DNA of 64,000 nt from Rubrivirga marina. Its GTDB lineage: Bacteria > Bacteroidota > Rhodothermia > Rhodothermales > Rubricoccaceae. The translations under genes were made by a program, and so were the position numbers. The stretch is taken from positions 4,224,992 to 4,288,991 of the forward strand of contig NZ_MQWD01000001.1 in assembly GCF_002283365.1 (NCBI RefSeq), given 5' to 3'. The first letter of the stretch is position 1, and every line of letters begins with the position of its first letter. Below, one piece after another: positions 1 to 64,000 of the stretch. The notes below the pieces were generated by a model that saw only the letters and a program-made list of their open reading frames with translations, was not told the DNA's origin and made no database searches.

Positions 1-669
1 GCGCCGACCGCCCCGCTCGCCGTCTCCGCTGCGCCGCTGGCGCCGGCCCCCGCGCCCGACCTCCCCGCCGCTCTTCACCCGTCGCCCTCCGAGACGGAGG
101 GACACGACATGGAGGGGATGGATCACGGGCCGATGGACCACGCCGCGACGAGCTCCGAACCGATGCCGTCCGCCGCGTCGGCCGAGGCCCCGATCCGCCC
201 GGTCCTCGACGCCTACCTCGCCGTCCACGACGCGCTCGCAGCGGACCGGCTGGCGCCCGACGCCGCCGACGCGCTCGCCGAAGCGGTCGACGCCTGGACC
301 GCGACCCCGCCGGCTGACGACCCGCACGTCTGGCACCGTCAGGCGGACGCCGTCGCCGCCGTCCGCCAGTCGGCCGACGCGCTCGCCGAGGCGGACGACC
401 TCGACGCCGCGCGCGCCGCGTTCGGCGCCCTCAGCGTCCCGTTCGCAGCGCTCGTCGAGGCCGTGGGCGTACCCGATGGGTACGACCTCGCCCGGTTCAC
501 CTGCGGCATGGCCCATGCGCCTGACGGCGGCGTCTGGCTCCAGCCGCCCGGCGACGCCCAGAACCCGTACTTCGGCCAAGCCATGGCGATGTGCGGGACG
601 CGCGATGAGTCCGTGCCGTCTCCCCCCGAGACCGAGACGCACCACGACGGGATGGGGACGCACCGATGA
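1..669 (+). CDS. RND efflux adaptor C-terminal part with DUF3347 domain (partial)
   Basis: The frame is open from the first base, so the 5' end lies outside the window. The visible part begins with an Ala/Pro-rich stretch, then a His/Met-rich segment (HDMEGMDHGPMDHA) suited to soft-metal binding. The rest matches DUF3347: a helical region with conserved YLAVHDALAADR, then a C-terminal block with FTCGMAH and NPYFGQAMAMCG. DUF3347 is commonly fused to the C-terminus of CusB-type periplasmic adaptors or stands alone in copper operons. The stop overlaps the next start (ATGA at 666-669), so it is co-translated with the outer-membrane factor. Inferred role: periplasmic adaptor or copper-binding part of a CusCBA-like efflux system; whether the CusB core is upstream cannot be seen. 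Confidence 0.75.
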   Translation, partial: APTAPLAVSAAPLAPAPAPDLPAALHPSPSETEGHDMEGMDHGPMDHAATSSEPMPSAASAEAPIRPVLDAYLAVHDALAADRLAPDAADALAEAVDAWTATPPADDPHVWHRQADAVAAVRQSADALAEADDLDAARAAFGALSVPFAALVEAVGVPDGYDLARFTCGMAHAPDGGVWLQPPGDAQNPYFGQAMAMCGTRDESVPSPPETETHHDGMGTHR

Positions 670-2129
670 GACGCCTCTCCCTCATTCTGCTGCTCGGCGC
701 CGTCGGCTTCGGCGGCTGCGCGGGCGTCCGTCCCCAGGCCGCGTTCGACGACGTCGAGGCCACGCTCGCCGAGCGGACCGACTCCCGCGTGGCCTGGGCG
801 ACGGGGACTGCCGAAGACGCCGCCCTCCGAGCCGCCGTCGACTCGCTCCTCGCCGACAGCCTCACGGCCGGTGCGGCCGTCCAGATCGCGCTCCTCAACA
901 ATCGCCGGCTCCAGGCCACGTACGAGGACCTCGGCGTCGCGCAGGCCTCCCTCGTCCAGGCCGGACTCCTGTCGAACCCCGTCTTCGGCGCCCGCGCGCT
1001 GTGGCCCATCGAGGGCGGCGGTGCCCCCGACCTCGGGTTCAACGTCGCGTTCGAGTTCCTCGACGTGTTCTACCTCCCACTGCGAAAACGCGTCGCGCGG
1101 AGCGCCTACGAGGCCGCCCGGTACCGTGTGGCCGCCGCCGTGCTCGACCTCGCCGCCCGGACGCGCACCGCCTACATCCGGGCCCAGGCCGACCAACTCC
1201 GACTGGCGATGCAAGCGCGGATCGTCCAGAACACCGAGGCCGGCTACACCGCGGCCCGGCTGCTCCGCGAGGCCGGCAACGTCCCGGCCGTCGATCTCCT
1301 GGCCGAGCAGGCGCTCTACGAGCAGGCCCGCCTCGACCTCCTCGTGGCAGAGGGCGCCGCCGCGGAGAGCTGCGAAACATTGGTCCGGCTGATGGGCCTC
1401 AGCGGACCGGCCGCCGCGATCGACCTCCCGACGGCCCTCCCACCGGTCCCGGCCGAGAGCCCGCTCCCGTTCGTCCGAACCTCCACCGAGGCGGACCTCC
1501 CCGGCGCTGTCGTCGACGCGGCGGCGCTGGAACGACTGGCCGTCGAGGCCAGCCTCGACCTCGCCGCGGCCCGCCAGGATGTCGAAACGGCCGCGGCCCG
1601 ACTCGGCATCGCGAACGTCGAGAGCGTCCTCCCCGACCTCGAGGCGGGCGGCGAGTTCGAGCGCGAGGAGGGCGAGTGGCAGGCCGGCCCCGAGGCCGAG
1701 GTCGTCCTCCCCCTGTTCGACCAGGGACAGGCCGCACGCGCCGCCGGCCGGGCCGAGCTCCGCCGCGCCCGCGCGCTCTACGAGGCCGTGGCCGTCGACG
1801 TGCGGTCGGCCGCCCGCGTGCTCGCGCAGCGCCTCGCGACGGCCCGCCGCGCCGGACTCCACTACCAAACGACGGTGCTCCCACTCCGCGCCGAGCTCTC
1901 GGCCCAGACGCTCCGCCAGTACAACGCCATGCAGACCGGCGTCTTCGGCGTGCTCCAGGCCCAGCGCCAGGAGGCCGAGGCCGCCCGCGCGTATGCCGAC
2001 GCCCTCGCCGCCTACTGGACCGCGCGCGCCGACCTGGACCTGCTCCTCCAGGGCCGGATGCCGCCGCTCGACGGCGGGCTCGCGCTCTCCGCCGCCGGCC
2101 CCTCGATGCCCACCCCCGACCGCCACTAG
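666..2129 (+). CDS. TolC/CusC-family outer-membrane efflux lipoprotein
   Basis: This 487-aa protein has a lipoprotein signal with probable lipobox GFGGC (Cys18). The remainder has the two-fold repeated helical pattern of outer-membrane efflux proteins: long Ala/Leu/Glu/Arg helices, a first-repeat segment AYEAARYRVAAAVLDLAAR and a second-repeat segment ARQDVETAAARLGIANVES. Family members form the trimeric channel through which RND pumps export metals. It is translationally coupled to the preceding adaptor and followed after 4 bp by the multicopper oxidase, so copper or silver efflux is the most likely role. The cognate inner-membrane CusA pump is not in the window and presumably lies upstream. 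Confidence 0.88.
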   Translation: MRRLSLILLLGAVGFGGCAGVRPQAAFDDVEATLAERTDSRVAWATGTAEDAALRAAVDSLLADSLTAGAAVQIALLNNRRLQATYEDLGVAQASLVQAGLLSNPVFGARALWPIEGGGAPDLGFNVAFEFLDVFYLPLRKRVARSAYEAARYRVAAAVLDLAARTRTAYIRAQADQLRLAMQARIVQNTEAGYTAARLLREAGNVPAVDLLAEQALYEQARLDLLVAEGAAAESCETLVRLMGLSGPAAAIDLPTALPPVPAESPLPFVRTSTEADLPGAVVDAAALERLAVEASLDLAAARQDVETAAARLGIANVESVLPDLEAGGEFEREEGEWQAGPEAEVVLPLFDQGQAARAAGRAELRRARALYEAVAVDVRSAARVLAQRLATARRAGLHYQTTVLPLRAELSAQTLRQYNAMQTGVFGVLQAQRQEAEAARAYADALAAYWTARADLDLLLQGRMPPLDGGLALSAAGPSMPTPDRH

Positions 2130-2133
2130 CCCG

Positions 2134-3546
2134 ATGTCCACGTTTTCCCGCCGCGACTGGCTGAGGGCCGGCGCCGCCGCCGTCGGCGGCGCCACGCTCG
2201 GCCGGATCTCGCGCGCCGCCGCGCTCCCCGCCACCTGGGACCCGCAGACCGCCGCCGACGCGCTCGCCGCCGACTCCGTCGCCGCAGCGAACGCGAGCCG
2301 CACCGCCGGCCGGCCGGCTCCCCCCGCCTCAGCGCCGAGGCGGGACCTCTCGACGCCGTACGTCGGCGACCGACCGCCACGCGTCCACACGCCAAACGGG
2401 TCGTCGATCACGGGCTCCCGGGGGCCCGACGGCGTGTGGGTCTACCACCTCACCGCCGAGGAGGTCGAGCACGAGTTCGCGCCCGGCCTCACCGCCACGT
2501 GCTGGGGCTACAACGGGCAGGTCCACGGGCCGACGTTCGAGGCCGTCGAGGGCGACCGCGTCCGGGTGTACGTGACCAACAGGCTGCCCGTCGCCACGAC
2601 GGTCCACTGGCACGGGTTCTTCCTGCCGTCCGGGATGGACGGCGTCGGCGGGCTGAGTCAGGCGCCGATCCCGCCCGGCGAGACCTACGTCTACGAGTTC
2701 CCGATCACGCAGAACGGGACGTTCATGTACCACTCGCACCACGACGAGATGACCCAGATCGCCCTCGGGCTGACGGGGATGTTCGTCGTCCACGAGCGGG
2801 GCGCGGACCGGTTCGACCGGGACGTCGCCATCATGCTCCACGAGTGGCGGATCGAGCCGGGCACGAGCCGCCCGGACCCGAACGAAATGAGCGACTTCAA
2901 CGTGCTCACGATGAACGCCCGGGCCTACCCGGGCACCGACCCGCTCGTCGTCGGCCACATGGACCGCGTGCGGATCCGGTTCGGCAACCTCTCGCCCATG
3001 GACCACCACCCGATCCACCTCCACGGGCACGTCTGGAAGATCGCGGCCACCGACGGCGGCCGGATCCCCGACGCCGCGCAGTGGCCCGAGACGACGGTCC
3101 TCGTCCCCGTCGGCAGCACCCGCACGGTCGAGTTCACCGCCGACGCGCTCGGCGACTGGGCCATGCACTGCCACATGACGCACCACGTCATGAACCAGAT
3201 GGGCCACGGCGTCCCCAACATGACCGGCGTCGACGCGGCCACGCTCGACCGCCAGGTCCAGCCCGTCGCGCCGGGCTACATGACGATGGGCGAGGCGGGG
3301 ATGGACGAGCACGGCGCGCACGTCGAGTCCGGCCACATGCCGGTCCCGGAGAACTCGATCCCGATGGTCGGCCAGATGGGACCGTTCGGATACATCACGA
3401 TGGGCGGGATGTACACCAACCTGAAGGTCCGCCCGAAGCCGGTCGACTACGATCGGGACCCCGGCTGGTACGACCACCCGCCCGGGACGGTCGCCGGCCC
3501 GGCCGACCCCGCCCAGCTCGCCCGTGACGGCATCGCTCTTACCTAG
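2134..3546 (+). CDS. Tat-exported multicopper oxidase (CopA/PcoA-like)
   Basis: The ATG at 2134 is chosen because it starts a twin-arginine signal (SRRDWLRAG, residues 5-13) right after the preceding stop. The 470-aa product has all the multicopper oxidase copper motifs: HWHG near residue 157, HSHHDE near 200, HPIHLHGH near 291 and HCHMTHHVMNQM near 345. These bind the type 1, 2 and 3 coppers. The C-terminal ~90 residues are Met-rich (YMTMGEAGMDEHG, GQMGPFGYITMGGM), typical of Cu(I)-oxidising CueO/PcoA enzymes. The probable activity is periplasmic Cu(I) oxidation. The linker after the signal peptide contains a perfect-armed copy of the dispersed palindrome (2323-2344), coding PPASAPRRDL. Confidence 0.93.
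   Translation: MSTFSRRDWLRAGAAAVGGATLGRISRAAALPATWDPQTAADALAADSVAAANASRTAGRPAPPASAPRRDLSTPYVGDRPPRVHTPNGSSITGSRGPDGVWVYHLTAEEVEHEFAPGLTATCWGYNGQVHGPTFEAVEGDRVRVYVTNRLPVATTVHWHGFFLPSGMDGVGGLSQAPIPPGETYVYEFPITQNGTFMYHSHHDEMTQIALGLTGMFVVHERGADRFDRDVAIMLHEWRIEPGTSRPDPNEMSDFNVLTMNARAYPGTDPLVVGHMDRVRIRFGNLSPMDHHPIHLHGHVWKIAATDGGRIPDAAQWPETTVLVPVGSTRTVEFTADALGDWAMHCHMTHHVMNQMGHGVPNMTGVDAATLDRQVQPVAPGYMTMGEAGMDEHGAHVESGHMPVPENSIPMVGQMGPFGYITMGGMYTNLKVRPKPVDYDRDPGWYDHPPGTVAGPADPAQLARDGIALT
2323..2344. repeat. Dispersed palindrome inside the multicopper oxidase gene
   Basis: Arms CCCGCCTC and GAGGCGGG are perfect complements around the centre AGCGCC. It lies in frame in the linker between the Tat signal and the mature oxidase and encodes PASAPRR. 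Confidence 0.85.
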
Positions 3547-3580
3547 CCCCTCCCGCCTCGGTCCGCTCGCCGCCCCAGCC

Positions 3581-4438
3581 ATGTCTTACAAACGCTTCTT
3601 CGCCATGATCATCACGTCGACGGTGATCATGTTCGGCCTCATGTACTCGACGGTCTACACCGCCGACCACGTCTGGTGGAGCCAGACGAAGTTTTGGATG
3701 GCGCTCTACATGGGCGCCGTGATGGCCGTCGTGATGCTGGCGTTCATGTGGAAGATGTACGACGACCGGCGGGCCAACCTCGCCATCGTCGCCGGCAGCG
3801 CCCTCGTGTTCGCCGTCGCGCTGTGGCTCGCGCGGAGCCAGGCGGCCGTCGGCGACGTGGCGTGGATGAAGGCGATGATCCCGCACCACTCGATCGCGGT
3901 CCTGACGAGCGAGCGGGCGAGCATCTCCGACCCGCGCGTCCGCCGCCTCGCCGACGACATCATCCTGGCCCAGCGGCGCGAGATCGCCGAGATGGAGGCG
4001 TTCATCGCCGACCTCGAGGGGTCGGACGTCGAGGGCGAGATCCTCCCGCCCGACGTGCCGCCGGTCGAGGGCGGGTCGGCCGAGCTCACGGGCCCCGTGC
4101 CCGGCGCGCCGGCCCTGTTCCTGGGCGCGGCCCCGCTCGTCGGCGACGTCCTCGTGGTCGACTCGGTCAAGGTCGTCTCCGACGCCTGGCTCGTCGTCCA
4201 CCCCGCCGGCGAGGGCGGCCGGCCGGACGTGTCGCAGATCGTCGGGCGGGCGTTCGTGCAGCACGGCGTGTCGGAGGACGTCCCCGTCGAGCTGAGCGGG
4301 GCCGAGGCCGGCGTCCCGCTGGTGGTGATGCTCCACGACGACACGGGCGCGATCGGCCGGTTCGAGTTCGGGTCGGGGGAGGCCGACGGCCCGCTCCTCC
4401 GCGACGGAGCGCCCGTCCTCGCGACCGTCCAACCCTAG
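3581..4438 (+). CDS. DUF305 membrane protein with C-terminal beta-rich domain
   Basis: The start at 3581 (MSYKRFF) is preferred over an upstream in-frame ATG at 3524 because it begins a typical membrane N-terminus. The 285-aa protein has three hydrophobic segments in the first ~85 residues, then the DUF305 signature MIPHHS (residues 99-104) in a helical domain ending near residue 157. DUF305 proteins recur in copper-resistance loci and their His/Met motifs suggest metal binding. The last ~110 residues form a separate domain (DVLVVDSVKVVSDAWLVVHP, then VPLVVMLHDDTG) resembling the DUF7282-type beta domain of secreted proteins; that second assignment is tentative. It lies between the multicopper oxidase and a Spy-like protein. 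Confidence 0.85.
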   Translation: MSYKRFFAMIITSTVIMFGLMYSTVYTADHVWWSQTKFWMALYMGAVMAVVMLAFMWKMYDDRRANLAIVAGSALVFAVALWLARSQAAVGDVAWMKAMIPHHSIAVLTSERASISDPRVRRLADDIILAQRREIAEMEAFIADLEGSDVEGEILPPDVPPVEGGSAELTGPVPGAPALFLGAAPLVGDVLVVDSVKVVSDAWLVVHPAGEGGRPDVSQIVGRAFVQHGVSEDVPVELSGAEAGVPLVVMLHDDTGAIGRFEFGSGEADGPLLRDGAPVLATVQP

Positions 4439-4449
4439 CATCCGCTTCG

Positions 4450-4965
4450 ATGCCTCGATTCGCCCTCGCCGCCCTGCTCGCGCTCACCCTGGCCGTCCCG
4501 CTCCGCGCGCAGCACGGCCATGCCGCCCACGGCGCCGCGCCGACCACCGACGGGCCCGCAGGCCTCACGGCCGACGAGGTCGCCGGGCTCCGTCAGGGCC
4601 ACGGCCTCGGCATGGCCCGGCCGGCCGAGCTCAACCACTACCCTGGCCCCCTCCACGTCCTCGAACTGGCCGGCGACCTCGGCCTCGACGCCGAGCAGCG
4701 GGCGACGGCCGAGCGGCTCCGCGCCGACATGCTGGCCGAGGCGGTCCCCCTGGGCGAGCGGATCGTCCAGGCGGAGCACCACCTCGACGCCCTCTTCGCG
4801 TACGAGGAGGCGAGCCCGGATGCCGTCGGCCGGATGACGGCCCACATCGCCGAGCTCCGCGGCCGGCTCCGGGCCGCGCACCTCCGGGCGCACCTCGGGA
4901 TGCGCGACGCGCTCACGCCGGAACAGATCGTGGCGTACGGCCGGCTCAGGGGTCACGCCGAGTAG
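4450..4965 (+). CDS. Spy/CpxP-like periplasmic metal-stress protein
   Basis: The 171-aa product has a signal peptide ending near LRAQ (residue ~20), a His-rich mature start (HGHAAHGAA), then an all-helical domain. In it, GDLGLDAEQRATAERLR and RDALTPEQIVAYGRLRG are the paired LTxxQ-like motifs of the Spy/CpxP/CnrX family. Members act as periplasmic ATP-independent chaperones or heavy-metal sensors. Position inside the copper run and the His-rich start suggest response to copper-induced envelope stress. Start: an ATG 11 bp after the DUF305 gene stop, in context CTTCGATG. Confidence 0.8.
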   Translation: MPRFALAALLALTLAVPLRAQHGHAAHGAAPTTDGPAGLTADEVAGLRQGHGLGMARPAELNHYPGPLHVLELAGDLGLDAEQRATAERLRADMLAEAVPLGERIVQAEHHLDALFAYEEASPDAVGRMTAHIAELRGRLRAAHLRAHLGMRDALTPEQIVAYGRLRGHAE

Positions 4966-5020
4966 CCGGACCCTCCGCCGGGGCCGACGCGTCCCACCGC
5001 CTCGACTCTCCCTCACCCCG

Positions 5021-5329
5021 ATGCCCCTCCGTTTCTCCGCCCTGCTCGCCCTCGCTGTCCTCGCCGGCTGCACCTGGGAAGGCCGCCCCGACGGCGCCGA
5101 GGCCGTCCATTCCGCCAGCGACGGGTACTATGAGGACGACGGCGCGCCCCAGACCACGCCGCTCGGCGGCGACGCCGAGGTCGTCGAGCCGCTCGACGCC
5201 GAGGTCACGGCGCCCCTCGCCCCGGCCCCTGGCGCCCCCGTCGAACTCACCCAACCTCCGCCCACCACGGGCACGGCCGACGCGACCTCTGAGGTTGAAG
5301 AGGCCCTCACCCCCGGCACCGAACAGTAG
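5021..5329 (+). CDS. Small lipoprotein of unknown function
   Basis: The 102-aa product begins with a clear lipoprotein signal (LAVLAGC, Cys17). The rest is acidic, Pro- and Thr-rich and probably disordered, with no domain I recognise. It sits in the copper island between the Spy-like and DUF411 genes, 4 bp before the latter. High Pro/Ala/Asp content and absence of hydrophobic core suggest a periplasmic tethered tail rather than an enzyme. Confidence 0.6.
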   Translation: MPLRFSALLALAVLAGCTWEGRPDGAEAVHSASDGYYEDDGAPQTTPLGGDAEVVEPLDAEVTAPLAPAPGAPVELTQPPPTTGTADATSEVEEALTPGTEQ

Positions 5330-5333
5330 CCCC

Positions 5334-5864
5334 ATGCGCCCACTCCTTCTCCTCCTCCCGCTCCTCGTCCTGACCGCCTGCCGCGTCGAGGACGCGCCGG
5401 CCGCGCCCGCCGAGCCGGCGCCACAGGCCCAGGAGGCCGCGATCGTGCCCGCCTCGGCCGTCGCCCCGGCCGACGCGCCGACCGTCACGGTCTACAAAAG
5501 CCCCACGTGCGGCTGCTGCTCGATGTGGGTGGAGCACCTCGAGGCCTCGGGCTTCGAGGTCGAGAGCGTGGACCGGACCGACATGGGCGCCGTCAAGGAC
5601 AGCCTCGGCGTTCCGAGTCACCTGTCGTCGTGCCACACGGCCGTCGTCGGCGACTACGTCGTGGAGGGCCACGTGCCGGCCGAGCACGTCGCCCGGATGC
5701 TGGAAGAGCAGCCCGCCGGGCGCGGCCTCGCCGTCCCGGGGATGCCGATCGGCTCGCCGGGCATGGAGCAGGGCGACCGCCGCGACCCGTACGACGTGAT
5801 CGTGTTCGACGAGGCCGGCGACGGCGCCGTCTTCGCCCACGTCGAGGGCAACACCCGGCCCTAG
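5334..5864 (+). CDS. DUF411 lipoprotein, probable copper-binding
   Basis: The start at 5334 gives a lipoprotein signal (LLVLTAC). After a Pro/Ala linker comes the DUF411 domain from about residue 50: TVTVYKSPTCGCCSMWVEHL carries the invariant CxCC-like cysteine cluster in a thioredoxin-like fold, followed by SCHTAVVGDYVVEGHVP and PGMPIGSPGME, all diagnostic for the family. DUF411 proteins are found almost only in copper/silver resistance loci and are thought to handle metal in the periplasm. The C-terminal tail continues with YDVIVFD, the usual end of the domain. Confidence 0.9.
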   Translation: MRPLLLLLPLLVLTACRVEDAPAAPAEPAPQAQEAAIVPASAVAPADAPTVTVYKSPTCGCCSMWVEHLEASGFEVESVDRTDMGAVKDSLGVPSHLSSCHTAVVGDYVVEGHVPAEHVARMLEEQPAGRGLAVPGMPIGSPGMEQGDRRDPYDVIVFDEAGDGAVFAHVEGNTRP

Positions 5865-5916
5865 CCCGGCCCCCGTGACGACCGAGGCGGGCCCGGCGGC
5901 GGCGTATCCTGCGCCC

Positions 5917-7155
5917 ATGCCGAGCCCGCTCGCCGTGAGACTCCGTCCCGCTCTCCTCGCCGCCCTCGTCCTGGCGGCCTGCGCCGACGCCCCCGACCCC
6001 GTCGGCGCCGCGCCCGAGGCGGCGCCCGTCGCCGCCGGCGAGGTCGCCGTGCCGGCCGACTCCGGGGCCCTCGCCCCGCGCCTCGCGCTCGACGGCGCGG
6101 GCCGGCCGCTCCTCTCCTGGGTCGAGCCCGCCGACAGCGGCCACGCCCTCCGCTACGCCCGGTGGGACGTCGACCACTGGACCGACGCCCGCACCGCCGC
6201 CGAGGGCACGGACTGGTTCGTCAACTGGGCCGACACGCCGGGCGTGATGGAAACGGCCGACGGCCGGCTCGTCGCCCACACGCTCCCGCGCCACCCGGGC
6301 GACGACTCGCCCTACGCCTACGACGCGGCCGTCCGCCAGATGACGGCGGCCGGCTGGGGCGGGTGGACCGAGCCCCGGCTCCTCCACGACGACGGCCGCG
6401 CGGCCGAGCACGGGTTCGTCTCGGCCGTCGCCCTACCCGACGGCCGGACCGGCCTCGTGTGGCTCGACGGGCGGAACCAGGGTGGCCACGGCCACGGCGG
6501 CGGTGCCATGACGCTCCGCTACGCTGCGCTCGACGTGAGCGGCGCGCTCGCCGACGAGGCCGAGCTCGACACCCGGACCTGCGACTGCTGCCCGACCGCC
6601 GCCGCCGCCACGCCGTCCGGCCTCGTCGTCGCCTACCGCGACCGGAGCGCGGCCGAAGTGCGCGACATCGCCGTCGTCCGTCTCGTGGACGGCGCGTGGA
6701 CCGACCCGACAATCCCGCACCCCGACGGCTGGACGATCGCAGGCTGCCCGGTCAACGGCCCGGCGCTGGCGTCGCGCGGCGACCGCGTGGCGCTCGCGTG
6801 GTACTCCGAGGGGGACGGCGCGCGCGTCCAACTCGCGGCCTCCGAGGACGGCGGCGCGACGTGGGGCGAGCGCGTCCGGATCGATGGCGAGAGCCCGATC
6901 GGACGCGTCGGCGTGGCGCTGATGCCGGATGGGAGCGCGGTCGTGAGTTGGCTCGCGACAGTAGGCGACGCCGCCGAGCTCCGCCTCCGGCGCGTCGCGG
7001 CCGACGGCACGCGCGGCGAGTCGGTCCCCGTCGCGACGGTCGCCGCCGGCCGGAGCAGCGGGATGCCGCACGTCGTCGCCCTCGGTGGGCAGGCCCTCGT
7101 GGCGTGGACCGATCCTGCCACCGCGACCGTCCGGACCGCCGTCGTCGACGTCTAA
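5917..7155 (+). CDS. BNR/sialidase-fold lipoprotein of the copper island
   Basis: The chosen ATG (5917) gives a lipoprotein signal (LVLAAC). The 412-aa protein has repeated beta-propeller elements with Asp-box-like motifs (SEDGGATWGERV near residue 310), so it belongs to the BNR-repeat/exo-sialidase-like fold. It also holds TCDCCPTAAA and IAGCPVNGPAL, cysteine motifs conserved in a subfamily that travels with copper genes; sialidase activity is therefore unlikely and a metal-related role is inferred. The TATCCT hexamer ends 6 bp before the ATG, suggesting a leaderless internal promoter. A longer in-frame start at 5875 lacks a signal. Confidence 0.75.
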   Translation: MPSPLAVRLRPALLAALVLAACADAPDPVGAAPEAAPVAAGEVAVPADSGALAPRLALDGAGRPLLSWVEPADSGHALRYARWDVDHWTDARTAAEGTDWFVNWADTPGVMETADGRLVAHTLPRHPGDDSPYAYDAAVRQMTAAGWGGWTEPRLLHDDGRAAEHGFVSAVALPDGRTGLVWLDGRNQGGHGHGGGAMTLRYAALDVSGALADEAELDTRTCDCCPTAAAATPSGLVVAYRDRSAAEVRDIAVVRLVDGAWTDPTIPHPDGWTIAGCPVNGPALASRGDRVALAWYSEGDGARVQLAASEDGGATWGERVRIDGESPIGRVGVALMPDGSAVVSWLATVGDAAELRLRRVAADGTRGESVPVATVAAGRSSGMPHVVALGGQALVAWTDPATATVRTAVVDV

Positions 7156-7209
7156 GCCCGCTGGGGGCTCAGGACGCGGGTTCAAGGCCCCTGCCCTCTC
7201 CGCCTTCCG

Positions 7210-7590
7210 ATGAACCTCCTCTGGATCCTGCTCGGCGCCGCGCTCGCCCTCCCCTACATCGCCGCCGGGCGCCGGAAGCGGGGCCGACCGGCGCGCGCGT
7301 GGTGGGCCGGCGGGCTCGTCGTCGCCGCGCTCGTGTACGTCGGGTTCGCGAGCGCGGCCGGCGCCGGCTGGGCCGGCCTCGGCGTCGAGGTGGGCGGGGT
7401 CGTGCTGTTCGGGGCCTTCGCCGCGCTCGGGCTTCGAGGGCTCCTCGGGTGGACCGCGGCCGGGTGGCTGCTCCACCCGATCTGGGACCTCGCCGTCGGG
7501 CACCCCGGCGCGCCGGAGTGGTACCTGTGGCTGTGCCTCGGCTTCGACGCCGTCGTCGGCGTCTGGCTCTGGTGGCGCGCTCAGTCCTGA
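7210..7590 (+). CDS. DUF6010-like small integral membrane protein
   Basis: The 126-aa protein has about four transmembrane segments: MNLLWILLGAALALPYIAAG, a second at residues ~34-55, a third near 65-80 and a last one at ~105-122. The segment GLRGLLGWTAAGWLLHPIWD resembles the conserved part of DUF6010 membrane proteins. Function is unknown. It follows the BNR lipoprotein by 54 bp and precedes the DUF302 gene by 19 bp in the same copper run. Confidence 0.65.
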   Translation: MNLLWILLGAALALPYIAAGRRKRGRPARAWWAGGLVVAALVYVGFASAAGAGWAGLGVEVGGVVLFGAFAALGLRGLLGWTAAGWLLHPIWDLAVGHPGAPEWYLWLCLGFDAVVGVWLWWRAQS

Positions 7591-7609
7591 TCCCTCCGTT
7601 CCCCCTCCG

Positions 7610-7999
7610 ATGGCCGACTACACCTTTACCCGCACCCTCGACGCCGACCTCGCCGCTGCCGAAGAGCGTGCCACCGCCGCGCTCCAGGACGAAGGCTTCG
7701 GCATTCTCACCGAGATCGACGTCCAGGCCACGCTCAAGAAGAAGATCGACGTGGACGTGCCGGGCTACAAGATCCTCGGCGCCTGCAACCCGGCGCTCGC
7801 GCACCAGGCGATGCAGGCCGAGCCGCGGATCGGCGTGATGCTCCCGTGCAACGTGATCCTCCGCGACCTCGGCGACGGGCGCACCGAGGTGGCCGCCGTC
7901 GACCCGGTCGCGAGCATGGCCGCGGTCGAGAACGCCGGCCTCGGGGAGGTCGCGACGGAGGTCCGCGAGCGGCTCCAACGCGTCGTCGCGGCGCTGTGA
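7610..7999 (+). CDS. DUF302 domain protein
   Basis: The 129-aa protein is a single DUF302 domain with the diagnostic blocks EGFGILTEIDVQATLKKKI, YKILGACNPALAHQAMQ and IGVMLPCNVILRDLGDG. DUF302 proteins are small cytosolic or secreted proteins of undefined biochemistry that often neighbour metal efflux and sulfur-redox genes. Here it has no signal peptide. Its TGA overlaps the GTG of the MerR gene (7996-7999), so the two are translationally coupled. Confidence 0.88.
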   Translation: MADYTFTRTLDADLAAAEERATAALQDEGFGILTEIDVQATLKKKIDVDVPGYKILGACNPALAHQAMQAEPRIGVMLPCNVILRDLGDGRTEVAAVDPVASMAAVENAGLGEVATEVRERLQRVVAAL

Positions 8000-8397
8000 C
8001 GATCGGGCGCCTCGCGGACGCCGCGGACGTCTCCGTCGACACCGTCCGCTACTACGAACGGCGCGGGCTCCTCGCCGAGCCGCCCCGGACGGCGGGCGGC
8101 TTCCGCGACTACGACGCCGACGCGGTCCGACGGCTCCGCGCGCTCCGCCGCGCCCAGGCCCTGGGCTTCACGCTCGACGAGGCCGCGGACCTCCTCGCCC
8201 TCTCGCGCGACGAGCACGCCGACGCCGAGGCCGTCCGCGAGCGGACCGTCGAGAAGATCGCCGACCTCGACGCCCGGATCGCCGAGCTAGAGAAGACGCG
8301 CGACGCCCTCGCCGAGTTGGCCGACGCCTGCGGCGGGCGCCACGACACCCGAGCCGAGTGCCCCGTGCTCCGCGCGCTCGCCGTGCCAGATCCGTAG
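7996..8397 (+). CDS. MerR-family metal-responsive regulator
   Basis: A GTG start overlapping the DUF302 stop gives a 133-aa protein whose N-terminus is the MerR winged helix (TIGRLADAADVSVDTVRYYE, then RRGLLAEP), followed by a dimerisation coiled coil (residues ~80-115). The C-terminal metal loop has two cysteines, DACGGRHD and AECPVLRAL, spaced like heavy-metal MerR proteins, though the Cys-Cys gap (9 residues) is longer than the usual CueR gap. It is followed by a 20-bp dyad and the copA gene, so it very likely activates copA, and perhaps chaperone, transcription in response to Cu(I). Other soft metals cannot be excluded. Confidence 0.88.
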   Translation: MTIGRLADAADVSVDTVRYYERRGLLAEPPRTAGGFRDYDADAVRRLRALRRAQALGFTLDEAADLLALSRDEHADAEAVRERTVEKIADLDARIAELEKTRDALAELADACGGRHDTRAECPVLRALAVPDP

Positions 8398-8414
8398 CCG
8401 GAATCTTCACGCAA

Positions 8415-8434
8415 CCCTGGACCCCGGTCCAGGG
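8415..8434 (+). promoter_or_regulatory. Probable MerR operator before copA
   Basis: A perfect 8-bp inverted repeat (CCCTGGAC, 4-bp centre CCCG, GTCCAGGG) lies between the merR-type stop (8397) and the copA start (8466). CueR/CopR-class operators are GC-rich dyads of this form lying in a stretched -35/-10 spacer. TTCACG (8405-8410) is a possible -35; no clear -10 was identified. Assignment rests on symmetry and position. Confidence 0.65.
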
Positions 8435-8465
8435 CGTTGAGAGAGTCCACAGCCTCTCCGTGACC

Positions 8466-10715
8466 ATGCCCGCCACCGCCCCGCCCCCCGACGACCGCAC
8501 CGTGACCCTCCGCGTCGAGGGCATGGAGTGCGCCTCGTGCTCGGCCCGCGTCGAGCGCGTCCTCTCCCGCCTCGACGGCGTCGCCGAGGTGGGCGTGAAC
8601 CTCGCGACGGAGCGGGCGACCGTCCGCGCCCGGCCAGGGCTCTCGGACGACGTTATCGCGGAGGCCATCCGGAAGGCGGGCTTCGGGGCCGAGACGGAGG
8701 CCGCGGCCCGGAACGAGGCCGAGCGCGCCGCCACCAAGGACGCCGAGCGCGACCGCCAACGCACGCGGCTGTGGTGGGCCGTCGGCCTGACGATCCCGAT
8801 CTGGCTCCTCGAGATGGTCCCGATGCTCGTCCCCGGCGGGCACGCGTGGGTGGACGCGACGCTCGGCACGCAGCCCGTCCGGCTCATGCTGCTGGCGCTC
8901 GGGACGGCCGTCCAGTTCGGGCCGGGCCTCCACTTTTTCCGCGCCGGCTGGGCCGCGCTCCGCTCGGGCGCCCCGTCGATGGACACGCTCGTGATGATCG
9001 GCACGTCGGCGGCGTACGGCTACTCGGTCGTGGCGACGCTCGCGCCGGGCGTCCTCCCGGCCGGGGCCGACCACGTCTACTTCGAGGCCGCGGCGACCAT
9101 CATCACGCTCATCCTGGCCGGCCGCTACCTCGAGGCCGTCGCGAAAGGCCGGGCCGGCGAGGCCATCCGCGCGCTCCTCGACCTCCAGCCGCCGACGGCG
9201 CTCGCGCTCCGGAACGGCGAGCCGGTCGAGGTCCCACTGGCGGAGGTCGCCGTCGGCGACCGCGTCCTCGTCAAGCCCGGCGCCCGGGTGCCGGTCGACG
9301 GGACGGTCGTCGAGGGCCGGTCGTTCGTCGACGAGTCGGCGATGACGGGCGAGCCGGTCCCGGTCGAGAAAGAGCCCGAGGCCACGGTCGCAGCGGGGAC
9401 CGTCAACGGGACCGGCGCGCTGACCGTCGAGGCCATGGCCGTCGGCGGGGCGACGGCGCTCGCGCGGATCGTCCGGATGGTCGAGGACGCGCAGGGCTCG
9501 AAGCCGCCCATCCAGGCGCTCGCCGACCGCGTCGTCCGCGTGTTCGTCCCGTTCGTGCTCGCCACGGCCGCCGTCACGTTCGCCGCGTGGATGCTCGTCG
9601 GACCCGACCCGCGGCTGACGTACGCGCTCGTCGCGTCCGTCTCGGTCCTCATCATCGCGTGCCCATGCGCCATGGGCATCGCCACGCCGATCTCGGTCCT
9701 CGTGGGCACGGGCCGGGCCGCCGAGAAGGGCGCGTTCGTGCGTGAGGGCGCCGGCCTCCAGGCGCTCGCCGAGGCCGACCTGATCGTGTTCGACAAGACC
9801 GGCACGCTCACCGTCGGCCGCCCCGCCGTCACCGACGTCGTCGCGCTCGGTGACTTCGACGCCGAGGAGGCCGTTCGCCTCGCCGCGGCCGTCGAGCGGC
9901 AGAGCGAGCACCCGATCGCGCGCGCCCTCGTCGAGTACGCCCCCGGCGCGCCCGAGGCGGCCGACGTCGAGGCCGTGCCCGGGTACGGCGTCGCCGGGAC
10001 GGTCGGCGGGCGGCGCGTCGCCGTCGGCGCCGAGCGCTACCTCGACCGCCTCGGCGTGGCGCTGGACCCGACCGACCGCGAGCGGGCCGAGGCGTTGGCC
10101 GCCGACGGCAAGACGCCCGTGTGGGTCGTGGTCGACGACGCCCCGGCCGCGCTCCTGGCCGTCTCCGACCCGATCAAGCCCGGCGCGCGGGCGGCGCTCG
10201 ACGCACTCCGCCAGCGTGGCCTCGACCTCGCCCTCATCACCGGCGACGCCGAGACGACCGCCCGCGCCGTGGCCAAGCAACTCGGCATCGAGACGGTCCG
10301 GGCCGAGGTGCTCCCCGACGAGAAGGCCGACGCCGTGGCCGCGCTCCAGGCCGAAGGCCGCGTGGTCGCCTTCGTCGGCGACGGGATCAACGACGCGCCC
10401 GCCCTCGCTCGCGCCGACGCCGGGCTGGCCATGGGCACGGGCACCGACGTGGCCATCGAGGCCGGCGACGTGGTCCTCGCGGGCGGTGACATCGAGGCCG
10501 TCGGTCGCGCCGTCGGCGTCGCGCGGGCCACGCTTCGCAACATCCGCCAGAACCTGTTCTGGGCCTTCGCCTACAACGTGGTCCTGATCCCGGTCGCGGC
10601 CGGCGTCCTCTACCCGGCCCTCGGCGTCCTCCTCTCCCCCATGCTCGCCGCCCTCGCGATGGTGTTTTCCGACCTGTTCGTGATCGGCAACGCGCTCCGG
10701 CTCCGCTCGGCGTGA
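8466..10715 (+). CDS. copA: Copper-translocating P1B-type ATPase CopA
   Basis: The 749-aa protein has one N-terminal HMA domain (GMECASC, Cys22 and Cys25), eight membrane helices, the actuator loop (DESAMTGEPVPVEKEP), the Cu(I) site CPC in TM6 (residues ~399-401, ACPCAMGIATP), the phosphorylation motif DKTGT (Asp ~443), the SEHPIARAL nucleotide-binding His-Pro, and GDGINDAPAL near 638. TM7 has the YN pair (FAYNVVLIP). These define P1B-1 Cu(I) exporters. TM8 reads MVFSD (near 732) instead of the usual MxxSS, an atypical third copper-site motif. Preceded by the MerR dyad and followed after 47 bp by a CopZ-like gene. Upstream in-frame ATGs exist (8358), but 8466 directly precedes the HMA domain. 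Confidence 0.96.
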   Translation: MPATAPPPDDRTVTLRVEGMECASCSARVERVLSRLDGVAEVGVNLATERATVRARPGLSDDVIAEAIRKAGFGAETEAAARNEAERAATKDAERDRQRTRLWWAVGLTIPIWLLEMVPMLVPGGHAWVDATLGTQPVRLMLLALGTAVQFGPGLHFFRAGWAALRSGAPSMDTLVMIGTSAAYGYSVVATLAPGVLPAGADHVYFEAAATIITLILAGRYLEAVAKGRAGEAIRALLDLQPPTALALRNGEPVEVPLAEVAVGDRVLVKPGARVPVDGTVVEGRSFVDESAMTGEPVPVEKEPEATVAAGTVNGTGALTVEAMAVGGATALARIVRMVEDAQGSKPPIQALADRVVRVFVPFVLATAAVTFAAWMLVGPDPRLTYALVASVSVLIIACPCAMGIATPISVLVGTGRAAEKGAFVREGAGLQALAEADLIVFDKTGTLTVGRPAVTDVVALGDFDAEEAVRLAAAVERQSEHPIARALVEYAPGAPEAADVEAVPGYGVAGTVGGRRVAVGAERYLDRLGVALDPTDRERAEALAADGKTPVWVVVDDAPAALLAVSDPIKPGARAALDALRQRGLDLALITGDAETTARAVAKQLGIETVRAEVLPDEKADAVAALQAEGRVVAFVGDGINDAPALARADAGLAMGTGTDVAIEAGDVVLAGGDIEAVGRAVGVARATLRNIRQNLFWAFAYNVVLIPVAAGVLYPALGVLLSPMLAALAMVFSDLFVIGNALRLRSA

Positions 10716-10762
10716 CGCCTAGGGCGAGCGCACCCTCCCCTCTCTCCATCCCCTCCCCTGTC

Positions 10763-11011
10763 ATGACCATGAAGCTGATGCCCGACCGTCACGTCGAAGT
10801 CCTCGAGATCGAGGGCATGACCTGCGACCACTGCGTCAAATCCGTCCGCGAGGCGCTGGCCGGCGTGTCGAACGCCGTCGTCCGGTCGGTCGAGATCGGG
10901 CGGGCGGAGGTCGACGCCGGGCCGGAGGCCACGCGCGAGCAACTCGTCGCGGCCGTCGAGGGGGCTGGGTTCGACGTCGTGGGCGGGACGAGCGAAGCCG
11001 CCCCCGAGTAG
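10763..11011 (+). CDS. CopZ-like heavy-metal-associated domain chaperone
   Basis: The 82-aa product is a single HMA domain with the metal motif GMTCDHC (Cys ~21 and ~24) and the typical tail AAVEGAGFDV. Such small cytosolic proteins carry Cu(I) to CopA and to MerR-type regulators. The ATG at 10763 is used; a second in-frame ATG at 10769 is equally possible. It is the last gene of the copper run and is likely co-transcribed with copA. Confidence 0.9.
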   Translation: MTMKLMPDRHVEVLEIEGMTCDHCVKSVREALAGVSNAVVRSVEIGRAEVDAGPEATREQLVAAVEGAGFDVVGGTSEAAPE

Positions 11012-11015
11012 CCCG

Positions 11016-11024
11016 TAGCTTCCG
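11016..11024 (+). promoter_or_regulatory. TAGCTTCCG -7-type promoter element
   Basis: TAGCTTCCG lies 15 bp before the ATG of the repeat protein at 11040. The same TAnCTT hexamer recurs upstream of many starts in this window, matching the Bacteroidota -7 box TAnnTTTG. No -33 element is evident. Confidence 0.45.
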
Positions 11025-11039
11025 GGCCGACCTTTTCCG

Positions 11040-11522
11040 ATGATGGCCGACGACTCGACCCCGACTCCCCGCAAGTCCGACGTGCGCGCCGGCGGCACGC
11101 TCGACCTCTCGACCGGCGCGCCCCCCCCGCCGCCGCCCGAGCCCACGCCGCTCCCGCCCGCCCCCGCCGACACCGACGTGAAGGCCGGGCGGACGCTCAA
11201 CCTGTCGACGGGCAGGGCGCCGTCGGCCCCGCGTCGGAAGCCGGCCGCGGCGTCGCTCGGCCCCGGCCCCGTCGTCCGCGAGACGCTCGACCTGTCGAGC
11301 AAGACGCCCGAGCCGTCCGCCGAGGCCGCTCCCTCGGCGGCGCCCAGCGCACCGTCGCAGCCGGGCTCTGGTGGATCGCGGGGCACCAAGCCGAAGGGCG
11401 GCGACCGCCGCGACGACCGCAAGGGGGGGCGCTCGAATCGCGGCGAGGCCCCGACCGCCTCGGGCGAGTCGCTGGCGGACCTCCTCGACCCCGACGTCCT
11501 GGCGAAGCTCCGCGGCGGCTGA
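11040..11522 (+). CDS. Disordered Pro/Ala-rich protein with TLDLSTG repeats
   Basis: The 160-aa protein has no recognisable domain. It carries three spaced copies of a short motif: DVRAGGTLDLSTG (residues ~14-26), DVKAGRTLNLSTG (~45-57) and VVRETLDLSSK (~79-89), separated by Pro-rich linkers. A Gly/Arg/Lys-rich patch (GGDRRDDRKGG) follows, and the C-terminus (ESLADLLDPDVLAKLRGG) is a short predicted helix. The layout suggests linear binding motifs on a flexible chain. It follows the copper genes but its own promoter-like element suggests separate expression. Two adjacent ATGs (11040 and 11043) are possible starts. Confidence 0.6.
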   Translation: MMADDSTPTPRKSDVRAGGTLDLSTGAPPPPPPEPTPLPPAPADTDVKAGRTLNLSTGRAPSAPRRKPAAASLGPGPVVRETLDLSSKTPEPSAEAAPSAAPSAPSQPGSGGSRGTKPKGGDRRDDRKGGRSNRGEAPTASGESLADLLDPDVLAKLRGG

Positions 11523-11586
11523 CCCCGCCTCGGGCTTCCGTTCGGCCGGGCCGGAGTCGTTCGGTCCGGTGCCGATCCTCTCCTCC

Positions 11587-11697
11587 TGTCGTCCTGAGCG
11601 GAGCGAAGGATCTCGTTGGACTCAGCCTCGTGGCCTATCGACGTGGCGAGGGTACCGACACGTGATCTTTCGTCGCCCCGCTCCTCAGGATGACATG
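11587..11697. repeat. MITE-like element 1 with CATCCTGAGC-type ends
   Basis: The left end reads GTCGTCCTGAGCGGAGCGAA then GGATCTCG; the right end has GATCTTTCG and CTCCTCAGGATGACA, roughly its inverted complement. The ~110-bp unit has no coding potential. Similar ends recur at 11731-11843 and 15594-15735. The 388-bp gap 11523-11910 between the repeat protein and the P450 holds only this element, its sibling and half of a dispersed palindrome near 11895. Confidence 0.75.
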
Positions 11698-11730
11698 TGG
11701 AAGGGGGCGGAGGAAGGTCCACACGCAGAG

Positions 11731-11843
11731 ACGTCATCCTGAACGGCCGCGAGGGATCTCGACGCCGTCGTTCCCGCTCGTCGAAGGCGCAGCCAGCGAC
11801 CGGTAGCGTCTCATCAAGGCCCTTCGCTACGCTCAGGATGACG
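11731..11843. repeat. MITE-like element 2 with CATCCTGAGC-type ends
   Basis: Starts ACGTCATCCTGAACGG and GAGGGATCTC, ends CCCTTCGCTACGCTCAGGAT plus GAC, the inverted complement of the family end. Its ~60-bp interior differs from element 1. It abuts element 1 with a 33-bp gap. Confidence 0.75.
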
Positions 11844-11910
11844 AACGAGGCTGAACGGAGGCAACGCAGGGCACCCGCCTCTCTCCCCCATCCCACCGAG
11901 GCGGGCGGGC

Positions 11911-13215
11911 TCAGCGCGGCGTGACGCGGAGCGGGAGCCCGTCGGCGGCGCGGATGATGACGCCGGGGACGAGCCGCGGCGGCCCGCCGACCTGCTCGAA
12001 ATCGAACCGAGCGACTAGCTCCGACACCATCAGGCGGGCCTGCTGGAGCGCCATTCGCTTGCCGATGCACGTGTGGCGGCCGTGCGAGAACGGGAGGTAC
12101 TCCATGCCGAGGAGCGCGTCGTTGTCGGGCGCGTCGAAAAAGCGCGCTGGCGCGAACGCGTCGGGGTCGGGCCACCACGCCGGGTTCCGCTGGAGGGCGA
12201 ACGGCGAGGCCATCACGTGCTCGCCCTTCGGGACCGTGAACCCGCCGAGTTCGACGTCCTCGGTGGCCGTTCGGTGGATGGCCCAGACGGCCGGGTAGAG
12301 GCGAAGCGTCTCGCGGAGGACGGCCTCCAGGACCGGCCGGTCGTCCGCCTCGGCCTCGGTGCGGACGGCGTCCGCGAGGTCGGGCCGGGCGGCGAGGCTC
12401 CAGAGGGCGAAGGTCACGAGCGCCGACGTCGTGTCGAAGCCGGCCACCAGGAGCGTCCCGATCTCGTCGTGGAGGTTCTGCGCGTCGACCTCGCCGCGCG
12501 CCTCGGCCTCAAGGAGCGTGGCGAGCAGGAGCCCGGCGGAGTACCGCCCCGAGCGCGTCCCGTCGATGAGGTCGGCAATGAACGCGTCGAGGCGGGCGAG
12601 GGCGCCGCGGACGGCCGTCTCGCGCCACCGGATGCCGACGAGCGCCAGGTTCTGCCGGATCACGGTGCTCCGCATCCCGACAAACTGGAGCACCGCGTCG
12701 AGGTCCGCGATGACCTGCCGGTCGTCGACAGGCGCCTCGGGGCTGAACATGATGCGGACGAGCGCGCGGAGGAGGACCCGCTTGGCGTCCTCCTGCACGT
12801 CGACGACGGCGCCGGGCACGCGGCGCCAGCGGTCGGCGAGCGCGTCGGTCTCGACTCGGGTCGCCTCGTCCACCACGGCGACGTGGCCGCGGGCGTAGGC
12901 CGGGCGGAGCCGCTTCCGCTGCTCGACCCACGTGGTCTCGTCCGAAAAGAGGAGACCGGCGCCCACCAGCTTGCGGAGCTCGCCCAGCCACCGCGACCGC
13001 GAGAACCGCTCCGGCACGCGGACGAGGAACTCCTTGACCACGTCCGGATGGTTGACGACGAAGCTGGCACCCGGACCGAACTGGAGGTGGACGACGGGGT
13101 CGTCGTAGCGCCGGCTGAGCTCGACGAGGTACGCCAACACGCCCCTCCGGAAGCGGGGCAGCTCTCGGAGGATCGCGGCGTTCTTCGGTCCGGGCGGAAG
13201 GGCGACGTCGGTCAC
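11911..13215 (-). CDS. Cytochrome P450
   Basis: The 434-aa product has every P450 landmark: the I-helix oxygen motif LLVAGFDTTSALVT, the K-helix ExxR (RETLRLYP), the aromatic/PERF-region AFAPARFF and the haem-binding loop FSHGRHTCIGKRMA (axial Cys383). Its overall type is the soluble bacterial/CYP4-like class. Family function is haem-thiolate monooxygenation; the substrate is unknown and no redox partner is adjacent. The GTG start at 13215 overlaps the stop of the upstream acyltransferase gene (GTGA), so the two are translated together, hinting at a shared pathway. Confidence 0.93.
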   Translation of the reverse strand: MTDVALPPGPKNAAILRELPRFRRGVLAYLVELSRRYDDPVVHLQFGPGASFVVNHPDVVKEFLVRVPERFSRSRWLGELRKLVGAGLLFSDETTWVEQRKRLRPAYARGHVAVVDEATRVETDALADRWRRVPGAVVDVQEDAKRVLLRALVRIMFSPEAPVDDRQVIADLDAVLQFVGMRSTVIRQNLALVGIRWRETAVRGALARLDAFIADLIDGTRSGRYSAGLLLATLLEAEARGEVDAQNLHDEIGTLLVAGFDTTSALVTFALWSLAARPDLADAVRTEAEADDRPVLEAVLRETLRLYPAVWAIHRTATEDVELGGFTVPKGEHVMASPFALQRNPAWWPDPDAFAPARFFDAPDNDALLGMEYLPFSHGRHTCIGKRMALQQARLMVSELVARFDFEQVGGPPRLVPGVIIRAADGLPLRVTPR

Positions 13216-14039
13216 GAGTCGGAGTCTGGGGAGCGGTCGAGAGCGGAGGGGTCGAGCAGTCGGCGGTGGACGCTCTGGATGAAGGCCCCGACTTCCAGCC
13301 CGTCGACGAGCCGGTGGTCGAACGTGAAGCAGAGGACGGCCCGGCGCCGCACGACGACCTCCCCCCCGACGGCCGCCGGCATCTCGCGCGGGGGGAGGAC
13401 GGCGACGAGCGACGCGTTCCGGGCAGCCGGGAAGAGCGGGACGAACGCCTCCGTAAAGGCGCCGCGGTCGTGGTCGTAGCCCCGCGCGACCGGCTCCATG
13501 CTCGTCACGACGAGCGCGCCGTAGCTCTCCGGCGCGAGGTCGAACCGGGCCATCGGCACGCCGAGGTGGGCCAGGCCGCGGGCCGCGCGGAAGACGCCGT
13601 GGCGGAGCGGCCACGGGAGGCCCGCCAGGACGTACTCGGCGAGCGGCCCGCGCTTCGCCCGGTCGCGGAGCCCGCGGATCTGCGCCCGCAACGTGCTCGC
13701 GAGCGCCGTCGCCGACGCCACGTGCGCGTCGCGGAGCGGGAGCGCGAGGAGGCCGCCCTGCCCCGGCACCGGCGCTGTGATCGAGACCGTCACGCCGTCG
13801 CGCGCTCGGACGCGCCCTCGCTGGAGGTACCCGTTGAGCGCCGGGACGTCCTCGGCGACCGCGCGGGCGGCGGCGGCCGCGACGAAGGGCAGGAACCCGA
13901 CGGCGCGCTGGGCCCCGGGCGTCGCCGCGAGGTGGGCCTCGACGGGCTCCGCGTCGACCTCGATCCGCACCAGAATCCGCCCCGAGTGGGGCGCATCGAA
14001 GAGCGTCGCCGCGAGACGGCGCCAGGGGGTGTCGAGCAC
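13212..14039 (-). CDS. Stand-alone 2-oxoacid-dehydrogenase-type acyltransferase domain
   Basis: The 275-aa protein resembles only the catalytic (E2p/E2o, chloramphenicol-acetyltransferase-like) domain: N-terminal MLDTPWRRLAATLF, substrate region ALVVTSMEPVARG, and the catalytic C-terminal motif FTFDHRLVDG with intact His and Asp. It lacks lipoyl and E1/E3-binding domains, so it cannot form a normal dehydrogenase core; stand-alone versions are known and poorly characterised. GTG start at 14039 with TACCTT at 14068-14073 upstream. Coupled to the P450 gene by a 4-bp overlap. Acyl transfer to a P450 substrate or product is a reasonable guess only. Confidence 0.8.
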   Translation of the reverse strand: MLDTPWRRLAATLFDAPHSGRILVRIEVDAEPVEAHLAATPGAQRAVGFLPFVAAAAARAVAEDVPALNGYLQRGRVRARDGVTVSITAPVPGQGGLLALPLRDAHVASATALASTLRAQIRGLRDRAKRGPLAEYVLAGLPWPLRHGVFRAARGLAHLGVPMARFDLAPESYGALVVTSMEPVARGYDHDRGAFTEAFVPLFPAARNASLVAVLPPREMPAAVGGEVVVRRRAVLCFTFDHRLVDGLEVGAFIQSVHRRLLDPSALDRSPDSDS

Positions 14040-14067
14040 GGAGCGGGAGGACGGGGGCGGAGCCCGG

Positions 14068-14073
14068 AAGGTA
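14068..14073 (-). promoter_or_regulatory. TACCTT -7-type promoter element
   Basis: On the minus strand TACCTT lies 28 bp before the GTG of the acyltransferase gene. It matches the TAnCTT hexamer repeated before many genes here. Confidence 0.4.
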
Positions 14074-14090
14074 GGCCGACCGCCCGGGCG

Positions 14091-14738
14091 CTACCTCCGC
14101 TCGCGCTTCCAGAACTCGCGCACGCGCGTCTCGATGGCGTCGATGCCCGGCAGCGAGAGGCCGCGGCGAAGCGCCTCCCGCACGATGAGGGTCCGGAGCG
14201 TCTGGTCGGCCGGGGGCAGCGGGTGGAGCGACGCCTGGATCGGGCGGACGATCGGCCCGAGGAGGTTGTCGACCAGCCCGAGGCGGAACGCGACGAAGCC
14301 GGCCACGCCGGTCCACACCGCGGCGAACATCCCGGCCGACGCGAACGCGCTCAGCACGCCGATGTAGATGAGGCCCTGGACGACCGGCTGCTCCATCACC
14401 TTCAACGCGGGGATCGCGCCGGGCAGCACGAGGCCAGGCGCGGCGGCGCTCCACAGCGCGTAGAGGAGGAGCACCGTCCCGAGCGCGCCCCACCACGGGA
14501 GCGCGAGCAGGAGGGCCGGCAGGAGGAGCACGGCGACCGTCTGCGGCGAGCGGAGCCACACGCCGGCCCGGAGCAGCAGCGGCCCGAGGCCGACCGCCTC
14601 GACGACCTCTCTGGCGTACTCGCGCAGGAGCGGCTCGGTCGTCCGGTAGTGCGTGCCGTCGGCCGACAGGAGGCCGGCGGGCGTGTCGACGTAGAGCGGG
14701 ACGTCGCGGGCGGGGCGGCGGGACCAGGGCCAGGTCAT
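14091..14738 (-). CDS. Membrane protein of unknown function
   Basis: The 215-aa protein has about four hydrophobic segments between residues ~65 and 155 (TVAVLLLPALLLALPWWGAL, LGTVLLLYALWSAAAPGLVL, two more), with a cytosolic-looking charged C-terminus ending EFWKRERR. No family recognised. The start overlaps the stop of the DUF4230 gene (ATGA at 14735-14738), so it is translationally coupled to it. Confidence 0.65.
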   Translation of the reverse strand: MTWPWSRRPARDVPLYVDTPAGLLSADGTHYRTTEPLLREYAREVVEAVGLGPLLLRAGVWLRSPQTVAVLLLPALLLALPWWGALGTVLLLYALWSAAAPGLVLPGAIPALKVMEQPVVQGLIYIGVLSAFASAGMFAAVWTGVAGFVAFRLGLVDNLLGPIVRPIQASLHPLPPADQTLRTLIVREALRRGLSLPGIDAIETRVREFWKRERR

Positions 14739-15454
14739 TCGGGAGGGACAGTGCGGCGGGAGCCCTCGGCGTTGACGTCGAGCGTGTCGCCGGGCGCGAT
14801 CACGAACCGGAAGCGGACGTCGTCCAGGTTCACGCCGGCGGCTTCGAGGGGCGAGGCCAGGACACGGCGGAGCGCGCGGGCCGAGTTGACGCGGGGCTGC
14901 TGCGACGTGTCGAGGTGCTCCTCGGCCTGGCGCCGGAGCGCCGGGCGGACCTGGTGGAGCGTCTGCTCGACCGTTCGCTCCGTGAGCGACGGCGTGAGGC
15001 GGGCCTGCCCGCTCAGGTCGATCTCGACGTCGGCGTCCTCGAGTTGGGGCTCGACGGAGAACACGCTCAGCGGCGGGAGGACGACCTCGACCACGCCGTC
15101 CTCGCGGAACCGGATGGCCTCGGCGTCGAAGTCGTCGAGCGAGAACCCGTACGTCATCGTGGCCGGCACGTGGACGGTGACCTCGGCCCGGCCCGTCTCG
15201 ACGTCGAGGAGCCGGAGCCGCCAGCGCCGCGCGCTCGACCCGGACAGCGTGGACGACAGCCGGCCGGTCACGACGAACCCCTCGGCCGCCTCGCTCTCGA
15301 TGCGGGTCTGGACGAGCGTCCGGACATCTTCCTCAGTCAGCCCGCTGCCGCCGCGGACGAGCGCGACGCCGAGGGCGAGGGCGACAGCCAGCGCCGCGGC
15401 TAACGCGAGACCGATGACGATCCCGACGCGGCGGGGACGGGGGGACTCAGGCAT
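14735..15454 (-). CDS. DUF4230 membrane-anchored protein
   Basis: The chosen ATG (15454, MPESPRPRR) gives a 239-aa protein with one N-terminal membrane helix (residues ~11-31, VGIVIGLALAAALAVALALG) and a DUF4230 domain: a beta-rich segment with FVVTGRLSSTL, AEVTVHVPATMTYGFSLDD and VEVVLPPLSVFSVEP, followed by an Arg/Gln-rich helix. DUF4230 proteins are uncharacterised envelope proteins. The frame remains open upstream through the heptamer array, but that part would encode only SPFPVPR repeats and is unlikely to be real. Confidence 0.82.
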   Translation of the reverse strand: MPESPRPRRVGIVIGLALAAALAVALALGVALVRGGSGLTEEDVRTLVQTRIESEAAEGFVVTGRLSSTLSGSSARRWRLRLLDVETGRAEVTVHVPATMTYGFSLDDFDAEAIRFREDGVVEVVLPPLSVFSVEPQLEDADVEIDLSGQARLTPSLTERTVEQTLHQVRPALRRQAEEHLDTSQQPRVNSARALRRVLASPLEAAGVNLDDVRFRFVIAPGDTLDVNAEGSRRTVPPE

Positions 15455-15487
15455 GGGGCCGGTACGACGCGGGGCGAGCGGGGATTC

Positions 15488-15537
15488 GGGAACGGGGAAC
15501 GGGGAACGGGGAACGGGGAACGGGGAACGGGGAACGG
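15488..15537. repeat. 7-bp tandem array, unit GGGGAAC, about 7 copies
   Basis: AAC recurs exactly every 7 bp at 15491, 15498, 15505, 15512, 15519, 15526 and 15533. The array lies 34 bp upstream of the DUF4230 start codon and reads GTTCCCC on that gene's coding strand. It is part of a 471-bp non-coding gap (15455-15925) that otherwise holds MITE-like element 3 and one dispersed palindrome. Confidence 0.9.
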
Positions 15538-15593
15538 AAGGTGCCTGCTGGCGGACCGCGTCGCCAACCGGCCAGGCACTCGCTCTACTCCGT

Positions 15594-15735
15594 GTCATCC
15601 TGAGCGAGCGCAGCGAGGCGAAGGATCTCTGGCGCGGCCGCGTCTCAAGCCGACCGCCGAGAGCGATGACCAGCTGCAGGGCTCGCCAACGACCCTTCCA
15701 CTCCGCCGTTGCGCGGCTCCGCTCGGGATGACATG
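15594..15735. repeat. MITE-like element 3 with CATCCTGAGC-type ends
   Basis: The left end reads GTCATCCTGAGCGAGCG and GGCGAAGGATCTC; the right end reads CCCTTCCACTCC and GCTCCGCTCGGGATGACA, a degenerate inverted complement. Length ~140 bp, no coding content. Together with elements 1 and 2 it brackets the P450/DUF4230 cassette. Confidence 0.72.
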
Positions 15736-15800
15736 GTGGAGAGGCCATGCGCGTCAGACGCGATGGCCGGACGGCAGCCCAGACCACGGGGGCCAAGTCC

Positions 15801-15824
15801 GCCCGCCTCGGTGTCGAGGCGGGC
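15801..15824. repeat. Dispersed palindrome downstream of EamA gene
   Basis: GCCCGCCTCG and CGAGGCGGGC flank the centre GTGT; 10-bp perfect arms. It lies about 100 bp beyond the stop of the minus-strand EamA gene. Confidence 0.85.
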
Positions 15825-15925
15825 AGAGTCGCCACCGGAGCGCCGGCAGCCGGGGGACCCACGGCGCCCGCGCTCTCCCCGTTCCTCGTACCCTCTCCCT
15901 CGTTCCGAGAGCGGAGCCAGCCCCC

Positions 15926-16837
15926 TCATCCCGCCAGCAGCACCAGGGCGGCGGCGGCGAGGCCGAGGCCGGCGAGGTTGGCGCGCGACAGCCGCTCCTG
16001 CCACACGACTCGGCCGATCAATGCCGCGCCGAACACGATGGCGACGCTGTTGGCCGGGAACGCGACCGTCCCGTCGAGCCGCTCCAGCGCCCGCAGCAGG
16101 AACTCCGCCGAGCAGTAGTTGACGACCCCGAGGCCCGTGCCCCAGAGCCACGCCGCGCGGCTCGGCCACCGGCCCGTCCGCAGCCCCGTCGTCACGACGA
16201 CCGCGGCGCCGACGAGGAACGCCACGCCGAACACGAACACGAGGAACGTCGCGATCGGCGTCGTCCCGCCGGCGGCGACGGAGAACGACTCCCGGAACAC
16301 CTTCATGTTGACGTCGACGAGGCCGCCCGAGAGGAACAGGAGCGCGAGCACGCCGACTGTCTTGCCATCGGTCACGCCCGCCTCGGGCGAGTCGTCGCCG
16401 AGGTCGGGCGGGCCGAGCTTCCCGGGCGGCTCGGCGGCCGGCCGAGCGACGAGGAAGAACGCGCCGCCGGCCAGCGCCAGCCCGACGAGCTGCCACGCCG
16501 TCGGCGCCTCGCCCCAGATCAGCCACGACGCGAGGAACGGGACGACGACCGACAGCCGCATCACGCCGGCCGCCAGCCCCATCCCCGCCTCGCGGATGGC
16601 GAGCGCGAACAGCCAGAAGCCGACGATGAACAGGACGCCCTGCCCCACGCCGAGCGCGACGAGGCCGCCCGAGAGCCCTGCCGGCGGCTCGACGCCCTGC
16701 AGCGCCACCGCCAGCGCGGCGCCGGCGAGGTAGTTGACCGTCAGCAGCGCGGTCCGGTCGAGGTCGCGCCGCTCGGCGACCTTGAAGACGACGGCGATCG
16801 CGAGGCTGCACGCGACCGCGAGGGCGAGGAAGAGCAT
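15926..16837 (-). CDS. EamA/DMT-family transporter
   Basis: The 303-aa protein has about ten hydrophobic segments arranged as two EamA repeats: the first contains GVMRLSVVVPFLASWLIWGE, the second GTVAFPANSVAIVFGAALIG, both typical drug/metabolite-transporter segments. A soluble insert of ~35 residues after repeat one contains a DSPEAG segment encoded by half of the dispersed palindrome. Substrate is unknown. It is the last gene of a minus-strand series following the YbbR protein by 63 bp. Confidence 0.85.
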   Translation of the reverse strand: MLFLALAVACSLAIAVVFKVAERRDLDRTALLTVNYLAGAALAVALQGVEPPAGLSGGLVALGVGQGVLFIVGFWLFALAIREAGMGLAAGVMRLSVVVPFLASWLIWGEAPTAWQLVGLALAGGAFFLVARPAAEPPGKLGPPDLGDDSPEAGVTDGKTVGVLALLFLSGGLVDVNMKVFRESFSVAAGGTTPIATFLVFVFGVAFLVGAAVVVTTGLRTGRWPSRAAWLWGTGLGVVNYCSAEFLLRALERLDGTVAFPANSVAIVFGAALIGRVVWQERLSRANLAGLGLAAAALVLLAG

Positions 16838-16900
16838 GATCCGGCGTTGGGGGCGCGGGAAGAAGCGGGCGCCTCGCGCGCCCGACTGTGCGTTCTCTCC

Positions 16901-17956
16901 CTATTCCCCGCCGTCCCCCGGCTCGGGCGCGGCCGGGCGCTGGATGAAGTAGCCCACGCGGGCCGGCTGGAGCGTGACGTTCCGGATGTCGAGGTTGTCG
17001 GGCCAGCGCGGCGAGACCGGGACCTGCCCGTCCTGACGGGTCGTGTCGCGGGCGATGTCGAAAAAGTCGACGACGGCGCGGACGCGGGGCGAGTTGAGGG
17101 CGCGGTCGTAGGTGTCGCCGGCGGCCGGGACGCGGAAGACGGCCCGCACGCGGGGCGGGTCGAACCGGACGCCGAGCACGCCCGGCGGCACGTTCTCGAC
17201 CTCGACCTGGAGGTCCCGGAAGCCCTCTGTGAACTCGCCGACGTCGACCTGCACGCGCGTGGCCTCGACGGACGGGCGGAGCAGCCCGCCGAACGTGTCC
17301 GCCAGCGCGACGATCCGCGTGAACGAGTCCTCGACGTCCCGAGCCACGAGGAGGTCGGTGGGCCACGAGTCGAGCGTGCCGAGGAGCGACTGCGCACCGG
17401 TGACCGTCACGGAGTCGGGCGAGAGCCGCGGCGGGCGGAGGAGGTCGAACCCGACCTCGGTCCCGATCCGCTCGCGGAGGCGGATGGGCAGGCGCCGGTT
17501 CGTCTCCGTGTCGAGGTCGAGCTCGACGGCCTGCGGCGTGACGGCCTGGACCTCGATGCCGTCGGGCAGGCCGAGCTCGGAGAGCGCCGCGGCGAGGCTC
17601 ACGACACGGCTCTCGGCGTCGACCGTGATGGTGGGCGTCCGCCGCGTGAGCGACAGGAGGGTCCAGCCCTCCCCCCGGAGGGTGACCGTGGCCACCTCGG
17701 GCGGCCGCGAGCGGAGGGCCGAGCCCGGCGGCGTCTGCGCGATCACGACCGGCATCCGCATCGTGAGCGGGTACGTCTCGCGCATGCTGAAGCTGAACCA
17801 CATCACCAGCGCGACGACCAGCGACAGGAACATCGCGAGGCTCCGTCGGCCGGGCGGCTCGTCGCCCTCGTCCACGAGTTCGGCGCTCGGGAGGAGCGCG
17901 CGGAGCCGGTCGCGGACCGACGTCAGCGTGGGTCGAGGGCGCGGCGGGTCGGGCAT
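16901..17956 (-). CDS. YbbR-domain membrane-anchored protein
   Basis: The protein has one membrane helix near the N-terminus (SLAMFLSLVVALVMWFSFSM) followed by several ~90-residue YbbR-like beta repeats: segments such as YPLTMRMPVVIAQTPPGSAL, RRLPIRLRERIGTEVGFDL and LSPDSVTVTGAQSLL match the family. In Firmicutes YbbR/CdaR regulates the diadenylate cyclase CdaA; no cyclase gene is present here. ATG at 17956 is used; a GTG at 17959 is equally placed. Either overlaps the stop of the preceding microcompartment gene, so they form one operon. Confidence 0.8.
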   Translation of the reverse strand: MPDPPRPRPTLTSVRDRLRALLPSAELVDEGDEPPGRRSLAMFLSLVVALVMWFSFSMRETYPLTMRMPVVIAQTPPGSALRSRPPEVATVTLRGEGWTLLSLTRRTPTITVDAESRVVSLAAALSELGLPDGIEVQAVTPQAVELDLDTETNRRLPIRLRERIGTEVGFDLLRPPRLSPDSVTVTGAQSLLGTLDSWPTDLLVARDVEDSFTRIVALADTFGGLLRPSVEATRVQVDVGEFTEGFRDLQVEVENVPPGVLGVRFDPPRVRAVFRVPAAGDTYDRALNSPRVRAVVDFFDIARDTTRQDGQVPVSPRWPDNLDIRNVTLQPARVGYFIQRPAAPEPGDGGE

Positions 17957-18447
17957 CACTCGGAGGCCCGGAGGAACGCCACGAGCTCGTCCTTGGTGGC
18001 CGCGGCAATGGCCCGGCCGCGGAGCCGGTCGTCGTCGCGGTCGCGGGCGAGTTGGCGGAGCTCGCGGACCGTCCGGTCCTCGTAGTCGTCAGCCGGCTCC
18101 GGCGTGGTCGACGAGACCGCCGAGGCGGGCGCGGCCGGCGGGACCGGGGCCCTCGCGGTGCCGCCGAAGACGCGCCACACGCTCGGGTCCGGCCGCGGGA
18201 TCACGTGGCGGGCCACGACGCGGCCGACGCGCTCGGCGGCGGCGGCCCCGGCGTCGACGGCCGACTGGACGGCCGCCGTCTCGCCGGTCACGAGGTGCGT
18301 CACGAGGCCCGGCACCGTCCGCTGCTGGCGGACGAGCCGGACGTCGGCCGCCTTGAGCATGGCGTCGGCCGCCTCGATGGCGGCCACCAGCCCGAGCGTC
18401 TCGAGCAGGCCGAGGGCGCCCTCGGGGACGGAGGTCGGCTCGGCCAC
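17956..18447 (-). CDS. Microcompartment BMC-H shell protein with Rho_N-like tail
   Basis: Residues ~9-92 form a BMC domain: [20 protein letters not shown], then [20 protein letters not shown] and the edge motif [13 protein letters not shown]. The pore loop, normally xIGSGx, reads [10 protein letters not shown], so the pore is unusual. After a Pro/Ala linker (93-120) residues ~124-160 ([20 protein letters not shown] then TKDELVAFL) resemble the Rho_N/SAP-like helix-extended-helix fold often tied to nucleic-acid binding. EutK, a known BMC-H, also carries a C-terminal nucleic-acid-binding-type domain. It starts 4 bp after the second shell gene. No microcompartment enzymes are adjacent. Confidence 0.88.
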
Positions 18448-18451
18448 GGGG

Positions 18452-18739
18452 CTACTCGCCCGGGAGGATCGCCTCGACCTCCGTGTGCGGGCGCGGGATG
18501 ACGTGGACCGACACGAGCTCGCCGACGCGCTCGGCGGCGGCGGCCCCGGCGTCCGTCGCGGCCTTGACCGCGCCGACGTCGCCGCGGACCATCACGGTGA
18601 CGAAGCCGCCGCCGATCTGCTCCTTCCCGATGAGGTTGACGCGGGCGGCCTTGACCATGGCGTCGGCCGCCTCGATGGCGCCGACGAGGCCTCGCGTCTC
18701 GACCATTCCGAGGGCGGCGCCGATGTCTCCGTTGGGCAT
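18452..18739 (-). CDS. Microcompartment BMC-H shell protein
   Basis: This 95-aa protein is a canonical hexameric [24 protein letters not shown], pore loop [19 protein letters not shown], then [20 protein letters not shown] and [13 protein letters not shown]. Length and edge lysine/arginine motif fit shell-facet proteins of carboxysome/metabolosome type. ATG at 18739 is used because it directly precedes the domain. A TAGATT hexamer at 18792-18797 lies upstream. It forms an operon with the tailed shell protein and the YbbR gene; no pentamer (BMC-P) or trimer (BMC-T) gene is in the window. Confidence 0.93.
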
Positions 18740-18791
18740 GGGATCTGTCTGAGTGTAGAAGAGAGGGGGCGCAGCGTCGCGCCGGCCGCCC

Positions 18792-18797
18792 AATCTA
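18792..18797 (-). promoter_or_regulatory. TAGATT -7-type promoter candidate before shell genes
   Basis: On the minus strand GTAGATTGGG lies 52 bp before the BMC-H start, in the gap after the flippase gene. It resembles TAnnTTTG. It would allow the shell genes to be expressed apart from the polysaccharide genes. Confidence 0.4.
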
Positions 18798-18814
18798 CGA
18801 CGGCCTCCGCCCCG

Positions 18815-20302
18815 TCAACGATCCTCGGGGTCGCCCGCCTCGGTCGTGCTCCCGGCGTGCTCCCGGACGAGGGCCACGGCCCGGCCGAGGTCGTCCCGCC
18901 GGTAGACACCGAGGAGGAACAGGCCCGGGACGTACGCCGCCGCGAGCGCCACGCGCAGCGCGAGCCGCGTCGGGACGGACCACTCCCCAGAGGGCTGAGC
19001 CAACAGAAAAAGGGCGGCCACGAGCGCGCCGACCCACACGAGCACGCGCCAGGGATAGCGCACGGCCATGGACGACTGTGCCATCCAGGCCGTGCCGAGC
19101 GCCATCGCGGCGTAGGCGATGAGCGTGGCGACGGCCGCGCCGGCGATCCCCATCGTCGGGATGAGGACCGCGTTGAGACCGAGGTTCAGGAGCGCCGCCG
19201 CGCCGACCGTGAGCGCGACCGCCGCCGTCCGCCCCGCCGCGTAGAGCACGTTGACGACCACGAAGTAGAGCCCGTAAAACGCGAACCCGCCGCCGATAAG
19301 GAGGACCAGCGCCTCGGTCGCGACGTACTCCGGGTCGTCGGTGAGCAGGCGGCTGACGTCGGCCACGAACAGGCCGAGGCCGAGGGTGACCCAGCCGGCG
19401 AGCGCGGCGAAGTGGCGGAACGACTGGCGATGGAGGTCCGACGACCCCGACTCGTCGAGCGACTTCAACCCCAGGACGGTGAACGCGAGGACGAAGCTTT
19501 GGACGAGGAACACGTTGACGACGCCGCCGAACCGCGCGGCCCACTCGTAGACGGCCGTGGCCTCCGGGCCGAGGTACGCCAGGAGGAGGAACCGGTCGCC
19601 GATGTTGAGGAACCGCGAGGCGATGCCGGACGCGATGAGCGGGAGCCCGAACAGGAGCATCGGCCGGATCAGCGCCCACTCGACGCGGCGCTCGACGCGC
19701 GACAGGAGCACGGGCGTCACGAAGCACGCGACGACGGCGGCCGAGACCGCGTACCCCTTCATCACGCCCGTCAGCCCCTCCCCCATCAGCAAGAACGCGA
19801 TCACCGCGCCGACGAGCAGGAGCGCCTCGACCACGCCGATGAGGACGAACGCCCCGGCCCGCTCGCGCTGCCGAAGGACCGTGTACGACACGTCGGCGAC
19901 GGTCTTGAAGCCGACGAACACGGACAGCCAGCGGACGGCCTCGGCGCGGGCGGCGGTGCCCACCAGCGCCTCCGACGCGAGCGGCGCCAACGCCCACCCC
20001 GCCGCGGCGGCGACGGCGCCCGCCACGACGGCCACGAGGAGCGCCGTCGCCGGCACCCGCGCCCGCTCTCGCTCGGACAGGTCGGAAGACGAGGCGAACC
20101 GAATGATCCCGAGCGGGAGCCCGACGCCGGCCACCAGCAACACGAGCGCCTTCGCGGCGTCGAGCGCGCCGAGGTAGCCGAACTCGGCCTTCGGCAGGTA
20201 CTCGGGGTCGCCGTAGTAGATCAGCAGCGCGAAGCCGGTCAGCTTCGAGACGACGCTGGCGACGGCGTACGTCGTGCTCTGGCGGAACAGGCGGCGGAGC
20301 AT
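18815..20302 (-). CDS. Polysaccharide/lipid-linked oligosaccharide flippase (MVF/MATE superfamily)
   Basis: The 495-aa protein has about 14 membrane segments and begins LFRQSTTYAVASVVSKLTGF, the typical Wzx-like N-terminus. Internal segments such as LIASGIASRFLNIGDRFLLL and LGLNAVLIPTMGIAGAAVAT match the family's conserved positions. Wzx proteins move undecaprenyl-linked glycans across the inner membrane. It is downstream of glycosyltransferase and pyruvyl transferase genes on the same strand, consistent with surface polysaccharide assembly. The start ATG is at 20302. Confidence 0.88.
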   Translation of the reverse strand: MLRRLFRQSTTYAVASVVSKLTGFALLIYYGDPEYLPKAEFGYLGALDAAKALVLLVAGVGLPLGIIRFASSSDLSERERARVPATALLVAVVAGAVAAAAGWALAPLASEALVGTAARAEAVRWLSVFVGFKTVADVSYTVLRQRERAGAFVLIGVVEALLLVGAVIAFLLMGEGLTGVMKGYAVSAAVVACFVTPVLLSRVERRVEWALIRPMLLFGLPLIASGIASRFLNIGDRFLLLAYLGPEATAVYEWAARFGGVVNVFLVQSFVLAFTVLGLKSLDESGSSDLHRQSFRHFAALAGWVTLGLGLFVADVSRLLTDDPEYVATEALVLLIGGGFAFYGLYFVVVNVLYAAGRTAAVALTVGAAALLNLGLNAVLIPTMGIAGAAVATLIAYAAMALGTAWMAQSSMAVRYPWRVLVWVGALVAALFLLAQPSGEWSVPTRLALRVALAAAYVPGLFLLGVYRRDDLGRAVALVREHAGSTTEAGDPEDR

Positions 20303-20313
20303 CAGCGGCGCCC

Positions 20314-20359
20314 CCCACCTCGGCGGCTCCCCGGAGCGGAGCCGAAGGGCCGAGGCGGG
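20314..20359. repeat. Nested palindrome between pyruvyl transferase and flippase genes
   Basis: The outer arms CCCACCTCGG and CCGAGGCGGG are the dispersed palindrome; between them sits an inner hairpin CGGCTCC...GGAGCCG plus GAAGGGC. It lies 33 bp past the pyruvyl transferase stop. The arrangement resembles 41731-41802, where another short repeat splits the same palindrome. Confidence 0.75.
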
Positions 20360-20391
20360 CCGGGGCGTCGTGTCGTCGCGCGCCGCACGGC

Positions 20392-21708
20392 CTAGCCCCG
20401 CCGCGTCGCCGCCGCGATCCGGTCGGCGAACGCCTCGGCGACGAGAGCCCCGGACTCCATCGCGCTCTGCCGCATCCGCTCGACGCCGTCGAACAGGCGC
20501 GCCCGCGTTTCGGGGAGCTCCGCCAGCACCCGGTCCACGCGGGCCACGAGGCGGTCGGGCGTGACCGTCTCGATGTCCTCCGTCCACCCCTCGACGCCGA
20601 GCTCCTCCAGCAGCTCCTCCGTCTTGAACTCGTAGGCGATCCCGAGAACGGGCGTGCCGGCGGCGAGGGCGAGGATGGCCGCGTGCATCCGCGTCGCGAT
20701 CACGAGGTCGGCCTCGGCGTAGGCGTCGCGGATCGCGTAGGGGTCCCGCGCCTCCCGGTCCACCTCGACCGCCTCGCGGACGTCCGCGTCGAGGAGCCCG
20801 ACGATGTCGAGCGCCACGGCCGAGTCGTCGAACCGGTACTTCGGGCGGCCCTGGCAGGTCGAGAGGAACCGGACGCGCGCGCCGTGCTGACGGACGAGGT
20901 GCGTCGCGGCGGCGGCCACCGACGCTTTGTAGGTCGCCATCCCTTCCGCGGCGTCCTTCGTCGTGAAGTGCGGCCAGTCGCGGACCGAGATGGCGACGGT
21001 CGGACGCTCGGGCCACGTCCGCTCCCTCGCCGCCGCCAGTTGGTCGGCCTCGGCGAGCGCGAAGGCGGCGTCGGCCCGGACGATGGCCCGGGTCGCGGGC
21101 GCGATCTCGTCGACGAAGTCCTTGCTCCGCTGGCCCCGCAGGAGCGTCACGCGAGCGCCCTCGAAGATCCGCTTCAGCCGGCTCTTGGGCATCGTGTCGA
21201 ACGGGCCGACAGACTGGGTGTAGAGCGCGTACGGCTGACCCAGTGCGTGGAGCACGTCGAACTCGAGGTAGCGCGGGCCGAGCCAGTAGGCCGGCACGAA
21301 GTAGGTCCCCCCCGTGCTCACGACGACGTCGGCGGTGGCGACGGCCTCGAACGGGCCGGCGCCGTCGGGCCCGGCGAGCGCGCGGGCGAGGCCGTGGCGG
21401 CCGGCCCTCCACGCCCTCGCGGCGGCGACGAGGCGCGGCCGGCGCTCGAGCCAGCGGGCCGCTCGGCGGGCGCGGGCCGGGATGCCCCTCGCGATCTGCG
21501 GCCACGCCACGCTGGCCAGCCCCGTCTCGATGTCGTACTGCGGGAACGCCTTCCGGGCGACCTCGGGCTGCGTCTCGAAGAGCGTCATCTCGAACGGCGG
21601 CAGCGCCGCCCGGAGCGCGCGCTCGACGCCGAGCAGGATCGCGGCGTCGCCGCCGTTGCCGAGCGTCACGTTGGTGATGGCGACGCGGAGCGGGGTCGAG
21701 TCGGACAT
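20392..21708 (-). CDS. Polysaccharide pyruvyl transferase family protein
   Basis: The 438-aa protein has the family's two Rossmann-like halves: N-terminal RVAITNVTLGNGGDAAILLG, STGGTYFVPAYWLGP, QSVGPFDTMPKS, and C-terminal ATRMHAAILALAAGTPVLGI followed by YEFKTEELLEEL. CsaB/EpsO-type members add pyruvate ketals to cell-wall or exopolysaccharide sugars. It lies between glycosyltransferase and flippase genes. The ATG is preceded at exactly 7 bp by TAGCTT, so the mRNA may be leaderless. Confidence 0.9.
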   Translation of the reverse strand: MSDSTPLRVAITNVTLGNGGDAAILLGVERALRAALPPFEMTLFETQPEVARKAFPQYDIETGLASVAWPQIARGIPARARRAARWLERRPRLVAAARAWRAGRHGLARALAGPDGAGPFEAVATADVVVSTGGTYFVPAYWLGPRYLEFDVLHALGQPYALYTQSVGPFDTMPKSRLKRIFEGARVTLLRGQRSKDFVDEIAPATRAIVRADAAFALAEADQLAAARERTWPERPTVAISVRDWPHFTTKDAAEGMATYKASVAAAATHLVRQHGARVRFLSTCQGRPKYRFDDSAVALDIVGLLDADVREAVEVDREARDPYAIRDAYAEADLVIATRMHAAILALAAGTPVLGIAYEFKTEELLEELGVEGWTEDIETVTPDRLVARVDRVLAELPETRARLFDGVERMRQSAMESGALVAEAFADRIAAATRRG

Positions 21709-21715
21709 GGTCGCG

Positions 21716-21721
21716 AAGCTA
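21716..21721 (-). promoter_or_regulatory. TAGCTT promoter element giving a leaderless start
   Basis: TAGCTT on the minus strand is followed by CGCGACC and then the ATG of the pyruvyl transferase gene. A start site 7 bp past a -10/-7 box would coincide with the A of ATG. Confidence 0.5.
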
Positions 21722-21759
21722 CCGGGCGGCCGTTCGGGTCGCGGTGAACTTTGGCGGGC

Positions 21760-22671
21760 CTACCGCCCTCCGCCCCGTAACGCGGCACCCACGCCCACGA
21801 GCGCGCCCGCCCCGGTCGCCAGTCCCCGCAGCGCACCGTGGAGCGCCCGCGGCCGGACGACCGCCAGGGGCAGCCGCGCGAGCCCCGTCGCCACCTGCTT
21901 CGCCGCCTTGAGCGCGCTGAATCCGGCCTTCCGCCCGCGCCCGCCGCCGACGTAGCGCCACGCCTGCCGGCCGTTGACGAACGCCCGCCGCGCGACGTAG
22001 CCCGGACGCTGCTTCCATGCTGGCTCCAGATGGTCGATGCCCATCCGCGGCGCGTGCCACGTCGCGTTGCCGTAGCGCTCGACCAGGCGGTTCGCGAGTT
22101 CCGTCTCCTCCCCCAGCCCGAGCCGGCCCGCGATCATCCCGAGGCCGGGGTCGAACCCGCCGACGGCGTCGAGCGCGGCGCGGCGGACGGCGAGATTGCC
22201 CCCCGAGAATCCCTCGCGCGCCGCCGCATCCGAGAGCGGCCCCTCCGGCCCGAACGTGCGGCGGACCGAGTCGGGGTCGAACCACGGCGGCGGCTCGGCC
22301 TCGAACCGCGGCGCGATGGGGCCCCCCACGAGCACGACGCCCGGCTGGGCGACGGCCTCGCAGAGGGCGTCGAGCCACGTGTCCCACACGAACGCGTCGT
22401 CGTCGAGGTAGACGACCCAGTCGGCCTCGGTGGCGTGGCGGGCGCGGTTGCGGGCGTGGCTGAGGCCGGGCCGTTCTTCCTCCACCGCCCGGAACGCGGG
22501 CCAGTCGGCGACGCGCTCCGCGACCTCGGGCGTGGCGTCGGTCGAGCCGTTGTCGACGAGGAGGACCTCGACCCCCTCCGGCGACTCCCCGAGGCGGGCG
22601 CGGAGGTGGGCGAGCGTCTCCATGAGGATCGGCGCTCGGTCGCGGGTGCAGATGGCGACGGCGATCGTCAT
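21760..22671 (-). CDS. Family 2 glycosyltransferase
   Basis: The 303-aa protein begins IAVAICTRDRAPILMETLAH, then VEVLLVDNGSTDATPEVAE, GLSHARNRARHATEADWVVY and the DxD-type motif YLDDDAF (metal/nucleotide-sugar binding), ending with GFSGGNLAVRRAAL and a GEETELANRL motif. All are GT2 (GT-A fold) hallmarks. Substrate is unknown. Its start overlaps the stop of the upstream GT4 gene (ATGA), so both act in one pathway, likely surface glycan synthesis. Confidence 0.92.
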   Translation of the reverse strand: MTIAVAICTRDRAPILMETLAHLRARLGESPEGVEVLLVDNGSTDATPEVAERVADWPAFRAVEEERPGLSHARNRARHATEADWVVYLDDDAFVWDTWLDALCEAVAQPGVVLVGGPIAPRFEAEPPPWFDPDSVRRTFGPEGPLSDAAAREGFSGGNLAVRRAALDAVGGFDPGLGMIAGRLGLGEETELANRLVERYGNATWHAPRMGIDHLEPAWKQRPGYVARRAFVNGRQAWRYVGGGRGRKAGFSALKAAKQVATGLARLPLAVVRPRALHGALRGLATGAGALVGVGAALRGGGR

Positions 22672-23990
22672 CGGGCCGAGCGGCGGGCGAGGCCGCGGAT
22701 GACCTCGGCGAGGCGGGCGGTCTGGGCGCGGCGCGTGTACGGCACGACGGCCTCCCAGGGCGCGCCGTCGAGCGGCGTGCCGCCGGCCCAGGCGTCGTAG
22801 TGCCGGCGGATCGCGTCGGCGATGCCCCCGATGTCGTCACGGGCGAGGAGGACGCCGCCGCGGGTCTCGACGAGGAGCGCCGCCGCGTCGCCCCCCACCG
22901 GGCCGACGCCGAGGACGGGCCGGCCCGACGCGAGGTACTCGTACAGCTTCCCCGTGATCATGCCGCGGTCGGCCGCGAACGGCTCGATGGAGAGGAGCAG
23001 GAGCCCCGCCCGCGCCTGCTCGCGGACGGCCTCCTCGTGGGGGACGTAGGGGACGACCTCCACGGGCACCCCGGCCGCCTCGGCACTCTGGCGGACGGAC
23101 TCGTCGACGCGGCCGACCAGCCGGATCACCAGCTTCTCGGCCTCGCCCGCTTCACGCAGCCGCCGGACGGCCTCCCACACGGCCAGCGGGTCGCGGGTCG
23201 CGTAGAAGCTCCCGACGTGCGTCAGCGCGAACGCGTCGTCGCGGACGGCCACGCCCGCGGCGGCCCCGAGGTCGGCCTCGTCGACACCGTTGTGGACGAC
23301 GGTGACCTTCGACGACGGGAGGTCGCCCTGCTCCGTCAGGAGCCGCGCCCACGTCGGGCTGACGGTCGTGACGGCGTCGGCACCCTGGAGGACGCGGCGC
23401 TCCATCCAGCGGTCGACGGCGCGGGCCGCACGCGACATCGGGAGGTCGCCGTAGAAGTTGATCTCGGTCCACGGGTCGCGGAAGTCGGCGACCCACGGGA
23501 CACCCGTCCGCTGGAGCCGACGGCCGACGAGGTGGACCGAATGCGGCGGGCCCGACGTCAGGACGGCCGCGAACGCCTCCTGCGCCCGCTCGGCCCGCCC
23601 CAGGATCCGCCGCCCCGCGTGCTTGGCGAACGGGACCCACCCGACGCGCGCGTCTGGCAGAAACACGTTGGCCCGAGCCCACAGCGCCAGCTTCGACATG
23701 ATGCCAGCGCCGGAGACCGCCCCCGTCGGGACGGCGTCGGCGCCCTTTCCGGAGAGCCGACCGTAGGCCGTGATCGGGTCCGGCGCGGTCGTCCGGATGA
23801 CCTCGACGCCCTCGGGGATGTCGGCCGCGAGGCTGGCGTCGGTGCTCGGGAACGCGCCGGCCTCGACGGTCAGCACGACGGGCTCGTAGCCGGCGTCGCG
23901 GAGGTACCGCACCGTCTTGAGCGTCCGCTGCACGCCGGGCCCGCCGGCCGGCGGGAAGTAGTACGTGACGACGAGGACGCGGGGGAGCAC
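22668..23990 (-). CDS. Family 4 glycosyltransferase
   Basis: A GTG start at 23990 gives VLPRVLVVTYYFPPAGGPGV, the typical GT4 beginning (YYFPP.GG). The rest carries PWVADFRDPWTE, TTVSPTWARLLTEQ, VVHNGVDEADL and the C-terminal catalytic region IEPFAADRGMITGKLYEYLA followed by SGRPVLGVG. It uses a nucleotide sugar to extend a glycan; substrate unknown. The start is immediately downstream of a three-copy GGAGTGA array (23994-24013). Confidence 0.9.
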   Translation of the reverse strand: MLPRVLVVTYYFPPAGGPGVQRTLKTVRYLRDAGYEPVVLTVEAGAFPSTDASLAADIPEGVEVIRTTAPDPITAYGRLSGKGADAVPTGAVSGAGIMSKLALWARANVFLPDARVGWVPFAKHAGRRILGRAERAQEAFAAVLTSGPPHSVHLVGRRLQRTGVPWVADFRDPWTEINFYGDLPMSRAARAVDRWMERRVLQGADAVTTVSPTWARLLTEQGDLPSSKVTVVHNGVDEADLGAAAGVAVRDDAFALTHVGSFYATRDPLAVWEAVRRLREAGEAEKLVIRLVGRVDESVRQSAEAAGVPVEVVPYVPHEEAVREQARAGLLLLSIEPFAADRGMITGKLYEYLASGRPVLGVGPVGGDAAALLVETRGGVLLARDDIGGIADAIRRHYDAWAGGTPLDGAPWEAVVPYTRRAQTARLAEVIRGLARRSAR

Positions 23991-23993
23991 GGG

Positions 23994-24013
23994 GGAGTGA
24001 GGAGTGAGGAGTA
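23994..24013. repeat. 7-bp tandem array, unit GGAGTGA, about 3 copies
   Basis: GGAGTGA at 23994 and 24001, and GGAGTA at 24008. The array begins 4 bp upstream of the GT4 start codon and reads TCACTCC on the coding strand. Confidence 0.7.
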
Positions 24014-24134
24014 GAAGGTCGTGCGTTGGGCCCCGGCGGGCCGTGAGGTCTCGGAAGAACCTCGCACCACCTCCCCGACGGTGACCCCGAGGCGGGGGAC
24101 CTCGCGGAGGGAGCGAGGACACCCTCTCAGCCCC

Positions 24135-25568
24135 ATGCGCCTCGTCCTCCTCGCGATCGCGTTCGCCGCCACCGGCTGCTCCGCCGCCGACGCCCTGAAC
24201 GTGGTCCTCGACCCCACAGCCCGCCCCGTCTCCTCCGCGTCAGACGATAGCCCATCGAACGGCGCTTCGCAGGCCGACGTCATCATCCTCGTCGCCCAGC
24301 GGGGCACGCCCGCGTACGCGTTCGCCGAGAGCCGCGAGAACGGCTCCACCATCTTCGCCGAGCGCAAGCTCTGGCGGGGCCTCCAAAAGGCCGCCGAGAT
24401 CCTCAATGAGGGCGGCAGCCGGACCGTCACGGTCGGCGTCGCCGGGGGCGAGTACGACGGCGAGTTCGGCGGTGGCATCCAACGCGTGCCGAGGATCGAC
24501 AACCCGGAGGGCACGCTCAAGCTGCTCGCCGGCTTCAACGACGACTTCTCGGGTCGCCAGCCGTTCGCCTTTGCGGTGAGCGTCCCGACGATCCGGGGCC
24601 GCGACGGCGCCATCTTCCAGATCGCCAGCCGGACGACGCTCAAGGAGCTCGTCATCAGCGGGCTGATCCTCGACGCCGCGCCGTCGAACAAGTACGACGC
24701 GCGGACGAACAGCCTCGTCAAGGGCGAGTCGCGGAACTACCCGCTCATGTCGTGGGCGCAGATGGAGGCCGAGCGCGTCGTCATCGCCGACAACATCTTC
24801 CTCAACGGCGCGAGCGGGACGGTCCGCCTCGGGATGACGCCGCCGCGGGGCGTCTCCGGCGAGGTCATCGTGCAGAACAACTTCTTCCTCAACAACCTCC
24901 TCGCGTTCGAGACGCAGACCTACGGCCGGCGGATCGGAGCGCCGTACGGGCGGCTCGTGGTCCGGAACAACTCGTTCCTAGCCAACTTCCCCTACAACCC
25001 GGACCCGACCTCGTCGAACGTCTCGGCCGTCGAGCTCCACACGTCGGAGAGCTTCCAGGAGACCGTCTTCGAGCGGAACCTGTTCGCCTACAACGCCGGC
25101 GGGGCCTTCCAGGTCGACTGGCCGCAGGACCGGCTGGCGGACTTCACGCTCCGGGAGAATCTGTTCTTCCTCAACGGCGTGCTGTGGGGCGAGGGCGCCG
25201 CCGAGGCCGCCGTGTTCGCCGGCAAGTTCGGGACCGGCGCCGTGTACCGCATCCTCGACCTCTACGACGTGGAGGACGATGTCGACGGCGAGGTGTCGGG
25301 CAACGTGGCCTTCGACCCGCAGGTCCCGATCGTGATGGCCCCGCTCCAGTCGGTCGACGGGGCGAGCGTCTCGGCCCAGCCGACGCTGATGAACGACGTC
25401 CGCCGGCTGTTCGGCGCGAACACGGACGGCGGGACGGTCGCCATCGCCAACTTCGCGCCCCAGATGATGTTCGACATCCGCGCGGTGCCGCTGCCGCAGA
25501 ATGAGGAAGCGAAGGCCTTCGGCGTCCAGCCAGCCATCATCTACGGCGCGACCGGGGCGCCGCAGTAG
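24135..25568 (+). CDS. Right-handed beta-helix lipoprotein
   Basis: The 477-aa protein has a lipoprotein signal (FAATGC, Cys ~16). From residue ~50 it shows short repeated strands with Asn ladders (GLILDAAPSNKYD, VVIADNIFLNGASG, VIVQNNFFLNNLLAFET, LVVRNNSFLANFPYN, TLRENLFFLNG) characteristic of parallel beta-helix/pectate-lyase-like solenoids. Such proteins may bind or process surface polysaccharide; no catalytic residues could be assigned. It is transcribed away from the minus-strand glycosyltransferase series. A dispersed palindrome follows 10 bp after the stop. Confidence 0.82.
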   Translation: MRLVLLAIAFAATGCSAADALNVVLDPTARPVSSASDDSPSNGASQADVIILVAQRGTPAYAFAESRENGSTIFAERKLWRGLQKAAEILNEGGSRTVTVGVAGGEYDGEFGGGIQRVPRIDNPEGTLKLLAGFNDDFSGRQPFAFAVSVPTIRGRDGAIFQIASRTTLKELVISGLILDAAPSNKYDARTNSLVKGESRNYPLMSWAQMEAERVVIADNIFLNGASGTVRLGMTPPRGVSGEVIVQNNFFLNNLLAFETQTYGRRIGAPYGRLVVRNNSFLANFPYNPDPTSSNVSAVELHTSESFQETVFERNLFAYNAGGAFQVDWPQDRLADFTLRENLFFLNGVLWGEGAAEAAVFAGKFGTGAVYRILDLYDVEDDVDGEVSGNVAFDPQVPIVMAPLQSVDGASVSAQPTLMNDVRRLFGANTDGGTVAIANFAPQMMFDIRAVPLPQNEEAKAFGVQPAIIYGATGAPQ

Positions 25569-25578
25569 CCCGGCTCTC

Positions 25579-25599
25579 CCCGCCTCGGCGCCGAGGTGG
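25579..25599. repeat. Dispersed palindrome after beta-helix gene
   Basis: CCCGCCTCGGCGCCGAGGTGG, one mismatch in the right arm. It lies 10 bp past the stop of the beta-helix lipoprotein gene; a hairpin terminator-like position. Confidence 0.85.
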
Positions 25600-25682
25600 A
25601 GGTACTGAGGTGCGGTAGTCTGAACGGATCAGTCGCGGGCTCGGGCCCGTCGCTACTGTCGGTCCGCACGCTCCGCGGACCC

Positions 25683-26183
25683 ATGCGCCTCGCCGTTCTG
25701 CTCCTCGCCTTCGGCCTCGCCGGCTGCACGCACACCCGCCCCGCCGACCTCTCGTCGGCGGCGACGCGGGCGGAGGTCAACGCGCGGGCCGAACGCGGGC
25801 ACCCGGTCCTCCACCTGGACGGCCAGCGGGGCCGGCAGGTCCGCTCGCTCCACGTCGCGCCCGACGTGACGACGTGGATCGACAAGAAAACGGGCGAGGC
25901 CCGCTCGGCGCCGACCGCGGAGGTCCGGGCGGTCGCCTTCCGGCGCGACGGGCACGGTGCCCTCCAAGGGATCGGCATCGGCGTCGCTGTGGTGGGCCTC
26001 CTCGACACGTACCTCGGCGCCCTGGACGGAGAGGGGTTCCTCACGTTCAGCCCGCTCCAGGGCGCGGCCTTCGGCGCCGCGGGCGGGGCCGAGATCGGCG
26101 CCCTCGTCGGTGCCATCCGCTCGGACCGGGTCGTGTACGAGACCGCTCGGTGCCGCGGGCCGGTCGCCCGCTGCTCGGAGTAG
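25683..26183 (+). CDS. Lipoprotein of unknown function
   Basis: The 166-aa protein has a lipobox (GLAGC, Cys15). The middle (RQVRSLHVAPDVTTWIDKKT) is beta-rich, and residues ~98-145 contain two glycine-rich hydrophobic segments (GIGIGVAVVGLLDTYLG and AAFGAAGGAEIGALVGAI) like glycine-zipper membrane hairpins. No precise family recognised. The stop is followed after 1 bp by a dispersed palindrome and then the convergent M1 peptidase gene. Confidence 0.65.
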   Translation: MRLAVLLLAFGLAGCTHTRPADLSSAATRAEVNARAERGHPVLHLDGQRGRQVRSLHVAPDVTTWIDKKTGEARSAPTAEVRAVAFRRDGHGALQGIGIGVAVVGLLDTYLGALDGEGFLTFSPLQGAAFGAAGGAEIGALVGAIRSDRVVYETARCRGPVARCSE

Positions 26184-26184
26184 C

Positions 26185-26206
26185 CCCGCCTTGGCGCCGA
26201 GGCGGG
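26185..26206. repeat. Dispersed palindrome between convergent genes
   Basis: CCCGCCTTGGCGCC then GAGGCGGG, one arm mismatch. It occupies almost the whole 24-bp space between a plus-strand stop (26183) and the minus-strand stop of the M1 peptidase (26208), the position of a bidirectional terminator. Confidence 0.85.
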
Positions 26207-26207
26207 C

Positions 26208-27767
26208 CTAGTCGCGCTCGACCGTGAGCAGCACGCCGACGGGCTCGACGGCCGGGCGCGCGTCGCCGGGCGGGGAGAACACGCCGTCGGTGGCGGGGAC
26301 GAACCACGACTGGTCGCCCTGGCGGACGTAGAGCTCGAACGGGACGCCGGCGAGCGTGCCGCCATCGCCCTCCACGGACCACGAGAGCGTCCGCGTGGAT
26401 TCGTCCCAGCGTGTGCGGAGGGTCGGGACGCCCTCGCCATACACCCAGCGTTCGAAGAGCGGGCCGAGGTCGCGGTCGGCCTCGGCCTCGAGCGCCGCGC
26501 GGAACTCGTCCGTCGAGAGCGGCCGGTCCGCGTAGTCGCGCTGGATCTGGCGGATCGCCTCGAAGAATGCCGTGTCGCCGATCGTGAGGCGGATCAGGTG
26601 GAAGACGGCGCCGCCCTTCTGGTAGACCGTCGCCGAGAGGACGTCGCCGGGGTCGTCGTAGGACTGGGGTACGAGGGGGCGGGCGGCGTCGCGGGCCGAG
26701 ATCTCGCGCGACATCAGCGTGCGGAAGCGCCGGCCGGCGGTCGGGCCGTCGAGGCGGGCGTAGACCTCCGTCGTGAAGTACGTCGCAGCCCCCTCGCTCA
26801 GCCACAGGTCCCGCCAGTCGTCCGGGACGACGGCGTTGCCCCACCACTGGTGGACGATCTCGTGGACGTTGACCTCCTCGATCGGATTCCGGCCCTCGGC
26901 GGTCGCGCCGTACAGCTCCGCCCGGAGGAACGGCGCGGCGGCGTTCTCCATGCCGGCGTAGGCCATCGGCACCTGGACCGTCGCGTAGGTCTCGTACGGG
27001 TAGCGCCCGAGGAAATCGGCGAGCGTCTCCAGGATCTCAGGCGTCCGCCCGAGCCGAGACGCGAGGTGGGCGTCGGCGGCGAGGAGCGCGTGGCGGATCG
27101 GGACCGGCCCGTCCTGCTCCGTCACCGTGAAGTCGCCGATGGCGAAGGCCCACGTGTACGGCGGCGCGGGCTCGTCGAGGACGAACCGGGCGCGGCGCCG
27201 GCCATTCGCGAGCGAGTCGCCGACGGCGCGGCCGGAGGCGACGACCTCGGCCGCCTCGGGCACGTCGAGCGTGAGGTCGAGCGTCGCGGGGTCCGACGGG
27301 TGGTGGACCGCTGGGAGCCAGCCGGCCGTCCGGTCGGGCCAGCCGTCGGTGTAGACGACCGTCTGCCCCGCGAACGCGTCGGCGTAGAGCCCGGCCTCCG
27401 GGACGCCGCGGTAGGCGACCTCGACGCGGGACGAGTCGTCGGCCCCCGCGAGCGGGACGTCGAGGGCGTCGCCCTCGCGCCAGAACAGGACGGTCTCGCC
27501 GTCGACGCGTACCGTGACCACCTCGAGCGCGTCCTCGAGGCCGAACACGAGGCGTCCGAGCGTGTCGGGGTGGACCACGTCGAGCGCCGCCGTCGCGTCG
27601 AGCTGGCGCGTCGCGGGGTCGAGGGTGATGTCCGCCCGGACGTGCCAGACGTCGACGCCGGGCTGGGGGCGCGGCGCCTCGACGCCGTCGTCCACGGCGC
27701 TCTCGCCGCACCCGCCGACGGCGACCACCAGCGGGACTAGAACAGCGAGAGCGAGTCGGCGGCCCAC
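26208..27767 (-). CDS. M1-family zinc aminopeptidase, lipoprotein
   Basis: A GTG start at 27767 gives a signal ending VAVGGC (lipobox) and a 519-aa protein. It has the exopeptidase motif YAGMENAAA (GAMEN-like) and the zinc motif HEIVHQWWGN (His302, Glu303, His306) with the third ligand in WLSEGAATYF. The C-terminal ~90 residues are a short beta domain. Family enzymes remove N-terminal amino acids; lipidation places it in the periplasm or on the surface. The 5' end overlaps the DoxX gene by 31 bp. The palindrome-like segment EAEAD occurs near residue 434. Confidence 0.88.
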   Translation of the reverse strand: MGRRLALAVLVPLVVAVGGCGESAVDDGVEAPRPQPGVDVWHVRADITLDPATRQLDATAALDVVHPDTLGRLVFGLEDALEVVTVRVDGETVLFWREGDALDVPLAGADDSSRVEVAYRGVPEAGLYADAFAGQTVVYTDGWPDRTAGWLPAVHHPSDPATLDLTLDVPEAAEVVASGRAVGDSLANGRRRARFVLDEPAPPYTWAFAIGDFTVTEQDGPVPIRHALLAADAHLASRLGRTPEILETLADFLGRYPYETYATVQVPMAYAGMENAAAPFLRAELYGATAEGRNPIEEVNVHEIVHQWWGNAVVPDDWRDLWLSEGAATYFTTEVYARLDGPTAGRRFRTLMSREISARDAARPLVPQSYDDPGDVLSATVYQKGGAVFHLIRLTIGDTAFFEAIRQIQRDYADRPLSTDEFRAALEAEADRDLGPLFERWVYGEGVPTLRTRWDESTRTLSWSVEGDGGTLAGVPFELYVRQGDQSWFVPATDGVFSPPGDARPAVEPVGVLLTVERD

Positions 27768-28114
27768 AGGACCCAGGCGATGAGGACGGCTTGCAGCGGC
27801 AGCCGCAGCAGAAGCACCCAGCGGGGCGCGAGACGGCGGAAGCGCTCGGACTCCCGCGCCATGTAGAGGTTCGCCGGGAAGACGGCGACCAGGAGGGCCA
27901 CCAGCCCCCACCCCGCCCACGGCCGAAGCGCCGGGATCAACAGGCCGGCGCCGCCCAGGATCTCGGCCGCGCCCGACACCAGGACGAGCGTGCGCGGGCT
28001 CGGCAGCGACGGCGGGACGATGGCCTCGAACAGCCGCGGCTTCACGAAGTGGAGCACGCCGCCCCCCACGAAGGCGACGGCCAGCAGGACGAGCGAGACG
28101 CCGCGCGCGGTCAC
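27737..28114 (-). CDS. DoxX-like membrane protein
   Basis: The 125-aa protein has four membrane segments and the DoxX pattern: FVGGGVLHFVKPRLFEAIVP, SGAAEILGGAGLLIPALRPW, FPANLYMA and WVLLLRLPLQAVLIAWVLW. Family members are poorly defined, some linked to redox and membrane integrity. A GTG start is used. It overlaps the M1 peptidase start by 31 bp. Confidence 0.82.
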   Translation of the reverse strand: MTARGVSLVLLAVAFVGGGVLHFVKPRLFEAIVPPSLPSPRTLVLVSGAAEILGGAGLLIPALRPWAGWGLVALLVAVFPANLYMARESERFRRLAPRWVLLLRLPLQAVLIAWVLWAADSLSLF

Positions 28115-28166
28115 GGGTGCGCCCGCCTCGGCGGACCGGTCGGGCGAGTCGCCGAGGCGGAACGGG

Positions 28167-29009
28167 TCACGCGTCGTCGCCGCCGAGCACGTCGCCGTAC
28201 ATCCCCTCGATGAGCGCGTCGGAGATGCCCATCGCCGAGAAGCCGCCGTCGTGGTAGAGCGTCTGCATCGTGACCATCCGCGTGTAGTCGCTGAGGAGCG
28301 TCACGCAGTAGTCGGCGCAGGACGCCTGGTCGGCGTTGCCGAGCGGGGCCACCTTCTCGGCGAAGTCGAACATGGCGTCGAAGCCCTGGATGCCGCCACC
28401 GGCCGTCGTCTTGGTCGGGCTCTGGGAGACCGCGTTGATCCGGATGCCGCGCCGGCCGAGCCGGTAACCGAAGCTCCGGACGATGCTCTCCAAGAGCGCC
28501 TTCGCGTCGCCCATCTCGGAGTACTCCGAAAAGACCCGCTGCGCGCCGATGTAGCTCATCGCGAGGACCGACCCGCCGTCGGCGAGCGCGTCCTTGGCGA
28601 GCGCGGCGCGGACCATCCTGTGGAGCGAGATGGCCGAGATGTCGAGCGACTTCTGGTACCACTCGTACTTGAGCTCCTCGTAGGCCCGCCCCTTGCGGAC
28701 GTTCATCCCCATCCCGATCGAGTGGACGACGAAGTCGAGCGGCCCGCCGAGCGCGTCGGTCGCCTGAGCGAACAGGTCTTCGAGCTCGTCGTCGGCCGTG
28801 GCGTCGGCGTAGACGACGGGGCTGCCGCCGGTGGCTTCGGCGAGCTCGTCGAGGCGGCCGAAGCGGCGGGCGACGGGCGCGTTCGTGAGCACGAACCGGG
28901 CGCCCTCGCGGTGGGCGGCCTCGGCGAGCGCCCAGGCGATGGAGTCGGGGTCGAGCGCGCCGGAGATGACGCCGGTCTTGCCGGCGAGGAGACCATTCGA
29001 GTCGGCCAT
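28167..29009 (-). CDS. fabI: Enoyl-ACP reductase FabI
   Basis: The 280-aa protein is a short-chain reductase of the FabI type: cofactor site GVISGALDPDSIAWALAEAA, VVHSIGMG, and the catalytic residues Tyr153, Tyr163 and Lys170 with the 10- and 7-residue spacing of E. coli FabI (MSYIGAQRV, EYSEMGDAK). The NAD(P)H-dependent enzyme completes each fatty-acid elongation cycle. It is transcribed alone, with TAGCTT 27 bp upstream of the ATG. Confidence 0.94.
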   Translation of the reverse strand: MADSNGLLAGKTGVISGALDPDSIAWALAEAAHREGARFVLTNAPVARRFGRLDELAEATGGSPVVYADATADDELEDLFAQATDALGGPLDFVVHSIGMGMNVRKGRAYEELKYEWYQKSLDISAISLHRMVRAALAKDALADGGSVLAMSYIGAQRVFSEYSEMGDAKALLESIVRSFGYRLGRRGIRINAVSQSPTKTTAGGGIQGFDAMFDFAEKVAPLGNADQASCADYCVTLLSDYTRMVTMQTLYHDGGFSAMGISDALIEGMYGDVLGGDDA

Positions 29010-29036
29010 CGGAAGGGGAGTCGGGAGGGGGCCCCC

Positions 29037-29042
29037 AAGCTA
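29037..29042 (-). promoter_or_regulatory. TAGCTT -7-type promoter element of fabI
   Basis: GTAGCTTGGG on the minus strand, 27 bp before the fabI ATG; the best TAnnTTkG match to the Bacteroidota -7 box in this window. Confidence 0.5.
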
Positions 29043-29092
29043 CGGCCGGCCCGGCGGCGCCTGCCGCCGGCGCCCTCGCCGCTCCGACCTCG

Positions 29093-29114
29093 TCCGCCTC
29101 GGCGCCGAGGCGGA
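29093..29114. repeat. Dispersed palindrome between receiver protein and fabI genes
   Basis: TCCGCCTCGGCGCC followed by GAGGCGGA; perfect 22-bp palindrome. It is 47 bp past the receiver gene's stop (minus strand) and before the fabI promoter element. Confidence 0.85.
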
Positions 29115-29160
29115 GGGAGTCGGCTCGGACGATCCGGCCTCCGTGCTACCGCAGGCGACG

Positions 29161-29535
29161 CTACGCCAGGAGCTTCTCGACGGCCGCCAGCATGTCGGCC
29201 TTCATGACGGGCTTCGAGAGGTAGGCGTCGAAGCCGGCCTCGAGGCAGCGGCGGCGGTCCTCCGGCGAGGCGTGGGCCGTGAGCGCGAGCGTCGGGAGTG
29301 TGCTCAGGCGCGGGTCGGCGCGGATCTGCTGGACGAGCTCGATCCCGGTCATCCCGCCCTGGTAGTTCAAGTCGAGGAGGGCCACGTCGACGCCGCCGCC
29401 GGCCAGCCGCCGGGCGGCCTCCTCGGCGGACTGGGCCGTCACGACGTCGTACCCCTTGCGGAGGTAGATCTCGAACAGCTGGCAGTTTTCGGGGTAGTCG
29501 TCGGCGATGAGGATGGTCGGTCGGGGGGCGGACAT
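29161..29535 (-). CDS. Single-domain response regulator (receiver only)
   Basis: The 124-aa protein is one receiver domain: acidic pair Asp12-Asp13 (ILIADDYPENC), phosphoacceptor Asp55 (ALLDLNYQGGMTG), Thr86 (LALTAHAS) and Lys108 (YLSKPV). There is no output domain. Such proteins work in phosphorelays or bind partner proteins. No kinase gene is adjacent. Confidence 0.92.
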   Translation of the reverse strand: MSAPRPTILIADDYPENCQLFEIYLRKGYDVVTAQSAEEAARRLAGGGVDVALLDLNYQGGMTGIELVQQIRADPRLSTLPTLALTAHASPEDRRRCLEAGFDAYLSKPVMKADMLAAVEKLLA

Positions 29536-29600
29536 GGGGCCAGGGTGGTGGTCTTTGAGGTATCGCCGTGGATCCCTCGACCTGAAGCCCTCGGCGCCAG

Positions 29601-30422
29601 TTAGGTCCCCACCGCTCGCCGAAACGCGTCACCGAGCGGCGCCGCCGCATCCCGGAGCGCGTCGAACACGCCGGGCGCAGCGGCGACGAGGCCGCCCGTC
29701 GTCACGGGGTCGGCGCCGTCCCAGAGGCCGGTGACCGTCCCGCCGGCGGCCTCGACCAGCACGACGCCGGCGGCCACGTCCCACGGCGCGAGGCCGGCCT
29801 CGAAGAACCCGTCGAACCGCCCGGCCGCCGTCCACGCGAGGTCGACCGCGGCGGCGCCGTGGCGGCGGAGCCCGCGCGTTGAGCGCATGAGCGCCTCGGC
29901 GGTCTCGAGGTAGCCGTCCATCCAGCGGTAGTCGCGGAACGGGAAGCCGGTGGCGACGAGCGCGTCGTCGAGGCGGGCCGTGTCGGACACCGAGGCGCGA
30001 GCGCCGTCGAGGGTGAGGCCGGCGCCGCGGACCGCTGAGAACAGCTCGCCGGAGGCCACGTCGAGCACGACGCCGACCTCGCCGACGCCGTCGACGCGGA
30101 GGCCGATCGACACGGCGTAGGGCGGGACGCCGTGGGCGAAGTTGGTCGTCCCGTCGAGCGGGTCGACGATCCAGACCCGGCCGCGGTCGAGGTCGACGCC
30201 TTCGTCCTCTCCCTCCTCGCCCACGAGTGTGTCGTCGGGGAACGCCTCGCAGAGCGCGTCGAGGACGATCCGCTGCGCGCCCTCGTCGACGAACGAGACG
30301 AGGTCGTGGACGCCCTTGGCGCGGAGGTCGTCCGCGGACAATCCACCCGCATGAGGACGGATGAAGGCGGCGGCGGCGCGGGCGGCGGCCTCGGCGGCGC
30401 GGCGCTCGGGGTCGAAGGGCAT
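29601..30422 (-). CDS. Inositol monophosphatase family protein
   Basis: The 273-aa protein has the family's metal motifs: Glu69-Glu70 (LVGEEGE), VDPLDGTTNFAHG (Asp87, Asp90) and the C-terminal PWDVAAGVVLVEAAGG. Members hydrolyse myo-inositol-1-phosphate and related phosphates (SuhB/IMPase); the exact substrate is not clear. The ATG at 30422 (MPFDPERR) is chosen. It is divergent from the lipoprotein gene at 30495. Confidence 0.9.
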   Translation of the reverse strand: MPFDPERRAAEAAARAAAAFIRPHAGGLSADDLRAKGVHDLVSFVDEGAQRIVLDALCEAFPDDTLVGEEGEDEGVDLDRGRVWIVDPLDGTTNFAHGVPPYAVSIGLRVDGVGEVGVVLDVASGELFSAVRGAGLTLDGARASVSDTARLDDALVATGFPFRDYRWMDGYLETAEALMRSTRGLRRHGAAAVDLAWTAAGRFDGFFEAGLAPWDVAAGVVLVEAAGGTVTGLWDGADPVTTGGLVAAAPGVFDALRDAAAPLGDAFRRAVGT

Positions 30423-30481
30423 GGGGCGTCCGGGGAGGGTCGAGTGCAACCGTACGCCGGGGGGCGGGTTCTGACCGCGCG

Positions 30482-30487
30482 TATCCT
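30482..30487 (+). promoter_or_regulatory. TATCCT promoter element giving a leaderless start
   Basis: TATCCT is followed by CGTGCCC and then the GTG at 30495, a 7-bp gap that would put the transcription start on the start codon. Confidence 0.45.
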
Positions 30488-30494
30488 CGTGCCC

Positions 30495-31196
30495 GTGCGT
30501 TCGCTCCCCGCCCTCGCCCTCCTCGCGCTCGCCGCCGTCGGCTGCGCCGACCCCGACCCGGCCCCGCCACCCGCCGACCCCGAGGCCCTGCGCCTGCTCG
30601 ACGCGGTCGACGCCTCGGCCGTCGCCGACGCCTTCGCCGACCTCGACGCCGACGGCTACGAAGCCGACCTGACGGTGACGACCCTCGGCGCTGGGGGGCA
30701 GCCCCTCGACCGCGAGACGGTCGCGATCGCCTACGGCTCCAACGGGACTCGCGTCCTCGCCGGCACGCCGCAGGAGGACGAGGCCCCACGCCTCCGTGAC
30801 CCCATCGCCTCGGCGCTCTCGGACGACCCGCCGTACGTCGACCCCGTCGCGCGCGAGGCGTACCGGCTGGCGGCCGTCGGCGACACGACGATCGGCGGCG
30901 TCAGCTTCCGCTTGGTGGAGGCCGTCCTCACCGATACGACGGCCGAACAGGGCGTGCGGCGCGTGTGGGCGGCCGTGACCGAGGGCGGTCGCGTGGGCGC
31001 CATCGAGGTCGAGCGGCGGGCCGACGCCGCGATCTACACCGAGCGGAGCCGCGTCCGCGTCGACCTCGCCCCCCACGCCGGCGGCTGGGTCCCGCGCCGC
31101 GTCGTGACGGACGCCGCGACCGACGTCCCGCTCTCCCCTCCGAGCCGCGTCCGCACCGAGTGGACGATCCGGCCGCGCGGCGCCTCCGGGACGTGA
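30495..31196 (+). CDS. Lipoprotein of unknown function
   Basis: The GTG at 30495 gives a lipoprotein signal (LLALAAVGC, Cys17). The 233-aa mature part is mostly beta (DLTVTTLGAGGQPLDRETVA, SFRLVEAVLTDTTAEQGVRR, SRVRVDLAPHAGGWVPRRV), reminiscent of LolA/LppX-like lipid-binding sandwich folds, but I cannot assign a family. The stop overlaps the birA start (GTGA), so they share an operon. Confidence 0.65.
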   Translation: MRSLPALALLALAAVGCADPDPAPPPADPEALRLLDAVDASAVADAFADLDADGYEADLTVTTLGAGGQPLDRETVAIAYGSNGTRVLAGTPQEDEAPRLRDPIASALSDDPPYVDPVAREAYRLAAVGDTTIGGVSFRLVEAVLTDTTAEQGVRRVWAAVTEGGRVGAIEVERRADAAIYTERSRVRVDLAPHAGGWVPRRVVTDAATDVPLSPPSRVRTEWTIRPRGASGT

Positions 31197-31945
31197 CGGC
31201 CGCGGCGACGCTCGGCACGCCGATCCGGCACCTCGCGTCGGCCGGCTCGACGATGGACGAGGCCGCGGCGTGGGCGGCCGAGGGCGCGCCGCACGGCGCC
31301 GTCGTCGTGGCCGAGCACCAGCACGGCGGGCGTGGGCGTCATGGCCGCGCGTGGGAGGCGCCGCCCGGGCAGAGCCTCCTCGTCACCGTCGTCCTCCGCC
31401 CGGACCTCGCCGCCGACCGCGTCGGCCTCGTCCCGCTCGCGGCCGGGCTCGCCGTCGCCGAGGCCGTCGACGCGTTCGGCGCCGACGCCCGCCTCAAGTG
31501 GCCGAACGACGTCCGCGTCGGGGGGCGGAAGCTGGCGGGCGTCCTCGCCGAGACGACGTGGTCGCGCGGCCAGGCCTGCGTGCTCCTCGGCGTCGGGCTG
31601 AACGTGGGGCAGGACGCCTTCCCTCCGCCTCTCGACCAGACCGCGACCTCGCTCCGCCTGGAGACCGGCCAGCCCGTCCCCCGGCTCGCCCCGCTCCGCC
31701 CGATCCTCGACCGGCTCGCGGGCCTCCTCGCCCTCGCCGAGGCGGACCCGGCCGCGCTCGTCAGCGCTGTCGAGGCTCGACTCGAACGGGTCGGCGACGC
31801 CATCGAAGTGCGCGACCCCGGGAGCGGTGCGCTGGTCGTCGCCGGCCGCGTCCTCGGCCTCGCCCCCACTGGCGCGCTCCGCCTCCTGACGCCCGGCGGC
31901 GAGCGGGACGTCTACGCGGGCGAAGTGACGCTGGCAGCTCCGTGA
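31193..31945 (+). CDS. birA: Biotin--[acetyl-CoA-carboxylase] ligase, non-repressor type
   Basis: The 250-aa protein lacks the N-terminal DNA-binding domain of E. coli BirA and starts directly at the catalytic domain. It has EHQHGGRGRHGRAW (the GRGRRGR biotinyl-AMP loop, residues ~46-54) and KWPNDV (102-107), plus LLGVGLNVGQ. It attaches biotin to carrier proteins; one such carrier gene lies 1 kb downstream (32938). GTG start overlaps the lipoprotein stop, and its own stop overlaps the GTG of the epimerase-like gene. Confidence 0.93.
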   Translation: MTAAATLGTPIRHLASAGSTMDEAAAWAAEGAPHGAVVVAEHQHGGRGRHGRAWEAPPGQSLLVTVVLRPDLAADRVGLVPLAAGLAVAEAVDAFGADARLKWPNDVRVGGRKLAGVLAETTWSRGQACVLLGVGLNVGQDAFPPPLDQTATSLRLETGQPVPRLAPLRPILDRLAGLLALAEADPAALVSAVEARLERVGDAIEVRDPGSGALVVAGRVLGLAPTGALRLLTPGGERDVYAGEVTLAAP

Positions 31946-32913
31946 TCCTCGTCACCGGCGCCACGGGCTTCGTCGGCTCCGCCCTCGTCCGCCAGGTGCT
32001 GGCGGAGGGCGCGCCCGTGCGGATCCTCCGCCGCGCGACCTCTGACCTCGCCCACCTCGGGGAGGCCGCCGGCCGAGTCGAGCACGCCATCGGCGACGTG
32101 ACCGACGCCGATTCGGTGTATCGGGCGATGGACGGCGTCCGGACGGTCTACCACGTGGCGGCGGTCGTCGCCTTCGGGCGCGGGGCGCGGCAGCGGCTCC
32201 GCGACGTCAACGTGCGGGGGACGGCGCACGTCGTGAACGCGGCGTTGGCGGAGGGCGTCGAGCGGCTCGTCCACACGTCGAGCATCGCCGCCCTCGGGCG
32301 GCCGGAGCGGGCCGGCGGCGTCATCGACGAGACGGCCGTGTGGACGCCATCGAAGGCGAACACGGCGTACGCCGTCAGCAAGCGCGACGCCGAGTTCGAA
32401 GTGCTGCGCGGCGTGGCCGAGGGGCTCGACGCCGTCCTCGTCAACCCGGCCCTCATCTTCGGGCCGGGCCGACCGGGTGAGGGGACGTTCGCCCTCGCGG
32501 AGCGCGTCGCCGCGGGGCGCGTCCCGCTCGCGCCACCGGGCGGCACGGCCGTCGTCGACGTGGAGGACGTGGCGGCCGGCCTCCGCCTCGCGTGCGCCCA
32601 CGGCGAGACGGGCGCCCGCTACGTCCTCGCCGCGGAGAACCGGCTGTGGGCCGACCTCCTCCAGACCCTCGCCGAGGCGGCCGGGGCCGCGCCGCCGCGT
32701 CGGACCGCGCCGGCGTGGCTTCTGAGAACGGCCGGCGCGCTCGCCGAGGTGAGCGCGGCGCTCACGGGCGCGGAACCCGGCCTCACCCGCGAGACCGCTC
32801 GGACGGCCGCCGCGGCGCACCGCTACGATGGGTCGAAGGCCCGTCGCGACCTCGGCCTGACGTACCGCCCGTTCGACGAGACCGCCCGGCGCATCGCCGA
32901 CGCCCTCGGCTAG
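31942..32913 (+). CDS. NAD(P)-dependent epimerase/dehydratase-family reductase
   Basis: The 323-aa extended SDR has the nucleotide motif TGATGFVGSAL (residues 5-15), GDVTDADSVYRAMDG, HVAAVVAFG, and the active-site Ser/Tyr/Lys (HTSSIAALG and AYAVSKRDAE, YxxxK). The pattern is that of dihydroflavonol-reductase/sterol-dehydrogenase-like SDRs such as HpnA. The substrate is unknown. GTG start coupled to birA. It ends 24 bp before the biotinyl carrier gene. Confidence 0.88.
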   Translation: MILVTGATGFVGSALVRQVLAEGAPVRILRRATSDLAHLGEAAGRVEHAIGDVTDADSVYRAMDGVRTVYHVAAVVAFGRGARQRLRDVNVRGTAHVVNAALAEGVERLVHTSSIAALGRPERAGGVIDETAVWTPSKANTAYAVSKRDAEFEVLRGVAEGLDAVLVNPALIFGPGRPGEGTFALAERVAAGRVPLAPPGGTAVVDVEDVAAGLRLACAHGETGARYVLAAENRLWADLLQTLAEAAGAAPPRRTAPAWLLRTAGALAEVSAALTGAEPGLTRETARTAAAAHRYDGSKARRDLGLTYRPFDETARRIADALG

Positions 32914-32926
32914 CGCGGCGGCCCGG

Positions 32927-32932
32927 TATCTT
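32927..32932 (+). promoter_or_regulatory. TATCTT promoter element giving a near-leaderless start
   Basis: TATCTT is followed by only CCGGC before the ATG of the biotinyl carrier gene at 32938, so transcription would start on or just inside the start codon. Confidence 0.5.
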
Positions 32933-32937
32933 CCGGC

Positions 32938-33444
32938 ATGGCCCTCCACCTCCGCACCGGCGAGACGTCACTCTCGCTCGACCGCGCCGACGGCGCCCTG
33001 ACCGCCGACGGCGAACCGCTCGACGCCCGCCTCACCCGCCTCGGCGCGACCGGCGACGCCGAGACCGTCCTCCTCGTCGCCGACGGCCGCCCGCGCGTCG
33101 TCACCGTCGAGCGCGACGGGGGCACCACGCGCGTCTGGGTCGATGGCGCGCCCGTCGAGGTCGAGACCCGCACCGACGCCGACCTCCTGCTGGAGCGGTT
33201 CGGCCTCGACGCCGGCGACACGGCCGCCGACCGCGAGGTCCGCGCGCCGATGCCGGGCCTCGTCCTCCGCGTGCTCGTCGAGCCCGGCGCCGAGGTCGAG
33301 GCGGGCCAGGGGCTCGTGGTCCTCGAGGCCATGAAGATGGAGAACGAGCTGACGGCCCCCGCCGCCGGCACCGTCGCCGCCGTCCACGTCACCGCGAGCG
33401 ACGCCGTGGCCAAGAACGAGCTGCTGGTCGAGATCGACGTCTAG
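32938..33444 (+). CDS. Biotin carboxyl carrier-type protein
   Basis: The 168-aa protein ends in a biotinyl/lipoyl domain: APMPGLVLRVLVEPGAEVEA, then VVLEAMKMENELTAP with biotin-accepting Lys133 in AMKM and the tail VAKNELLVEIDV. The first ~100 residues form a beta-rich linker domain like that of propionyl-/acetyl-CoA carboxylase alpha-chain tails, so it may serve a propionyl- or methylcrotonyl-CoA carboxylase; the carboxylase genes are not here. IcmF at 57 kb is consistent with propionate/isobutyrate metabolism. Confidence 0.9.
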   Translation: MALHLRTGETSLSLDRADGALTADGEPLDARLTRLGATGDAETVLLVADGRPRVVTVERDGGTTRVWVDGAPVEVETRTDADLLLERFGLDAGDTAADREVRAPMPGLVLRVLVEPGAEVEAGQGLVVLEAMKMENELTAPAAGTVAAVHVTASDAVAKNELLVEIDV

Positions 33445-33501
33445 GCACGCGGACCTCCCGTCGGATGAGCGAGTTCGTCCCTCGCCCCCTCCCGCGCTCG
33501 C

Positions 33502-34212
33502 ATGTCCACGCTCCTCCTCCTCAGCAACTCGACCTCGCCGGGCCGGCCTTACCTGGCCCACGCCCGCGACTGGATCGCCGAGGCCGTCGGGGACGCGCGG
33601 CGCGTGGCGTTCGTCCCGTACGCCGCCGTGACGTTCGCGTACGACGACTACGTCGCCCGCGTCCGCGAAGCGCTCGACGGGCTGCGCCTGGAGATCGTCG
33701 GCGTCCACGCCTCGGCCGATCCTGCTGGCGTCGTGGCCGGGGCTGACGCCGTGTTCGTCGGTGGGGGCAACACGTTCCACCTCCTCCGCGAGGCGTACCG
33801 CCACGGGCTCCTCGACGCGATCCGCCAGCGGGTGGCCGACGGCGCGCCGTACGTCGGGTGGAGCGCCGGCTCGAACCTCGCGTGCCCGAGCGTCCGCACG
33901 ACGAACGACATGCCCATCGTCGAGCCGCCGTCGCTCGACGCGCTCGGGCTCGTCCCGGTCCAGATCAACCCCCACTACACCGACGCGCACCCCCCGGGGC
34001 ACCAGGGCGAGACGCGCGCCCAGCGGCTCGCCGAGTTCGTCGCCGCGAACCCCGAGTCGCCGGTCGTCGGTCTGCCCGAGGGCACGGCCGTCCGCGTCGC
34101 CGACGGGCGGGCGGGGCTGCTCGGAGAGGGCGCCGCGCGCGTGTTCGACCCGCAGTCGCCGGAGGGCCGGGAGGCCGCGCCGGGCGAGGCCGAGGCTCTG
34201 TTCGTCCGCTAG
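33502..34212 (+). CDS. pepE: Peptidase E (aspartyl dipeptidase, family S51)
   Basis: The 236-aa protein matches PepE throughout: STLLLLSNSTSPGRPYLAHA, VFVGGGNTFHLLREAY, the nucleophile GWSAGSN (Ser121), and Asp136 and His158 (INPHYTDAHPPGHQGE), one residue offset from the E. coli triad Ser120/Asp135/His157. It hydrolyses dipeptides with N-terminal Asp in the cytosol. A degenerate dispersed palindrome follows 4 bp after the stop. Confidence 0.93.
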   Translation: MSTLLLLSNSTSPGRPYLAHARDWIAEAVGDARRVAFVPYAAVTFAYDDYVARVREALDGLRLEIVGVHASADPAGVVAGADAVFVGGGNTFHLLREAYRHGLLDAIRQRVADGAPYVGWSAGSNLACPSVRTTNDMPIVEPPSLDALGLVPVQINPHYTDAHPPGHQGETRAQRLAEFVAANPESPVVGLPEGTAVRVADGRAGLLGEGAARVFDPQSPEGREAAPGEAEALFVR

Positions 34213-34216
34213 GTCC

Positions 34217-34244
34217 GCCGGCCTCGGGCGCGGCGCCGAGGCGG
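34217..34244. repeat. Degenerate dispersed palindrome after pepE
   Basis: CCGCCGGCCTCGGG...GGCGCCGAGGCGG; the right half matches the consensus, the left half is altered. It is 4 bp past the pepE stop. Confidence 0.55.
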
Positions 34245-34304
34245 CCGCATCTCCGGCGAGGCGTCTCCGTTGAACCCCGGACCTCGCGCCCCTCCCCTCG
34301 ACCG

Positions 34305-34637
34305 ATGCCCGCCCCCCTCATCCCGATCACGTCCGCCGACCACATCCCCGGCCAGACCATCCTCGAGCACCTCGACGTCGTCTACGGCAACACCGTCCGG
34401 GCCAAACACGTCGGGCGGGACCTCATGGCCGGGCTGAAGTCGGTCGTCGGCGGCGAGATCCGCGGCTACACCGAGATGCTTCGGGACGCCCGCGATGAGG
34501 CTCTCGACCGGATGAAGGAGGACGCCCTCGGCCTGGGCGCCGACGCCGTCATCAACGTCCGGTTCACGACGAGCCAGGTCGGCCAGGGCATGGCCGAGAT
34601 GCTAGCGTACGGCACGGCGGTCCGGCTCGAGGACTGA
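34305..34637 (+). CDS. YbjQ/UPF0145-family protein
   Basis: The 110-aa protein is a complete YbjQ-type domain: TILEHLDVVYGNTVRAKHVG, IRGYTEMLRDARDEALDRMK, and LGADAVINVRFTTSQVG. The family forms small cytosolic oligomers of unknown function (once annotated heavy-metal-binding). ATG chosen in the CGACCGATG context. Confidence 0.88.
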   Translation: MPAPLIPITSADHIPGQTILEHLDVVYGNTVRAKHVGRDLMAGLKSVVGGEIRGYTEMLRDARDEALDRMKEDALGLGADAVINVRFTTSQVGQGMAEMLAYGTAVRLED

Positions 34638-34644
34638 CCCGCCT

Positions 34645-35211
34645 CTATCCGGCTTCGGCCTCTGTGGCGGCTTTCTGCGCGAACGCCGTCACCAGCCGCG
34701 CGTGCGCGGCGACCACGTCGACGAGGCCGGTCTCGGCGAGGCGCGCGTCGGGCGACGTCGGGAGCTTGGGCGGCGAGACGCGGCCCATCCACAGCGGCAG
34801 CTTCTCGCGGAGGAGCGACGGACCCGGGAACCGGCCGGGCGCGAGGTGCACGGCGTAGAACGCCGCCTTCCGGTCGAGGCGGGCGTAGACGCTCTGGTCG
34901 GGCTCGACCTCGCCCTCGGCCCCCGTCGCGACGACGGCCGCGCCCAGGAGGAAGTCGTGGTAGAGGAACGGGAGTTCGGCGAGCGCCGGCCCCACGGCGG
35001 CCAGCACGTCGGGGTGCCCGCGGAGGCCGACCTCGGCGGCCCGCGCCGTGACCGTCGCGACGAGGGCGAGGGTCTCCTCCGCGACGAGTTCGGGGTCGGC
35101 CTGGTCGGTCAACACGGGGAGGACCGAGCGGACGACATCCTGGGTCGTGGACAGCGCGGCGGCGGCGGCGAACGCCGTTACCCGCGCGGAAAGGGAGAGG
35201 CCAGAGGTCAT
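34645..35211 (-). CDS. Hypothetical helical protein
   Basis: The 188-aa protein is Ala/Leu-rich and predicted mostly helical, without signal peptide or obvious domain. Notable segments are HPDVLAAVGPALAELPFLYH and ARLDRKAAFYAVHLAPGRFP. It is convergent with the YbjQ gene (7 bp apart) and divergent from the porin gene, with an AT-rich promoter region between. No function can be proposed. Confidence 0.6.
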   Translation of the reverse strand: MTSGLSLSARVTAFAAAAALSTTQDVVRSVLPVLTDQADPELVAEETLALVATVTARAAEVGLRGHPDVLAAVGPALAELPFLYHDFLLGAAVVATGAEGEVEPDQSVYARLDRKAAFYAVHLAPGRFPGPSLLREKLPLWMGRVSPPKLPTSPDARLAETGLVDVVAAHARLVTAFAQKAATEAEAG

Positions 35212-35260
35212 GGCAGACTAGATTTTTTAGGCGGAAGCGCTTTTCAGTTTGGACTTGGTG

Positions 35261-35290
35261 TTGCCAACGGCCACGTCGCAAAAATAAATA
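35261..35290 (+). promoter_or_regulatory. Promoter of the TorF-type porin gene
   Basis: TTGCCA (35261-35266) and TAAATA (35285-35290) are 18 bp apart, within a conspicuous AT-rich island (35219-35292) in an otherwise very GC-rich window. The start codon follows 30 bp later. Confidence 0.55.
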
Positions 35291-35319
35291 GGGGGTTCCA
35301 CCCACCTACCCCTCCGCTC

Positions 35320-36039
35320 ATGCCCCGCTCGCTCCTCGCGCTCGCGCTGTTCCTCGCCGCGCCCACGGCTCTCGCCCAGCCTGGCGTCTCGCTCGGCGCC
35401 GACATCGTCAGCCGCTACGTCTGGCGTGGCATCGACTACGGCGACCAGATCAACATCCAGCCGACCCTCGCCGTCACGTTTGACAACGTCGAGGTCGGGA
35501 CGTGGGCGTCGTACTCGATCAGCAGCTTCGGCGACGGGCCCGCGTTCGCGGAGCAGGACTTCTACGTCAGCGCCTCGGCCGGCCCGGCCTCGTTCGGCAT
35601 CACGGACTACTACTACCCGATCCTGAACGGCGCCGAGAGCTCGGACTTCTTCAACTTCGACGGCGACTACGCTGGGGCCCACACGCTCGAGGCCTTCGTC
35701 CAGCTCGCGCCCGAGAGCGTCCCGCTGAGCCTGCTCGTGGCGACGGCGTTCTACAACGCCTCGGACTTCCCGACCTACGTCGAGCTGGGCACGGGCTTCG
35801 AGCTCGGCGGCCTCGAGTGGGGCGCGGCGGCCGGGGCCGTATTCGCCCTCGACCCGCCGGAGGGGACGACCGGCAGCCCGTTCTACGGGACGACCGACGA
35901 CGCCGCGCTCATCAACCTGTCGCTCGGCGCCACCAAGGACATCCCGCTGACGGACGCGTTCTCCCTGCCCGTCTCGGCCGCGTTGATCGTCAACCCGGAC
36001 TCGGAGCGGAGCTTCCTCGTCTTCGGCGTGAGCCTGTAG
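35320..36039 (+). CDS. TorF/Gcw_chp-type outer-membrane beta-barrel
   Basis: The 239-aa protein has a signal peptide (cleavage near ALAQ, residue ~19) and then the family's signature GADIVSRYVWRGIDYGDQIN, followed by alternating amphipathic strands and an aromatic-poor C-terminus ending FGVSL. Such proteins are putative porins of about 14 or fewer strands. It has its own strong-looking AT-rich promoter, consistent with an abundant outer-membrane protein. Confidence 0.85.
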   Translation: MPRSLLALALFLAAPTALAQPGVSLGADIVSRYVWRGIDYGDQINIQPTLAVTFDNVEVGTWASYSISSFGDGPAFAEQDFYVSASAGPASFGITDYYYPILNGAESSDFFNFDGDYAGAHTLEAFVQLAPESVPLSLLVATAFYNASDFPTYVELGTGFELGGLEWGAAAGAVFALDPPEGTTGSPFYGTTDDAALINLSLGATKDIPLTDAFSLPVSAALIVNPDSERSFLVFGVSL

Positions 36040-36122
36040 CGGACTCAGGGCGACGCGTCGCGCCCGGCCGGCGGTCCGCGCCGGCCGGGCGCGATCGAGT
36101 TCGGCCCCGGAGTCGGCGCGGC

Positions 36123-37106
36123 TCAGCTCTGCTGCTGGGTCCCGCCGCCCGGCCCGCCGCCGATGGCCGTCCGCATCTCGGTGTCGGCCTCGATGTTGCG
36201 GAGGTTGTAGTAGTCCATGATCCCGAGGTTGCCCTGGCGGAACGCCTCGGCCATGGCCTTCGGGATCTCGGCCTCGGCCGCGACGAGGTTGGCCCGCTGC
36301 TCCTGCTCGGAGGCGACGGCCGCCGCGCGGCGCTCCTCGGCCTTGGCCCGGGCGACGCGGAGGTCGGCCTCGGCCTGGTCGGTCTGGAGCTTGGCCCCGA
36401 TGTTCTCGCCGACGTCGACGTCGGCGATGTCGATCGAGAGGATGTCGAAGGCCGTCCCGTTGTCGAGGCCCTTCGAGAGGACCGTCTTGGAGATGTTGTC
36501 CGGGTTTTCCAGCACCATCGCGTGCGTGTCGGACGAGCCAATCGTGCTCACGATGCCCTCGCCGACGCGGGCGATGATCGTCTCCTCGCCCGCGCCGCCG
36601 ACCAGCCGCTCGATGTTGGCCCGGACGGTCACCCGCGCGATGGCGCGGACCTGGATCCCGTCCTTTGCGATGGCCGAGATCGGCGGCGTCTCGATGACCT
36701 TCGGGTTGACCGACACCTGGACGGCCTCGAACACGTCGCGGCCGGCGAGGTCGATGGCCGTCGCCCGCTCGAACGAGAGGTCGATGTTCGCCTTGTCGGC
36801 CGAGATCAGCGCGTTGACGACCTGCTGGACGTGGCCGCCGGCGAGGTAGTGGGCCTCGAGGAGCGGCGGCTCGACCGGGATCCCCGCCTTGTGCGCCGTG
36901 ATGAGCGGCCGGACGATGGCCGCCGGCGGCACGTTCCGCAGCCGCATCCCGACGAGGTCGCGGAACAGGCTCAGCTTCACGCCCGAGAAGATGGCCGTGA
37001 TCCACAGCCGGACCGGGACGAAGTACAGGATCACGATCCCGAACAGGACCGCGCCGAGGATGACGATGAGGCTGCCGACGCCGAGGAGGTCTTCCATAGG
37101 TCTCAT
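36123..37106 (-). CDS. floA: Flotillin-like protein FloA
   Basis: The 327-aa protein has an N-terminal membrane hairpin ([20 protein letters not shown]), then the FloA/UPF0365 sequence: [59 protein letters not shown], and a coiled-coil region rich in Ala/Glu (residues ~240-300). FloA assembles in membrane microdomains and helps envelope protein organisation. An alternative ATG at 37097 would shorten it by three residues. It ends the moaC-floA minus-strand pair (33 bp apart). Confidence 0.94.
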
Positions 37107-37139
37107 AGGTACGCGGCGGCCGGTACGCCCGCCGAGGGT

Positions 37140-37643
37140 CTAGTTGTTGCGCGGCCCGGCGGGCCGGCGGTAGTCGCCGCTCCGCCCGCCGGTCTTGGCG
37201 AGGAGCCGGACGCCCGTGATCTCGATCTCCTTCGTGACCGACTTGCACATGTCGTAGATCGTCAGCGCGGCGATGGACACGGCCGTGAGGGCCTCCATCT
37301 CGACGCCCGTCGGGCCCTCCGTCTTCGTGATCGCGCGGACGTCAACCGCCCCGGCCTCGTCGTCGAGCGAGAACTCGATCTCGACGTTCTGAAGGTTGAC
37401 GTCGTGGCAGAGTGGGAGGAGCCGGCTCGTCTGTTTGGCGCCGAGGACGCCGGCCACGTTCGAGACCGTGAGCACGTCGCCCTTGCGGATCTCGTTCTCG
37501 CGGATGAGCCGGAGCGCCTCGGCCCCGACGATCACGCGGCCCGCCGCGACCGCCGTCCGTGCCGTCGAGGTCTTCTGGCTGACGTCGACCATCCGGGCTT
37601 GGCCCTGGTCGTCGACGTGGCTGAGGGTAGGGGTCTCGGTCAT
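37140..37643 (-). CDS. moaC: Cyclic pyranopterin monophosphate synthase MoaC
   Basis: The 167-aa protein has the MoaC signature: LSHVDDQGQARMVDVSQK, GDVLTVSNVAGVLGAKQTS, LPLCHDVNLQ, and EGPTGVEMEALTAVSIAALT plus IYDMCKSVTK. It converts the MoaA product to cyclic pyranopterin monophosphate in molybdenum cofactor synthesis. MoaA is encoded 200 bp upstream on the same strand. TATCTT lies 24 bp before the ATG. Confidence 0.96.
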   Translation of the reverse strand: MTETPTLSHVDDQGQARMVDVSQKTSTARTAVAAGRVIVGAEALRLIRENEIRKGDVLTVSNVAGVLGAKQTSRLLPLCHDVNLQNVEIEFSLDDEAGAVDVRAITKTEGPTGVEMEALTAVSIAALTIYDMCKSVTKEIEITGVRLLAKTGGRSGDYRRPAGPRNN

Positions 37644-37667
37644 GGAAGCGGCGGGGGAACGCCCTCG

Positions 37668-37673
37668 AAGATA
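37668..37673 (-). promoter_or_regulatory. TATCTT -7-type promoter element of moaC
   Basis: GGTATCTTCGAG on the minus strand, 24 bp before the moaC ATG; it suggests moaC-floA can be transcribed separately from moaA. Confidence 0.45.
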
Positions 37674-37812
37674 CCTGGGCGCGGCGAACGGATTCGGGCG
37701 TTTTCGAGGGCCGAGTTCCAGGGGGACGGCGTTGCGGCTTGACCCCGGCCGCCGACCGGACACGCGACGTCACCTGCCCCCTCCGATGGCGCTCGCCGAC
37801 CGGCTCGCCTCT

Positions 37813-37836
37813 CCTCGCCTCGGCGCCGAGGCGAGG
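37813..37836. repeat. Dispersed palindrome between moaA and moaC
   Basis: A perfect 24-bp palindrome, CCTCGCCTCGGC and its complement. It lies 10 bp past the moaA stop and upstream of the moaC promoter element, fitting a terminator position. Confidence 0.88.
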
Positions 37837-37846
37837 CCACCCGGCG

Positions 37847-38845
37847 TCAGCCGCCGATGGTGATCATCGGCCGGTTCTCCGTGGCGGCGAGGACGTCCAT
37901 GCCGGCATGAGCGCGGGCCTTGCCGGCCAGCGACCGGCGAACGAGCTCGAGGAGGTCGGCGTCCGTCGCGCCGCCCCGCATCGCGTCGCGGAGGCTGACC
38001 TCACGGGCCCCGAACAGGCACACCTTCAGCGCCCCATCGGCCGTGACGCGGAGGCGGTTGCAGCCGGCGCAGAACGGAACCGTCATGCTCGCCACGAACC
38101 CGACGCGGCCGCGCCAGCCGGGGCGCGAGAACGTCCGAGCCGTGGAGTGCGGCCCGTCATCGAGCGCGTCGAGCGGACCGTGGACGTCCTCGATGCGCGC
38201 CCGGGTCTCGGCGTAGGGCACCAGCTCCGACCGGTCCCAGCCGTTCCCGTCGAACGGCATGACCTCGATAAAGCGGACCTCGATCGGCTCCCGCGCCGCC
38301 CAGTCCGCGAAGTCCACCGCCTCGTCCTCGTTGACGCCGCGGAGGGCGACGACGTTGACCTTCAGCGAGCGGGGGCCGTCGATCCGATAGCCGAGGCGGA
38401 GCGCGGCGTCGAGCGCCGAGAGCACGCGATCGAGGCCCGGCCGGCGCGTGACGGCCTCGAACCGGTCGGCGCGGAGGGTGTCGAGCGAGAGCGTGAGGTC
38501 GGTGAGGCCCGCGGCACGGAGGTCCGGGAGGCGGTCTTCGAGGAGCAGACCGTTCGTCGTGAGCGCGAGCGAGCGGAGGCCGAGGCGCCCAAGCCGCTCC
38601 GCCACCTCGACGGCGTCCTTCCGCACGAGCGGCTCGCCGCCGGTCAACCGGATCTTGTCTACTCCCACCTCGGCGAGCACGCGGGCGAGGCGCTCGATCT
38701 CGTCGGTCGAGAGCATCTGCCGGGTCGGCGTGAGCGGGACGCCCTCGGCCGGCATGCAGTAGACGCAGCGGAGGTTGCACCGCTCCGTGAGCCCGAGCCG
38801 GAGCGTCGTGTGCCGGCGGCCGAACGAGTCGGTGAGGGGGCTCAT
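37847..38845 (-). CDS. moaA: GTP 3',8-cyclase MoaA
   Basis: The 332-aa radical-SAM protein has the N-terminal cluster ERCNLRCVYC (Cys23, Cys27, Cys30), KIRLTGGEPLVRKD, and the C-terminal cluster FCAGCNRLRVTADGALKVCL, ending in the conserved GG (TIGG). It converts GTP to the cyclic precursor of molybdopterin together with MoaC. The start overlaps the stop of a 39-aa membrane peptide gene (ATGA at 38842-38845). Confidence 0.97.
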   Translation of the reverse strand: MSPLTDSFGRRHTTLRLGLTERCNLRCVYCMPAEGVPLTPTRQMLSTDEIERLARVLAEVGVDKIRLTGGEPLVRKDAVEVAERLGRLGLRSLALTTNGLLLEDRLPDLRAAGLTDLTLSLDTLRADRFEAVTRRPGLDRVLSALDAALRLGYRIDGPRSLKVNVVALRGVNEDEAVDFADWAAREPIEVRFIEVMPFDGNGWDRSELVPYAETRARIEDVHGPLDALDDGPHSTARTFSRPGWRGRVGFVASMTVPFCAGCNRLRVTADGALKVCLFGAREVSLRDAMRGGATDADLLELVRRSLAGKARAHAGMDVLAATENRPMITIGG

Positions 38846-38961
38846 TCGTCCTTGCGGAAGATCGTCCGCGCGATGGCGATCACGACGCCGACCGCGATGC
38901 CGGCCAGGAGCATCACCACGAACCAGGGGGTCGATCCGAACTCGAGGGGGGCGTCTTGCAT
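38842..38961 (-). CDS. 39-aa single-span membrane peptide
   Basis: MQDAPLEFGSTPWFVVML begins a 39-aa peptide with one clear membrane helix (residues ~13-32) and a basic end RTIFRKDE. The reading frame is short, but a 4-bp overlap with moaA and start-stop coupling support translation. It lies 65 bp downstream of the WD40 regulator gene on the same strand. Role unknown; it may simply assist coupling or act as a small membrane protein. Confidence 0.55.
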   Translation of the reverse strand: MQDAPLEFGSTPWFVVMLLAGIAVGVVIAIARTIFRKDE

Positions 38962-39026
38962 GGCGGCGGCGGGGCCCGTCAGGATAACCGCCGCCGGGCT
39001 GACGAATGCCCTGAACGCGGCGCGGG

Positions 39027-41234
39027 CTACTCGAAGTCCTCGACCCAGACGATGTCGCTGTCCGCGCGGTCGAGGCGGGAGAGCAAGAACCGCCGGCCGC
39101 CGGGGAAGACGCCGAGGCCGGAGTCCTCGGGCACGTCGGCGACGGCCGCCAGCCGCTCGGCGCGGCCGGTTCGGAGGTCGACGCGGGCCACGGAGCCCCG
39201 CCGCTCGTAGTCGCGGAGAAGCACGTAGACCTCGTCGCCCACGACGGTCCAGTTGGCCCAGTCGGCCGGCGAGAGGTTCACGTTGATCCGCTGGGCGCGC
39301 ACGTCGCGGACCTCGCCGTCGACGACGGGCAGGCGCCAGAGGCCGCGTTGGTCGGGCCGGAGCACGAGGAGCCCGCCGTCGGGCGCCTCGGCCGCCGCCA
39401 CGCCGCCGTGGACCGTCACCGGCTCGGCGTCGCCGCCGGCCGACGGCACGCGGTAGATCTGCCAGCGCTCGCCGCGGTTCGACGCGAAGTAGACCCAGTT
39501 CCCGTCCCGCGACCACGCCGGGGCCACGTCGTCGGCCGGATCGTCGGTGAGCGGGCGGACCTCGCCGTTCGGCAGGACCACGAACACGTCGGCGTTGCCC
39601 TCGGGGCGGGCCGAGACCGCCAGCCGGCGGCCGTCCGGGCCCCACCGCGGGCCACTCACGCGGACGCCGTCGAACGCCGTGAGCTTGTTCGCGCCCGACC
39701 CGTCGGGGCCGGTGACCCAGACCTCGTGGCTCCCCGAGCGCGTCGAGACGAACGCGACGCGCTGGCCGTCGGGCGAGACGGTCGGCTGTCGGTCGTCGCG
39801 GGTCGAGGGCACGAGCCCCTCCGCCTCGACGCCCACCCCGACCGACACGACCTGCGACCGGACCTGCTGGCGCGCGAAGGCAACGCCGCCGCGGCGCCCG
39901 ACCGAGGGGCCAGCGATCTCGCCGCCGTCGGCGCCGAGGGCCACCCAGCGCGGGTCGCCGCCGGCCAACCCGACACGCCACAGCCCGGCCGCGCCCTCCC
40001 GGTTGGCCGCGTAGACGACCTCACTCCCGTCGGGCGTCCAGTCGAGCCCCGTCACGCCCTTCTGCTCGCGCGCCAGCCGCCGCACACGCCCGCCGCTGAC
40101 CGTCACGACCGCCACGTCTTGCCGCCCGTCGAGCTCCGTCCGGACGAACGCGAGCTGTTGGCCGTCGGGCGAGAACGCCGGGTTGAGGTCGCCGGGGTAC
40201 GTCGAGGCCGGCGACGTGAGACGCTGCGGCGGCGAGCCGTCGAGCGGCAGGAGGTGGAGGCTGAAGGCGCCCTGCCGGCCACGGCGGCCCGAGAAGGCGA
40301 GACGCGATCCGTCAGGGCTCCACACGAGGTCCGTGATGGCGAGGTCGCCGGACGCCACGAGCGTCTCCTCCGCCCCGCCGCCCGCGTCGACCACGTGCAC
40401 GCCGCAGTCGCCGCCGATCCCGCAGCGGACGAACGCCACGCGCTCGCCGTCGGGACTCCAGGCCGGGCTGAGTTCGTCGGCCGGCTGCATCGTCAGGCGC
40501 GTCGGCGCGCCGCCAGCCGTCGGCTGGACGTAGATGTCGAACTGGGGGCCCTCGCCTGGGACGTTCGTTCCGCCGTCCCACGCGAAGGCCACGCGCTCAC
40601 CGTCAGGCGAGAGGGCCGGGTCGCGCTCGTCGCCGGGCGTGCTGGTGACCGGCACGGCCGCAAGGGGCCGGACGCCGGCCACGCCCGCGCGGTAGGCGAC
40701 GTACGCCCCCACGAGCGTCACGGCGGCCGCGATCAGCCCCCACACGAGGGCCACAGGCCGCGTCCGCTGCGGGAGGACCGGGCGGCGGACGTCGAGGCCG
40801 GTGATGGGCTCGTCCCGACCGACGATAAACGGGACGGCCCCGTCGCCGGTCGGCATCGTGGGCGAGGCCGCGAGGTCGAGGTCTACGTCGTGCTCGACGG
40901 GCGCGATGAGCGCGTAGCCTCGCTTGCGGAGCGTCTCGACGTACTTCGGGTTCCGGGCCTTGTCGCCGAGGGCCTTTCTCAGTTCCGAGATGCACCGCGC
41001 GAGCACGTCGTCGGTGACGACGGTCCCGGTCCAGACCTCGGCCATGAACTCGTCCTTCGTGACGGTCTCGCCGGGCCGGGCCGCCATCGCCGCGAGCACC
41101 TCCATCACCTTCGGCTCGACACGGCGCACGTCGTCCCCTCGCGTGAGCCGGTTGGCCATCGGCTCCGCGATCCAGGCGCCCACGCGGAACGGGGCGGTGA
41201 GGGTTGGCTGGTCGGCCGGCTGTGCCGGTTCCAT
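39027..41234 (-). CDS. Winged-helix membrane regulator with TolB/WD40-like repeats
   Basis: The 735-aa protein begins with an OmpR/CadC-type winged helix (residues ~15-113: RRVEPKVMEVLAAMAARPGE, DDVLARCISELRKALGD, KYVETLRKRGYALIAPV), then a linker, one membrane helix (RPVALVWGLIAAAVTLVGAY) and about 530 residues of repeated PD40/TolB beta-propeller units (SPDGERVAFVRC, WSPDGSRLAFSGRRG, FSPDGQQLAFVR). This CadC-like layout suggests a one-component regulator sensing an outside signal through the propeller. The target genes are unknown. ATG at 41234. Confidence 0.9.
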   Translation of the reverse strand: MEPAQPADQPTLTAPFRVGAWIAEPMANRLTRGDDVRRVEPKVMEVLAAMAARPGETVTKDEFMAEVWTGTVVTDDVLARCISELRKALGDKARNPKYVETLRKRGYALIAPVEHDVDLDLAASPTMPTGDGAVPFIVGRDEPITGLDVRRPVLPQRTRPVALVWGLIAAAVTLVGAYVAYRAGVAGVRPLAAVPVTSTPGDERDPALSPDGERVAFAWDGGTNVPGEGPQFDIYVQPTAGGAPTRLTMQPADELSPAWSPDGERVAFVRCGIGGDCGVHVVDAGGGAEETLVASGDLAITDLVWSPDGSRLAFSGRRGRQGAFSLHLLPLDGSPPQRLTSPASTYPGDLNPAFSPDGQQLAFVRTELDGRQDVAVVTVSGGRVRRLAREQKGVTGLDWTPDGSEVVYAANREGAAGLWRVGLAGGDPRWVALGADGGEIAGPSVGRRGGVAFARQQVRSQVVSVGVGVEAEGLVPSTRDDRQPTVSPDGQRVAFVSTRSGSHEVWVTGPDGSGANKLTAFDGVRVSGPRWGPDGRRLAVSARPEGNADVFVVLPNGEVRPLTDDPADDVAPAWSRDGNWVYFASNRGERWQIYRVPSAGGDAEPVTVHGGVAAAEAPDGGLLVLRPDQRGLWRLPVVDGEVRDVRAQRINVNLSPADWANWTVVGDEVYVLLRDYERRGSVARVDLRTGRAERLAAVADVPEDSGLGVFPGGRRFLLSRLDRADSDIVWVEDFE

Positions 41235-41432
41235 GCGGTGACGTCGTAGAGGGTGCCAGGGATGCCGCCAGAGCCCGGACGATCGAGGGCGGAGGGCGGC
41301 CTCGTGTGCCCCAAACGGCCCGGCGCGCTCCGTGGTGCCCGGGTCGGTGGGGGCCCCCTTCACGATAGCGCTGGCGGTCGGCATACGCTACGGACGATCT
41401 CCCAAAACGCTCCCAAGCGGCCCCAGCAAGCC

Positions 41433-49443: not shown

Positions 49444-50654
49444 CCGGCCAGGTCGGTCAAGACGCGCGCCTTCAAGAGACACTCGGCGTACTCCGCATCG
49501 AGGTCGCTGTCCCACACGATCCCGCTGCCCACGTCGTAGCGCCCGACGCCGTCGGCGACGACGGCCGTGCGGATGGCGACGTTGAACGCGGCCTCGCTCA
49601 GCCCCGAGGCCCCGCCCGGCGCGGCGTAGCCGATGGCCCCGCAGTAGACCCCACGCGGGCCGACCTCCAGGTCGCGGATGATCCGCATGGCGCGGAGCTT
49701 CGGGGCGCCCGTGATCGACCCGCACGGGAAGAGCGCGCGGAGCACGTCGCCGAGGCCGACGTCGGGCCGGAGTGCTGCCGTGACGGTCGACGTCATCTGC
49801 GTGACCGTCTCGTAGCGCTCGGCCTCGAAGAGCGCCGGCACGCGGACGCTACCCGGCGCGGAGACCCGCGCGAGATCGTTCCGGAGGAGGTCCACGATCA
49901 TCAGGTTCTCGGCGCGGTCCTTCGGGCTGGCCCGGAGCGCCTCGGCGAGCGCGTCGTCGTGGCTGGGCGAGCCGCCCCGAGGCGCCGTCCCCTTCATCGG
50001 CCGCGCCCGGATCGTCCGCCCGCCCCCCTCGGGGTCGACCCGGAAGAACAGCTCCGGTGAGACCGACGCGACGGCAGCTCCCCCCGCCTCGGCCTCGAGG
50101 CGGACGAAGGCGCCGTAGGCGACCGACTGGCGGCGACGGAGCGCGCCGAAGAGCGCCAGCGGGTCGCCGTCGAGCCCGAAGCGGAACGGCGCCGTCAGGT
50201 TGATCTGGTACACGTCGCCGGCCCGGATGTGAGCGCGGATGGCCGCCACACGTCCGCCGTACGCCGCCTCGTCGAGCGCGAACGTCGGGCGCTCGACCCG
50301 GACGGGTCCGGCCTCCGCCAGCGCGGCGTCGACGGCCTCAGCCGGGACGTCCGTCGGCGCGTCGTACACGCCGAACCACGCGAGCGGGACGGCCGGATCC
50401 AGCGGCGGGTCGCGGACGTGGTCGGGCTCGATCGCGTAGCCCGCCTCGTAGCTCAGGACCCCGGCGACGTGATGGCCCTCGCCGAGGGCACGATCGAGGG
50501 CGTCGAGGAGCGGGCCGACCTCGTCGAGCGTGCGCGCCGCCAGCGCGCAGCGCGGCGACGTGAACAGCCATGCGCCCCGCCGGCCGGTGTCGGCGTCGGG
50601 ACGCGGGGCGTCGAGGAGGACGGTGCCGGGGCGGCGGAGGGCGGCGGCGAGCAC
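49440..50654 (-). CDS. pabB: Aminodeoxychorismate synthase component I
   Basis: The 404-aa protein has the chorismate-binding core: GDVYQINLTAPF, SPELFFRVD, the PabB-type RARPMKGTAPRG (Lys in PxKGT distinguishes it from anthranilate synthase), DLLRNDLARV, TVTQMTSTV, FPCGSITGAPK and the end SGIVWDSDLDAEY. It aminates chorismate for p-aminobenzoate. GTG start at 50654. A palindrome copy (50084-50103) encodes RLEAEAGGA within it. It is translationally coupled to pabC. Confidence 0.93.
   Translation of the reverse strand: MLAAALRRPGTVLLDAPRPDADTGRRGAWLFTSPRCALAARTLDEVGPLLDALDRALGEGHHVAGVLSYEAGYAIEPDHVRDPPLDPAVPLAWFGVYDAPTDVPAEAVDAALAEAGPVRVERPTFALDEAAYGGRVAAIRAHIRAGDVYQINLTAPFRFGLDGDPLALFGALRRRQSVAYGAFVRLEAEAGGAAVASVSPELFFRVDPEGGGRTIRARPMKGTAPRGGSPSHDDALAEALRASPKDRAENLMIVDLLRNDLARVSAPGSVRVPALFEAERYETVTQMTSTVTAALRPDVGLGDVLRALFPCGSITGAPKLRAMRIIRDLEVGPRGVYCGAIGYAAPGGASGLSEAAFNVAIRTAVVADGVGRYDVGSGIVWDSDLDAEYAECLLKARVLTDLAG
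50084..50103. repeat. Dispersed palindrome inside pabB
   Basis: CCGCCTCG and CGAGGCGG around the centre GCCT; the segment encodes LEAEAGG between conserved beta strands of the chorismate-binding domain. Confidence 0.8.
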
Positions 50655-50710
50655 GGGGTGTAGAGCCCGCCGGGCCGTCCTTCGTTCCGCAACATGGTCG
50701 TTGGCTCTCG

Positions 50711-50730
50711 CCGCCTCGACGTCGAGGCGG
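50711..50730. repeat. Dispersed palindrome upstream of pabB
   Basis: A perfect 20-bp variant, CCGCCTCGACGTCGAGGCGG, 27 bp past the stop of the hypothetical gene (minus) and 56 bp before the pabB start. Confidence 0.87.
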
Positions 50731-50757
50731 GCCGACTCGCCCCGGGCCGCCCGCCGT

Positions 50758-51243
50758 CTATCGGTTCATCTGGGTGTCCGTGTCCTCCGGGCCCAGGTCG
50801 ACGCCCGTGAGGTTCGCGAGGGCCGGGCCGAGCGCCGTGCGGAACTCGTGGGCCCGCATCCGCTCCATCACGTCGCCGCGGCCGGCGCAGTAGCCGAGGA
50901 GCGCGTGCGGGCGCTGCATGTGCTGGAGCCCCTCCCGCACAACCCACGTGTGCCACGGCCGGAGGTCCCGGTCGAACGGCCCGATGAGCCGCGCGTAGAG
51001 CCGGTTCGCCGCGCGCTCGACGTCGTCCTCCGACGTCAGCTCGCCCATCTCGAGGAGCCGCTGGAGCCCGCCCCAGATGTAGCCCGCGAGGAAGTCGTGC
51101 TGCCCGTCCGTCAGCGCCAGGCCCGACTCGGGGCCGGTGTAGCCGAGGTCCGCCAGCGGCGTGCGGATGCAGGCCTCGACGTGGGCGACGGCCTCACGGA
51201 TCATGGCCTCGACGTAGGCGGGGGACTTGGAGGGACGAGACAT
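50758..51243 (-). CDS. Hypothetical helical protein
   Basis: The 161-aa protein has no signal or membrane segment and is predicted helical, with motifs EAMIREAVAHVEACIRTPLA, GQHDFLAGYIWGGLQRLLEM and RLIGPFDRDLRPWHTWVV. I do not recognise a family. The ATG at 51243 (MSRPSKSP) is chosen. The 236-bp space to the next gene upstream (51480) shows nothing clear. Confidence 0.65.
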   Translation of the reverse strand: MSRPSKSPAYVEAMIREAVAHVEACIRTPLADLGYTGPESGLALTDGQHDFLAGYIWGGLQRLLEMGELTSEDDVERAANRLYARLIGPFDRDLRPWHTWVVREGLQHMQRPHALLGYCAGRGDVMERMRAHEFRTALGPALANLTGVDLGPEDTDTQMNR

Positions 51244-51479
51244 GGGCAGCCAGGGTGGGAGTGTGCGTAGTGCGGCCTCCGTTGCAACCGCCGTTACCAC
51301 GTGCCCGCGGCTCCCTTCACCCCCCCCGCGATGTTACGACAGCGTGCCATCCGCGAGGACAGGAGCTCCCCGCCCGATTGGCACGGCCGGGCGCCTTAGA
51401 GTGAGACGGCCGGCGGGGGGCGCTGCGGCGCCGCTCCGCCGGCCGAGAGCAACTGGGACGAGGCCCCGCTCGGGCCGGG

Positions 51480-52823
51480 CTAGTTCCCGCCGCGACCGAG
51501 GAGCCGACCGAGCCGGCGGCGGCCCTCCTGGACCGCCCCCTCGACGGCGCCGCGCGCGCGGTCCGTGGTCCCCTCCGTCGCCTCCTGGGCCCCCTGCGTC
51601 GCGGCCTGAACGGCCTGCCCCGACGCCGAGCACACGCTCGACGTGTCGTCGAAGGAGCGGAGCCACGCAAGCTGGTCTTCGTCAGTCGTGATGTAGACCG
51701 ACAGGTCGTTCAACGTGTACCCCCCTGCGACGGGCTGGCCGTTGCGGTAGCCCGTTTGCTCGGGCGAGGCCCGAACCGAGAGGGCCACCTTGCCGCCACG
51801 CGGGTGCGTCTGGAAGATGTCGCTGAACACGATCACGTTCTCTCGGCGGTACCGCTCCTCGTCGTAGGCGGGCGAGGGGCACGTGTGATCGCGGAAGGAG
51901 ATCTCCCCTTTGAGCAGCGCGTCCAGTCGTTCGTCGATCCACATCTGGGTTGCGAGGTCTACGGCCCCGTTGCCTCCAGCAACGAAGGCATCAGCCGGCA
52001 GCACGGCCCGAATCGTAGCCTCCAGAGTCGGCCGATCCGTGGTCTCGCGGAAGGCCTGGTAGAGGTACTTCGCAAGCTCCATGTCGGACCGAAACTCGGG
52101 CACCTGAACGTCGGGCAGAGTCGCGGCGTAGGCCGCAGACGCGGCGTTGTCGACCGCCTCGGAGATCTTCGGGGTCCCCGGCTGACCCGGCCGACGACCG
52201 ACCTCGTCAGCGCTCCCGATGGAGCCGCCCCGGATGAAGCCCGTCCACGGGGCTTCGAAGGACTCGCGATACAGCCGCACGTCCGTGTCCCACTCGTAGT
52301 CCACGAACTCGCGCTCGTTGCCGTCGTAGGTGGTGTAGCGCATCCGGATGGGCACCGTGACGGACTCGAGGCTGTGCCACTTGACCGTGCCGCCGTCGAT
52401 CACGTCGATGCTCCGGGGGAGGTCCACGGCGTCGATGGGATAGGCGTCAGCGGGCTTCGTCTCCATTAGCGCGAGGATTTCCTCGCTCGAGGGATCCGGT
52501 AGGCCGAAGTACTGCCAGTCGCCCACCCGAACGCGGTCGAAGACGTACCGGGAGCCGTGGGACTGGTACACGACATCGTGGTAGCCCTCGATCTCCACGC
52601 CCTCGACCTCGGAGTGCGGGTAGCGGGCCGTGATCGAGTGGACGAACTCGTAGACGCCGCCGTTGAGCTGGCGGGATCCGTTGCCGCGGAGGGTGACCGT
52701 GGCGTCCGCCGCGATGTTCGCGCGGACGTCGGCACGGATCTGGGATTCGGAGGGCGGGGTCTGTGCGGCCGCACCGGCAGTGAGGACCAGCGAGACGAGG
52801 AGGGCGAGGGTGGTGCTGCGCAT
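51480..52823 (-). CDS. Exported protein of unknown function
   Basis: The 447-aa protein has a signal peptide (cleavage near GAAAQ, residue ~20), a beta-rich N-terminal domain (ATVTLRGNGSRQLNGGVYEF, GVEIEGYHDVVYQSHGSRYV), a long middle with QMWIDERLDALLKGEISFRD, and a tail of Ala/Gly/Arg-rich helices (GQAVQAATQGAQEATEGTTD). It appears less GC-biased than its neighbours. No known domain recognised. Confidence 0.7.
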   Translation of the reverse strand: MRSTTLALLVSLVLTAGAAAQTPPSESQIRADVRANIAADATVTLRGNGSRQLNGGVYEFVHSITARYPHSEVEGVEIEGYHDVVYQSHGSRYVFDRVRVGDWQYFGLPDPSSEEILALMETKPADAYPIDAVDLPRSIDVIDGGTVKWHSLESVTVPIRMRYTTYDGNEREFVDYEWDTDVRLYRESFEAPWTGFIRGGSIGSADEVGRRPGQPGTPKISEAVDNAASAAYAATLPDVQVPEFRSDMELAKYLYQAFRETTDRPTLEATIRAVLPADAFVAGGNGAVDLATQMWIDERLDALLKGEISFRDHTCPSPAYDEERYRRENVIVFSDIFQTHPRGGKVALSVRASPEQTGYRNGQPVAGGYTLNDLSVYITTDEDQLAWLRSFDDTSSVCSASGQAVQAATQGAQEATEGTTDRARGAVEGAVQEGRRRLGRLLGRGGN

Positions 52824-52879
52824 GGGGAGCAGAGGGGGATGCTCCCTCCCTCCGCGAGTCCGCACGCGAGGGGATCACC

Positions 52880-53572
52880 CTAACGGTTCCTCGAGCCCAA
52901 ATAATTGACCGTGTTGGGTTCGACCTCGAAGGTCCAATACGTTCGCTCGATGCAGCCCGCCGGGCAGTCGCCCGAGCCGCGGCTGAAGTCGAGGACCCAG
53001 CCGTCGTCCGTCCGGACGGCCGAGATGTCGTCGCCGTCGCCGGCCAGCCCGTCCGGCTCGGCATAGCGGACGCCGTCGACGGCGGCGAACCGGCCCGCCA
53101 GGGCGACCGTGTTGAGCGCCGTCGGCGAGTGGAGGACGGCGAGGTCGAGCCCGTCGAGGTAGCGCGAGAGCGAGAGGCCGTACCGGTCGAGGAGAGCGTC
53201 GACGGCCGCGTCGCCCGTCTCCGTGGCGCCGGCCCGCCAGGCCCCGGTCCACGCCGCCTCGGGGTCGACGGCCACGAGGAGGCGGACGGGAGAAAGCGCC
53301 GCGCGCGCCCGGATCCCCAAGATGAGGTCCCCCTCCTCCGACGCCCGAGCGCGAATGAGGGCGTCGGCGAGGTCGTGCACGAGCGCATCTGGGATCTCGA
53401 CGGCGTCCCGGTCGCCGGCCTGCAGCTGATACCGGAAGGCGAGGACGGTGGCGTCCTCGGCGTAAGCGGCCTCCTCCTCGGGCGAGAGGGCCGGCGTGTC
53501 CGGCGAGACGGGGCCGGCGGCGTCGCACCCCCAGACGAGGGCGGCGGCGAGCAGACAGAGGGCGGTGCGCAT
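52880..53572 (-). CDS. Lipoprotein of unknown function
   Basis: The 230-aa protein has a lipobox (AALVWGC, Cys16). The mature part includes a helical segment (ALVHDLADALIRARASEEGD), a beta region with RFAAVDGVRYAEPDG, and a final CPAGCIERTYWTF that may hold a disulfide. No family recognised. A 300-bp stretch containing only a GC hairpin lies between it and the mutase in the direction of transcription from 57 kb. Confidence 0.65.
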   Translation of the reverse strand: MRTALCLLAAALVWGCDAAGPVSPDTPALSPEEEAAYAEDATVLAFRYQLQAGDRDAVEIPDALVHDLADALIRARASEEGDLILGIRARAALSPVRLLVAVDPEAAWTGAWRAGATETGDAAVDALLDRYGLSLSRYLDGLDLAVLHSPTALNTVALAGRFAAVDGVRYAEPDGLAGDGDDISAVRTDDGWVLDFSRGSGDCPAGCIERTYWTFEVEPNTVNYLGSRNR

Positions 53573-53685
53573 GGGGATTCGAGGGGGTCGCGCCACAACG
53601 TGGGCGCGTGCACGGGTCGTGTCAAGGGCAAATCCTGAGGCTTCCCTGAGGTCCGGTCACGGCGACGACCCTCACCCGTCCCCTG

Positions 53686-53707
53686 CCCCGTCGGTGCGCC
53701 GACGGGG
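53686..53707 (-). terminator. Hairpin after icmF
   Basis: CCCCGTCGG and CCGACGGGG with loop TGCG, 14 bp beyond the icmF stop on the minus strand. No T-tract; a likely terminator by position. Confidence 0.6.
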
Positions 53708-53721
53708 CGACCGAGGCGGGG

Positions 53722-56700
53722 CTACATGCTCCGCCGGTACTGCCCGCCGACCTCGAAGAGCGCGACCGTGATCTGCCCGAGCGACGCCACGCGGACCGTC
53801 TCCAGCAACGCCTCGAACGTGTTGCCACCCTCCCGGGCCACGCGCTGGAGCGCCGCCAGCGCCGCGGGCGCCTCCGCCTCGTGGCGCCGGTGGAACCGGT
53901 CGAGCCCGTTGAGCTGGCGCTGCTTTTCGGCCTCCGTCCCGCGCATGAGCTCCACCTCGGACTGGGACTCGGCCCCCTCGGCGGGCAGGAACGTGTTGAC
54001 TCCGATGACCGGGAGCTCGCCCGTGTGCTTCCGGTGCTCGTAGAGCATCGACTCCTCCTGGATCTTGCCGCGCTGGTACATCGACTCCATCGCGCCGAGG
54101 ACGCCGCCGCGGTCGGAGATCCGCTCGAACTCGAGGAGCACGGCCTCCTCCACGAGGTCCGTCAGCTCGTCGATGATGTAGGCGCCCTGGATCGGGTTCT
54201 CGTTCTGCGCCAGCCCCAGCTCGCGGTTGATGATGAGCTGGATCGCCATCGCCCGGCGGACGCTCTCCTCCGTCGGCGTCGTGATGGCCTCGTCGTAGGC
54301 GTTCGTGTGGAGGCTGTTGCAGTTGTCGTAGATGGCGAGGAGCGCCTGGAGCGTCGTCCGGATGTCGTTGAACTGGATCTCCTGCGCGTGCAGCGACCGG
54401 CCCGACGTCTGGACGTGGTACTTGAGCTTCTGGCTCCGGTCGCTCGCCCCGTACAGCTCGCGCATCGCCACCGACCAGATGCGCCGGGCCACGCGGCCGA
54501 TGACGGCGTACTCCGCGTCCATCCCGTTCGAGAAGAAGAACGAGAGGTTGGGGGCGAACGCGTCGACGTCCATCCCGCGCGCGCGGTAGGCCTCGACGTA
54601 GGTGAACCCGTTGGCCAGCGTGAACGCGAGCTGGGAGATCGGATTCGCGCCGGCCTCGGCGATGTGGTAGCCCGAGATCGAGACCGAGTAGAAGTTGCGG
54701 ACGCCGTGGTCGATGAACGCCTCCTGCACGTCGGCCATGCAGCGGAGCGAGAACTCGGTCGAGAAGATGCAGGTGTTCTGCGCCTGGTCCTCCTTGAGGA
54801 TGTCGGCCTGGACCGTCCCGCGGACGCTCGTCAGGGCCTTCGCGCGGATCTCCTGGTACTCGTCCTCCGACAGCAGGCCCCACGCGACGAGCTCGCGGCC
54901 CGACGTGCCGAGGAGGCCGAGTCCGGAGCCGTCGTGCCCTTCAGGGAGGCCCGCCTCGGCGTCGAGGTCGGCGGAGTCGGGGACGTAGGGGATGTAGCGC
55001 GGGCGGTCGTCGCCCAACTCCTCCGCGATCCGCGCCTCCGCCTCGTCCCAGCGGCCCTCGGCCTTCAGGACCTGCTCGACCTGCTGGTCGATGGCCGTGT
55101 TGAAGAACATGGCCAGGATCGTCGGCGCCGGGCCGTTGATCGTCATCGAGACGCTCGTCGTCGGCGCGCAGAGGTCGAAGCCGGAGTACAGCTTCTTCAT
55201 GTCGTCGAGCGTCGCGATCGAGACGCCCGACGTGCCCACCTTGCCGTAGACGTCGGGCCGCGGGTCGGGGTCGCGGCCGTACAGCGTGACGCTGTCGAAC
55301 GCCGTGCTGAGCCGCTTCGCCGGCATCCCGAGGCTGACGAGGTGGAACCGCTTGTTCGTCCGCTCCGGCGTGCCCTCGCCGGCGAACATCCGGGTCGGGT
55401 CCTCCCCCTCGCGCTTGAGCGGGAACACGCCGGCCGTGAAGGGGAAATGGCCGGGGAGGTTCTCGAGGAGCGCGTAGCGGAGCCGCTCGCCGGGGTCCTC
55501 CGTCCGCGGGAGCGCGACGCGGGGCACCTTCGTCCCGCTCAGCGTCTCGCGCGTGAGCGGCTGGCGGATGTCCCGACCGCGGACCCGGTAGACGAGCTCG
55601 TCGTCGGCGTACTGCTCGGCGACGGCGTCCCAGTTGTCGAGGATCGCCCTAGAGCGCGGGTCGAGGCGCCCCCACCAGTGAGCGGCCATCTCGTCGAGGC
55701 GACCCGCGATCTGCTCGCGGTCCTCCGGCGCCCAGCTCTCGACCTGCGCCTTCGCGCCGGCGGCCTGCCCCCACTTCCGCGCCGTGGCCATCTCCGCCTC
55801 GGCCCAGTCGCGGTAGGACCGGCACGTCTCGGCGATCTCGGCGAGGTAGCGCTGGCGACTGGGGGGGATCACCGCGAGCTCCGACGGGTCGAGCGCCGGG
55901 AGCGTCTCAGCGTCGAACAGCGACGACGCGCGGTCGAACCCGTGCTCGCGGAGCTGATCGAGCAGCGCGAGGTAGAGCCGCGACACGCCCGGGTCGTTGA
56001 ACTGGGCGGCCATCGTCGGGTAGACCGGCATCTCGTCGGGGGGCGTCGAGAACTGGCCGCGGTTGCGCTGGACCTGCTTCTTGACGTCGCGGAGGGCGTC
56101 CTCGGCCCCGCGCTTCTCGAACTTGTTGAGCGCCACGAGGTCGGCCACGTCGAGCATCCCGATCTTCTCGAGCTGCGTCGGCGCGCCGAAGTCGGACGTC
56201 ATGACGTAGAGCGAGACGTCGACGAGCTCGGCCACCTCGGTATCGCTCTGGCCGATCCCGGCCGTCTCCACGATCACGAGGTCGAACCCGGCCGCGCGGC
56301 ACACGTCGATGGCCTCGCGGAGCGCCCCGCTCGTCGCGCGGTGCGCCTGGCGCGTCGCGAACGACCGCATGTAGACGCGGTCGGCGTGCTCGCCGGTCAG
56401 GCTGTTCATCCGGATCCGGTCGCCGAGAAGCGCCCCGCCCGTCCGCCGCCGCGTCGGGTCGACCGACAGCACGGCCACGTGGACGTCGTCGAAGTCGTTC
56501 AAGACCCGGCGGACCAGTTCGTCGGTCAACGTCGACTTGCCGGCGCCGCCGGTCCCGGTGATGCCGAGGACGGGGGCGTGGGACTCGGGACGGGGGACCG
56601 GGGACTGGGGGGCGAGCGACGGAGCGCCGTCGCCGGAGGGCTGGGCCGCGCGCTGCTCGACGGCTGTGAGCCGCCGCGCGACGGTCCGCGATGCCACCGA

Positions 56701-57198
56701 GGCGGGCGCGGTCGCCACGACGGCCCCATCCGCCTCGGGCGCGTCGTCGGTGCCCCGGGCGGCCTCCAGCGGATCGACGTCGCACGCCCGGATCATCGAC
56801 TCGATCATGCCCTCGAGGCCCATCCGCATCCCGTCCTCGGGCGAGAAGATCTTGGCGACGCCGTAGGCCTCGAGCTCGGCGATCTCCTCGGGGACGATGA
56901 CGCCGCCGCCGCCGCCGAACACCTTGATGTGGCCGGCCCCGCGCTCGCGGAGCAGGTCGACCATGTATTTGAAGTACTCGACGTGGCCGCCCTGGTACGA
57001 CGACACGGCGATCCCCTGCGCGTCCTCCTCGATCGCCGTGCGGACGACGTCGTCGACACTCCGGTCGTGCCCGAGGTGGATGACCTCGGCGCCCTGGGCC
57101 TGGAGGATCCGCCGCATGATGTTGATCGCGGCGTCGTGACCGTCGAACAGGCTGGCGGCGGTGACGAAGCGGACGGGGTGCGTGGGCGTGTACGCCAT
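53722..57198 (-). CDS. icmF: Fused isobutyryl-CoA mutase IcmF
   Basis: The 1158-aa protein has three parts. Residues 1-140 are a B12-binding domain (FDGHDAAI, DxHxxG-type, then [12 protein letters not shown]). Residues ~210-500 are a MeaB-like G-protein chaperone ([48 protein letters not shown]). The remainder is the acyl-CoA mutase TIM barrel ([54 protein letters not shown]). This order defines IcmF, which interconverts isobutyryl- and butyryl-CoA. The B12-MeaB linker contains a 7-bp periodic tract, and a palindrome copy near 54949 codes DLDAEAGLP. Confidence 0.96.
54949..54970. repeat. Degenerate dispersed palindrome inside icmF
   Basis: CCCGCCTCGGCGTCGAGGTC matches the consensus with two changes in the right arm. 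It encodes DLDAEAGLP in a loop of the mutase barrel. Confidence 0.6.
56580..56607. repeat. 7-bp periodic tract GGGACNN inside icmF
   Basis: GGGAC at 56580, 56587, 56594 and 56601, exactly 7 bp apart. It codes the Pro/Ser linker ([10 protein letters not shown]) between the B12 and MeaB domains. Confidence 0.75.
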
Positions 57199-57220
57199 GG
57201 GATCTCGGAAGGGCTTCCGC

Positions 57221-57226
57221 AAGGTA
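57221..57226 (-). promoter_or_regulatory. TACCTT -7-type promoter element of icmF
   Basis: CTACCTTGCGG on the minus strand, 22 bp before the icmF ATG; fits the TAnCTT series. Confidence 0.45.
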
Positions 57227-57347
57227 GAGAGGCGGGCTCTCGGCGGGGTTGAACGCGCGGGGAAGTGGGCCGTTCAGCGGGAGGCGCCGGAGTGACTTGA
57301 CCGGTCCCGCGGCGCCCCCTACGCTGCCCTCCCCCGCCCCGCCGCCC

Positions 57348-57809
57348 ATGCGCGCTCTCGCCCTCGCCGCCCTCCTCGCCGCCGGGCCCGGGTGTGCCGG
57401 CCCGGGCGCCCCCGCCACCCCGGAGACCGACGCCCGCCCGCCCGTCGAGACCGACGACGACCTCGTGCGGGCGTTCCTCGTACGGGGCTGGACCGTCCTC
57501 CCCGTCGGGTTCTCGACCCCGTTCGGCGTCGCCGGCGAGGGGACGGTCTATCGCGTCCAGAACCGGACGGTCGTCGTCTACGACTACGCCTCGCCTGAGG
57601 AGGCAGAGGCCCACGCGCACGAGGACGCCGATCGGCTCCTCCGACTCGGCGCGGGGCAGGAGGTCACCGTCTACCGGCGGCCGTCGCTTGTCGTGGTCAC
57701 CTTCGGGCGGGCCCGGGGGGCCTTCGAGATCCGACTGGCGCGGCTGCTCGCCGGGCCGTCGCTGGCACGCGTGGACTACGCCACCGCGGCACCGCCGACG
57801 GCCCACTGA
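57348..57809 (+). CDS. Lipoprotein of unknown function
   Basis: The 153-aa protein has a signal with likely lipobox AAGPGC. The mature part (GWTVLPVGFSTPFGVAGEGT, TVYRVQNRTVVVYDYASPEE, PSLVVVTFGRARGAFEIRLA) is a small alpha/beta domain without assigned family. Gene is divergent from icmF and convergent with the large glycan synthase (15 bp between stops). Confidence 0.7.
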   Translation: MRALALAALLAAGPGCAGPGAPATPETDARPPVETDDDLVRAFLVRGWTVLPVGFSTPFGVAGEGTVYRVQNRTVVVYDYASPEEAEAHAHEDADRLLRLGAGQEVTVYRRPSLVVVTFGRARGAFEIRLARLLAGPSLARVDYATAAPPTAH

Positions 57810-57823
57810 GGCTCCCCGGCGCG

Positions 57824-60800
57824 CTATCCGAGGCGGACGGTCACGGCGTGCTCGGCGCCGTCGGAAACCAGCGGGACGCGCGCCGTGCCGCCCTCGACCG
57901 TCACGGCCTCCCCGTCGACCTCGGCGGAGGTGGCGCCTCCGGGACCGTCGCGCACGACGCGGACGACGTACACGGTCCCCCGCGCGTCGGTCCGGTAGCG
58001 GAGCGAGTAGCCGTCCCAGTCGTCGGGGACGCGCGGCGTGAGGACGAGGGCCTCGGCCTGGCGGCGGAGCCCGAGGATCGTCTCGACGGACACGCGCCAC
58101 ATCCACCCCGCCGAGCCGGTGTACCACGTCCACCCGCCGCGCCCGACGTGGGGCTCCACCGAATAGACGTCGGCGGCGATGGCGTAGGGCTCGGTCTTGT
58201 AGCGGTCGGCCAGGGCCGGCGTCCGCGTGTGGTTGACCGGCATGATCATCCGCAGGAGCTCCGTCGCGCGGTCGGTCCGGCCCGCCTCGGCGAAGGCGCG
58301 GATGGCCCACAGCACGCCGTGCGTGTACTGCCCGCCGTTCTCGCGGACGCCCGGGAGGTAGCCCTTGATGTAACCGGGGTCGTGCCCGGTGATGTCGAAC
58401 GGCGGCGTGAGAAGGCGGATGATCCCGGCCCGCTCGTCGACGAGGTGCTGGTCGACGGCGTCGAGGACCGAGTCGACGCGGTCGTCAGGCGCGACGCCCG
58501 AGATGATCGACCAGCCCTGGGCGATGGCGTCGATCCGGCACTCGTCGTTCTGGGCCGAGCCGAGCGGCGTGCCGTCGTCGTAAAACGCGCGGCGGTACCA
58601 CTGGCCGTCCCAGCCGTCGGCGTTGAGCGCCCGTTCGAGATCGGCGAGATACGCCGTGTACGTCTCGGCCCGCTGGCGGTCGCCACGGCGCTCGGCGATG
58701 GGGATGAACCGGTGGAGGATGTGGGCGAGGAAGAACCCGAGCCAGACGCTCTCGCCCTCCCCCTCGTTGCCGACGCGGTTCATCCCGTCGTTCCAGTCGC
58801 CGGAGCCCATGAGCGGGATCCCGTGGCGGCCCTTCGTGAGCGAGATGTCGATGGCGCGCGCGGCGTGCTCGTAGATCGAGCCCGTCTCGCCGCTCGGCTG
58901 CGGCGTCAGGAACACCTCGTCCTCGCCCTCCTCCAGCTGGCGCGCCGTGAGGAACCGGGCCTCCTCGTCCAGCAGCGTCTCGTCGCCCGTCGTTTCGAGC
59001 GTGAACCCGACGGCGTACGGGAGCCAGAGGAGGTCGTCGGAGAACCGCGTGCGGATGCCGGCGCCGGTGATCGGGTGCCACCAGTGGAGCACGTCGCCTT
59101 CGGTGAACTGGTGCTCAGCGTTCGTGAGGATCTGCGCCCGCGTGAGGTCGGGGCGCGTGTAGACCATCGCGAGGCTGTCCTGCAGCTGGTCGCGGAAGCC
59201 GTACGCGCCGCCGCTCTGGTAGAACGCGCTCCGGCCCCAGAGGCGGCAGCAGAGGTTCTGGTAGAGCAGCCAGCCGTTGACGAGCACGTCGAGGTCGGGC
59301 GCCGGCGTCTCGACGCGGACCGCGCCGAGCGTGTCTTCCCAGAACTGCGTCACGTCGTCGAGCGCGCGGTCCGCAGCCTCGGTCGTGGCGTAGCGGGCGA
59401 CGAGCGCGCGGACCTCGGCGACCGTCGGGGCCTGGCCGAGGAGGAACACGACCTCCTTCGTCTCGCCCGGCTCCAGCGCCAGCGGCACGCGGAGCGCGGC
59501 GCACGGGTCGACGTCGGTCTCCAGCCGCCCGTCGAGGGGCCCGCCGAGGCGGACGGCGTCGGGCGCCGAGGCGTGCCCGTTCCGCCCGATGAACGCGCCG
59601 CGCCGCGCGCTCACGGACTCGACCTCGGCGCCGGCGACGGCCACGAACGCGAGGCGCGTCCCGAACGTCTGGTTGTACGGGTTGTGGGCGAGGACCGCGC
59701 CCGATTCGAGGTCGCGCTCGACCACGACGTACGGCGCGTTCGGCTCGCGGCGCTCGCCCAGCACCCACTCCGCGTAGCGGTAGAGCGAGAGCCTCCGCGC
59801 CTTGTCGGTCGTGTTCGTCACGCGCAGGCGGACCAGCTTCAAGGGGTCGCGCTGCGGGACGAACGCGGTCGTCTCGGTTTCGAGGCCTCCCCAGGCGGTC
59901 GTCCACGACGTCGAGCCCCAGGCGTGGCGCGTCTCGTAGGGCGCCGGCGCGGGGGCCGGGCGCGGCGTCGGCGTCCAGAACACGCCCGCGTCGTCGTCGC
60001 GGAGGTAGAGGGCCTCGCCGGCGGGGTCGGTGACCGGGTCGTTGGACCACGGCGTGAGCTTGTTCTGCTGCGAGTTCCGGGCCCACGTGTAGCCCTCGCC
60101 GCTCTCGGTCGCCGTGAACCCCGCGGCCCGGTTGGCGACCACGTTGATCCACGGGAGCGGCGTCCGCTCGTCCGCCGCCCCGCCCCGCTGGCGGACGACG
60201 TAGGCGCGGCCGTCGTCTTCGAAGCCGCCGTAGCCGTTCATGAACTGGAGCGTCTCGCGGACCGGGGCCGGCATGGCCGCCGCGATCCCGAGTTCTTCGT
60301 AGCGGGCCGCCGCGTCGGCGTGCGTCGCCGGGACCGCCTCGGCGCCGCCGTAGGCTTGGCCGTCACCGCCGGGCGCAGGTGCGGCCACGACGGCGTGCGC
60401 GTCGGCTACGCCGACCGTCGCCGACGTGAGGAGCGTCGGGACCTCGCCGAGGAAGACGACGCGCGCCGCCGTGTGGAACAGCGTCACGTCCTCGTCGGGC
60501 ATCCCGTCGCTGCGACGGAGGAACACGCCGCCGCGCTGGCCGAGGAGGCCGCGCTGCGGCGAGCCCTCGACGGCGGCCGTGAGCGCCTCCTGGAGGCTGT
60601 CGGCGTAGCTCGGCGGGTGGTCGTTGAGCACGACGACGTCGACCTCGAGCCCGCGGCGGCGCCAGAACGCGTGCATCCGGAGGAGCAGCCGGAACGCGTC
60701 GAGCTCCTCCATCCGCCCGATCCGGAACAGCAGGATCGGGAGGTCGCCCGAGACGCCGTAGGCCCAGAGCCCCGACTGGGGGCGGACGTTCCGCTGGCGC

Positions 60801-63800
60801 GTGTGGGGCGGCGCGGCGAGGCGCGGGTCGCCGTAGAGGAGACGGCTGGCGATCTCCTGCGCGTTGAGGGCCTCCTCCGCCGAGAGCCCGAGGTGGCCCA
60901 ACTCGACGAGCCCGTACGTCGAGGCCAGCTCGAAGGCGCGCTGCGAGGCGTCGGGGTGGTCGTAGCGCTCCGCCAGCCGCTCGGCCTCCTCGCGCGTGTC
61001 CGCGACCGCCAGCGAGAACACGACGGTGACGCTCTGCTTCGGCTGGAGCGTCACGACGCGCCGGAGCGACACGACGGGGTCGAGGACCGCCCCGGCCGTC
61101 CGCGAGAGCTGCGTGCCGGGGTCGAGCGCGGCCGGGGCGTCGAGCGTCCGGCCCCGGCCGATGAAGCGCATCCGGTCGGTCTCGTACTGGAGCGGCGAAA
61201 TCGCCGCCCGGTCAGCTCGCGCGAGGCCCTGGTCGGCCACGGCGTGGACCAGCCAGCGGCGGACGTCGTTCTCGGCGCGCGGCCGGCGCGTGGCGATGAG
61301 GGCGTTGTTCTTGGGGATGTACTCGGTCTCGACGAACAGCTTCGAGAAGGCCGGGTGGCCGAGGTCGCCGGCGGGGGGCTGGAGCACGACCTCGGCGTAG
61401 CTCGTCAGCTCGATCGTCCGCGGCCGGTCCTCGTAGTTCGTGACCGTCACGCGGCGGACCTCGACGTCGTCTTCCGGCGACACGACGGCCTCGGTGAACG
61501 TCTCGATCCAGTCGTCGACGCGGGCCGTCTCGACCTTGTTGAGGTGGACCCACACGTCGTACCGGTCCGGCGGCGCGGCCGACGTCACCGGCTGCGCCGC
61601 GTTCGACCAGTACCGCCCGCTCTCGAGGTCGCGGACGTAGACGAAGAAGCCGTCGGCGTCGCGCGTCCGGTCGCCGTGCCAGCGCGTGAGCGCCACGTCG
61701 TTGAGCTTCGAGTAGCCGGTACCGGAGGTCGTGAGGAGCGTGGCGTAGCGCCCGTTCGAGAGGAGGGCCCCGTGCGGCGTCGGGTCCTCGGTGCTCTCGA
61801 TCCCGAAGTGCTCGACGCGGGCCTCGACCGGCGTGATGTCGACCGGCTCCACGTCGGTCTCGTCGAGCGGGTGCGGGTCGATCTTCTCGACGACGGACGG
61901 CACGCGCTCCTGCAAGAGGATCTCGACCGAGCGGACCAGCGGGTCGCGGTGGAACCGCTCCTGGAAACGGTTGCCCTCCAACACGTTCGCGAGGGCCAGG
62001 AGTCCCATCCCCTGGTGGTGCGCCATGTACGACGTGACGAGCGAGAACGGCGTGTCGCCGTCGGCCGTCACGCGGCCCGGCGTGTAGTCGACGGCCTCGT
62101 AGTAGCCCATCGGCCCGAAGGCGCCCGTGTCGTCGAGCTTCTCGAGGTTCGAGAGCGCCCGCTCGGGTCGGACCATCAGGGCGAGGAGCGTCGAGTACGG
62201 CGAGACCACGTAGTCGTCGCCGAGGCCGCGCTTGAGGCCGAGGTACGGCACGCCGAAGGCGCGATACTGGTAGGTCAGGTGCAGGTCCAAGAGCGCGTAG
62301 CCGCTCTCGGAGATCCCCCACGGGCGGTCCTTCGTGCGGCCGTAGAGCCGCTGGAGCGAGACGGCGTTGTAGCAGGCGTCGTAGAGGAGCGTCCGTTCGT
62401 AGAGCCGGGTGTAGAGGACCGGCATGAGGTACTCGAACATGGTCCCGCTCCACGAGAGCAGCGCGCGCCGGGCCCGCGTCACGCGCGTCGGGCGCGAGAG
62501 GTGGAACCAGTGCTCGGGTGGCGCCTCGCCCTTGGCGATGGCGAGGAGCGACGCGAGGCGGGCCTCGCTCGCCAGGAGGTCGTACGTGTACGGGTCCGGC
62601 CGCGCCATCCCGGCGTCGTAGCCGATCCGGAAGAGGTTGCGCTCGGCGTCGTAGAGCGGCCGGAAGTCCATGTCGCGGACGAGCGCGTCGGCCCGGTCGG
62701 CGAGGTCGTGGGCGGCGTCGACCCACGTCCGGATCGTCGCCCGGCCCGCCTCGATGGACCGGCGGGCGGGGCCGGCGTCGAGGTCGTCCAGCGCGGCGTC
62801 GAGGCGGGTGGCGAGGCCACCGAGCGTCGTCGCGGCGTCGAGGTCGGCGGCGAGGCCGGCCGGGAGGCCCACGCCGTCGCGGAGCCACGGGGCCACGGCG
62901 TCGACCTCCTCGACGTAGAGCCGCGCCTGCTCGGCGAGCGCGGCCGTCCAGTCGCGGGCGTCCGGGTGCTCGTGGGCCGAGGCCGAGGCGAGCCCGCGCG
63001 CGAGCCGGTCGACCGTCACGATCCGCTCGCGCCAAGCCGCGATCCCACGGGGGGCCCGCTCGTCGAGCACGCGCTGGACGGCCGCCCGCGCGTCGCGCGC
63101 CGGGCCGCCCGTCACGTCGACCTGGGCGAGCGTGTCGCGGAACCCGTACAGCACGCGCCGCCCGGGCCACGGCGTCTCCGTCACTTCGAGCACGCCCTGC
63201 TTCAGCACGAGGAGAGCCCCGGCGAGGTTGCCCGAGTCGACCGTCGAGACGTAGCGCGGGGCCATGACGGCGCCCGACTGCGTGTCGTACCAGTTGTAGA
63301 GGTGGCCCTGGTACCGCTCCAGCCCCTCGACCGAGTCCAGCATCTTCCCGAGGCGGGCGATCTCCTCGCCGCGCGGGAGGTAGCCGAGGTCGCGCGCCGC
63401 CTGGACGGCGTTGACCGCGAGGCCGATGTTCGTGGGCGAGGTCCGGCGCGCGAGGCCCTGGGACGGCTGAACCTGGAGGTTGTCGGGCGGGAGCCAGCGG
63501 TCGCGGTCGCTCAGGACCTCGTCGAAGAACCGCCACGTCCGCCGCGCGACGGACCGGAGGCGGAGGCGGTCGTCGCTCGTCAGCGTGTACTCGTCGAGGT
63601 CGATGGGCTGGCTGACGGACCGCGCGATCCAAGGGGCCGCGATCCAGGCCGCGGCGAACGGGAGGGCCGTGAACCACGCGATGGGCTCGGTGAGCGTGAC
63701 CGAGGCCAGCACCACGAGGCCCCAGCCCACCGAGGCCCACATCGACCCCGGAATCTCCTTCGCCGACTCCTCGGCCTGCTGCGCCGTCGTCCACTCCAGA

Positions 63801-64000
63801 AGGTTCGCCTTCGACACGAACAGCCGCCAGAGCGTCCGCCCGATGGCGTCGAGCATCACGACCGACTGGTGGGCCAGGAACGCGACCGACAGCCCGATCT
63901 GGCGGGCGTGCATCACGACGTCGGCCCAGACGACCCGGAGCCAGCTCGACGTGACGGTGTCGGGCGGCTGGAACAGGAAGCCGTGCGCGGCCGGCGCGTA
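57824..64000 (-). CDS. Cyclic beta-1,2-glucan synthase-like GH94 protein (NdvB-type, partial)
   Basis: The frame is open to the window edge; 2058 residues are visible and the N-terminal part is missing. Order seen: membrane segments (WGLVVLASVTLTEPIAWFTA, FAAAWIAAPWIA), a glycoamylase-like domain (TSPTNIGLAVNAVQAARDLG, DSGNLAGALLVLKQG), two GH94/GT36 beta domains and a C-terminal (alpha/alpha)6 catalytic part with WYTGSAGWMWR and GSGDWNDGMNRVG, the phosphorylase catalytic-Asp region. NdvB/Cgs enzymes have an upstream GT84 domain that makes cyclic beta-1,2-glucans; whether it is present lies beyond the window. Periplasmic glucan for osmoadaptation is a reasonable role. Confidence 0.85.
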   Translation of the reverse strand, partial: YAPAAHGFLFQPPDTVTSSWLRVVWADVVMHARQIGLSVAFLAHQSVVMLDAIGRTLWRLFVSKANLLEWTTAQQAEESAKEIPGSMWASVGWGLVVLASVTLTEPIAWFTALPFAAAWIAAPWIARSVSQPIDLDEYTLTSDDRLRLRSVARRTWRFFDEVLSDRDRWLPPDNLQVQPSQGLARRTSPTNIGLAVNAVQAARDLGYLPRGEEIARLGKMLDSVEGLERYQGHLYNWYDTQSGAVMAPRYVSTVDSGNLAGALLVLKQGVLEVTETPWPGRRVLYGFRDTLAQVDVTGGPARDARAAVQRVLDERAPRGIAAWRERIVTVDRLARGLASASAHEHPDARDWTAALAEQARLYVEEVDAVAPWLRDGVGLPAGLAADLDAATTLGGLATRLDAALDDLDAGPARRSIEAGRATIRTWVDAAHDLADRADALVRDMDFRPLYDAERNLFRIGYDAGMARPDPYTYDLLASEARLASLLAIAKGEAPPEHWFHLSRPTRVTRARRALLSWSGTMFEYLMPVLYTRLYERTLLYDACYNAVSLQRLYGRTKDRPWGISESGYALLDLHLTYQYRAFGVPYLGLKRGLGDDYVVSPYSTLLALMVRPERALSNLEKLDDTGAFGPMGYYEAVDYTPGRVTADGDTPFSLVTSYMAHHQGMGLLALANVLEGNRFQERFHRDPLVRSVEILLQERVPSVVEKIDPHPLDETDVEPVDITPVEARVEHFGIESTEDPTPHGALLSNGRYATLLTTSGTGYSKLNDVALTRWHGDRTRDADGFFVYVRDLESGRYWSNAAQPVTSAAPPDRYDVWVHLNKVETARVDDWIETFTEAVVSPEDDVEVRRVTVTNYEDRPRTIELTSYAEVVLQPPAGDLGHPAFSKLFVETEYIPKNNALIATRRPRAENDVRRWLVHAVADQGLARADRAAISPLQYETDRMRFIGRGRTLDAPAALDPGTQLSRTAGAVLDPVVSLRRVVTLQPKQSVTVVFSLAVADTREEAERLAERYDHPDASQRAFELASTYGLVELGHLGLSAEEALNAQEIASRLLYGDPRLAAPPHTRQRNVRPQSGLWAYGVSGDLPILLFRIGRMEELDAFRLLLRMHAFWRRRGLEVDVVVLNDHPPSYADSLQEALTAAVEGSPQRGLLGQRGGVFLRRSDGMPDEDVTLFHTAARVVFLGEVPTLLTSATVGVADAHAVVAAPAPGGDGQAYGGAEAVPATHADAAARYEELGIAAAMPAPVRETLQFMNGYGGFEDDGRAYVVRQRGGAADERTPLPWINVVANRAAGFTATESGEGYTWARNSQQNKLTPWSNDPVTDPAGEALYLRDDDAGVFWTPTPRPAPAPAPYETRHAWGSTSWTTAWGGLETETTAFVPQRDPLKLVRLRVTNTTDKARRLSLYRYAEWVLGERREPNAPYVVVERDLESGAVLAHNPYNQTFGTRLAFVAVAGAEVESVSARRGAFIGRNGHASAPDAVRLGGPLDGRLETDVDPCAALRVPLALEPGETKEVVFLLGQAPTVAEVRALVARYATTEAADRALDDVTQFWEDTLGAVRVETPAPDLDVLVNGWLLYQNLCCRLWGRSAFYQSGGAYGFRDQLQDSLAMVYTRPDLTRAQILTNAEHQFTEGDVLHWWHPITGAGIRTRFSDDLLWLPYAVGFTLETTGDETLLDEEARFLTARQLEEGEDEVFLTPQPSGETGSIYEHAARAIDISLTKGRHGIPLMGSGDWNDGMNRVGNEGEGESVWLGFFLAHILHRFIPIAERRGDRQRAETYTAYLADLERALNADGWDGQWYRRAFYDDGTPLGSAQNDECRIDAIAQGWSIISGVAPDDRVDSVLDAVDQHLVDERAGIIRLLTPPFDITGHDPGYIKGYLPGVRENGGQYTHGVLWAIRAFAEAGRTDRATELLRMIMPVNHTRTPALADRYKTEPYAIAADVYSVEPHVGRGGWTWYTGSAGWMWRVSVETILGLRRQAEALVLTPRVPDDWDGYSLRYRTDARGTVYVVRVVRDGPGGATSAEVDGEAVTVEGGTARVPLVSDGAEHAVTVRLG

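Follow-up and report, generated by a model that had tools for sequence, protein, structure and literature searches.

A palindrome of Rubrivirga marina consists of two inverted copies of an abundant short word that differs between lineages of the Rubricoccaceae and may be a DNA-uptake signal

Rickettsia palindromic elements, which are about 100-150 bp long, are inserted in genes and read in frame. The palindromes of the REP/RAYT type are shorter (20-40 bp), lie in spacers and reach many copies (PMC3733652), while the HIP words of cyanobacteria are palindromes tied to methyltransferases, and HIP1 is replaced by alternate HIPs in some cyanobacteria (PMC4390886). Uptake words with dialects are known, so far as open-access papers show, only from Neisseriaceae and Pasteurellaceae. 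The DUS of Neisseriaceae is a non-palindromic word of about 10 bp with thousands of copies, which forms dyad pairs and falls into lineage dialects, including one with an inserted base (wadDUS); the top density is that of kingDUS, with 5918 copies in 2.4 Mb (PMC3630211). In some Neisseriaceae, up to 37% of terminators contain such words (PMC13020248). The USS of Pasteurellaceae is gained mainly by point mutation and has no orientation bias (PMC1939737).

The palindrome considered here recurs in the window, the whole stretch of 64,000 nucleotides analysed from the genome of Rubrivirga marina (Rubricoccaceae, Rhodothermales). Its arm pattern, CCGCCTCGNNNNCGAGGCGG, is found there in 6 exact copies and in 4 with one mismatch, against 0 and 0.2-0.3 in Markov shuffles, and an Rfam search of the window gave no match. 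The genome of this species (G000) was compared with three congeners (G001-G003, with G002 the nearest relative) and with two genomes of a sister genus (G004 and G007). The copies in the window are the following.

2323-2344, inverted pair, one base off the genome consensus, within the multicopper oxidase gene 2134-3546 (+)
15802-15823, inverted pair, intergenic, between 15454 and 15926; hairpin of -32.7 kcal/mol, z -3.6
25580-25599, inverted pair with one mismatch, 11 bp 3' of the stop of gene 24135-25568 (+)
26185-26206, inverted pair with one mismatch, between convergent genes, 2 bp 3' of the stop of 25683-26183 (+)
29094-29113, inverted pair behind gene 29161-29535 (-); kept in G002 despite differing flanks
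37815-37834, degenerate inverted pair with two mismatches, intergenic, 12 bp 3' of the stop of 37847-38845 (-)
47098-47119, inverted pair between convergent genes, 6 bp 3' of the stop of 46256-47092 (+); conserved in G002
48758-48795, full-length palindrome of about 38 bp behind an aminotransferase class IV (pabC-type) gene; hairpin of -35.7 kcal/mol
50084-50103, inverted pair with perfect arms, inside the chorismate-binding (pabB-type) gene 49440-50654 (-)
50711-50730, intergenic inverted pair located behind 50758-51204 (-) and kept in G002
54951-54970, degenerate inverted pair with two mismatches, in the long open reading frame 53722-57198 (-), putative icmF; 27 bp absent in G003

Folded as single strands, the window copies give stable hairpins of -25 to -36 kcal/mol, with z-scores of -0.8 to -3.6. 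An earlier, sequence-only reading of this DNA had drawn attention to copies inside genes, and these are indeed present: the arms in the pabB-type gene are perfect, a degenerate copy stands at 54949-54970 (54951-54970, two mismatches) in the minus-strand frame of the putative icmF, and the half-copies that it described in genes are real and numerous, the word CCGCCTCGG being found 62 times in the window, genes and spacers together. The multicopper oxidase copy, CCCGCCTC-AGCGCC-GAGGCGGG, had been called perfect-armed; this is true over 8 bp, but the copy as a whole has one mismatch to the genome consensus.

Over the whole genome (4.98 Mb in 11 contigs) CCGCCTCGNNNNCGAGGCGG has 347 exact copies, against 0 for the reversed control. 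A scan for the exact 22-mer in one genome each for 84,980 species, which possibly left out the genome studied here, hit 13 stretches, of which a single Rubrivirga MAG accounts for 9. For gene context, 1.6 of the 5.0 Mb of G000 was sampled, together with 0.4 Mb from G001 and 0.2 Mb from each of G003 and G004; the genes were called by a home-made codon-usage caller, which renders 88-89% of the G000 sample coding. Although 89% of the DNA is coding, 114 of the 133 exact palindromes in the 1.6 Mb (86%) are intergenic, mostly just behind stop codons, and 19 overlap coding sequence; genes are not their main setting, and the earlier framing as insertions in coding sequence misleads. For intergenic copies with at most one mismatch, the median distance is 10 bp to the neighbouring stop codon and 80 bp to starts; many of them lie between convergent genes and few between divergent ones. 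When copies are aligned in the direction of transcription, the element reaches about 38 bp (CGACTCCGCCCGCCTCGGCGCCGAGGCGGGCGGAGTCG); its outer arms are degenerate, and the aligned copies show no constant boundaries outside the arms. The oriented profile of the G000 copies holds no T-rich tract 3' of the hairpin, and an intrinsic terminator with a U-tract was rejected, since the hairpin behind the stop is present but the U-tract is lacking. As judged from their sequence, the pairs behind stop codons would fold into an RNA hairpin that probably marks the 3' end of the transcript.

Inverted-repeat and k-mer counts resolve the palindrome into two inverted copies of CCGCCTCGG, a word of 9-10 bp that is abundant and also found singly; the pairs show a preferred spacing, and single words outnumber them. 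The density of CCGCCTCGG in coding sequence is 0.67 per kb in G000 and 0.61 in G001, against 0.09 in G003 and 0.12 in G004, and in spacers 2.88 and 1.71 against 0.05 and 0.07. Single words inside genes, at 5-7 times the density seen in relatives of similar GC, occur in both orientations and in several frames. Neither CCGCCTCGG nor the G004 word GCCTCTGGCG is self-complementary, each being palindromic only as a pair. Forward and reverse counts are about equal in every part of the contig, a lack of strand polarity that rules out an oriented motif of the Chi/KOPS type. Stretches free of the word extend up to 12.7 kb.

Whole-genome counts on both strands of the species' own genome and its relatives (60 genomes) show that the word changes between lineages. 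CCCGCCTCGG is found 1778 times in G000, 1369 times in G001 and 1030 times in G002 (a fragmented assembly, 81% complete), against 104 in G003, 114 in G004 and 178 in G007, with at most 158 elsewhere. CCGCCAGCGG has 1990 copies in G003 and 1680 in G007, 217-444 in G000-G002 and G004, and at most about 120 in the others. GCCTCTGGCG reaches 14,176 copies in G004 (4.4 Mb, about 3.2 per kb) and at most 99 in all other genomes searched, including 99 in its congener G007. Both of these words are denser in spacers, the G003 word CCGCCAGC(GG), as an 8-mer, standing at 1.98 per kb in genes and 4.52 in spacers, and GCCTCTGGCG in G004 at 2.78 and 9.77. The profile of the G004 word is that of a sharp 10-mer with unconserved flanks. 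Among its one-mismatch forms, 16 of 30 variants are more than twofold over-represented; the effect is weak in G000 (4 of 27). GCCTC-GGCG and GCCTCTGGCG resemble each other and are one base apart. At least three lineage-specific words are therefore present in the family Rubricoccaceae, CCGCCTCGG in G000-G002, CCGCCAGCGG in G003 and G007 and GCCTCTGGCG in G004, among six genomes of two genera with few per genus. As judged from these six genomes, CCGCCAGCGG may be ancestral, because it is common to G003 and G007, which belong to different genera, and the other two words derived; two dialect changes have probably taken place among close relatives.

At gene ends the sites are kept and the words exchanged. 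At three sites of the window (29094, 48767 and 50711) G000 and G002 bear a pair of the CCGCCTCGG type and G003 bears its own inverted pair at the orthologous gene end: GCTGGCGG...CCGCCAGC at the place of 29094-29113, CCGCTGGCG...CGCCAGCGG at that of 48758-48795 and CCGCCAGCGACTGGCGG at that of 50711-50730. An inverted pair in the own dialect lies within -12 to +70 of the stop in 16% of genes in G000, 6% in G001, 4% in G003 and 39% in G004, and one in a foreign dialect in 0-0.3%. In 70 orthologue pairs of G000 and G003, the own word stands behind the gene in both genomes 11 times, in neither 40 times and in one of the two 9 and 10 times (Fisher p 0.005); for G001 the same association is borderline (p 0.05), and for G004 (n 26) it does not reach significance. 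In the alignment of G000 with G002, 13 of 16 intergenic words are the same in both genomes, while coding 9-mers are identical in 40% of cases. Because the word doubles as a hairpin at gene ends, a change of dialect would rewrite many transcript ends.

How do the copies inside genes arise? It had been proposed that they are in-frame insertions tolerated by the proteins. This holds for the pabB-type gene, which in G000 and G002 is exactly 12 bp longer, in frame, than in G001 and G003, and it may hold for the 17-27% of G004 coding words that overlap alignment gaps, well over the background gap rate; as a general account it is not supported, and most coding copies are gap-free in alignments of orthologous proteins (94-100% in G000, 73-83% in G004). 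The multicopper oxidase copy is no clean insertion, since the G001 orthologue has APPTSAP at the same place, sharing the APPxSAP residues without the palindrome, which is the very outcome that the earlier reading had named as refuting it. In the DNA alignment of the window with G003, gaps overlap 8 of 26 single coding words, against 7-10% of controls, and in protein alignments of 34 words over the 1.6 Mb of G000 none overlaps a gap. Residue conservation at the words is below average, at 0.42 against 0.65 for G004 compared with G000 and 0.67 against 0.78 for G000 compared with G001. The mostly gap-free alignment and the low conservation point to gain mainly by substitution at weakly constrained sites, with a minority of coding words coming with indels above background. 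In the sampled genes of G004, 44% of TCT, 34% of AGG and 30% of CCT codons lie inside the word, a concentration which argues for pressure on the DNA rather than on the protein. Coding sequence holds 481 of the 744 words of the G004 sample, 254 in sense and 227 in antisense, and this near equality makes it less likely that the coding copies act in mRNA.

On balance we incline to the view that the word is a bias signal for DNA uptake whose dialect switches with the specificity of a receptor. Each of the six sampled members of the family carries its own non-palindromic word of about 9-10 bp, in 1,000 to 14,000 copies on both strands; adjacent inverted copies form the palindrome, favoured just behind stop codons, and single copies lie in genes, mostly at little-constrained sites, where they probably arise mainly by substitution. 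The transformation machinery (type IV pilus, ComEC, DprA) would include a postulated surface receptor with a preference for DNA that bears the word, recombination of the kin DNA taken up would let the word accumulate (molecular drive), and altered receptor specificity would lead to an altered dialect. The likeness to DUS (PMC3630211) lies in the length and non-palindromic nature of the word, its thousands of copies, its inverted or dyad pairs and its lineage dialects, including dialects one inserted base apart (wadDUS there, GCCTC-GGCG and GCCTCTGGCG here); DUS is also found in terminators and the Rubricoccaceae pairs likewise stand behind genes, where they would act in termination. The differences are the phylum (Rhodothermales here), the GC-rich words, a likeness drawn from sequence whereas DUS has the ComP receptor, and the density in G004, about 3.2 per kb, which surpasses the highest DUS density in PMC3630211 (kingDUS). 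USS (PMC1939737, PMC1626085) is alike in being an abundant short word with spacer excess and no orientation bias, and it is gained mainly by point mutation, as the words here may be; its sequence is unrelated, and the Rubrivirga pairs differ in their strong placement behind stop codons. That self-recognition in uptake, with switching dialects, evolved independently in Rhodothermales, outside the two Proteobacteria families, and with a G004 word denser than any DUS dialect of PMC3630211, seems to us evenly poised.

ComEC and DprA genes are present in the word-bearing genomes and also in relatives without a detected word. A PilT match in G001 exceeds its curated cut-off, and PilB- and PilC-like homologues fall below theirs. 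Genes of this kind (ComEC, DprA, pilus ATPases) occur widely, and the machinery is not specific to word-bearing genomes. Searches for prepilin motifs found no protein with a convincing classical signature. Small paralogous proteins starting MGQQQLLLL adjoin pilB/pilC homologues (L043:3976-4970, L215:3571-5091); they have pilin-like hydrophobic N-termini, and the ones that were scanned match no Pfam or NCBIfam family convincingly. From their sequence and setting they are candidate pilus subunits or DNA receptors.

The main rival to the uptake reading is an iterated word like HIP1, created or kept by methyltransferase-linked repair or by a DNA-binding protein, with no role in uptake and with a dialect that follows the specificity of the enzyme. 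The density in G004 reaches or exceeds the range of 500-2500 per Mb given for HIPs, the words lie on both strands without polarity, and the replacement of words between related species is matched by the alternate HIPs (PMC4390886). We regard this as possible but doubtful: HIP1 and the alternate HIPs are palindromic and tied to methyltransferases, whereas the Rubricoccaceae words are palindromic only as pairs and form hairpin pairs at gene ends, and a methylation word leaves the enrichment of inverted pairs behind stop codons unexplained. Alternatively, the pairs may be a dedicated 3'-end hairpin, a terminator or an mRNA-stabilising structure of fixed sequence, bound by a factor that changed specificity between lineages, the single words being decayed or incipient copies. 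Since the pairs in G000 stand so markedly behind stop codons, a 3'-end function could be primary, and the intergenic excess, the enrichment between convergent and depletion between divergent genes, the stable folds and the substitution of another hairpin at orthologous ends in G003 all agree with it. It nevertheless seems unlikely, as neither the single words in genes, with 5-7 times the density of relatives, both orientations and several frames, nor the largely coding words of G004 are explained, and no T-rich tract follows the hairpin.

A mobile short palindrome, of the REP/RAYT type or like that of Rickettsia, which inserts in spacers and sometimes in frame in genes, would suit the extended palindromic consensus of about 38 bp, the length gain in pabB and the G004 coding words at alignment gaps, and Y1_Tnp genes are found in G000, G002 and G003. 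We consider such an element quite improbable. No Y1_Tnp gene was found in G001 (97% complete) despite its 134 palindromes, the Y1_Tnp loci of the other three genomes hold just 1-2 arm copies each, coding words are mostly gap-free against orthologues, singles exceed pairs, and no constant boundaries exist past the arms. A REP/RAYT origin was rejected on the inconsistent presence of Y1_Tnp and the few arm copies at its loci; REP/RAYT palindromes (PMC3733652) resemble those of Rubrivirga in length, spacer location and copy number, but Rubrivirga has no consistent RAYT gene and its single words dominate, also in genes. Also rejected was an in-frame insertion element of the Rickettsia type: the Rubrivirga palindrome is likewise read in frame within proteins and seldom adds residues, with a clear gain of length in pabB, but it measures 20-38 bp, is predominantly intergenic and has coding words that probably arise mostly by substitution. 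That codon bias and amino-acid composition led to convergence, in a genome of 72-74% GC, is scarcely credible. Preferred codons suit the commonest frame of the coding pairs (RLGAEAG) and the word is common in coding frames, but in G003 and G004, whose GC is similar and whose codon usage is broadly alike, copies in genes are 5-7 times scarcer and spacers have almost no copies. Because CCGCCTCGG is scarce in these two genomes, codon bias is not the explanation; as sole cause it is refuted by the contrast between genomes, and it explains no more than some of the one-mismatch matches in genes.

If the uptake reading is true, a third unrelated group would permit tests of how uptake words start, spread and switch, among them whether a change of receptor precedes the change of word and how fast a genome is rewritten. 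In practice, the right word on DNA might ease the laboratory transformation of these bacteria. Searches of the open-access literature turned up no account of uptake words or of abundant words in Rubrivirga, Rubricoccus or Rhodothermales, and novelty is provisional, as most subscription papers fall outside that scope.

Other features were observed alongside the palindrome. Two adjacent genes of the Y1_Tnp family (REP-associated transposases) lie at G000:C10:79065-79787, with no palindrome cluster nearby. A second interspersed repeat, around CGCTCAGGATGACA / TGTCATCCTGAGCG, has about 40 copies in the 1.6 Mb of G000, is AT-richer than the genome and is unrelated to the palindrome. In the window, the spacer 15488-15650 contains short stretches 86-98% identical to several places in G001, G003 and G007, possibly a dispersed repeat. 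Finally, the 51 bp at 44001-44051, just upstream of gene 43546-43998 (-), are 98% identical to G003:C3:152281-152331, an unusual conservation for a spacer.
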